From positions 1-34,096 of the IMG/VR virus record IMGVR_UViG_3300045241_000082: DNA of 34,096 bases, one strand, 5' to 3'. Positions within the stretch are counted from its first letter, which is position 1, and each line of letters starts with the position of its first letter. Below the pieces are notes generated by a model. The model made no database searches. It was given only the letters and a program-made list of their open reading frames with translations, and was not told where the DNA came from. The position numbers and the translations under genes were made by a program. Below are positions 1 to 34,096 of this stretch, piece by piece. Origin of the DNA: a virus.

Positions 1-123
1 CCCTCCGGTATGCGGGCGCGAAAGTAGGCATGGGGGGGTTTCCCGGGCGTTTTAGAGGCTTCTGACTGGGGTCGCCGGGCGGTGACCCCCTGATCGGCGG
101 TGGTTCTCGAAAGGGTGTGACCC
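1..123. other. Leader before packaging genes, possible cos region
   Basis: No gene is visible here apart from the possible end of a short frame that would run in from the window end if the molecule is circular. It holds G-runs and a strong hairpin at 68-89. Its place between an HNH endonuclease gene (at the window end) and the small terminase gene is where HK97-like phages keep their cos site. No cos sequence can be identified by eye, so that role is inferred from position only. Confidence 0.3.
68..89 (+). other. Hairpin upstream of the terminase operon
   Basis: Positions 68-76 pair with 81-89 (nine pairs, one G-T) around a GGGC loop. No T-run follows, so it is not a classical terminator. 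It may be part of a cos/terminase recognition region or an mRNA structure. Confidence 0.35.
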
Positions 124-297
124 GTGACTGACCTGCGTCTGCTTTGGCTCGTCGCGTTCCTCGTCGGCGCGCTCGTCGTCGACCAGTTCGTGTCCTGGTC
201 GCCGCTCACGCGGTCGCGGCTCCGCGCGGTCGTGCTCATCGTCGGGATCATCTGGGTGCTCGTGCTCGCGGGCGTGCTGATTTGGCGGGGGTTCTGA
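124..297 (+). CDS. Small two-helix membrane protein, holin-like by topology
   Basis: This 57-residue protein starts at GTG 124 behind an AAGGG ribosome site and ends at TGA 297, one base before the terS start. It has two hydrophobic segments, about residues 5-23 and 35-55, separated by a short Ser/Arg-containing stretch (near SPLTRSRLR). The size and hairpin topology would suit a small holin. There is no endolysin next to it, however, and its place just ahead of terS is not a typical lysis position. A membrane protein is well supported; the holin role is only a possibility. Confidence 0.6.
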   Translation: MTDLRLLWLVAFLVGALVVDQFVSWSPLTRSRLRAVVLIVGIIWVLVLAGVLIWRGF

Positions 298-298
298 C

Positions 299-778
299 GT
301 GGCGATGGGGCGTCCGCGCGTGCCGACGGTGCTGAAGGTCCTGCACAACAACCCCGGCCGTCGCCCGTTGAACACGCGCGAGCCCGTGCCTGGCGCACTC
401 TCGATCAACTGCCCGCGGGAACTCGTCGATCCCGTCGCGCGCGCCGAGTGGAAGCGCACCATCGCGCCAGCGATCCGGCTCGGGCAAGTGACCCAGGGGG
501 ATCGCGCGCTCGCGATTGGGTACTGCGAGCTCTGGGCGACGTGGCGGTCGCAGCTCGAATCGGCGCTCAAGCACCCGCACGTCGTCGCCGTCGGCAAGGG
601 CCAGCACCCGGTGCCGAATCCAGCGCGTGGGATGGCAAACAAGTCGTACGCGCTGCTCCTGAAGACGGCGAGCGAGCTCGGGTTGTCGCCCAGTTCGCGG
701 AGCCGCGTCACGGTGCTCCCGCAGGCGGGCGGGCACGTGAACCCGCTCGACCGATTCTTGCGAAAGGCGGAAGCGTGA
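299..778 (+). CDS. terS: Terminase small subunit, P27 family
   Basis: This 159-residue protein resembles P27-type small terminases, which recognise the packaging site and hand DNA to the large subunit. It starts at GTG 299 with a GGCGGGGG ribosome site; an in-frame ATG lies two codons later. The N-terminal GRPRVPT..LHNNPGRRPLN stretch, the central helical part (EWKRTIAPAIRLGQVTQGD) and the C-terminal LDRFL segment are typical of the family. The Ter large subunit follows after two small genes instead of directly, which is a little unusual. Its stop overlaps the next start as TGATG. Confidence 0.85.
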   Translation: MAMGRPRVPTVLKVLHNNPGRRPLNTREPVPGALSINCPRELVDPVARAEWKRTIAPAIRLGQVTQGDRALAIGYCELWATWRSQLESALKHPHVVAVGKGQHPVPNPARGMANKSYALLLKTASELGLSPSSRSRVTVLPQAGGHVNPLDRFLRKAEA

Positions 779-1452
779 TGGCCGAACGCGCACTCTGTGA
801 GGATTGCGATCATGGCATTCGGGGCGGGATCCCGTGCGCGTCGTGCGGCGGCACCGGTCTGCTACTGACGCCCATCGAGGCAGCGTTCTGCCGACGCGCG
901 CAGGAAGCCGAGGCGCAGATCGTTCATCAGGCGGATGTCATCGCGGCCAATCAAGTCGCGTTCGACGCGCTGCAGTCTGTGTGCGAGCAGCGATTGCGGG
1001 CGAAGGACGCCGCGCTGCTCGACTGGGAGAATCGTGAAGCCGCGTGGTGCCCAGAAGACGTCGGCTTCGAGGAACACATCCGAGACCTTCAGCAGCAACA
1101 CGACGTGCTGAAGCCGGGCGGTTCGTTCGCGTGGAAGCACCGCGCCGAAGTTGCCGAGGCGGCGTTGGTCGAGCGGACCGCGCTGATCGAACGGCTCCGA
1201 GAATGGTTAGACCACGCGATTGAACGGTCAGCGCAGCAGGCCAAGGAAGCTATCGAGAAGGACGATCAAGAAAAGGGCATGGCTGCACTCGGCGCATTGG
1301 GCGCGCTGCAGCTTGTGCTGGCCCGTCTGCGTGAGACGCCCGCCCCACCGCAGGAGCCGACAAAGGATCATCCACCATTGCGCACATGGGCCGAGATTGA
1401 GGCCGAGGACTTGACGTTCTGCGCGCCAGCCCCGCCGAAGGAGACGACGTGA
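778..1452 (+). CDS. Hypothetical protein with N-terminal zinc motif and coiled coil
   Basis: I do not recognise this 224-residue protein. Residues 7-27 carry CEDC and CASCGGTG, a DnaJ-type zinc-knuckle pattern. The rest is charged and Ala/Glu/Gln-rich and probably a long coiled coil (about residues 35-175), followed by a Pro-rich tail. ATG 778 is chosen because it overlaps the terS stop as TGATG; the open frame upstream is only a shadow of terS. It sits between terS and terL, so a packaging accessory role is conceivable, but nothing in the sequence proves it. Confidence 0.7.
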   Translation: MAERALCEDCDHGIRGGIPCASCGGTGLLLTPIEAAFCRRAQEAEAQIVHQADVIAANQVAFDALQSVCEQRLRAKDAALLDWENREAAWCPEDVGFEEHIRDLQQQHDVLKPGGSFAWKHRAEVAEAALVERTALIERLREWLDHAIERSAQQAKEAIEKDDQEKGMAALGALGALQLVLARLRETPAPPQEPTKDHPPLRTWAEIEAEDLTFCAPAPPKETT

Positions 1453-1820
1453 GCGACCTGAGGGATGAGCTACGGACGCTGTTGGACGATGAGACGATCC
1501 AGCGATTCATTCAGGCGTGTCCAGACAACGCGGTCTGGGACGAGTGGACGGAGCCACTTCGGGCCGCGATCATCGCCCGTTTAGACCCGTGGCTGTGCGC
1601 CGAGGAGGCGCAGATCGCGGAGTTGCGCGAGAAGATCGACCAGCATCGGCAACGGTTGTTGAAGGCGCGGTCATGGAGCGAAGTCGATGACGTGCTGTAT
1701 GCGATGGCCCCGCGGAACGCGCGCGGCACGCTGACCGAGGAGCAAGTCGAAACGGATCCGCGGTTCCAACACCTCCTGTCGGGCGACTACTACCAGCGCG
1801 GGCACAAGGACGACGTGTGA
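1449..1820 (+). CDS. Hypothetical protein between terS and terL
   Basis: This 123-residue acidic, helical protein starts at GTG 1449, overlapping the previous stop (GTGA). Its N-terminal MSDLRDELRTLLDDETI and the following segment look like a small helical domain; a charged helix follows around residues 52-73. No family was recognised. Tight overlaps on both sides show translational coupling with the terminase operon. Confidence 0.7.
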   Translation: MSDLRDELRTLLDDETIQRFIQACPDNAVWDEWTEPLRAAIIARLDPWLCAEEAQIAELREKIDQHRQRLLKARSWSEVDDVLYAMAPRNARGTLTEEQVETDPRFQHLLSGDYYQRGHKDDV

Positions 1821-3586
1821 AGAAGGCCGACGCGGCGCATCCCGTCAACGCGTATGCTCTCGCGGTCACCGCGGGCGAGGTGGTCGCGTCGCGGTTGGTG
1901 CGACTTGCGTGCGCGCGGCATCTCGATGACCTTGCGCACGGCGCAGCGCGCGGGTTGGTCTGGAATCCAACCCGCGCGCTGGAAGCGATTGATTTCTTCC
2001 GCGAAATTCTCGTGCTCCCCGAGCGGACCGACGCTGGCGACGCGCTCGACGCCGACTCGCGCACGAGTGATCGCGTGCCGTTCCTGCTGCAGCCCTTCCA
2101 GGCGTTCATCGTCGGGTCGGTGTTCGGCTGGTACACGGTCGGCGGGTACCGGCGGTTCCGCGAGCTCTACGTCGAGACCGCGAAGGGCTCAGGAAAAACG
2201 CCACTCGGCGCAGGGATGATGCTGTACCTGCTCGTCGGCGACGGCGAGTACGCCGCGCAGGTGTATATCGCGGCCGTCACGAAGGACCAGGCGCGCCTCG
2301 CGTTCGTCGACGCCGAGGCGATGGTCAATGCGTCGCCGCCATTGGCCGACGCGCTCACGGCGACGGTGAATAACTTCTCGTACGATCCGACGCGCTCGTA
2401 CCTGCGCGCGATTTCGTCTGAGCGCCGCGGGCTCGACGGCAAGCGCGTCCACGGCGCGCTCATCGACGAGTTGCACGAGCACGCGACGCCCATCGTCGTG
2501 AACAAGATGCGCGCGGGCGTGAAGGGCCGACGGAACGCGCTCATCGTGAAGATCACGAACAGCGGGTACGACCGCACGTCGGTGTGCTGGTTCCATCACG
2601 AGTACTCGCGCAAGGTCCTCGACGGCACGTTCGCCAACGACGCGTGGTTCGCGTTCATCGCCGGGCTTGATCCCTGCGACGCGTGCGCCGCGAAGGGCAA
2701 ATGGTTTCCCACCGACGACTGTCCGACGTGCGACTCATGGAAGGTCGAGGGCCCGCACTGGTTGAAGGCGAATCCGAACCTCGGCGTGTCGCTCTCGTGG
2801 CAGTACCTGCGCGAGCGCGTCGATCAGGCCAAGGGCATGCCGTCGGAAGTGTCGGACGTCCTGCGCTTCAACTTCTGCGTCTGGACGTCGGCCTCGGCGC
2901 GCGCGATTGACATGGGCAAGTGGGCCGCGTGCCTGCCGATGCCGACCGAGGCCGAGCTCGTCGGGGCCCCGTGCTTCGGGTGCCTGGACCTGGGCGAGAC
3001 GGACGACTTCTCCGCGTTCGGGCGCGTGTGGGTGCTGGCCGACGGGCGGATCGCCGTCAAGATGCGGTACTGGTTGCCCGACGTCGCGCTCGAGCGCTTT
3101 CCAAATCGGCCGTACGACGCCTGGCGGCGCGCGGGGATCCTCACGGTGACCGAGGGCGACGTCACCGACTATGAGATCGTGCGGGCGACGATCCTCGACG
3201 ACGCGAAGCGCGACGGGCTCACGTCGGTCTTCTACGATCAGCGCACGGCGCGCGAGACGGCGCAGATTCTCATGGCCGGAGGGCTCGACATGGTGCCGAT
3301 GGCGCAAGGCTTCGCGCTCTCGGAAGCGCTCAATCGGCTCCTCGAACTCATCGCGGCGGGCCTCATCTGCCACGGCGACGACGAGATCCTCACGTGGATG
3401 GCCTCGAACGTCGTGACGCTCACCAATTCCAAACGCGAACGCCGCCTCGCGAAGGAACGGTCGCCGGAGAAGATTGACGGGATCGCCGCGCTCGTCAACG
3501 GCATCGAGGGCGCGCTCATTCGCCGCGAGCGCAAACCGCCGCCGTCGTACCAGTTGGCGTTTGTCGGAGGCACCCCCCGTGGCTGA
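1817..3586 (+). CDS. terL: Terminase large subunit, HK97-like (Terminase_1)
   Basis: This 589-residue packaging motor drives DNA into the prohead with ATP and cuts it with a C-terminal nuclease. Walker A is at residues 120-128 (ETAKGSGKT), Walker B at 214-218 (ALIDE), and the RNase H-like nuclease begins at CLDLGETDDFSAF (389-401). A conserved SPEKIDGIAALVNGI segment near the end holds the last catalytic Asp. An insert with Cys287, Cys290, Cys302 and Cys305 looks like a zinc knuckle between the ATPase and nuclease parts. It starts at GTG 1817, overlapping the previous stop by four bases. Confidence 0.95.
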   Translation: MKKADAAHPVNAYALAVTAGEVVASRLVRLACARHLDDLAHGAARGLVWNPTRALEAIDFFREILVLPERTDAGDALDADSRTSDRVPFLLQPFQAFIVGSVFGWYTVGGYRRFRELYVETAKGSGKTPLGAGMMLYLLVGDGEYAAQVYIAAVTKDQARLAFVDAEAMVNASPPLADALTATVNNFSYDPTRSYLRAISSERRGLDGKRVHGALIDELHEHATPIVVNKMRAGVKGRRNALIVKITNSGYDRTSVCWFHHEYSRKVLDGTFANDAWFAFIAGLDPCDACAAKGKWFPTDDCPTCDSWKVEGPHWLKANPNLGVSLSWQYLRERVDQAKGMPSEVSDVLRFNFCVWTSASARAIDMGKWAACLPMPTEAELVGAPCFGCLDLGETDDFSAFGRVWVLADGRIAVKMRYWLPDVALERFPNRPYDAWRRAGILTVTEGDVTDYEIVRATILDDAKRDGLTSVFYDQRTARETAQILMAGGLDMVPMAQGFALSEALNRLLELIAAGLICHGDDEILTWMASNVVTLTNSKRERRLAKERSPEKIDGIAALVNGIEGALIRRERKPPPSYQLAFVGGTPRG

Positions 3587-4910
3587 CGCGCCTGTGCACA
3601 TCAAAGACCTCGTGCCCGATCCGCAGAATCGGCGACGCCACAACGCGCGCAACCTCGGCATGGTCGTCGACGCGCTGCAGTCGGTCTGGGCCGCGCGCTC
3701 GATTGTGATCGACGAAGACAACGTGATCCTCGCGGGGAATGGCGTCACCGAAGCGGCGGCCGAGGCCGGCATCACGAAACTCCACGTCGTCGAGGTTGAC
3801 GGCGAGACGCTCGTGGCGGTCCGTCGCCGAGGCCTCACGGACGATCAGAAGCGGCAGCTCGCCATCTACGACAACCGCACGAGCGAACTCGCGGAGTGGA
3901 ATCCTGAGCAGTTGCGCGCCGACCAGGCCGCGGGGCTCGACCTCAAGCCGTGGTTCTCGCCCGACGAGCTCGCGCGGATCGTGGGGGCGACGGCGATGCC
4001 TGGCCTCACGGACCCTGACGTCGTGCCCGAGGTGCGCGCGACGACGATCCAGCGCGGCGACTTGTTCATGCTCGGCGCGCACCGGCTGCTCTGCGGCGAC
4101 GCCACGGACGCCGCCGACGTGGCGCGCGTCCTCGACGGCGTCGTGCCCGCGCTCCTGGTCACCGACCCGCCGTATGGCGTCGACTACGACCCGACGTGGC
4201 GCGCGACGGCGGGCGTCAATAAGAACCGCAAGAAACTCGGGACGGTCGCGAACGATGATCGCGCCGACTGGGGCGACGCCTGGGCGCACTTCCCCGGGGC
4301 CATCGCGTACGTGTGGCACGGCGGGCTCAAGGGCGCGGTCGTCCAGGCCTCGCTCGAGCGCTGGGACTTTGCGCTGCGCGCGCAAATCATCTGGGCGAAG
4401 GACCGCATGGCGCTCGGCCGCGGCGACTACCACTGGCAGCACGAGCCGTGTTGGTACGCGGTGCGCGGGGCTGCGGGCGCGCGCACCGATGACCGCACGC
4501 AGACGACCGTGTGGGAGATTCCCGCACGCGATGACGACGGGCACACGCACGGCACGCAGAAACCCGTCGAGTGCATGGCCCGGCCGATGCGCAACCACGT
4601 CGCGACGGACGTGTACGATCCATTCGTCGGCTCGGGCACGACGCTCATCGCGGCCGAGTCACTCGCGCGCCGCTGCTTCGCCCTCGACATCGAGCCGACG
4701 TACGTGCAAGTCGCGATAGATCGCTGGGAGGCGTTCACCGGGCAGACGGCCGTCAAGGTCGCGCCCGAGACGCCGAAGGGGACGACACATGCCAATGACG
4801 ATCAGCGTGCTGACACCCGGTCGCCGCGGCGGGCGACCGCGCGCCGCCGAACCCCGCGCGACGGTGAGCACGTGGGTGCCAGCGCGCGAGTACGACGTGC
4901 TCATCCGTGA
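3579..4910 (+). CDS. ParB-like domain fused to a beta-class DNA methyltransferase
   Basis: This 443-residue protein probably methylates adenine N6 or cytosine N4 in phage DNA. Residues 1-105 are ParB/sulfiredoxin-like (IKDLVPDPQNRRRHNARNL, then NVILAGNGV). The methyltransferase part has DPPY at 196-199, HGTQKP at 324-329 and DPFVGSGTT at 347-355; DPPY before the SAM-binding motif marks the beta class. GTG 3579 has a GGAGG eight bases upstream and overlaps terL by eight bases. The last 40 or so residues are Arg-rich and lie over the next gene in another frame. Placement between terL and capsid suggests protection of packaged DNA from host restriction, which is inference. Confidence 0.9.
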   Translation: MADAPVHIKDLVPDPQNRRRHNARNLGMVVDALQSVWAARSIVIDEDNVILAGNGVTEAAAEAGITKLHVVEVDGETLVAVRRRGLTDDQKRQLAIYDNRTSELAEWNPEQLRADQAAGLDLKPWFSPDELARIVGATAMPGLTDPDVVPEVRATTIQRGDLFMLGAHRLLCGDATDAADVARVLDGVVPALLVTDPPYGVDYDPTWRATAGVNKNRKKLGTVANDDRADWGDAWAHFPGAIAYVWHGGLKGAVVQASLERWDFALRAQIIWAKDRMALGRGDYHWQHEPCWYAVRGAAGARTDDRTQTTVWEIPARDDDGHTHGTQKPVECMARPMRNHVATDVYDPFVGSGTTLIAAESLARRCFALDIEPTYVQVAIDRWEAFTGQTAVKVAPETPKGTTHANDDQRADTRSPRRATARRRTPRDGEHVGASARVRRAHP

Positions 4911-4989
4911 AGCCGAACGGCGCGATCTGTCGGTGTCGGCGCTCGTGCGTGAGACGCTCGCGGCCCGTTTCCCTCTGAGAAAACCGTAG
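4789..4989 (+). CDS. Small ribbon-helix-helix protein
   Basis: This 66-residue basic protein starts at ATG 4789 behind GAAGGGG. The segment ATVSTWVPAREYDVLIREAERRD followed by LSVSALVRETLAARF fits a ribbon-helix-helix DNA-binding fold: a beta strand, then two helices. It overlaps the methyltransferase gene by 122 bases in another frame. It could be a small regulator of the capsid operon just downstream or an accessory protein of the methyltransferase; neither is shown. Confidence 0.65.
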   Translation: MPMTISVLTPGRRGGRPRAAEPRATVSTWVPAREYDVLIREAERRDLSVSALVRETLAARFPLRKP

Positions 4990-5000
4990 CGCGCAAGATC

Positions 5001-5048
5001 GCGCCGATACTGTTCGGCGCACGACTACCAGACTCGGCGTCACGAGTC
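5001..5048 (+). promoter_or_regulatory. Two hairpins in the leader of the capsid gene
   Basis: In the 81-base gap before the capsid gene, 5001-5007 pairs perfectly with 5014-5020 (GCGCCGA/TCGGCGC, six-base loop), and 5031-5036 pairs with 5043-5048 (GACTCG/CGAGTC, six-base loop). The second ends 22 bases before the TTG start. They could stabilise the capsid mRNA or control its translation. No clear promoter was seen. Confidence 0.4.
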
Positions 5049-5070
5049 GCAGGCGGCAGCAGGTTGCCCG

Positions 5071-7059
5071 TTGTCCCTGCATCGCGCGTACAGCACCTTC
5101 ACCCTCAAAGACCTCGACGACGACGCGCGCGTGATTCGTGGCATTGCCTCGACGCCGGAACCCGACCGGCTCGGCGACATCCTCGAACCGCTCGGCGCAT
5201 CGTTCAAGTTGCCGCTGCCGTTGCTCTTTCAGCACCGCGCCGCTGAACCCATCGGCCACGTCACCGACGCCACGGTGACGAAGGACGGCATCTCGATCAC
5301 CGCGCAGATCGCGAAGATCGGCATCGCGCGGATCGATGAGGCGTGGACGCTCATCAAGTCGCGGCTCGTGCGCGGGCTCTCAGTCGGCTTTCGGCCGACG
5401 GCTGAGCCTGAACTGATGATCGACGGCGACAACGTCGGCTTCCGCTGGGGCAAGTGGGAGTGGGTGGAACTGTCCGCGGTGACGATTCCCGCGAACCACT
5501 CGGCCGCGATCCTCACCGTGAAAAGTTTGGCGGCGCTTGACGCGCCCTTCCGCGCTGCGTCCAGCGCACCTCGTGAGCACGTTCCTCCTCGCGGCGACAC
5601 GCGAATAGCGGCGGTGCGAACAGTCGCACGCGCGAGCGTCACGATGGACACGAAAAATTACGCCGATGAAATCCGCAACTGGGAGAACACGCGACGCACG
5701 AAGGAAGATCGCCGCGAAGCGATCCTCGAGGCCGCGAAAAAGACGGGTGAACTGCCCGACGATGCCGCCAACACCGAGCTCGACGAGATCGCCGAACAGG
5801 TCAAGCGCATCAACGCGCACATCGGCCATCTGAAGGCCGCCGAGGCCGAGCAGATCGTCAGCGCGAAGGCCGTCGTCGTGACGGATCCGGCGAGTGCCGC
5901 GCGCGCGCGCGATCCGCAGGCGTCCATCATCCAGGTCCGCGCGAACCTGCCCATCGGGCAGGAGTTCATCCGCGTCGCCGTCTGCAAGATCAAGTCGCTG
6001 GTCGACGGCGGATCGACGTCGCCGCTCGCCTTCGCGAAGGCGCTCTATCCCGATTGCCCGCGCGTCATCCGGTATCTCGAACGCGCGGCGGTGCCCGCAG
6101 CCGGAACGGCCGACAACGCCTGGGCAGGCGCGCTCGTGCCGCACATCGACATCGCGTCGGAGTTCCTCGAGTTCCTCCGACCGGCGACGATCATCGGCAA
6201 GTTCGGCCTGAACGGCGTGCCGGATCTGCGGCGCGTGCCGTTCAACGCGCGCATCGTCGGGCAGACGGGCGGCGGCACCGGGTACTGGGTCGGGCAGGGT
6301 GCGGCGAAGCCACTCACCAAGTCGCAGTACGCCGACCAGACGCTCACCTGGACGAAGGTCGCCGCGATCAGCACGCTGACGGACGACCTCGCGCGCTTCT
6401 CGTCGCCGTCGGCCGAACTGCTCATCCGGCAGGACCTGACCGACGCGCTCGTCGCGCGGCTCGACCAGGACTTCGTCGATCCGGCGAAGGCGGCGGTCGC
6501 GTCGGTGAGTCCCGCGTCGATCACGAACGGCGTCGCGCCGCTCGTGTCGTCGGGCACGTCAGCGGATGCGATCCGCGCCGACCTCTACGCGATCCTCGCG
6601 GCGTACACCACCGCGAACCAGAGCGTCGGTGGGCTCGTGCTGATCATGCCCGAGTCGCTCGGGCTCGGGCTCGCGCTCATGCGCAACCCGCTCGGGCAGT
6701 CGGAGTTCCCGGGTCTGACCGCGAAGGGCGGCAACCTCGAGGGGATCCCGGTCATCACGTCGCAGTTCGCGGTGCACGCGGGCAAGAAGATGGTCATCGC
6801 GGCGAACACGCGGTACATCCTCCTCGCCGACGACGGGCAAGTGAGCATCGACGCGAGCCGCGAGGCCTCCCTGGAAATGAGCGACGCGCCGACCGGCAAC
6901 TCGATCACGGGCGCGCTGCCGACGGGCGGGATGATCTCGATGTTCCAGACGAACAGCATCGCGTTGCGCGCCGAGCGGTTCATCAACTGGGGCAAGTCGA
7001 TGGCGGGCGCGGTCGTGTGGATGGACAACGTCGCCTGGGGTTCGGCGACGGGCTCGTAA
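5071..7059 (+). CDS. Prohead protease-major capsid protein fusion (HK97 fold)
   Basis: This 662-residue polyprotein joins maturation protease, scaffold and capsid subunit. Residues 1-150 match the HK97 (S78/U35) prohead protease: His55 in LLFQHRAAEPIG, Ser104 in RGLSVGF, Glu133 in WEWVELSAVTIPAN. Residues 195-265 form a charged helical delta/scaffold-like domain. From about residue 285 it is an HK97-type coat protein, with ANLPIGQEFIRV, YWVGQGAAKPLTKSQY and the C-terminal domain. TTG 5071 is used because the frame is open back to a stop at 4987 without ATG or GTG, and AGCAGG lies seven bases upstream. The protease must cut itself away from the capsid part. Confidence 0.9.
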   Translation: MSLHRAYSTFTLKDLDDDARVIRGIASTPEPDRLGDILEPLGASFKLPLPLLFQHRAAEPIGHVTDATVTKDGISITAQIAKIGIARIDEAWTLIKSRLVRGLSVGFRPTAEPELMIDGDNVGFRWGKWEWVELSAVTIPANHSAAILTVKSLAALDAPFRAASSAPREHVPPRGDTRIAAVRTVARASVTMDTKNYADEIRNWENTRRTKEDRREAILEAAKKTGELPDDAANTELDEIAEQVKRINAHIGHLKAAEAEQIVSAKAVVVTDPASAARARDPQASIIQVRANLPIGQEFIRVAVCKIKSLVDGGSTSPLAFAKALYPDCPRVIRYLERAAVPAAGTADNAWAGALVPHIDIASEFLEFLRPATIIGKFGLNGVPDLRRVPFNARIVGQTGGGTGYWVGQGAAKPLTKSQYADQTLTWTKVAAISTLTDDLARFSSPSAELLIRQDLTDALVARLDQDFVDPAKAAVASVSPASITNGVAPLVSSGTSADAIRADLYAILAAYTTANQSVGGLVLIMPESLGLGLALMRNPLGQSEFPGLTAKGGNLEGIPVITSQFAVHAGKKMVIAANTRYILLADDGQVSIDASREASLEMSDAPTGNSITGALPTGGMISMFQTNSIALRAERFINWGKSMAGAVVWMDNVAWGSATGS

Positions 7060-7094
7060 CGCCCACAGTCGGTGCAGACAGGCGGTGACCCGGG

Positions 7095-7125
7095 CCGCTC
7101 GTCGTCAGGGGAAGGCGGCGAGCGG
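7095..7125 (+). terminator. Hairpin after the capsid gene, possible attenuator
   Basis: Positions 7095-7104 pair with 7116-7125 (ten pairs, one T-G) around an 11-base loop. It lies 36 bases after the capsid stop and before the next start at 7155. There is no T-run, so full rho-independent termination is unlikely; partial termination or a barrier that stabilises capsid mRNA is more plausible. Confidence 0.4.
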
Positions 7126-7154
7126 TTCGGGAGTTCGTGTGCGAGGGAGGAGTC

Positions 7155-7364
7155 GTGGCCTTGTTCAAACTCGTCGCGCGGCGCGGATTCGTCCATGACG
7201 GCCGCGCGTATCGCGCCGGGGACACCTTCGAGGCTCCGGCGGTCGCGGCGTCGATCCTCGTGTGGCGGCATCACGCGGTGTGCGCGCCGCCGTCGGCGGT
7301 CGTGACGCCCGACCCGCCGTCGCGACGGCACTCGAAGCGCCGCGACATCACGCCCGAGGACTGA
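7155..7364 (+). CDS. Small head-region protein
   Basis: This 69-residue protein starts at GTG 7155 with a strong GAGGGAGGAG ribosome site. Its first 45 residues (ALFKLVARRGFVHDGRAYR.AGDTFEAPAVAASILV) resemble the short beta-rich proteins often found after capsid genes, with a G-x-x-Y-x-x-G-D turn. The tail is basic and Pro-rich. A head decoration or completion role is inferred from position only. The portal gene follows after five bases. Confidence 0.65.
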   Translation: MALFKLVARRGFVHDGRAYRAGDTFEAPAVAASILVWRHHAVCAPPSAVVTPDPPSRRHSKRRDITPED

Positions 7365-7369
7365 CCTCC

Positions 7370-8785
7370 GTGAAGTTGCCGTTCGGCCTCACCATCGTGC
7401 GCACAAAAGCGCTGCGCCTCGTCGCCGCGCAGCAGGCGAAACTGCAGTCGGTCGCCGCGGCGGGCGGCCGTGGGTGGTTTCCGATCATCCGCGAGCCGTA
7501 CACGGGGGCCTGGCAGCGCAACGACGAGCTCGCCGTGCCGAGCGTGCTCTGCTACTCGGTCGTCTACGCGTGCGTCACGCTCATCGCGTCGGACATCGGG
7601 AAGCTCCGCATCAAGCTCGTCGAGGAAGACGCCGAAGGCATCACGGTCGAGATCGAGAACCCGGCGTACTCGCCCGTGCTGCGCAAACCGAACAGTTATC
7701 AGAATCGGATCAAGTTCCTCGAACAGTGGGTGGTCTCGAAGCTCCTGTTCGGGAACACGTACCTCTTGAAGCAGCGCGACGCGCGTGGGGTCGTGCGCGG
7801 CCTCTATGTGCTCGATCCGTCGCGCGTGACGGTGGCCGTGTCGCCCGACGGCGCGGTGTTCTACCAACTGTCGACCGACAACCTCGCGGGCCTCGAGGCG
7901 CAGGTCACCGTGCCTGCCGCCGAGATGATCCACGACGTGATGGTGCCGCTCTATCACCCGCTGATCGGCGTGTCGCCCATCACAGCGTGCGGACTGGCCG
8001 CGGTGCAGGGCCTGCACGTCCAGGCGAACGCGTCGAACTTCTTCGGCAACGGCGCGAATCCCTCCGGCGTCGTCACCGCGCCCGGGCACATCCCGCCTGA
8101 AGTCGTCGAGCGGTTGAAGACGACGTGGGCGACGGAGTTCACCGGCGAGAACGCGGGCAAGGTCGCGATCATGGGCGACGGGCTCAAGTTCGAAGCGATG
8201 ACGATGAGCGCGGTCGACGCGCAGCTCATCGATCAGCTCAAGTGGACGGGCGAGAACGTGTGCACAGCGTTCCACGTGCCCGCGTACATGGTCGGCGTCG
8301 GGCCGATGCCCTCGTACAACAACGTCGAGGCGCTGCAAGGGCAGTACTACACGCAGTGTTTGCAGACGCTCATCGAGTGCATCGAACTCCTGCTCGATGA
8401 AGGGCTCGGGCTCGCGTCGACGCTCTACACCGAACTCGACATCGACAGTCTCCTGCGCATGGACACGGCGACGAAGACGAAGGCGGCGGCGGACCTGATC
8501 GGCTCGGGCGCGTGGGCCCCGAACGAAGCACGGAAGCGCTGGTTCAATCTGCGCGGCGTCGCGGGCGGCGACTCGCCGTATCTGCAGCAGCAGAATTATT
8601 CGCTCGCCGCGCTCGCCAAACGCGACGCGAAGGCGGATCCGTTCGCAGGCGCGACCCCACCGCCCGCGCCAACCCCGCCGCCGACGAACCCGCCGATGAA
8701 GGCCGCTGATGCCGTGCTGGTGACGTTCGACCTGGTCGACACAATCTTGGCGCACGAATATCAATTCGCCGAGGCGGCGCTGTGA
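7370..8785 (+). CDS. Portal protein, HK97-like
   Basis: This 471-residue protein forms the dodecameric ring through which DNA enters and leaves the head. Signatures of the HK97-type portal are VYACVTLIASDIGKLRIKL, the LLFGNTYLL strand, LYVLDPSRVTV, the wing segment HVQANASNFFGNGANPSGVV, and HVPAYMVGVG with NNVEALQGQYYTQCL. GTG 7370 is chosen because GAGGA lies ten bases upstream and longer in-frame starts run into the previous gene. The gene lies after the capsid gene, whereas most HK97-like phages have it before the protease and capsid. Confidence 0.93.
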   Translation: MKLPFGLTIVRTKALRLVAAQQAKLQSVAAAGGRGWFPIIREPYTGAWQRNDELAVPSVLCYSVVYACVTLIASDIGKLRIKLVEEDAEGITVEIENPAYSPVLRKPNSYQNRIKFLEQWVVSKLLFGNTYLLKQRDARGVVRGLYVLDPSRVTVAVSPDGAVFYQLSTDNLAGLEAQVTVPAAEMIHDVMVPLYHPLIGVSPITACGLAAVQGLHVQANASNFFGNGANPSGVVTAPGHIPPEVVERLKTTWATEFTGENAGKVAIMGDGLKFEAMTMSAVDAQLIDQLKWTGENVCTAFHVPAYMVGVGPMPSYNNVEALQGQYYTQCLQTLIECIELLLDEGLGLASTLYTELDIDSLLRMDTATKTKAAADLIGSGAWAPNEARKRWFNLRGVAGGDSPYLQQQNYSLAALAKRDAKADPFAGATPPPAPTPPPTNPPMKAADAVLVTFDLVDTILAHEYQFAEAAL

Positions 8786-9429
8786 GCCGCGAGGAACTCA
8801 CCGTGCTCTTGCGAGGGATTGTGCCGACGGTGCGTCGCGCGGTGAGCGAGGGCCTCGTCGAGTTGGCCGCGACCGTGTCGGCGCTCGCGGCGCGGGTGCA
8901 GGCGCTCGAAGGCTTGCCGCCCGGCAAGGACGGCGTCAACGGCCAGGACGGCGCACCGGGCCCGCAGGGCGACCGCGGGGCCGACGGACGCGACGGCCGC
9001 GACGGGAAGGACGGCCTCGCCGGAAAGGACGGCGCACCGGGCCCGCAAGGGCAGAAAGGCGTCGACGGCACGGACGGGATCGACGCGTTCGACTTCGAGC
9101 CGACGTACGACGGCGAACGGACGTTCACGTTCACCTGGACCAAGGGCGACCGCGTCGTCACCCGCGCGTTCCAGATGCCGGTCGTGATCTATCGGGGCGT
9201 CTGGGCCGAGGGCCGGGCGTACGACGCCGGGGACGCCACGACCTGGGGCGGCGCGACGTGGACGGCCGTGCGGGCGACGTCGGCCCGCCCAGGCCTCGCC
9301 AGCGAGGACTCCCGGGCCTGGGTGCTGTCGAGTAAGGCCGGGCGCGACGGCAAACCGGGCAAGGACGGCACGAACGGCACGCCGGGCCGCGACGGGAAGG
9401 ATTACGGGGCATGGCCGCAGCGCTCGTGA
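8782..9429 (+). CDS. Collagen-like protein with carbohydrate-binding-like module
   Basis: This 215-residue protein starts at GTG 8782, overlapping the portal stop. It has a short helical N-terminus (1-45), a Gly-X-Y collagen-like stretch of about 18 triplets (48-101), a globular part, a module resembling chitin-binding CBM5/12 domains (138-182: YRGVWAEGRAYDAGDATTWGG then W), and a second collagen-like stretch (187-206). Collagen-like repeats form trimeric rods in phage fibres. Its place between portal and connector suggests a neck or head fibre that may bind surface polysaccharide, but this is inference. Confidence 0.85.
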   Translation: MSREELTVLLRGIVPTVRRAVSEGLVELAATVSALAARVQALEGLPPGKDGVNGQDGAPGPQGDRGADGRDGRDGKDGLAGKDGAPGPQGQKGVDGTDGIDAFDFEPTYDGERTFTFTWTKGDRVVTRAFQMPVVIYRGVWAEGRAYDAGDATTWGGATWTAVRATSARPGLASEDSRAWVLSSKAGRDGKPGKDGTNGTPGRDGKDYGAWPQRS

Positions 9430-9761
9430 CGTGGGATCGCGTGAAGCGCGAGCTGGGCCTCTCGGGCGACGACCAGCAGACGCTCGTGATGGAGAAGGCC
9501 GTCGAGGCCTCCGCGCTCGTGCTGCGTCGGATCGCCGGGTACATCACGCGCAAGCAACCGATGTGGGACGACACGACCGACCCGGCCCAGGACCAGGACT
9601 TCGCGCTGGTACAGGCGGCGGTCCTCGCACAGACGCTCGCGCTCTATCGCTTCCGCGGTGACGACGACGAGGGCCGCGAGCGGGCGGGCGCGAACATGTA
9701 CGACCTCGATCCCGTCGTCGTCCGCATCGTCTCGCAACTGGAGGACCCGACCTGTGCGTGA
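9411..9761 (+). CDS. Head-tail connector, gp6-like
   Basis: This 116-residue protein matches the gp6-like head-tail connector family, which docks below the portal. The pattern TWDRVKRELGLSGDDQQTLV, the all-helical middle and the terminal LDPVVVRIVSQLEDP are characteristic. It starts at ATG 9411 inside the end of the collagen-like gene (19-base overlap). The next gene starts at GTG 9754, within this one's last codons. Confidence 0.85.
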   Translation: MAAALVTWDRVKRELGLSGDDQQTLVMEKAVEASALVLRRIAGYITRKQPMWDDTTDPAQDQDFALVQAAVLAQTLALYRFRGDDDEGRERAGANMYDLDPVVVRIVSQLEDPTCA

Positions 9762-10401
9762 CGCGCCGCGCTGCTGGCCGGATGAGACGGTCGCCCTTGT
9801 TGCGACCGGGCCGAGTCTCTCGGTCGGCGACCTCGCGCGTGTGCGCGGGCGCTACAAGGTCATCGCCATCAACGACGCGATCAGCATCGCGCCGTGGGCC
9901 GAGGTGCTCTATTCGAGCGACGTGCGGTGGTGGCGGCGCTATCAGGGCGTGCCGAACTTCCGCGGTGCGAAGTTCTCGATCGGGCGCAGCCGGGGACGGC
10001 GCGACCCGATCGCCCCGTACGACGACATCGAGGTCCTCGAACATACCGGCATCGACGGGCTCGAACCCTTGCCGCACGGGCTGCGCTCGGGCGAGCACTC
10101 GGGGTACGCGGCGATCAATCTCGCGGTCCACTTCGGGGCGGCCCGACTCGTGCTGCTCGGCTACGACCTCGGCTTGCCCGCGATCGGGCCGTCACACTTT
10201 TTTGGACGCCATCCGGCCGGGCTGCCGGAAACGACCGCGCCCGAGTTCGCGCGCTTCCGTGCGCACTATGCGTCGCTCGCGGTCGAACTCGACACGCGCG
10301 GGATCGTGGTCGTGAACTGCGCGCCGACCACGCGCCTCGAGGTGTTTCCCGTGCGGCCGCTCGCCCATGTGCTCGACGATGCGGGGGCCGCATGTCTGTA
10401 G
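9754..10401 (+). CDS. MptE/DUF115-like protein, possible glycan-modifying enzyme
   Basis: This 215-residue protein resembles the DUF115/MptE-like family, which includes Rossmann-like transferases. Visible motifs are VALVATGPSL (13-22), a nucleotide-binding-type loop, VIAINDAI (36-43), SGEHSGYAAINLAVHFGA (112-129) and LVLLGYDLG (132-140). GTG 9754 has GGAGG nine bases upstream. It lies inside the connector operon, so it may modify a virion protein or glycan. The exact reaction cannot be read from the sequence. A sialyltransferase-like role is an alternative. Confidence 0.6.
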   Translation: MRDAPRCWPDETVALVATGPSLSVGDLARVRGRYKVIAINDAISIAPWAEVLYSSDVRWWRRYQGVPNFRGAKFSIGRSRGRRDPIAPYDDIEVLEHTGIDGLEPLPHGLRSGEHSGYAAINLAVHFGAARLVLLGYDLGLPAIGPSHFFGRHPAGLPETTAPEFARFRAHYASLAVELDTRGIVVVNCAPTTRLEVFPVRPLAHVLDDAGAACL

Positions 10402-10751
10402 CGAGCGCGGGCGTGCGCGATCGCCTCGTACGGGTCGAGTGGCGTCCCGTCGCCGATGACGTCGAGGCGTCGGGTTTTCCCAAGGACGACTGGACGACGT
10501 ATCGCGACGTGTATATGGCGCGCACGATTGCGCCCGCCACGGAGCGCTTTCAATCGGACCAGACGTCCGCGGTGGCGACCGCGCGCTGGGAATGCGAGTA
10601 CCTCGCCGACATGGACCCAGACGTCACCGATGTGCCGAAGCGCTTCCGGTTGCAGTACGGCGGGCGCGCGTTCGACATCGTGTCGGCCTCGGTCATCGGG
10701 CGACAGCGGGCGCTCGCGCTCATGACGCTCGCGCCGTCGGGAGTGGCGTGA
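10392..10751 (+). CDS. Head-tail adaptor (joining protein), gp7/gp16-like
   Basis: This 119-residue protein resembles the phage head-tail joining family. It begins with LVRVEWRPVADDVEASGFP and ends with the typical beta-rich half RFRLQYGGRAFDIVSASVIG..RALALMTLA. ATG 10392 overlaps the preceding stop by ten bases. It should form the stopper ring below the connector. The next start (ATG 10751) overlaps its stop. Confidence 0.85.
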   Translation: MSVASAGVRDRLVRVEWRPVADDVEASGFPKDDWTTYRDVYMARTIAPATERFQSDQTSAVATARWECEYLADMDPDVTDVPKRFRLQYGGRAFDIVSASVIGRQRALALMTLAPSGVA

Positions 10752-11167
10752 TGGTCCGCCTGAAGATCAACGGGCCACTCGCGCTCGGGAAGAACCTTGC
10801 GACCGTCTCGGGCGCCATCGCCAAGCCGCAGCTCGCGGCGATCGTGACGCGCGCGGCCGAGCCGATGCGGTCGCGCATGGGCGAGCTGGCTCCGCGGAGC
10901 AACGAGCCGAAGCGGATGGGCCATCTCGCCGACAACATCGTGACCGAGATAGTCACCGACGCCGCCGAGGTGACGGTCGCGGTCGGTCCCGCGTGGCGCT
11001 TCTGGTACGCGCGCTATGACGAGTTCGGGACCGTCAAGGAATCAGCCAAGCCCTTCATGCGACCGGCGTTTGACGCGACGCAGGACGAATCGTTTGCGCT
11101 GATCGCGGCGAACGTGTGGCCGCTCATGGTGAGCGCGGTCGCGACGCCCACGGAGACCGCGCCGTGA
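10751..11167 (+). CDS. HK97 gp10-like head-tail or tail completion protein
   Basis: This 138-residue protein shows the HK97 gp10 signature: paired helices, an AVGPAWRFWYARYDEFGT segment, and the ESAKPFMRPAFDAT motif near the end. It lies in its usual place between the joining protein and the tail terminator. ATG 10751 overlaps the previous stop (TGATG). Confidence 0.9.
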   Translation: MVRLKINGPLALGKNLATVSGAIAKPQLAAIVTRAAEPMRSRMGELAPRSNEPKRMGHLADNIVTEIVTDAAEVTVAVGPAWRFWYARYDEFGTVKESAKPFMRPAFDATQDESFALIAANVWPLMVSAVATPTETAP

Positions 11168-12294
11168 CGGCCTATCAATCTCGCATTCTCGCCGATGGCG
11201 CGAGCGCGTACTGGCCGCTCGACGATCCGCCGGGCAGCGTGATTGCGCGTGATCGCGCGGGCGCACTAGGCGGCGCAATCAATGGCGGCGTGACGCTCGG
11301 CGTCCCGGGCGTGCTCGCGACGGGCGCATCGGCGATGACGTTCAACGGTATCGATGGGCACATCGGCACGGGCGCGCCGCTCGCGCTGCCGACCGTCGTG
11401 ACGCTCGAATGCTGGTTCCGCCTGACGGATGCGACCCAAAATCCGATGCTGTCGACGCGCGATGGCAGCGACGGCGACCGCTTTATCTTTGGCGTCTACT
11501 CGACGCGCTTGATCATGTACAGCGCGAGCGGCAATTTCAGCGCCGCCGCCAACTTGAACGACGACCAGTGGCATCACGCGGTCGCCGTGCTCGACGGCGC
11601 GATGTGCGCGTTCTACCTCAACGGGCAACTAGACACCTCATTCGCGTTCGTGCGCACAATCCCGGGCGCGAACCCGATCCGCATCGGGCGCGATGGGAGC
11701 GAATACCTCGCGGGCGTCCTGCAAGATGTCGCGATCTATCCGCGCGCGCTCACGCCGACGGAAATTGCCGATCACTATGCGCTCCAACTCGCGCCGCCTG
11801 CGCCGCCCGCGCATCTCACGATGCTCGAAGCGGTCCGCGCGCGGCTTCTGCAAGTGCCCGAAGTGGTGGCGCTCGTCGGTGACTGCGTGACGCTGCTCAT
11901 CAGTCAGCAGTCGCCCGCCTCGCGGGCTATTCGGTTGCAGGAAATCAGCCGTGTGGATTCCGCCCATCTGCGCGGGGCCGATGATCTGCGGACCTCGCGG
12001 ATTCAGGTCGACGTGTTCGTCAAGAAGGGCGACGGCGACGCGTACGCCGTCGCGCACGACATCACCGACGCCGTCCGCGGCGACTTCGTCGGCGGCGTCC
12101 CGACCGGGCTGGTCGGGTTCCGCGGCGTCGTGGGCGATGTCGCCATCACGTCCGTCACGGGCGGGATTCAGCGGGAAATGTTCGACGCCGACGAGTTGCA
12201 AGTCGTACGCGTGCTCTCGGAGTACTTCGTCTGGTTCAAACACCTTGGCGGCGTCTCGCCACTTTCACCACGAGAGATTCCGTCATGGACGTAA
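11164..12294 (+). CDS. LamG lectin domain fused to a tail terminator (DUF3168-like)
   Basis: This 376-residue protein has two parts. Residues 1-212 are a concanavalin-like LamG jelly roll (SAYWPLDD, TLECWFRLTDAT, DDQWHHAVAVLDG, AFYLNGQLD, LQDVAIYPRALTPTEIADHY). Residues 218-376 look like a tail terminator of the DUF3168/gp9 type (MLEAVRARLLQVPEVVALVG, IQVDVFVKKGDGDAYAVAHDITDAVRG, then a strand-rich end). Its place between gp10 and the tail tube is exactly that of the terminator. GTG 11164 overlaps the previous stop. The lectin part would decorate the tail top with a sugar-binding domain. The fusion is continuous with no frameshift. Confidence 0.8.
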   Translation: MTAYQSRILADGASAYWPLDDPPGSVIARDRAGALGGAINGGVTLGVPGVLATGASAMTFNGIDGHIGTGAPLALPTVVTLECWFRLTDATQNPMLSTRDGSDGDRFIFGVYSTRLIMYSASGNFSAAANLNDDQWHHAVAVLDGAMCAFYLNGQLDTSFAFVRTIPGANPIRIGRDGSEYLAGVLQDVAIYPRALTPTEIADHYALQLAPPAPPAHLTMLEAVRARLLQVPEVVALVGDCVTLLISQQSPASRAIRLQEISRVDSAHLRGADDLRTSRIQVDVFVKKGDGDAYAVAHDITDAVRGDFVGGVPTGLVGFRGVVGDVAITSVTGGIQREMFDADELQVVRVLSEYFVWFKHLGGVSPLSPREIPSWT

Positions 12295-12776
12295 CCGAAA
12301 CCTATTACGAGGGCCAAGCCTTCACGGGCTACGGCTCGCAGCTCATGGTCGGGCAAGGCGGTGCGAGCCCGCAGACGTTTGCCGCGATCGCTGACGTCGA
12401 GACCATCACCCCCGGCGACATGACGACGAACGTGATCCAGAAAACCCATCTGCGGTCGCCCGAAGCGCATCACGAAAAGATGGCGGGGCTGCGCGACTCG
12501 GGCGCGTTCAGCATCACGGGCAACTGGCGACCGGAGCACGGCTCGCAGTCGAATGCGGGCGGCGACGGCCACACGCAGGGCGGCTTGATCGCCCTCTGGC
12601 GCACGCGCGAGGAACGCGAGTTCAAGATCGTGCTCCCGATTGGCTCGCCGCCGATCGAGTGGCCGTTCAAGGGCGTGGTGACGAAGTTCCAGCCGGGCGC
12701 GCTCGGCATCGACGACAAGGTCCCGTTCACGGCCGAGATCACGCCGCTGAAGGACTTCTCGGCCGACCTGCCGTAA
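12285..12776 (+). CDS. Major tail tube protein
   Basis: This 163-residue protein lies between the tail terminator and the tail chaperones, the usual place for the tube subunit. It has the beta-rich pattern of tube proteins: GYGSQLMVGQGG near the start, the segment ADVETITPGDMTTNVIQ, and the strand-rich end KGVVTKFQPGALGIDDKVPF followed by TAEITPLKDF. ATG 12285 overlaps the fusion gene by ten bases. Confidence 0.85.
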   Translation: MDVTETYYEGQAFTGYGSQLMVGQGGASPQTFAAIADVETITPGDMTTNVIQKTHLRSPEAHHEKMAGLRDSGAFSITGNWRPEHGSQSNAGGDGHTQGGLIALWRTREEREFKIVLPIGSPPIEWPFKGVVTKFQPGALGIDDKVPFTAEITPLKDFSADLP

Positions 12777-12787
12777 CGAGGTGAGCC

Positions 12788-13237
12788 GTGGCGAATATTC
12801 AACGGGGCGAAGCGGAGCTGATCATCGACGGGAAGCCGTACACGCTCGTCGTCGACCTGAACGCGTGCTGCGAATTCGAAGCGATGATCAGTACGCCCGC
12901 CAACCCCGTGTTGTTCGCGGCCGGGTTCCAACGCGTCATCGACGGCCGCATCACGGAAACGCGCGCGTTCATCTGGGCGGCGCTCCGGCGGCATCACAAG
13001 CTGTCGCTCGACGACGTCAACGAGCTCATCCAGCAGGCCGGGGGCGTGTTCGGCGGCGGCGTGCGCCTGTTCACCGACGCGATTCGCGAGCTGATCATGC
13101 CGTCGCTCCGACCCGACCCCGAGGACGAGGTCGCGATCCAGGACGGCCCGACGAGCCGCCCTATCGCGGCGGTGCCGCCGATGGGCACCGCTGGAACTGG
13201 TCGCAGCTCTACCGGCAAGCGCGTGAAATCGGCCTGA
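12788..13237 (+). CDS. Tail assembly chaperone, upstream frame (GTA gp10/gpG-like)
   Basis: This 149-residue protein begins ANIQRGEAELIIDGKPYTLV followed by DLNACCEFEAM and a helical region (FQRVIDGRITETRAFIWAAL), matching the small tail chaperone of phages and gene transfer agents. GTG 12788 has GAGGTG upstream. Its end (from about residue 115) is low-complexity and appears to be the region where ribosomes leave this frame for the overlapping -1 frame. Confidence 0.8.
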   Translation: MANIQRGEAELIIDGKPYTLVVDLNACCEFEAMISTPANPVLFAAGFQRVIDGRITETRAFIWAALRRHHKLSLDDVNELIQQAGGVFGGGVRLFTDAIRELIMPSLRPDPEDEVAIQDGPTSRPIAAVPPMGTAGTGRSSTGKRVKSA

Positions 13238-13533
13238 CGCGCGACGAGTTCTGGTCGTCGACGCCGCGCGAGCTGTACCGGGAGTTCGCGGCCGAAAATG
13301 CGCGCCGCCGCAACGCCGCGAATCGCGATGCGCGGTTGGCCTGGCTCACGGTGCAGATCTGGGCGTCGACGAAATCGAAAAACCGGATGCCGTCACTGGA
13401 TCGCTATCTCGTGCAGGCCGACGCGACGCCCGCGACGCCCGAAGGCAAAGCGCGGCAACACCTCGCGGCGCTCCGCGTCTTGAGCGCGCAGTTCGGCATT
13501 CCGCTGCGGCAAGGCGACCAGACGGTGAGTTGA
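13183..13533 (+). CDS. Tail assembly chaperone, downstream frame reached by probable frameshift
   Basis: A second helical domain lies in the -1 frame relative to 12788: HRWNWSQLYRQAREIGLTRD, EFWSSTPRELYREFAAENAR and a further helix. This is the typical second tail-chaperone domain (Trp-rich entry, DEFW motif). The frame has no ATG or GTG start until 13387, inside the domain, so it is probably made as a fusion to the preceding protein by -1 frameshifting, as for lambda gpG-GT. No classic slippery heptamer was found around 13100-13183, so the exact slip site and the start given here are approximate. Confidence 0.65.
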   Translation, partial: GHRWNWSQLYRQAREIGLTRDEFWSSTPRELYREFAAENARRRNAANRDARLAWLTVQIWASTKSKNRMPSLDRYLVQADATPATPEGKARQHLAALRVLSAQFGIPLRQGDQTVS

Positions 13534-13537
13534 GCGC

Positions 13538-16500
13538 ATGGCAAACACGACCATTGTCGGTACGCTCCGCACGCTGCTCGTCGCCGAGACGACGCAGTTC
13601 GACGAGGCGCTCAAGCGCTCGACGGCGGGTGCGCAGGCCTGGGCGAAGGACCTCGGGGCCATCGGCACGCAGGCGGCGTCCGTCGGCCAGACCGTCGCCG
13701 ACAAACTGACGGCTCCGCTCGCGACGCTCGGCACGACCGCCCAGGCCGTGACGACGACCGTCGAAGCGAGTCTCGGTGGGATGCGCGGGGCCCTCGAGGC
13801 TTCGCACGCCGACGTCACGAAGCTCGGCGACGCGTTCAAGGGCGTCACGGCGGCGACCCCAGGGCCCGCGATGGCCGGGGCGGTGAAGGGCGCGACCGAC
13901 GCCGTCGAGGGTCTGGGTAAGGCGGGCACGAAGGCGTACGACGTCTTCCACGGGCTCGGCACCGACGCGCCGCAGCAGATCAACAAAGTCGGCGCGGCAG
14001 CGAAGCAAGCGTCGAACGATGTCGGCGGCATCGCCGGGTCGTTCAAAGTGGTCGCGGCGACCGTCGGGGTCGGGTTCGCGGTCACGCAAGTCATCGACTT
14101 CGGCAAAGCCATCGTCGAGGACGCCGGGCACATCGCGGACCTGTCGGCGAAGGTCGGCATCTCGGCCGAGGCGGTGCAGCGGTTCGGATTCGCGGCCTCG
14201 CAGACCGGCGCGAGCATGGACACGATCACCGGGGCCATCGGGAAGATGAACGTCAACCTCGCGGGCGGCGACAAGAGCACCGTCACCGCGCTCGATCAGA
14301 TCGGGTTGTCGTTCAAGGACGTCCGCGCGATGAAGCCGGAAGATGCGTTCGCGGCCATCGCGCAGGCGATCCAACAGATTCCCGACCCGATGCTCCAGGC
14401 CGAGGCGGCGACGAAGCTCTTCGGAAAAACCGGCATGGAACTGTTGCCGGCGATTAACGCGAACCTCATCGACATCGGCAACTCCGCGAAGGTGATGAGC
14501 GATCACACCGTCGAGGAGCTCGACAAGGCCGGAGACGAGTGGGCCAAGTTCGTCAACAACCTCAAAGTCTCGACCGCCGAGTTCATGGTCTGGAGCAAAG
14601 AGAACGCGCCCAAGTACGCGTTCGGCGTCGCCGGGCTCGCGGCGCAGGGCGCAGCTGCGCTCGTGAAGAACACGTTCGACGTGGTCTACGGCCAGAAGGC
14701 GGTCATCGCGGACGCCGCCACATCGCTCTCCGACGCGCTCGAGAAGGTGAAGGACCCGATGACGGGCGTCGGCTTGGCCGCGAAGTCGACCACCGGGCTG
14801 CTCGGCGATTACGGGGTCATTGCCGATCAAGCGAAGGAGAAATCCGACGCGCTCGCGGCGGCGCAGAAGAAATCCGCCGACGCCGCCGAGGCGCACCGCG
14901 CGAAGATCGCGGACCTCGCGGCGACGCTCTCCGGTGTCGGCGTCGCGCAGAAGGTGAAGGACCTCGACGAGGCGACGCAGCTCGCGGTGAAGACCTGGGG
15001 CGTTGGCGTCCTCAACGCGAAGGACCTCGTGGCGCAGGTGAAAGCGCTCGGCGACTCGGGTGTGGCGCTCACGCCGGTACTCATGGACGTCTACCGACAG
15101 CATGTCCAGCTGACCCTCGGCATCACGGGCACGGTCGACGCGATGAAGCTCCTGAAGAACGTCGGGGGTGATGTCGCGCCGATCTTGCGGGAGCAAGCGG
15201 CCGCGGCCGCGGAGCTCGCGGACAAATACAAGCAAGTCGGGAAGGGCACGAGCGGCGACGCGAATAAACTCATCGGCTCGCTCAGTGCGCTCAACGTCAA
15301 GCCCGGGAAGCCGCCGCCCGTCACCACGTCGTGGCAGTCGTCGATGGGCACGAGTCTCGCGGCCTCGGTGCCTGGCGCGCTGATGTCGGGCTTCTCGGCT
15401 GCGAAAAATAAAACCGGCGACGCGGGCAAACAAATCGGCGCGCAACTCGGCGGCACGCTCGCCCAGTCGGCGACGAAATCCGTGGTGCCCGCGATCACGA
15501 AAGCCGCAGGTAAGGGCCTCGGGCAGATGATCGGCGGCCTCGCCGGGAACGCGATCCCGATCATCGGCCCGATCATCGGCTCAGTCGTCGGCGGGCTCGT
15601 CGACAAAGCGTTCTCGCACAAGGGTCGCGATGCGACCGTGGCGTTCGCCGATTCGATGGGCGGGTTCGACGAGCTCCACAAGAAACTCGGCACTCTCGGG
15701 GCCGAGGGCGAGCAGATGTGGGTCAAGCTCACGGGCGTCGGGAAGAAGGACGAGAAGGGCGCGCAGAAGATCATCGACGACATCGGGAAGGCGTTCGAAG
15801 CCAACGACGCGAAGATCGCCGCCGAGGCGCAGAAGGCCCAGGAGCGGTTGCAACACCTGACCGACGACTTCGGGTCCCTGCAGAATTCGTTGCAGGTCTT
15901 CGGCGGCGTCGCGCCCGCGTCCCTGCGGCCGATGATCGCGGAACTTCAAAAGATGCCCGGGCTGACCGGGGAGATGCAGTCGACGCTCGCGGCGATCTCC
16001 CAGGACCCGTCGTGGCAGACGATGCAGCAGAAGGCGCAGGACCTCGGCATCGATCTCGCCGCGCTCGGGCCGAAGTTCCAGGAATCGAAGTTGACCGACG
16101 TCGCGCTCGGGTACGCGCGCGATCTCACGATGTTTTCTGACGCCGGCGCGGATATGACCGGCGTCCTCGCCGGCATGAGCGACGAGCTCTCGACGCTCTA
16201 CCAGGAATCGAAAAAGAACGGCGTCGCGCTGCCTGCGACGCTCGAGCCGTACATGACGCAGCTCGCCGCGATGGGCAAGCTCGTCGACGAGAACGGCGAC
16301 AAGGTCTCGAACCTCAACGACGTCGCGTTCAAGGACATCGAGGACAAGTCGCTCACGGACGTCGTCGACGTGCTCAAGGACATCAAAGATCTCCTGGCCG
16401 ACGCGCTGCCGAAGGCCGCCTCCGACGGAGCCGCGAAGATTCAAGACACCTTCGCGAAGCACCCGGTCACGATCCCGGTCGTGTACGGAGACCCGGGCAA

Positions 16501-16750
16501 TCCGCCGACGCCGGGAGCCGCGACGGTGCCGCCGCCGCCCCAGATCGGATTGCAGGGCGGCACGCACGGGCAGTTCGTCGATTGGGGAGCGGGCACGGAC
16601 GTCACGCTGCACGGGAAGGAAGCCGTCGTCCCGTACGGGCAGAGCGCGGGCGCGATGAACATCACCGTCGTTTCGCAACTCGACGGGCGCGAGGTCGCGC
16701 GCAATCAGGTTCGCTACATTCCGAACGAGCTGCGGCGCGCAGGGGTGTGA
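13538..16750 (+). CDS. Tape measure protein
   Basis: This 1070-residue protein sets tail length. It is Ala-, Gly- and Lys-rich with long helices, an N-terminal minor-tail-like region (residues 1-130), a helical stretch typical of the family near residues 190-330 (SAKVGISAEAVQRFGFAASQ), and a hydrophobic glycine segment around 660-692 (GGLAGNAIPIIGPIIGSVVG) that may reach the host membrane at injection. The C-terminus ends with NITVVSQLDGREVARNQ, a common tape-measure ending. At about 1.5 angstroms per residue the tail would be about 160 nm. It is by far the longest gene after the chaperones, as expected. Confidence 0.93.
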   Translation: MANTTIVGTLRTLLVAETTQFDEALKRSTAGAQAWAKDLGAIGTQAASVGQTVADKLTAPLATLGTTAQAVTTTVEASLGGMRGALEASHADVTKLGDAFKGVTAATPGPAMAGAVKGATDAVEGLGKAGTKAYDVFHGLGTDAPQQINKVGAAAKQASNDVGGIAGSFKVVAATVGVGFAVTQVIDFGKAIVEDAGHIADLSAKVGISAEAVQRFGFAASQTGASMDTITGAIGKMNVNLAGGDKSTVTALDQIGLSFKDVRAMKPEDAFAAIAQAIQQIPDPMLQAEAATKLFGKTGMELLPAINANLIDIGNSAKVMSDHTVEELDKAGDEWAKFVNNLKVSTAEFMVWSKENAPKYAFGVAGLAAQGAAALVKNTFDVVYGQKAVIADAATSLSDALEKVKDPMTGVGLAAKSTTGLLGDYGVIADQAKEKSDALAAAQKKSADAAEAHRAKIADLAATLSGVGVAQKVKDLDEATQLAVKTWGVGVLNAKDLVAQVKALGDSGVALTPVLMDVYRQHVQLTLGITGTVDAMKLLKNVGGDVAPILREQAAAAAELADKYKQVGKGTSGDANKLIGSLSALNVKPGKPPPVTTSWQSSMGTSLAASVPGALMSGFSAAKNKTGDAGKQIGAQLGGTLAQSATKSVVPAITKAAGKGLGQMIGGLAGNAIPIIGPIIGSVVGGLVDKAFSHKGRDATVAFADSMGGFDELHKKLGTLGAEGEQMWVKLTGVGKKDEKGAQKIIDDIGKAFEANDAKIAAEAQKAQERLQHLTDDFGSLQNSLQVFGGVAPASLRPMIAELQKMPGLTGEMQSTLAAISQDPSWQTMQQKAQDLGIDLAALGPKFQESKLTDVALGYARDLTMFSDAGADMTGVLAGMSDELSTLYQESKKNGVALPATLEPYMTQLAAMGKLVDENGDKVSNLNDVAFKDIEDKSLTDVVDVLKDIKDLLADALPKAASDGAAKIQDTFAKHPVTIPVVYGDPGNPPTPGAATVPPPPQIGLQGGTHGQFVDWGAGTDVTLHGKEAVVPYGQSAGAMNITVVSQLDGREVARNQVRYIPNELRRAGV

Positions 16751-16753
16751 CGC

Positions 16754-18436
16754 GTGTGGCGACTGACCATCGGCGGCGTCGACAAGACGGCGATCATCGA
16801 CGCGTTCTCGATGTCGACGTCGCTCAACGACCGCGCGCGCGCGACGGTCGTCATCGCCGATGAACTGCCCGCCCGATACGCCGAACTGATCTCGTACGCG
16901 CCCGACGGCACCACGCCGCTCTTTGGCGGGCTCATTCTTCAGCGCAACTTCCAGGGCCGCACGCAGGCCGACGCGACGTTCACCGCCTCGCTCGAGTGCG
17001 GCGACTGGTTCACATACGCCGACTGGGTGTACACGAGCGCGTCGTACGACATCGACGTGAGCCTGCGCACGGCGCTCGCCGATCTGGTCGACACCCACTT
17101 GAGCCAGTACGGGATCACGCTCGACCCCGGCCAAGTCGAAGGGCCGACGCTCGCGCCGTTCACCTGGGCGAACAAGCGCGCGTCGGATGCGCTCCGCGAG
17201 CTTTCCGACCGAACCGGGTACGTCGTGCGCATCTTCGCGAACAAGGCACTGCGCATGTTCCAGCCTGGCACCACGCCCGCGCCGTTCTCAATGACGGAGG
17301 CGGCGACCAACTGCCACGACGTCACCTGGCGCGACTCGGATCGCACGCCGTACAACACCGTCGTCCTGCTCTGCGGCCCGGGCGGGCTCTCGGAAGTCGA
17401 CGAGGAAAAGCACTACGGCGACGGCGTCGTGCGCCGATGGAAACTGTTCGCGCCGTTCTCGCAAATCATCGGCGCGCTCATCACGGGAACCGATGCAACC
17501 GGCAACGACCCGGGCGGGATGCCCGTCGGCATCTTCGGCGCGGATGACATGCCGTGGACCGTCGACCTCGCGACGAACGAAGTCGTGCAACGCGCCGATC
17601 AACCGCTGCGCGCCGTCGGCGAGTACTTCCTGATTTGGTACACGGGCGCGTTCCCGTTCACGGTGCGGGTCACGAACGGCGACACGCCCGCCGTCGAGTA
17701 CGCCGAGGCGCGCGAGGACGTGCGCAGCGAGCCGGTCGCGATTGAAATCGCGAATCAGTTGCTCGCGTCGTTCCAGGCGGCTCCGCGCGAGCTCCAAATC
17801 ACAACCGACGTCGACGGGCTCGATCCCGGCCAAGCGCTCGTCGTGGACCTGCCGACGATCCGCGCCGTCGCGGGCACGTTCCTCGTCACGAACGTGGGCC
17901 TCACGATTGACCTCGATACGGTCGACGGTGACCGCTTCTGGCAGTACCAGATCGACGCGATTGAATCGGAGCTCTACCAAGGTAGTTGGCTCGACGACTG
18001 GCGGAAGATCGCGGGCATCGGCGGCGGGTCCGCAGGCTCCGTCACGGGCGGCGGGGGCGGCACGGGTGGCGGCGGGGGCGGCACCGGGCCCGCCTCGCCT
18101 ATTTACCTGGGGGGCTCGCGCCAGTTCGCCCTGGAGCCCGCCGTGGCCGCGTGGTTGCCGGTGCCCGAGTACGTGCCCTTCGTCGCGACCGCCGACTTCG
18201 CGGGCCAGGTGCGGGCCGACATCTACGCGCGCCGCCCGGGCGTCGGGGCCCAGGCGCGACTCTTCAACGTCACCGACGGCACGACGGTCGCGCTCTCGGC
18301 CGTCGTCACGACGAACGTGCCCGGCCCCGCGCCGCCCTTCGACGTCGCGATCACCGCGGGCAAGACGTACCGACTCGAGGGCCTCTCGACCGTTAGCGGC
18401 GAGGGCATCTTCGTGATCGGCGTGCTCGAACAGTAA
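16754..18436 (+). CDS. Tail hub/baseplate protein with C-terminal receptor-like module
   Basis: This 560-residue protein follows the tape measure, where the tail hub (gp27-like) usually lies. Residues 1-240 begin WRLTIGGVDKTAII and contain hub-like elements (WANKRASDALRELSDRTGYV). Residues 330-420 look like a second beta domain (LDPGQALVVDLPTIRAVAG). A glycine-rich linker at about 421-449 leads to a beta-sandwich at 455-560 that may bind host surfaces or the fibre. It starts at GTG 16754 behind AGGGG. Confidence 0.75.
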   Translation: MWRLTIGGVDKTAIIDAFSMSTSLNDRARATVVIADELPARYAELISYAPDGTTPLFGGLILQRNFQGRTQADATFTASLECGDWFTYADWVYTSASYDIDVSLRTALADLVDTHLSQYGITLDPGQVEGPTLAPFTWANKRASDALRELSDRTGYVVRIFANKALRMFQPGTTPAPFSMTEAATNCHDVTWRDSDRTPYNTVVLLCGPGGLSEVDEEKHYGDGVVRRWKLFAPFSQIIGALITGTDATGNDPGGMPVGIFGADDMPWTVDLATNEVVQRADQPLRAVGEYFLIWYTGAFPFTVRVTNGDTPAVEYAEAREDVRSEPVAIEIANQLLASFQAAPRELQITTDVDGLDPGQALVVDLPTIRAVAGTFLVTNVGLTIDLDTVDGDRFWQYQIDAIESELYQGSWLDDWRKIAGIGGGSAGSVTGGGGGTGGGGGGTGPASPIYLGGSRQFALEPAVAAWLPVPEYVPFVATADFAGQVRADIYARRPGVGAQARLFNVTDGTTVALSAVVTTNVPGPAPPFDVAITAGKTYRLEGLSTVSGEGIFVIGVLEQ

Positions 18437-18447
18437 GCGGGGTTCTC

Positions 18448-21444
18448 ATGCGCAAGATCATCACGCTCGTCATCCTCACGCTCGCAGTCCTCGCGCGGCC
18501 CGTCGCCGCGCAGACGTCGCTTACCGCGGATCGCATCTATCTCGGCGCGACCGGCTGCGCGCTGCGCACGGGCGCGGGTACGCCGACGGGCGGGGCCGCG
18601 TGCGACTTCTATTTCGACACGGCGACCGGACACGTCTGGGTGAATCACGCGGGCACGTGGATCGACATCTCGACGCGCACGCCGACGTTTCAAAGCGTGA
18701 CGAGCGCGACCGTCAGCGCGACCACGAAGCTCACGACGCCGCTCATTGATACCGCGGCGGGCAACCTCGCGCTCGCGCCCGCGGGCGGCGCGGTTGTGCC
18801 GCTCACGAATCTCGGCGTCTCGTTCGGCACGCCATTTTCTAAGTTCCTCGCGCTCCATCTCGGCGAACTCTGGGCGGAGACGCTCGTCGCCTCTGACGTG
18901 CTCGCGACGGTCGGCGGACGCATCATGGTCGCGCCGACGACGATGTTGACGGCCGACCTCTCGACGAGCGCGACGACGATCACGGTCAAAGCCAACACGT
19001 TGCAGAACGGCGAAGTGATCTACCTGCAAGCGGCCCCGGGCGGTGTGCCGCAGATGGAGTGGATGACGGTCACGTCAGCGGCGAGCGGCAGCGCGGGCGC
19101 GTTCTCGTACACCGTCACGCGGAACATCGACGGTTCTGGCGCGAACCAATGGTACGGCGGCGATGCGGTCGTGGACACCGGTACGGTCGGCAAAGGCTTC
19201 ATCGACTTGTACGCGCTCGGCGGCGTATACACGGGCGCTGGGCCGAGCATTGTCGGCAGCGTGCGCACCGGGGCGGCCTACAACGCGTTCGCGCCGCGCT
19301 GGGCGATTGGCAACTTGCGTGATGTCGGGTACGGACACGCGGGCGCAGACTATTTCGGCTTCGCCGCGGGCAATCCGGCAGGCGCGTATCTGTACGCCGA
19401 CGACACGACCGGCATCCGCATGGGTGGCCCGGGCGGGCTCCGAGTTGAAATCACCCCGGCCGGGGTCGCGACGTTCATCGGCGACGGCGGCGGCGTCACA
19501 AACATCGACGGCGGGCACATTCGCACCGATAGCATCACGAGCGCGCAGATTGCCGCGGGCACGATCACGACGAGCGACATGGCCGCGGGCGCGATCACCG
19601 CCGATAAGATTGCCGCCAATACCATCACCGTCAACGAACTCAACGCGACCGGCTACGGTGACAACCTCGTGAAAAATGGCGCGTTCGAGCCCAGCGTCGG
19701 CGAGGCGATTGGCGCGGCGTCTGCGCTCGCCGGGTGGGCGCGGGCGACCGACTCGACCGGTCCGCCCGCCGTCAATACCTGCTGTGGGCTGCTCGGGCCG
19801 GGAACGATGTACTTCGACCCGGGCGCGGGCACGTACACCGGGATGGTGTATCTCGCGGTCCCCATCGAACGCACGAACGGCGCGTCGGCCGCGGTGAAAT
19901 ATCGGGTGAGCTTTCGGATGTATCAAGCGCTCCCGACACAGTCGCTCGTCGTGATCCTGAGCGAGTACCTCGGGTCCACGGGCGGCATTCGGCGCGTGTA
20001 TCGCAGCGGGTCGACGCCGACTGCGCCGGATGTCGCCGCGACCAGCGAAACGCAAGTCGCGGTCTGCGAGAACCGACCAGCCGGATGGACGACGTACGAG
20101 TACACCTACACGCCACCGGTTGACATCGCGCTCGCGTCGCTGACGATTTACAACGCCTCGGGCGTCTGCGGCGGTACCTACACGGCGATGTATATCGACG
20201 ATGTCGAGATGCAAAAACAGATCGGCACCGGGCACATCAGCGCGAACAGCATCACCGCGAACCTGATCCAAGCGGGCGCGATTACGGCCGATAAGATTGC
20301 CGCCGGGGCCATCACGGCGGGCGCGATCGCCGCGGGCAGCATCACGGGCGACAAGATTGCCGCGAATACGATCACGGGCGGGAACATCGCCGCCGACAGC
20401 ATCACAAGCGCGCATATCGCCGCGGGCACGATCGTCGCGGCCGACATCGCGACGGGTACGATCGACGCGAGCAAGTTGAACGTCACCGCGCTCAGCGCCA
20501 TCAGCGCGAATCTGGGCAGTGTGACCGCGGGCAACTTGTCGGCCGTCGCCATCACAGGCGGCACAATCGACGGAACAACGATCCGTGGCGTCACCATCAG
20601 CGCGTCGTCGACTATCTCGGGCGGCAGCATCACGAGCGGCACGAGCATCTCGGGCGCGACCATCGACGGCTCGACGATTCGAGCGGGCGGCGGCGCGGTA
20701 ACGCTCGACGGCAGTGGGATCACCGTCACGAACGGCGACGGGAACTCGAACGCGCGACTCAAATTGGGGACCGTGTCGCTCTGGGGTGGTGGCAGCTCGA
20801 ACCTGTCGAGCGATGGGAACTTCGACATCGGCGCGATTCGCGCGCATCAGGCGGTCGACTTTGAAAAGACCGCGCACGTTTACCAGACGTTGCAGGTCGA
20901 CAGTTCGGTCACGACGGGCGGCTACATTTCGCTCACGGGCGCGGGCGTCTATTTTCAAGCGGCGAGCACGACGATCAACTGGCCGAACGGCAATCCGCCC
21001 GTCGGCACGATCGTGAACATGGGCTACAACGGCGCGTGTACGTGTCTCGTCTACAACGGCTCGTCGGCGCGCTTCAAAGAGAATCTCCGCGCGTGGACCG
21101 CGCCGGACCCGCTCGCGATTCTGTCGCTGCCGCTCTACCGCTACGATTTCAAGAACGACCCCGGCATCATTGCCGAGCGCGATCACGTCGGGTTCACGGT
21201 TGAGGACCTCGTGAAGCTCGCGCCCGAGGCGGTCGCGCGCGACGGGCAGGGTCGCCCCGAATCGTTTTATCCTGACACGCTCGACACGTACCTGCTGGCC
21301 GCGCTCAAAGCGGTCAACGCGCGCGTGTCGCGGCTCGATGCGCTCACGACGCGCACCTCGAGCGTCGCGGTACTCGAAGCCCGCGTGCGAGAACTCGAAC
21401 GCAAGATCGCCGTACTCGAAGCCGCCGCCAAGAAAAGGGACTGA
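18448..21444 (+). CDS. Tail fibre with Sec-type signal peptide and S74 chaperone domain
   Basis: This 998-residue fibre would recognise the host. It starts with a textbook signal peptide (MRKIITLVILTLAVLARPVAAQ, cleavage likely after residue 21), which is unusual for a virion protein. Next come a fibre-entry module, beta-rich stretches, a jelly-roll-like carbohydrate-binding domain (about 406-590, starting NLVKNGAFEP), and degenerate repeats of ADKIAAGAIT type (before and after it, up to about residue 690). From residue 872 (SSARFKENL) a peptidase S74 self-cleaving chaperone follows, ending in a coiled coil. Its first conserved Ser-Asp is Ser-Ser here. Confidence 0.88.
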   Translation: MRKIITLVILTLAVLARPVAAQTSLTADRIYLGATGCALRTGAGTPTGGAACDFYFDTATGHVWVNHAGTWIDISTRTPTFQSVTSATVSATTKLTTPLIDTAAGNLALAPAGGAVVPLTNLGVSFGTPFSKFLALHLGELWAETLVASDVLATVGGRIMVAPTTMLTADLSTSATTITVKANTLQNGEVIYLQAAPGGVPQMEWMTVTSAASGSAGAFSYTVTRNIDGSGANQWYGGDAVVDTGTVGKGFIDLYALGGVYTGAGPSIVGSVRTGAAYNAFAPRWAIGNLRDVGYGHAGADYFGFAAGNPAGAYLYADDTTGIRMGGPGGLRVEITPAGVATFIGDGGGVTNIDGGHIRTDSITSAQIAAGTITTSDMAAGAITADKIAANTITVNELNATGYGDNLVKNGAFEPSVGEAIGAASALAGWARATDSTGPPAVNTCCGLLGPGTMYFDPGAGTYTGMVYLAVPIERTNGASAAVKYRVSFRMYQALPTQSLVVILSEYLGSTGGIRRVYRSGSTPTAPDVAATSETQVAVCENRPAGWTTYEYTYTPPVDIALASLTIYNASGVCGGTYTAMYIDDVEMQKQIGTGHISANSITANLIQAGAITADKIAAGAITAGAIAAGSITGDKIAANTITGGNIAADSITSAHIAAGTIVAADIATGTIDASKLNVTALSAISANLGSVTAGNLSAVAITGGTIDGTTIRGVTISASSTISGGSITSGTSISGATIDGSTIRAGGGAVTLDGSGITVTNGDGNSNARLKLGTVSLWGGGSSNLSSDGNFDIGAIRAHQAVDFEKTAHVYQTLQVDSSVTTGGYISLTGAGVYFQAASTTINWPNGNPPVGTIVNMGYNGACTCLVYNGSSARFKENLRAWTAPDPLAILSLPLYRYDFKNDPGIIAERDHVGFTVEDLVKLAPEAVARDGQGRPESFYPDTLDTYLLAALKAVNARVSRLDALTTRTSSVAVLEARVRELERKIAVLEAAAKKRD

Positions 21445-21446
21445 CC

Positions 21447-21746
21447 ATGCTCCGCACCCTCCTCCTCGCGCTCACCCTCGCGCTCGCCCAAGCGCCGACG
21501 CCGCCCGCGCCGGCCGCCAAGCCCGAGGTCGCGCCCGTGCTCGCCGAAGTGGACCGTCTCAAGGTCGTGAACGCGCTTCAAGCGATTGACCTCGCGTCGT
21601 TGCGGCTGCAAGTCGCCGCCGCCGAGTTGCAGCGCGTGCGCGCCGACGCCGACGCGCTCATCACGCGCGTGTCGGTCCCAGGCTGGCAACTCAACGACAA
21701 GCTCGAGTTCGTGCGGCCCGCGAAAAAGGACGGCGGCGGTCAGTAA
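21447..21746 (+). CDS. Small exported coiled-coil protein
   Basis: This 99-residue protein has a hydrophobic N-terminus (MLRTLLLALTLALAQA, possible cleavage after residue 16), a Pro/Ala stretch, and a coiled coil from about residue 31 to 72. It has no lipobox Cys. The architecture could suit a fibre partner or a spanin-like envelope protein. It starts two bases after the fibre stop, so the pair is probably co-expressed. I cannot name a family. Confidence 0.6.
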   Translation: MLRTLLLALTLALAQAPTPPAPAAKPEVAPVLAEVDRLKVVNALQAIDLASLRLQVAAAELQRVRADADALITRVSVPGWQLNDKLEFVRPAKKDGGGQ

Positions 21747-22468
21747 TGCTGACGGTCGTCTGCTGGCGCTGGACGCCGCCCACCGGATACCGCTCGAAGT
21801 ACGCCCCACGGACCGTGTTCGCGCTGCGCGACATGGTCCAGCGGCACTATCCGAAACCGCATCGGTTCGTCTGCGTCACCGACGACCCGACGGGGCTCGA
21901 CGGCGTCGAGACGATCCCGCTCTGGCCCGACGCCCACGGCATCGAGCCGCCCGAAGGGCACCACTGGCCGAGCTGCTACGTGCGTCTGCGCGCGTTTGCG
22001 AAAGAGGCGCGCGACTGGTTCGGCGAGCGGTACGTGTCGCTCGACCTCGACACCGTCATCACGGGCGACCTCACGCCGCTCTTCGAGCGGACCGAGGACT
22101 TCGTGATCTGGAACGAGACCGACTGGCCCGAGACGCAGTTCTACAACGCGTCGATCTGGCTGCTCACGACGGGCACGCGCACGCAAGTCTGGGAGTCGTT
22201 CGATCCGGCGACGTCGCCCCAGGTCGCGTTCGACGCCGGCGGCCGCGGCGGCGACCAGGCGTGGATGTCGTACGTGCTCGGGAAGGGCGAGGCGGTGTTC
22301 ACGCCCGCCGACGGCGTGCTCTCGTACCGGCGACACATCGAACGCATGTCGCTGATGCGGGCCTTGCCCAAGCACGCGCGCGTCGTGAACTTCCACGGCA
22401 TCGTGGATCCCTGGTCGCCCGTCGCCCAGCGCTTGCCTTGGGTGCGCGAGCACTGGGGCCTCGTGTGA
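21746..22468 (+). CDS. Glycosyltransferase, GT-A fold
   Basis: This 240-residue enzyme would transfer a sugar from a nucleotide-sugar donor. A DxD-type metal motif appears at residues 100-102 (YVSLDLDTVITGDL), preceded by LRAFAKEARDWFG and followed by the acceptor side QFYNASIWLLTTGT and GGDQAWMSYVL. The C-terminus keeps VVNFHG, common in GT8-like enzymes. It begins on the stop of the preceding gene and lies directly after the fibre, so virion or fibre glycosylation is the likely role (inference). Confidence 0.8.
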   Translation: MLTVVCWRWTPPTGYRSKYAPRTVFALRDMVQRHYPKPHRFVCVTDDPTGLDGVETIPLWPDAHGIEPPEGHHWPSCYVRLRAFAKEARDWFGERYVSLDLDTVITGDLTPLFERTEDFVIWNETDWPETQFYNASIWLLTTGTRTQVWESFDPATSPQVAFDAGGRGGDQAWMSYVLGKGEAVFTPADGVLSYRRHIERMSLMRALPKHARVVNFHGIVDPWSPVAQRLPWVREHWGLV

Positions 22469-23187
22469 CCGCGGACTGGCACTTCGCGCCGCCGTCGTGG
22501 GTTCAGGGCGGGCTCAGCACGGGCGACGCCGCGTTCCTAGTCTCGCTCGTCGCGCGCGAACACCCGCGGACCGTCATCGAGATTGGCGTTGCCGCGGGCA
22601 CGTCGTCGGCGGCACTCCTCTACGCGCTCGACCAGCTCCCGGCCGTCGAACTCTTGCGCCTGCTGCATTCGGTCGACGTGCGGCCGACGTGCTACTTCGA
22701 TCCGCTGCGCCTCGTCGGCTCGGCGGTCGCGGACATGTATCCCGAGCACCAGACGATGTGGATCCTCGACACGAAGGGCAGCGCGCGTCGGGTCGGCACG
22801 AGCCCGCAGCGCTACGACCTCGCGTTCATCGACGGCGACCACCGGCATCCGTGGCCGCTGTTCGACCTGTTGCACCTTGCGCCCGTGCTCATCCCGGGCG
22901 CGTGGGTCGCGCTCCACGATATTTCGCTGCCGCGCTGCTGGCCGAAGTTCCCGCAGCACGGCGCGCAGTGGTTGTTCGAACAGTGGTCGGGAGAAAAGGT
23001 CGCGGGCGTCGGCGACGCGGAGAACATCGGCGCGGTCAGATTGCCGGCGAATCTGCGGGAGCTCAACGCGGTCGCGGTCGCGCTCGTCGAGCAGTCACCG
23101 TGGCAGACCGCGCTCGTCCACGCCGACGTCGCGTTGGCCGAGATCTTCGCGCCCGTCACCGCCGCCCTGGCGACGCGCCTCACCTGA
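22465..23187 (+). CDS. SAM-dependent methyltransferase, Methyltransf_24-like
   Basis: This 240-residue class I methyltransferase has the SAM loop TVIEIGVAAGTSSAALL (about residues 36-52), a second acidic segment, and YDLAFIDGDHRHPWPLFDLL (about 118-137), typical of family 24 enzymes that act on sugars or small molecules. GTG 22465 overlaps the glycosyltransferase stop. It probably caps or modifies the same glycan. It ends eight bases inside the convergent minus-strand gene. Confidence 0.8.
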   Translation: MTADWHFAPPSWVQGGLSTGDAAFLVSLVAREHPRTVIEIGVAAGTSSAALLYALDQLPAVELLRLLHSVDVRPTCYFDPLRLVGSAVADMYPEHQTMWILDTKGSARRVGTSPQRYDLAFIDGDHRHPWPLFDLLHLAPVLIPGAWVALHDISLPRCWPKFPQHGAQWLFEQWSGEKVAGVGDAENIGAVRLPANLRELNAVAVALVEQSPWQTALVHADVALAEIFAPVTAALATRLT

Positions 23188-23539
23188 CGATGTTGCGGCC
23201 GTCGAAGTCGGCCAAGAACTGATCCGTATCGTCGTGCAGGGTGACGGGGTTCGCGTGACCGCGCTCACTGCAGACGCGGCTAATCGCGAGCATCAGTCCT
23301 CGTTGTTCGGTCTCAGTCAAGCGGTGCCATGCGCGGTTATCGAATCGAGCGGTGATGGTCGGGCCGCAGTGCTTCGCGGACAACACCCGGCCTGATTCGA
23401 GTGATTCGATGAGGCGCTGCGCCTGGCCGTAGTCAAGACTCGCGGCGCTCGAGCCAAGCCAATACCGGCCCGCGAGGCCGAGGGCGCACGCGAACAGCAA
23501 CACGACCGCGACGATGATTCCGCCCCCGGCGCGTTTCAT
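23180..23539 (-). CDS. Membrane-anchored protein of unknown function
   Basis: This 119-residue protein has one N-terminal membrane helix (about 7-30, GGGIIVAVVLLFACALGLAG) and an outer domain with two Cys residues (58 and 90) and a helix-strand pattern (WHRLTETEQRGLMLAISRVC). It lies on the minus strand near attP, away from the late operon, where lysogenic-conversion genes often sit. It converges on the methyltransferase gene. No family was recognised; an envelope or exclusion role is only a possibility. Confidence 0.6.
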   Translation of the reverse strand: MKRAGGGIIVAVVLLFACALGLAGRYWLGSSAASLDYGQAQRLIESLESGRVLSAKHCGPTITARFDNRAWHRLTETEQRGLMLAISRVCSERGHANPVTLHDDTDQFLADFDGRNIVR

Positions 23540-23581
23540 GAGGGTCTCCGAAGTGTTGGTCCAGTCACGCGACCCCTCGAC

Positions 23582-23911
23582 TCAGGTCTCGCGCATCAGC
23601 CAGAACGGCACGAACCCACCGCCCCATGACCACATCCACGGCGGGTCGAACCCGTCGAGCGAACAGTTGATGACGCCACTGGGTTGGTCCGGATCGGTCA
23701 CCGGCGCAGGCGGCGACGCCAGGAATTCCACGGCCGAGAGGCCGCTCACTCGTTCCAACCGCACGGCGACGCGCAAGGACGGCGAGCGGTGCCCCCGCAG
23801 AATGAGCGACAGATACACCGGACTGATGCCGATCTGGGCCGCGAGCCATTGCTGCGTCTTCCGGCGCTCGCGCAGCCAGTCCTGAATCTGGGCTCGGCGG
23901 TCGGGATGCAT
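23582..23911 (-). CDS. XRE-type helix-turn-helix regulator
   Basis: This 109-residue protein starts at ATG 23911 behind an AGGACGG site; an upstream GTG (23953) would add 14 residues but has no better ribosome site. Residues 4-60 form a Cro/CI-like helix-turn-helix (RRKTQQWLAAQIGISPVYLS and LILRGHRSPSLRVAVRLERV). The C-terminal half is Pro/Trp-rich and of unknown fold. Its place beside attP, on the same strand as the recombinase fusion, suggests a role in prophage maintenance, but this is not shown. Confidence 0.75.
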   Translation of the reverse strand: MHPDRRAQIQDWLRERRKTQQWLAAQIGISPVYLSLILRGHRSPSLRVAVRLERVSGLSAVEFLASPPAPVTDPDQPSGVINCSLDGFDPPWMWSWGGGFVPFWLMRET

Positions 23912-23975
23912 CAGTGCACCGTCCTGGAGTGCTTCAGCCGCGAACCGTAACACAGACGGGCTTCACTGGGCCGAC

Positions 23976-24000
23976 GGGTAATCCCACACAAAGATCCCAC
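23976..24000 (+). repeat. Putative left arm-type recombinase sites
   Basis: A GGGTAATCCCAC copy (23976-23987) is followed by a half match, AGATCCCAC (23992-24000). They match four copies on the other side of the attP core (24163-24262) and are best read as arm-type binding sites for the recombinase or excisionase. Confidence 0.5.
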
Positions 24001-24045
24001 GCTGGAAGTCAGTGCAAACACGGCAGATACAGAGCGGACATCGTT

Positions 24046-24090
24046 CTCCTAAGGCGGGGGTCGGCCGTTCGAATCGGCCCGGGCGCACCA
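24046..24090 (+). other. attP: attP core: 3' half of a tRNA-Arg(CCT) gene
   Basis: These 45 bases read as a tRNA 3' half: anticodon loop CTCCTAA (anticodon CCT at 24048-24050), stem and variable region, a perfect T arm (GGCCG, TTCGAAT, CGGCC), the acceptor strand CGGGCGC, A, and encoded CCA at 24088-24090. The 5' half is absent: the sequence just upstream does not form a good anticodon stem and no GCGCCCG acceptor strand lies within reach. Such a 3' half restores the host tRNA after integration. It lies 19 bases beyond the recombinase stop. Host tRNA identity is inferred from the anticodon only. Confidence 0.75.
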
Positions 24091-24109
24091 CTCAACACCC
24101 CCAGAAACA

Positions 24110-24928
24110 CTAGTCGGATCGACGTTTTGTCCGGACGAGCCGAGGTCCGGCGACGGGTGTTTGGGTGATCCCGCGTGCGCTAGATTGCGCCAGATTCCGC
24201 TGGTTTGCGGTCGAGGTAATCCCCGAGGTGATCCCAGGTGGGGCACCGACAGGTAATCCCACGGCCCCGCCCCCGGAGGGCGGAGCTCCATCGATCTGAC
24301 CAACGGTGCGATCGAAGTGCTCGACGACGACCGCGCCATGCGCAGCGGCGACCTGGGCCTCGGCCTCCATGACGTACCGGCGCGTCGTCACGGCCGATCC
24401 GTGCTGCATGAGTTGGGCGACGGCTTCGGTCGACGCGGTCGCGCGCAGGGCGGCGGTCGCGAACGAGTGCCGCAGGTCGTAGGGCCGGACGGCACGACCG
24501 AGGCCCGCTTTCTTGGCGGCCACTTTGAAGCTCTTCCGGAGCGAGGAGTTAGAAAACGAGCCGTACAGGTGCGCGTCGTCGAACGCCGTGAAGGCCTCGA
24601 CGGCCTGGCGCGTGAGCGCGATCCACAGGGCCGGGCGGCCGGTCCCCTTGTGGCGGGCGGGGAGTCGGAGACGGCCGTGGGCGAGATCCAGATCCGCGGG
24701 CGTCAGGGCGGCGAGCTGGCTGTAGATCACGTCGACGATCGACAAGTCCAGCGCGCGGGCGCACTTGTCGAGGCTCTCGATGTGCCCCGCCTGGCCGTCC
24801 TCGATGACCTGGACGGTCTTATAGCTCGGCCCGCCCGCGTGCTCGACGTCGGTGACTTTCCATTTCCGATCGAGCCGCGCTTGCTGGAGATGTTTGCCGA
24901 CGGCCAGTAAGAGTTCCTCTAAGTTCAC
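24110..24928 (-). CDS. XRE DNA-binding domain fused to a truncated tyrosine recombinase
   Basis: This 272-residue protein, starting at GTG 24928, has an XRE helix-turn-helix (about 8-70; WKVTDVEHAGGPSYKTVQVI) joined at about residue 72 to the later part of a tyrosine recombinase catalytic domain: beta-hairpin Lys94 (RHKGTGRP), YDLRH at 150-154 (Tyr in place of the His of HxxR), LMQHGS with His176, and nucleophile Tyr185 (TTRRYV). The core-binding domain and the first catalytic Arg are missing. The last 80 residues are low-complexity and encode the arm-type DNA repeats. A longer TTG start (24970) would lie upstream of the -10 element. It may serve as integrase, repressor, or both, or be a decayed gene. 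Confidence 0.75.
   Translation of the reverse strand: MNLEELLLAVGKHLQQARLDRKWKVTDVEHAGGPSYKTVQVIEDGQAGHIESLDKCARALDLSIVDVIYSQLAALTPADLDLAHGRLRLPARHKGTGRPALWIALTRQAVEAFTAFDDAHLYGSFSNSSLRKSFKVAAKKAGLGRAVRPYDLRHSFATAALRATASTEAVAQLMQHGSAVTTRRYVMEAEAQVAAAHGAVVVEHFDRTVGQIDGAPPSGGGAVGLPVGAPPGITSGITSTANQRNLAQSSARGITQTPVAGPRLVRTKRRSD
24163..24262 (+). repeat. Right arm-type repeats inside the recombinase gene
   Basis: Four copies of RGGTRATCCC lie at 24163-24174, 24214-24224, 24226-24237 and 24251-24262, all in the same direction. They match the left copies at 23976-24000, and the attP core lies between the two groups. On the coding strand they give the recurring Gly-Ile-Thr tripeptides near the recombinase C-terminus. 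Arm-type binding sites are the best explanation. Confidence 0.55.
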
Positions 24929-24937
24929 GGCCTCTAC

Positions 24938-24966
24938 AGTATAAGAAAGTTCTTCTAGCGGTTCCG
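24938..24966 (-). promoter_or_regulatory. Promoter of the XRE-recombinase gene with operator in its spacer
   Basis: On the minus strand a -10 of TATACT (24938-24943) lies ten bases from the GTG start at 24928. The 17-base spacer (24944-24960) is CGCTAGAAGAACTTTCT, almost identical to the plus-strand promoter's spacer. The -35 (24961-24966, CGGAAC) is poor, as expected for a regulated or activated promoter. The expected leader is only a few bases long. Confidence 0.5.
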
Positions 24967-25024
24967 GCAATCGGCTCCCCTTTCCTGGGTAATGGAATTA
25001 AATCCTAGCACAGATTAATTTTTC

Positions 25025-25053
25025 TTGACGGCGCTAGAAGAATTTTCTAAGAT
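25025..25053 (+). promoter_or_regulatory. Rightward early promoter with operator in its spacer
   Basis: A -35 of TTGACG (25025-25030), a 17-base spacer and a -10 of TAAGAT (25048-25053) lie just before ATG 25062. The usual distance puts transcription start at about 25060, so the message would be essentially leaderless. The operator-like sequence CGCTAGAAGAATTTTCT (25032-25048) holds an inverted repeat TAGAA-n5-TTCTA (25035-25049). AT-rich sequence upstream (24990-25024) stands out from the GC-rich surroundings. Confidence 0.65.
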
Positions 25054-25061
25054 TTGCGGAA

Positions 25062-25319
25062 ATGACTTTCCGGCAGCTCCTGCACGAGGCCGGCATGACG
25101 GGCTCCCGGCTCGCGAAGCTCAGCGGGGTCGAGCAGACGACCATCTCGCAGCTCGAACTGGGCAAGGTCCGGGATCCCCGCTGGTCCACCCTCTCGGCCC
25201 TGGCCACTGCCCTGGACACCGCGCCGGGCACCGTCGCCAAAGCCATCGCCGAAACCCCCAAACGCCAGACCCCCAAAGCGGGCAAACGGCCCGCCGCCAA
25301 ACGGAGGATCGCGTCATGA
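25062..25319 (+). CDS. XRE-family Cro-like regulator
   Basis: This 85-residue protein has an XRE helix-turn-helix in residues 1-60 (LHEAGMTGSRLAKLSGVEQT, TISQLELGKVRDPRWSTLSA, LATALDTAPG) and a Lys/Pro-rich tail. It is the first gene of the rightward operon and is transcribed away from the XRE-recombinase fusion, like cro against cI. No ribosome site is well placed and the predicted message is leaderless. It probably binds the shared operator. Confidence 0.8.
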   Translation: MTFRQLLHEAGMTGSRLAKLSGVEQTTISQLELGKVRDPRWSTLSALATALDTAPGTVAKAIAETPKRQTPKAGKRPAAKRRIAS

Positions 25320-25549
25320 CCCCGCTGCGGCTCACTCTCGTGGACGCCCGCGAGCCGGATCTCTTGAACGCGCGCGAACTCATGGCGCGCGTCGGGTTGA
25401 AGGCCTCGCGCTTCTATGCCCTCGAGCGATCGGGGTTCTGGAAGTTTCTAGAGACGACCCGGCCGCTCGGGCACCGGCGCTTTGCGCGCGTGCTCGTCGA
25501 GAAATACCTGGCGGGGGAGTCGGCGGTGCAACTGCGGCGGCGGGCGTGA
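25316..25549 (+). CDS. Excisionase/AlpA-like DNA-binding protein
   Basis: This 77-residue protein shows a winged-helix pattern: LLNARELMARVGLKASRFYA, then LERSGFWKFLETTRPLGHRR with the wing, and a closing helix. It fits the excisionase/MerR-like family that directs recombination towards excision or regulates integrase. ATG 25316 overlaps the Cro-like stop (ATGA) and has GGAGG upstream. Confidence 0.65.
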   Translation: MTPLRLTLVDAREPDLLNARELMARVGLKASRFYALERSGFWKFLETTRPLGHRRFARVLVEKYLAGESAVQLRRRA

Positions 25550-25908
25550 TGGCGTTCGTCCTCGGCACCATCGCGCTTGTGATCACCGCGCTGGCCCTCA
25601 TCACCATCGTGATCTGCGTGCGCATGATGCGGGTCGCGATCCTGCGCGCCGAGGCCGCCGAGCAGGCGACGGCCGATGCGACCGCGCGCGCGGATCGCGC
25701 GATTGAACTCTGGAACGCGGAGCAAGAGACGCACCACCGCAACCTGGAATCCGTGCGCGCGCACTTCGAGGTGCTCAAGCACACCGCGATGACGAGCGTG
25801 CAGCAGTACCGCGCGGCGTTCGATCAGCTCGCGCGCCTCGTCGCCCAACACAACGCCCCCGAGGATGACCACGATGCGACCGGCTCGCCGCCGACGCGCG
25901 TGATGTGA
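25549..25908 (+). CDS. Single-pass membrane protein with coiled coil
   Basis: This 119-residue protein has an N-terminal membrane helix (about 3-26, LGTIALVITALALITIVICV) and a coiled coil (about 30-100; ATARADRAIELWNAEQETHH), with an acidic tail. ATG 25549 overlaps the preceding stop; a GTG one codon upstream is also possible. It is an early-operon membrane protein, perhaps an exclusion or host-takeover factor; no family was recognised. Confidence 0.65.
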   Translation: MAFVLGTIALVITALALITIVICVRMMRVAILRAEAAEQATADATARADRAIELWNAEQETHHRNLESVRAHFEVLKHTAMTSVQQYRAAFDQLARLVAQHNAPEDDHDATGSPPTRVM

Positions 25909-26921
25909 CGCCCATGCCGGAACCCACGACCGATCTTGTGCCCGTCGACATGCCCGCGCTGATGCTCATCCGCACGCCCGAGATCGTGCTCGCCGAGGCG
26001 CACCGCGCCGCGGTCGCGTTAAAGGACGTGCTCGACAAACGCCAGCGCAAGGTCATGTTCAACGGGAACCGCTACCTCGAGTTTGAGGATTGGTCGACGG
26101 TTGCCCGCTTCTTCGGCGTCGGGTGCAAGGTGCTCGGCGTGCGGTACGTCGAGTATCCGAACGGCGTACACGGCTTCACGGCGCACGCCGAGGCGTTCCG
26201 CGCTGACGGCGTCCTCATCGCCTCAGCGGAAGCCGATTGCTTGACCGACGAACCGAAGTGGCGCGCGCGGCCGAAGTACGTCACCGAGCACGGCCGTCGC
26301 GTGCAGCGCGGCGAGGAACCGGTGCCGATGCACCAACTGAAGTCGATGGCGCAGACGCGCGCGTCCGTGAAGACGCTGCGCATGGCGCTCGCGTGGGTCG
26401 TCGTCCTCGCGGGCTACAAACCCACCCCCGCCGAGGAACTCGACGACCGCGCCGACGACGGCGACGATGACGAGCCCGTGCGCGATGTGCGCGAGGACCC
26501 GCCGACGCCGCGAGGCCCGGCGCGCGGATCGATGCCGCCGCCCTTCGCGACCGAACCGAAGCGCGACTTCCGCACCATCGACACGGTGCCCGAGCGCGCG
26601 CCCGTCGTGAAACCGCCCGCCCCGGCGACGACCGCGGCCCCGGCCGTGACGCCCTCGGTGACCACCCCGGCGCTCTCGCAGATCGGGACCATCATCGCCG
26701 TGTCAGATGTGCTCGGGCCAGACGGCGCGATCACCGGCGCGCTCGTCAAGCTCTCGACGGGTTTTATCGCGGGCGCGAAGAGTCCCGACATCCTGGCGGG
26801 CATCAAAACGCTCAGCGAGATGGGTGTGCCGTGCGAGCTCGTGACGCGCGCGCCGAGTGCCCCGGGCCGCGCGCCGATGATCCTCGAAGTCCGGAGCGCG
26901 CCGAAGGAGGCCGGGCTGTGA
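25905..26921 (+). CDS. Conserved phage DNA-metabolism protein, possible annealing protein
   Basis: This 338-residue protein has a conserved N-terminal domain (VMFNGNRYLEFEDWSTVARF near 50-70, then HGFTAHAEAFRADG and LKSMAQTRASVKTLRMALAW), a Pro-rich linker (about 180-250), and a C-terminal domain with IGTIIAVSDVLGPDGAITGA. I have seen this pattern in phage recombination regions, often beside an exonuclease, but its function is not established to my knowledge. The next gene is a PD-(D/E)XK exonuclease, so a single-strand annealing protein is the favoured guess. Start GTG 25905 overlaps the previous stop. Confidence 0.6.
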   Translation: MTPMPEPTTDLVPVDMPALMLIRTPEIVLAEAHRAAVALKDVLDKRQRKVMFNGNRYLEFEDWSTVARFFGVGCKVLGVRYVEYPNGVHGFTAHAEAFRADGVLIASAEADCLTDEPKWRARPKYVTEHGRRVQRGEEPVPMHQLKSMAQTRASVKTLRMALAWVVVLAGYKPTPAEELDDRADDGDDDEPVRDVREDPPTPRGPARGSMPPPFATEPKRDFRTIDTVPERAPVVKPPAPATTAAPAVTPSVTTPALSQIGTIIAVSDVLGPDGAITGALVKLSTGFIAGAKSPDILAGIKTLSEMGVPCELVTRAPSAPGRAPMILEVRSAPKEAGL

Positions 26922-27571
26922 GGGGGTCGGCGCTCTCGTTCGATGTCGCCCGCCATGAATACCGGCGACCCGACGGGCTCGTCGTGCCCTCGGTGACGCG
27001 CGTGCTGCGCGGCGTCGGCCTCTCGACCGACTACGAGGCGCTCGCGGCGTCGAACAAACTGAGCCGCGCGATCCTCGACCGCAAGCGCGCGCTCGGGACG
27101 GCCGTCCACGTCGAGACGCAGTACTACGACGATCACGGCCTCGACCTGCGTCGCCTCGACGAGGAGGTCCTGCCGTACGTCGAGGCCTGGGCGATGGCAC
27201 GCGTCAACCTGCAGCTCACGCCGATCACGCGCGAGCGCCGCATGTACGCCGAGTGGCTCGGCGTCTGCGGCACGCTCGACGGTGTGTTTTATCGCGGCAC
27301 CGACGACGGGCACCTGATCCTCATCGACATCAAGACCGGCAGCGTCGACGGAGCCGCGACCCGGTACCAGACGGCCGGGTACGAGGTGCTCTGGAACGAC
27401 GAGTACCCCTCGCGGCCGATTGCCGAGCGCTGGGCGGTCGAGCTCACGCCCGAGCGCGCGACGCCGTATCGCATCCACGACTTTACGAAGGCCTGTGGCG
27501 GGTGGCGCGATGGACACCACTTCCGCTCCATCGTCCAGGCGTACTACGCGCTCGCGCGGGGTGACCGATGA
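26918..27571 (+). CDS. PD-(D/E)XK exonuclease, RecB/Cas4-like
   Basis: This 217-residue nuclease shows the family motifs: His64 in the helix AVHVETQYY, GTLDG with Asp121, LILIDIKTG with Asp137 and Lys139, and the following Gln151 in YQTAGYE. Such enzymes degrade one strand from DNA ends and work with annealing proteins in phage recombination. GTG 26918 overlaps the previous stop and has GGAGG seven bases upstream. Confidence 0.85.
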   Translation: MRGSALSFDVARHEYRRPDGLVVPSVTRVLRGVGLSTDYEALAASNKLSRAILDRKRALGTAVHVETQYYDDHGLDLRRLDEEVLPYVEAWAMARVNLQLTPITRERRMYAEWLGVCGTLDGVFYRGTDDGHLILIDIKTGSVDGAATRYQTAGYEVLWNDEYPSRPIAERWAVELTPERATPYRIHDFTKACGGWRDGHHFRSIVQAYYALARGDR

Positions 27572-28455
27572 GCGACACGTTCGACGACGAGCTGCGCGCG
27601 CAACTGCAGGAGGCGATGCCGACACTCGTGCTCGACGACGAGCCGCCGACGACGCTCGTCGAGATTTTGCCGGCTGATTTTCCGCTGTCGGCGCTCATCA
27701 AGTTCGTGCCCGACGCGCGACTCAAGGTGGAACTCGACGACGCGACGGCGGCGCTCTTGCGGGTCGCCGTGACCGGGCGCGATGGGTTGGAGCGCGCGGC
27801 CGCCGCGCAACTCCGCGTGCGCGACCACCTCGAACGCGTGCGGCAAAACTTCGACGAACCGAAGCGCCTCGCGTACCAACTGCACGCGCACATCACGGGC
27901 GCGTTCGCGGACGCCACGAACGCCGCCGAGGCCGCCGTCAAAGCGGTCGGGCAAACGATCTGGGTCGAGAAGCGTCGGCTCGATCAGATCGACGCCGAGG
28001 CGCGCCGCACGGAACAGGCCGACGCCGACGCTCTCGAACGGGCGCGTCTGGGACGCGAAGCCGACGAAGCGGAAGCGTCGGCCGCTCCCGCCACGGTGGT
28101 CGGGATCCTCCGCGCGCAGGCGATCTACGCAACGGCCCCGCCCGTGCCCGCGCCCGCGACCAAACCGCCCTCGAGCGTGTCGACGGTGACGAACTGGAAG
28201 GCCAGGCCCGCTGGCACGCCGCCGACGGCCGACCCGAATCCCGCGGTCGCCGATCTGAGCCTCGCGCAGCGCGCAGGCCTCCTCGCGCTCCTGGCCGACA
28301 TCGTCGAGACGAAGCGCAATCTCACGTGTATCGACATCAACTGGACCGTGCTCAACGCGCGCGCGAAGGCGGAACGATCCGCGTTCGCCGTGCCCGGCTT
28401 CGAAGCCTTCGAGACGGGCACCGCCCGCGCCAAACGACCCACGAGGACGACATGA
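27568..28455 (+). CDS. Coiled-coil protein of the recombination module
   Basis: This 295-residue protein has a long charged coiled coil (about 80-175: QLRVRDHLERVRQNFDEPKR and more), a Pro/Ala linker, and a C-terminal segment NWTVLNARAKAERSAFAVPG. That ending resembles a family of phage proteins found beside exonucleases; their function is unknown, and a role in DNA repair or nuclease inhibition has been suggested by context only. ATG 27568 overlaps the exonuclease stop. Confidence 0.6.
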   Translation: MSDTFDDELRAQLQEAMPTLVLDDEPPTTLVEILPADFPLSALIKFVPDARLKVELDDATAALLRVAVTGRDGLERAAAAQLRVRDHLERVRQNFDEPKRLAYQLHAHITGAFADATNAAEAAVKAVGQTIWVEKRRLDQIDAEARRTEQADADALERARLGREADEAEASAAPATVVGILRAQAIYATAPPVPAPATKPPSSVSTVTNWKARPAGTPPTADPNPAVADLSLAQRAGLLALLADIVETKRNLTCIDINWTVLNARAKAERSAFAVPGFEAFETGTARAKRPTRTT

Positions 28456-28874
28456 CGATTCACCGACTTGCGCTCGTCGTCGCCCTGGCGACGGCCTCGA
28501 CCGCGGGTATCTGCCAGCGCATCACGAACAATTACACCGCGCCGTCGCCCATCCCGACGCCGACACCGGTCGCCGACGTGATCGAGTTCCGCGTGTTCGG
28601 CAACCCGGGCCCGGTGCCGGTGTTGATTAAGTGGACGAACTCAATCGATGGTGCATCGGTACTGACGACGGTCTCGTTGCCGTACATCGCGTCGCTGCGA
28701 TCACTCGATGCGTCGATCTTCCTCGACGTCGAGGCGTCGGCCGTGCCGCTCGTCATCGCGGGCTCCTCGCTGCAGGCGCAGATTTATGTGAACGGCCGAC
28801 TGTTCCGCGAGGCGGTCGCGACCGGCGTGTCGCCGTTGTCGGTCTCGGCCTCGGGCACCTTCCGACGCGAGTAG
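28452..28874 (+). CDS. Exported protein with MmpS-like beta fold
   Basis: This 140-residue protein has a signal peptide (about 1-20, HRLALVVALATASTAG; Cys21 is present but the lipobox is poor), a Pro-rich linker, and a beta domain (about 42-140) with VIEFRVFGNPG, VLIKWTNSIDG, VSLPYIA and AQIYVNGRLFREA. This strand order resembles MmpS-type envelope proteins. In an early phage operon it may alter the cell surface or block superinfection, but that is inference. Confidence 0.6.
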   Translation: MTIHRLALVVALATASTAGICQRITNNYTAPSPIPTPTPVADVIEFRVFGNPGPVPVLIKWTNSIDGASVLTTVSLPYIASLRSLDASIFLDVEASAVPLVIAGSSLQAQIYVNGRLFREAVATGVSPLSVSASGTFRRE

Positions 28875-28878
28875 ACCG

Positions 28879-29091
28879 ATGGCCGAGAAATGCCGGTGCG
28901 GATCGTCGGCGCACGGGAAGGTCGGGATGGTCCCGTTCTGTCGTCCGTGCATCGCGCGCCTCACGCACTTGCCCGCGCACCAATTTCGCAAACCGGTGCG
29001 GATTCAGTTGTACGACGGCGCGTCGGCGCTCTCCGAGACGCTCTGGATTCCGTGGTCGTTCATGCGGCGTGACGTCCGCGAGGTGAGCTGA
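28879..29091 (+). CDS. Small zinc-binding protein
   Basis: This 70-residue protein has a CRCGSSAHGK start and FCRPC (Cys6, Cys8, and Cys21/Cys24), a probable zinc site, then a short basic helix. No family or function was recognised. It overlaps the next gene start by one base (TGATG). Confidence 0.6.
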   Translation: MAEKCRCGSSAHGKVGMVPFCRPCIARLTHLPAHQFRKPVRIQLYDGASALSETLWIPWSFMRRDVREVS

Positions 29092-29621
29092 TGGCGATCA
29101 TCATCGACCTGACCGACCGATTCCAGAACACGCCACCACAGGTCGAGCCGGTGCCGAGCCCGGCGACGCGCGAAGCCAATCCTGCGGACACGATTGCCCT
29201 GATCGACGAACCCTTCGGCGCGTGCAAGCACCGCTCGATCCAACTCGACCCGAAGCAGCGCACCGTTAAGTGCGGCGCGTGCGGCATCTGGCTCGACCCG
29301 GTGTGGTGCCTCGAACAGTTCTATCGCTGGAATCGCCAACTCGATCACCGGTTGGCGGAAATCAAAGAGCACGAGGAGCGCGTACGCGAGCGCGAGAAAC
29401 GACGATCCCAGCGCGCCGAGCGCTCCGCGCCGTACCTGCGGAAGCGTCGCACCGACGAACTCGAACGGGCCGCGCACAACGAGTACCGGGCGCGCCAGCT
29501 CGCGCTCATGGCCGACCGCCAACGCCAACGCGCCCAACAGATCGACGACGAACTCGGCGAGTCGGTCACCGCGGACGTCGAAGCAGCGGCGGCGCGCACG
29601 CGCATCACGGGGTTGAGCTGA
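29091..29621 (+). CDS. Zinc-ribbon and coiled-coil protein
   Basis: This 176-residue protein has a possible treble-clef zinc site at CKH (45-47) and CGACGIWLDPVWC (61-73), followed by a highly charged coiled coil from about residue 80 to 165 (KEHEERVREREKRRSQRAER). ATG 29091 has GAGGTGAG upstream. The combination suggests a nucleic-acid or protein-binding factor; no family is known to me. Confidence 0.6.
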   Translation: MAIIIDLTDRFQNTPPQVEPVPSPATREANPADTIALIDEPFGACKHRSIQLDPKQRTVKCGACGIWLDPVWCLEQFYRWNRQLDHRLAEIKEHEERVREREKRRSQRAERSAPYLRKRRTDELERAAHNEYRARQLALMADRQRQRAQQIDDELGESVTADVEAAAARTRITGLS

Positions 29622-29815
29622 TGGATGTGCTGCTGCGCTGTAAGAACTGCGGGCGCGTGCTGCGCCTCGATGCGCGCACCGCCGAGTGGCCCAACTGCGC
29701 GTGCGGTGACGCCGACTGGCGGTTGCAGCTCGTCGCGCCCGAGCGTGTGGAGCGCGCGGCCGACCCAGATGCCTGGAAGGACACGTACGACGAGTGGAAA
29801 ACGAGGACCCCATGA
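29621..29815 (+). CDS. Small zinc-ribbon protein
   Basis: This 64-residue protein begins VLLRCKNCGRVLRLDAR and later has NCACGD, a four-Cys zinc ribbon (Cys7, Cys10, and Cys26/Cys28). The rest is acidic and Trp-containing. ATG 29621 overlaps the preceding stop. Function unknown. Confidence 0.6.
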   Translation: MDVLLRCKNCGRVLRLDARTAEWPNCACGDADWRLQLVAPERVERAADPDAWKDTYDEWKTRTP

Positions 29816-30084
29816 CTGACCCGAAGATCGATGTCCAGAACGCGCTCGACGAATGGATCGCCGACAACCCGTACGCCGCCGACTACGTCACGAAGATCTA
29901 CTACCTGCCCGACGGCGTCGAGATTCCGCGCGACGTGACCCACATGACCCGAGTCACGTCCATCGACCATCCCGATCTCGACCTGCGGCTCGGCATCGTC
30001 GCGACACACAAGACGGCGGCGCTCGCGAACGTGATCCTCGGGATCCTCGAACGCACGGCCAGCGATCCCAAGCGCGACGAGTAA
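29812..30084 (+). CDS. Hypothetical protein
   Basis: This 90-residue acidic protein starts at ATG 29812 with GAGGA upstream, overlapping the previous stop. It has the helix IDVQNALDEWIADNPYAADY, a strand-rich centre and a helix near the end (THKTAALANVILGILERT). No motif or family was recognised. Confidence 0.6.
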   Translation: MTDPKIDVQNALDEWIADNPYAADYVTKIYYLPDGVEIPRDVTHMTRVTSIDHPDLDLRLGIVATHKTAALANVILGILERTASDPKRDE

Positions 30085-30094
30085 GAGGCCGCCC

Positions 30095-30304
30095 ATGCTG
30101 CGGGATCTGCTGCGGGAAAGCGTGCGTCGACTCATCGGGTGCCGCCACAAGCGGATGCACCGCGAGCGACGCACGCGATTCGGTTGCGAGGTCCTGCACT
30201 ACGTCTGCGAGGACTGCGGGCACGCCGTGCCCATCGTCAACCGGACCGAAGCCGAGACGCACGCCTTGTTCGATGACGCCGCGCAGATCAAAAGCAGCTC
30301 ATAA
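30095..30304 (+). CDS. Small zinc-binding protein
   Basis: This 69-residue basic protein has RLIGCRHKRMHRERR, then GCEVLHYVCEDCGHAVPIV, giving Cys16, Cys31, Cys38 and Cys41 as probable zinc ligands. It has AAGAGG before ATG 30095. Function unknown. Confidence 0.6.
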   Translation: MLRDLLRESVRRLIGCRHKRMHRERRTRFGCEVLHYVCEDCGHAVPIVNRTEAETHALFDDAAQIKSSS

Positions 30305-30316
30305 GGGGACGCTCGC

Positions 30317-31222
30317 ATGAAGACAGCGCTCACACGCCGTCCGCCCGCATCGACCGACCTCACCCACTACGACCCGCAACAGGGTGTGAAGCGGATCGCC
30401 GTGGCGGCGATGGCCGAAAAGCACTACGCCCGCGCGAAGGACGCGACGAAGCTCATCGAGGCGATCCGCGCGAAGCTCGAGGCGCAGGCTGAGTTTGTCC
30501 TCTGGTGGGATACGCAAGCCGAGAAGTCGAAGGGCGGCGATGCCAAAACATACGGCCGTAACCGATCTGTTACGGCCGTCGAATCCGGCAAGAACGGGCT
30601 CCCTGATCGCATGACGATCTCGCGCTGGCGCGCGAAGCTCAACGATCCCGAGGCCTTCGAACGCACGTTCGCCGGCCTCTGCGCGCAGTACCCGAAGCTC
30701 ATCGAGTTCGAGAAGGGCGACCCGCACGTGTCGCACAACTCGGGTGAGAACGAGTGGTACACCCCGCGCGAATTGATTGCCGCCGCGCATGAGGTCATGG
30801 GCGGCATCGACCTCGACCCGGCATCCTCAGTTGCCGCGAACGTCGTCGTCCAGGCGGCGCGCATCTTCACGCTTGCCGACGACGGGCGCGTGCAGGAGTG
30901 GCACGGCCGGGTGTGGATGAACCCGCCGTACGCGACGCCCTTGATCAGCGACTTCTGCGAGAAGCTCGCCGCGAGCGTTGAAGCGGGTACCGTCACCCAG
31001 GCGGTTGTCCTCGTCAACAACGCGACCGAGACGCAGTGGTTCCACCGGCTCGCGTCCGTCGCCGTCGCGATGTGTTTCCCGCTTGGGCGCGTGCGCTTCT
31101 GGAACCCGGCGGCCGAGAGCGCGACGCCACTGCAAGGGCAAGCGCTCATCTACTGCGGGTCGGATCGCCAGCGGTTTACTGATGCGTTTGAAAACTTCGG
31201 GTGTGTTCTATGGCGATCCTGA
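30317..31222 (+). CDS. Dam-like phage DNA N6-adenine methyltransferase
   Basis: This 301-residue protein matches the phage adenine methyltransferase family (DNA_N6-adenine Dam-like): WYTPRELIAAAHEVMGGIDL then DPASS, NPPY at about 202-205, VVLVNNATETQWFHRL and the C-terminal VRFWNPAAESATPLQGQALI. A helical N-terminal region with TVxxS-like linker precedes it. A perfect 11-bp hairpin with GATC in its loop lies within the coding sequence (30552-30579). It starts at ATG 30317 behind AGGGG. The target site is unknown; GATC is typical of Dam. Confidence 0.88.
   Translation: MKTALTRRPPASTDLTHYDPQQGVKRIAVAAMAEKHYARAKDATKLIEAIRAKLEAQAEFVLWWDTQAEKSKGGDAKTYGRNRSVTAVESGKNGLPDRMTISRWRAKLNDPEAFERTFAGLCAQYPKLIEFEKGDPHVSHNSGENEWYTPRELIAAAHEVMGGIDLDPASSVAANVVVQAARIFTLADDGRVQEWHGRVWMNPPYATPLISDFCEKLAASVEAGTVTQAVVLVNNATETQWFHRLASVAVAMCFPLGRVRFWNPAAESATPLQGQALIYCGSDRQRFTDAFENFGCVLWRS
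30552..30579 (+). repeat. Perfect inverted repeat with GATC loop inside the methylase gene
   Basis: ACGGCCGTAAC (30552-30562) pairs perfectly with GTTACGGCCGT (30569-30579) around the loop CGATCT, which contains GATC at 30564-30567. Each arm also contains the palindrome ACGGCCGT. It codes for a segment near GRNRSVTAVE. It may be a regulatory operator or RNA hairpin for the methylase gene. Confidence 0.6.
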
Positions 31223-31734
31223 CGCCGAGCGCGGACGACATTTTCGGCAACCGGTCACCCAGGGGTGCGATCCGCTCGCCCGACCTGGCGCGACAACTCT
31301 GCACGTATGAAGACCTGCGGATTGGCAACATCACCCCGACCGACCTCGATGGCCTGATCGAGTACCGGGGCGAAGCACTCATTCTCATCGAGCTCAAGTT
31401 CGGCGAACAACCGCTCGGCGTCGGTCAACAGCGCGCGTTCGTGCAGTTGATCGATTGGATTCCGGTTGGGGTGCGCGCGTGCCTCATGGTCGCGCAGCAT
31501 TTCGAGTCGAGCCCGACCGTGGTCATCGACGCCGCCGCGTGCCCCGTGCGCGAGTACTACTTCCGCGGGGAATGGCGCTCGCTGCAACGGCCCGCCACGC
31601 TCAAAGAACTCGTGTTCCGGTTTCTCAGAGTGCCGCTCGAGACGCCACTCGCGGTGTCGCGTGTGCGCCGCGATGAGCGGATCGATATGTCGAACTTGGC
31701 GAACTATCGGCCCGAGCGTTTACCAGGGACGTGA
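31210..31734 (+). CDS. PD-(D/E)XK nuclease-like protein
   Basis: This 174-residue protein has the signature of a PD-(D/E)XK nuclease: Asp47 in TDLDGLIEY, then ALILIELKFGE with Glu61 and Lys63, and Gln74. ATG 31210 lies 12 bases before the methylase stop; a GTG three codons upstream is possible. Its substrate is unknown. It could protect the phage, attack host DNA, or act with the adjacent methylase as a restriction pair, but nothing proves it. Confidence 0.7.
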   Translation: MAILTPSADDIFGNRSPRGAIRSPDLARQLCTYEDLRIGNITPTDLDGLIEYRGEALILIELKFGEQPLGVGQQRAFVQLIDWIPVGVRACLMVAQHFESSPTVVIDAAACPVREYYFRGEWRSLQRPATLKELVFRFLRVPLETPLAVSRVRRDERIDMSNLANYRPERLPGT

Positions 31735-32133
31735 CGGACGTGACGACACCAGCACGACAGCGCGATCTTCGGGGCGCTGCGGATTCAACACCGAAGGCGA
31801 ACGGTCGACTCGCGCGTGGAAGCGCCGAGACGCGATTAGATGCCAACCGCGCGGCTACAAGGCGCGGGACCCGACGCGGGAGACTTCGAGCGACCGGGCA
31901 ACGTGGTTTGTACGTCTGCCCTCACGACCCGGGCCCAACGCGCGTGATCGTCGGATGCGCCGACGACACGAATAGTTCGAGTCTTGCGGAACGAAAAAAG
32001 ATGGGCCGCCGCGCACGCTGAGGCGACCCGGGCGAGGCGTTCTGACCAGTCGCGTGAGGGGATCGAACCCGCATCGCTTGCGATCTGATAGATCGCGAGG
32101 AAAGAGGGCGGTCTGTACGAACGGAGGACACCG
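31735..32133. other. Long gene-poor stretch
   Basis: I see no convincing gene here. The open frame at 31731-32021 is Arg-rich, low in complexity, and probably spurious. A tRNA T-arm-like sequence (GGGTTCGATCCC on the minus strand, about 32060-32070) is present, but no acceptor stem, D arm or CCA fits around it. A perfect hairpin GCGATC-TGATA-GATCGC occurs at 32080-32096. It may hold a promoter or an unrecognised RNA. Confidence 0.4.
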
Positions 32134-32349
32134 ATGGCTGCACGCTATTCCCATCCCGACAAGACCTGGCCGTTCGGACGCGAGACGGCGAGCTGCCCAC
32201 GCTGTAACGGCACGGGCAGCGACAAGCAAAAAGTTCTCGACTACCTGCTCTCGCGCTTGCCGCCCGACCGGATGACGCTCGCCGTCAACTGCGACGCGTG
32301 TGACGGCCGCGGGCGCGTGCTCGTCGAGCCCGTCGCGAAGCGAGCGTGA
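32134..32349 (+). CDS. Small DnaJ-type zinc-finger protein
   Basis: This 71-residue protein has two DnaJ-like Cys motifs, CPRCNGTG (21-28) and CDACDGRG (53-60), linked by a helix. They probably bind one zinc. ATG 32134 has GGAGG well placed. It opens the last operon segment. Its Cys pattern resembles that of the protein at 778-1452. Function unknown. Confidence 0.65.
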   Translation: MAARYSHPDKTWPFGRETASCPRCNGTGSDKQKVLDYLLSRLPPDRMTLAVNCDACDGRGRVLVEPVAKRA

Positions 32350-32352
32350 GCG

Positions 32353-32565
32353 ATGCCTGAGAAGCCGACACCAGAGGAACAACGGATGCTCAAGGACGCC
32401 GCCGCGCTCGCCGCCGACGTGCTGCTGCCCCAGCTCGTGAAACGCCGCGGCGGGTCGATGCAATCGATCCGCGCGCTCAAAGCCTTCGTGAAAAACGTCG
32501 AGGGCTGCGAGCCGCACGAAATCCAGGCGGCGATCCGCTGGCTCGTCGCGCGGTTCGGAGCGTGA
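32353..32565 (+). CDS. Small helical hypothetical protein
   Basis: This 70-residue protein is all helical (KDAAALAADVLLPQLVKRRG, IRALKAFVKNVEGCEPHEIQ). No motif or family was recognised. It starts three bases after the preceding stop and its stop overlaps the next start (GTGA). Confidence 0.55.
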   Translation: MPEKPTPEEQRMLKDAAALAADVLLPQLVKRRGGSMQSIRALKAFVKNVEGCEPHEIQAAIRWLVARFGA

Positions 32566-32777
32566 TCGTGGAATGGACGACGGCAACGTTCGGGTGTTGG
32601 TGCGGGTTGTGTGGGTGCCGCCTCGAGCCGGGTGCGCGCATCGCGCTCCTCACCACGCACAGGAAGATTCGCTGCGCCGCGTGCGTGCCGGTGCGGCTCG
32701 TCCTCGACGATGACGACACGCCCACCGCCCAGGACCTGCCGGTCGATGCGCCCGAGGTCGACGCCGATGGGCGCTAA
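32562..32777 (+). CDS. Small zinc-binding protein
   Basis: This 71-residue protein has FGCWCGLCGCRL and RCAAC, giving several Cys pairs for zinc, and an acidic tail. It starts at GTG 32562 over the previous stop. Function unknown. It overlaps the next gene start at 32767. Confidence 0.55.
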   Translation: MIVEWTTATFGCWCGLCGCRLEPGARIALLTTHRKIRCAACVPVRLVLDDDDTPTAQDLPVDAPEVDADGR

Positions 32778-33012
32778 CACACGGCATCCCGGTATCCGAG
32801 AATCCGTGAATGTGCGGCTCGTCACCGTCGAGGTCTCGTTCAGCGACCCCGAGCTCGCGATTCTCGATGAACTCCGCGCGCGCCTGCGGCTCGCATCGGA
32901 CGCCGATCTGATTCGAGTGGCGCTCTGGATCTACGCGCGCGGGCAGAACCTCGCAGTGCCGTCGCCGCTCTTCGCCGTCGACGGGTTGCCTGGGCGGCAA
33001 CGTTCCACGTGA
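32767..33012 (+). CDS. Small ribbon-helix-helix-like protein
   Basis: This 81-residue protein may start at ATG 32767 or, more simply, at GTG 32806 (VNVRLVTVEVSF). From there it shows a strand and two helices (DPELAILDELRARLRLASDA, LIRVALWIYARGQNL), the ribbon-helix-helix arrangement. It is probably a DNA-binding regulator of this late-early operon. Confidence 0.55.
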   Translation: MGANTRHPGIRESVNVRLVTVEVSFSDPELAILDELRARLRLASDADLIRVALWIYARGQNLAVPSPLFAVDGLPGRQRST

Positions 33013-33017
33013 CACCC

Positions 33018-33263
33018 ATGAGCGCGACGATTGAAGTGTGGGCCGACACGCGCGGCCGCGGACGCTGCCGCGGGATCAACTGCGGGGCCGCGGGCACGTG
33101 GTACGAGACACTCGCCGGCAAAAAGATGCTGTTCACGGGTGAGCCCGTCGCACTGACAACCCGTCGCGACGAATCGAGTGGGCGACTGATCGAGGCGCTC
33201 GACTTCGAGGCCGTGCACTGGCGGTCGTGCCCAGACTGGCTCGCGTTCAAGACCCGCAAATGA
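33018..33263 (+). CDS. Small Cys-containing hypothetical protein
   Basis: This 81-residue protein has RCRGINCGAAGTWYETLAGK near the start and HWRSCPDW near the end, giving Cys and His residues that could bind zinc. ATG 33018 follows an in-frame GTG at 33009, which is an alternative start. It overlaps the RusA start (ATGA). Function unknown. Confidence 0.55.
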   Translation: MSATIEVWADTRGRGRCRGINCGAAGTWYETLAGKKMLFTGEPVALTTRRDESSGRLIEALDFEAVHWRSCPDWLAFKTRK

Positions 33264-33688
33264 TCGCGCCGCTCGTCTTCACCGTCGCCGGATCCATCGC
33301 CACAAAGGGGTCGACGCGCGCGTTTCCGTACCGACGCAAGGACGGGCGCATCGGCGTCAGCGTCACGCACGCGAACCGACGCACGACGGGCGACCAACTG
33401 CGCATCGCCTGGGCCGCACAAGACGCCATGCTGGCAACTCACCGAGAACCGTTCGTCGGAGCGGTCGCCGTGCGCATTGACGTGTTTCTCGCGCGGCCTG
33501 ATTCGGTCAAGCGCGCGCTACCGACGGTCAAACCCGACCTCGACAAACTGGTGCGGCTCGTGCTCGATGCGCTCGCCCGGGTGGTGTTCGGCGACGACGC
33601 CGTCGTGTGTCGCCTCAACGCGCGGAAGCGCTACGCCGCGAGCGTGGCGCACCCGTACGTGAGCATCGAAGTCTCGGAGGATGCGTGA
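33260..33688 (+). CDS. rusA: RusA-like Holliday junction resolvase
   Basis: This 142-residue enzyme cuts four-way DNA junctions during recombination and before packaging. The family signature is clear: KPDLDKLVRLVLDALARVVF (91-110) with Asp93 and Asp95, then GDDAVV with Asp112/113, and the Lys-containing NARKRYA. ATG 33260 overlaps the previous stop. Confidence 0.88.
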   Translation: MIAPLVFTVAGSIATKGSTRAFPYRRKDGRIGVSVTHANRRTTGDQLRIAWAAQDAMLATHREPFVGAVAVRIDVFLARPDSVKRALPTVKPDLDKLVRLVLDALARVVFGDDAVVCRLNARKRYAASVAHPYVSIEVSEDA

Positions 33689-34032
33689 TGCCATCCGCAC
33701 CCCTGCGCTTCTGCGCCACACCCGGGTGCCAACGACGGGTTGTGCGTGGGCGCTGCGCCGAGCACGCCGAGGCCCGTCGACGGCGGCATGTCTACGCGTA
33801 CACGGACAACTCGCTGTACTCGGCGGCCTGGCGACGGCTGCGCGAGGTCTGGCTGGCCGTGCACCCGTGGTGCGTGGGCTGCGGGCGGCTCGCCAACGAG
33901 GTCGATCACATCGTGCCGCACCGTGGGAGCCTGGACCTGTTCTGGGACCAAGGGAACTGGCAATCGATGTGCCGCCCGTGCCACTCACGCAAGACCGCGA
34001 GCGAAGTGTTGAACGTCGAGGCTGACCAATGA
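33688..34032 (+). CDS. HNH endonuclease, packaging-associated
   Basis: This 114-residue protein has a C-terminal HNH motif: WCVGCGRLANEVDHIVPHRG (61-80), Asn90 in DQGNWQSMC, and CRPCHSRKT (95-103), with zinc Cys pairs at 62/65 and 95/98. A further Cys cluster lies at the N-terminus. HNH proteins beside terS are known to help the terminase cut at cos sites. ATG 33688 has GGAGG upstream. It is the last full gene of the window, consistent with closing onto terS at position 299. Confidence 0.88.
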   Translation: MPSAPLRFCATPGCQRRVVRGRCAEHAEARRRRHVYAYTDNSLYSAAWRRLREVWLAVHPWCVGCGRLANEVDHIVPHRGSLDLFWDQGNWQSMCRPCHSRKTASEVLNVEADQ

Positions 34033-34096
34033 CCTGGCGACGCGATCCGACCGCCCGGGGGGAGGGTCGAGGCCCGAGGCCGCGAGGAGTAGGGAG
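34029..34096 (+). CDS. Partial short frame open at window end
   Basis: A short Arg/Gly-rich frame starts at ATG 34029, overlapping the HNH stop. It is still open at the end. If the genome is circular it would continue into position 1 and end at TAG 53-55, giving about 40 residues. The low complexity makes a real gene doubtful. Confidence 0.2.
   Translation, partial: MTWRRDPTARGEGRGPRPRGVG

Follow-up and report, generated by a model that had tools for sequence, protein, structure and literature searches.

The IntDes subgroup of integrases has Tyr in place of the first His of the catalytic pentad (YxLR), has the canonical Arg I missing or shifted, and is described only from Desulfovibrio (PMC8138268). 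In IntDOT, the integrase of CTnDOT, Arg I is replaced by an Arg further downstream (PMC8138268). MrpR (YopR), the master repressor of SPbeta, has a recombinase fold and no recombinase activity (PMC10516654, PMC8612738). In the BPs cassette, a left-pointing repressor gene and integrase gene are divergent from a Cro-like gene, with two promoters and operators between them (PMC4557955).

Here we describe an XRE-integrase fusion gene, P0001, that shares features with each of these systems. It lies in a window of 34,096 bases, the whole stretch of DNA that was analysed. The window is an entire IMG/VR virus record, from an uncultured phage, with 67.5% GC and without terminal repeats. Most likely the gene is a one-off product of a deletion that joined two neighbours, and not a new kind of enzyme.

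The fusion gene and its context

Genes for terminase, a fused protease-capsid protein, portal and tail lie to the left of P0001, and genes for an exonuclease, a Dam-like methylase and RusA lie to the right. The fusion itself is one uninterrupted frame with no internal stop:

24110..24928, minus strand: XRE-integrase fusion gene P0001; GTG start at 24928, stop codon at 24110-24112, 272 amino acids, coding GC3 in one frame
24719..24928, minus strand: XRE (Cro/CI-type) helix-turn-helix half, residues 1-70; aligned by hhalign to the phage XRE profile
24329..24718, minus strand: tyrosine-recombinase catalytic half, residues 71-200; PF00589 match; R92, K94, Y150 (YDLR), R153, H176 and Y185
24113..24328, minus strand: C-terminal tail, residues 201-272; GC3 0.64; overlapped by four P'-side arm-type repeats

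The GC3 was 0.86 in the XRE half and 0.88 in the catalytic half, with about 0.8-0.9 in the other genes, and it fell to 0.64 in the tail past residue 200. Both halves look like genuine coding sequence in a single frame, the tail less so. Such coding-like composition on both sides of the join suggests that the fusion event was recent or that its product was kept.

A sequence-only reading of this DNA had described an XRE helix-turn-helix joined straight to the later part of a tyrosine recombinase. This description holds, with the XRE domain at residues 9-68 and the catalytic domain from Q71, and the junction is moved from about 24712 to about 24718/24719 (residues 70/71). The same reading had found no other recombinase in the phage, and we agree: P0001 gave the only PF00589 match and is the sole integrase-family gene, no serine recombinase was found in the record, and it has no complete integrase elsewhere, which by that reading would have weakened the case. 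The S24 domain (PF00717) had no match anywhere in the record, and an Rfam search of the sequence gave no match. At 3474-4910, beside the terminase gene (phrog_498), a ParB-like N-terminal domain is fused to a DNA methyltransferase.

The catalytic half and its relatives

Residues 70-189 matched the Pfam Phage_integrase profile (PF00589, E 1.3e-11), covering only positions 39-169 of its 172. The residue table showed K94, R153, H176 and Y185 to be kept, in line with the earlier claim that Lys94, His176 and Tyr185 were intact, with Y150 at the His of HxxR and Ile68 at the position of Arg I. P0001 certainly lacks all that would precede Q71, with both the arm-binding and core-binding domains and the opening helices of the catalytic domain gone.

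With the terminase as query, a scan identified 80 relatives of the phage, and searches of their records added to the full-length integrases already known from IMG/VR records. The clade of P0001 had five full-length members: L089, the same integrase in the IMG/VR records L004 and L005; L091 in G007; L092 in G038; L093 in L006 (G044); and L094 in G012. These appear to be full-length and apparently intact integrases of uncultured phages, and the relatives of the integrase half were 34-41% identical to P0001. The L004 integrase showed 41% identity, in an alignment beginning exactly at Q71, just past its own Arg I (TGIRAG/QLMRLTP, with the slash at the start of the alignment). In the tree, P0001 stood beside L093 (84/89), and most of the other forks were without resolution. 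A search for L091 homologues at E 1e-3 found no match in 50,697 phage records, and degenerate DNA patterns around YDLRH matched only three loci. A canonical integrase of a different kind is found in G003, the relative nearest by terminase.

Tyr takes the place of the HxxR His in all six clade proteins (P0001 and the five full-length members). The position of Arg I has an Arg only in L089 and L094; P0001 has Ile there, L091 and L093 have Pro, and L092 has Ala. At Lys-2, the second residue ahead of the catalytic Lys, Arg is found in four of the six (P0001, L091, L092 and L093), Thr in L089, and Ala or Thr in the loosely aligned L094. Among these six sequences only, Arg at Lys-2 coincides with a missing Arg I, whereas L089 and L094 keep Arg I without an Arg at Lys-2. 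In P0001 this Arg is R92, two residues before the catalytic K94 and a candidate substitute for Arg I. We hypothesize from the same six sequences that R92 might serve as the replacement catalytic Arg.

YxLR is normal in this clade and Arg I is absent from several full-length relatives, so neither feature proves decay of P0001. The sequence-only reading was correct that the first catalytic Arg is gone, but it is also gone in three of the five full-length relatives, which have Arg at Lys-2 as well. HxxR does read YDLR, as had been noted, but we rejected it as a mark of decay because every clade member carries Tyr there. The clade makes the question of a relocated catalytic Arg directly testable. 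It may even be more important than the fusion, with Tyr for the first His throughout, several members without Arg I, and an XRE gene upstream wherever the DNA is known.

The N-terminal half

The frame of P0001 opens with the XRE domain and has nothing before it; an arm-binding domain is absent. We built two profiles, one from the XRE domains of the phage and its relatives and the other from the core-binding part of the nearest full-length integrases. Residues 9-68 aligned end to end with the XRE profile (hhalign prob 74.5, P 2.7e-5), whereas the core-binding profile, built from P0001's own integrase clade, gave no alignment to P0001 (hhalign prob 0.1), which bears out the earlier claim that the core-binding domain is absent. 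Among the single proteins tested, the best match of the XRE half was the CI-like repressor of G012 (15 bits).

The XRE half scored below the Pfam cut-offs (HTH_26, E 0.021), which suggests a divergent XRE domain. Structure modelling, proposed earlier as a check, was carried out with AlphaFold from 1 and 4 input sequences; the mean pLDDT values of 39 and 41 were too low to settle the fold or judge the active site. The sub-threshold Pfam score and the poor models would be compatible with another reading, in which the first 70 residues derive from a core-binding domain that has diverged, making P0001 simply a short integrase. We consider this extremely unlikely, because the core-binding profile fails where the XRE profile matches.

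The switch region and attP

The region ahead of the fusion gene contains the following:

24944..24958, minus strand: operator-like site CTAGAAGAACTTTCT, abutting the TATACT -10-like box (24938-24943) ahead of the fusion gene
25034..25048, plus strand: operator-like site CTAGAAGAATTTTCT, within the spacer of the rightward promoter
25025..25053, plus strand: rightward promoter-like sequence TTGACG-17-TAAGAT; 1 found against 0.2 expected
25062..25319, plus strand: Cro-like XRE protein, divergent from the fusion; Pfam HTH_26 2.2e-10; 45% identity to the Cro-like gene of G012
25316..25549, plus strand: excisionase-like small protein; phrog_66 E 8e-4 over the longer open frame 25025-25549

The two operator-like sites are near-identical to each other, and no further site in the window matches when up to 3 mismatches are allowed (2 seen against 0.17 expected). 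They are unlike the arm-type repeats and unlike the attP core. The TATACT box lies just downstream of CTAGAAGAACTTTCT and has a poor -35; from its position, the fusion transcript is predicted to start only a few bases from the GTG. The lambda cI message is leaderless, and the predicted start of the fusion transcript resembles it. Judged by its sequence, the region has the layout of a CI/Cro-type switch with the fusion in the CI position.

On the other side of the fusion are sites of the kind used in integration:

24046..24090, plus strand: attP core, a tRNA 3' half read from the sequence as tRNA-Arg(CCU), from the anticodon loop to ACCA
23977..23985, plus strand: P-side arm-type repeat GGTAATCCC, of the form GGTRATCCC
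24164..24260, plus strand: P'-side arm-type repeats GGTRATCCC at 24164, 24215, 24227 and 24252, all in one orientation

GGTRATCCC occurs 6 times in the window against 0.2 expected, and five of the six copies flank attP, on both sides. The tRNA half and the repeats look like an intact attP with putative arm-type sites, suited to an integrase with the arm-binding domain that P0001 has lost; the earlier statement that the arm sites and attP survive agrees with this. No full tRNA was found at 24046-24090, and a search for the host with the tRNA half gave nothing in IMG/VR or in the contigs of GTDB r220 (one genome for each of about 85,000 species), where a slightly degenerate form, with several positions relaxed, also had no match. 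The attP core lies about 20 bases past the stop codon of the fusion, outside its frame, so integration would not alter the protein. We rejected integration-dependent immunity of the BPs type for this reason. On the far side of attP is a second leftward XRE regulator (23582..23953, minus strand; Pfam HTH_3 5.8e-9), with 47% identity to an XRE frame near the integrase of G003.

Gene order in relatives and origin of the fusion

All four relatives with upstream DNA (L004, L006, G038 and G012) have an XRE gene upstream of the clade integrase and on its strand. In L004, an XRE frame at 3091-3690, which may contain a frameshift, precedes the integrase at 3724-4731, whose GTG at 3724 is overlapped, in the sequence GTGA, by a frame that ends at 3727. 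The XRE gene (4491-4946) and the integrase (2945-4120) of L006 are both on the minus strand, and G038 has two small frames between its XRE gene (L097:6659-7018) and its integrase (4621-5691). In G012, a CI-type repressor with XRE and S24 domains (L101:7582-8307) is found with the integrase (4745-5812) and with a divergent Cro-like gene (8388-8615), the one 45% identical to that of the window. With respect to integrase and Cro, the G012 repressor is placed and oriented as the fusion is, and it is the most similar of the tested relatives to the XRE half of P0001. It differs in having its own S24 domain and a separate, full-length integrase, neither of which is found in P0001. In the window, nothing but P0001 lies between attP and the divergent switch region.

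The deletion fusion of a repressor gene and an integrase gene that had been suggested earlier is well supported by this gene order. We think that the best explanation overall is probably an in-frame deletion between these neighbouring genes, and we are fairly confident of a deletion fusion as a historical event. The ancestor would have been a temperate phage with a left-pointing repressor gene followed by an integrase gene, with a Cro-like gene diverging from this pair and attP at its end. As judged from the relatives, the deletion would have taken the rest of the repressor, the spacer, the arm-binding and core-binding domains of the integrase and the first catalytic helices. The remainders would have been joined in frame, with one end after the helix-turn-helix and the other inside the integrase catalytic domain. 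The product would keep the DNA-binding head of the repressor and carry the integrase remnant as a C-terminal domain acquired by accident, and the phage would then be lytic or dependent on an integrase supplied from elsewhere.

A single deletion with these two ends would account for a fusion standing alone between the switch region and attP, and the abrupt start at Q71 of the homology to full-length integrases supports it. The survival of attP and the arm-type repeats suggests that the change was recent or tolerated. On the other side, the join is in frame and the XRE domain is whole, which a random deletion would give only some of the time, and all of the known important residues in the retained catalytic part are kept, which need not be so in a purely decayed gene. 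No close sister or intermediate with both genes intact was found, and the integrase relatives are at most 41% identical, so we infer the deletion from gene order.

The earlier proposal to look for a homologous fusion in other phages gave no second copy. The same fusion was found neither by exact short-peptide scans of IMG/VR and GTDB, which distant copies could escape, nor by tblastn in 50,697 phages and in 72,556 plasmids, where the catalytic part alone matched, nor in 42 related or fetched virus records. A scan with a neighbouring early gene found nothing.

Activity of the product and alternative explanations

The XRE head is kept, and neither the two operator-like sites nor the two promoter-like sites are disrupted, so P0001 plausibly still binds there. 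Given a deletion fusion, we tentatively suggest that it may bind these sites and damp both itself and the Cro/excisionase operon, at somewhat less than an even chance. Tyrosine recombinases clamp the core site with the core-binding domain. P0001 no longer has the parts for gripping the core site and for reaching the arm sites, and is very likely unable to integrate the phage alone; we would put integration by this protein alone among the improbable outcomes.

The idea that one protein couples repression and integration, which the sequence-only reading had raised, was left without support by the loss of these domains and by the searches for homologous fusions. In its selected form, the XRE head would target the regulatory region or attP and a catalytic half with an IntDes-like site would carry out strand exchange. 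The retained active-site positions (R92, K94, Y150, R153, H176 and Y185) are intact, R92 matches the Arg of the full-length relatives that lack Arg I, no stop interrupts the coding frame at the join, and attP, the arm-type repeats and an excisionase-like gene are all there. Against these points stand the absence of the arm-binding domain, the core-binding domain and the first catalytic helices, operator-like sites that resemble neither the arm-type repeats nor the core, and the lack of a second example in our searches, and we regard such a bifunctional protein as very improbable. A working chimera, in which the XRE domain replaces the arm-binding and core-binding domains, the active site uses the Lys-2 Arg and Tyr for His, and the protein represses the lytic promoter and recombines attP, would be slightly less probable still. 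A metagenome misassembly that brought two genes together could likewise produce a single record with no second copy. This too seems very improbable, because the joined halves share one frame and both have coding composition, the join has no repeat that could drive misassembly, and its flanks are the right ones, with operator-like sites on one side and attP on the other.

P0001 might instead be a repurposed repressor, whatever its origin, in which the integrase remnant is only an oligomerization or regulatory domain kept by selection, an outcome like MrpR of SPbeta. The XRE head and the intact operator-like and promoter-like sites are consistent with this, and there is precedent for repressors with a recombinase fold (PMC10516654, PMC8612738). 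The catalytic half keeps its own residues, however, unlike MrpR, where catalytic Arg and His are lost, and the explanation presumes that an integrase remnant can stand in for the lost C-terminal half of a repressor. We consider it unlikely, though it should be taken seriously. Such a repressor would be expected to bind CTAGAAGAAYTTTCT and to repress the rightward promoter at 25025-25053.

If the fusion is only a deletion, it would be a snapshot of a temperate phage losing lysogeny yet keeping its switch region, and would illustrate how two adjacent genes can give rise to a domain fusion. A P0001 that has kept repression would be a repressor whose tail is the catalytic domain of a recombinase.

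Comparison with known systems

The Arg that replaces Arg I in IntDOT is R285, two residues before K287, a spacing like that of R92 and K94 in P0001. IntDOT is an active enzyme with arm-binding and core-binding domains, both of which P0001 lacks. YxLR and the absence of Arg I, the two features given for IntDes, are found together in the full-length L091, L092 and L093, and P0001 has Y150. IntDes carries arm-binding, core-binding and catalytic domains, in contrast to P0001, which is without the first two (PMC8138268). The shifted Arg of IntDes and R92 are a candidate equivalence only.

The switch region of the window has the same cassette layout as BPs. In BPs, the genes are separate and attP is inside the repressor frame, whereas in the window the genes are fused and the attP core lies beyond the stop codon (PMC4557955). 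MrpR has a recombinase-family fold in a phage repressor, as a repurposed P0001 would have. Its domains are the core-binding and catalytic ones, without an XRE domain, and it no longer has its catalytic Arg and His residues. By this analogy, a repurposed P0001 would have a precedent in kind, not in architecture.
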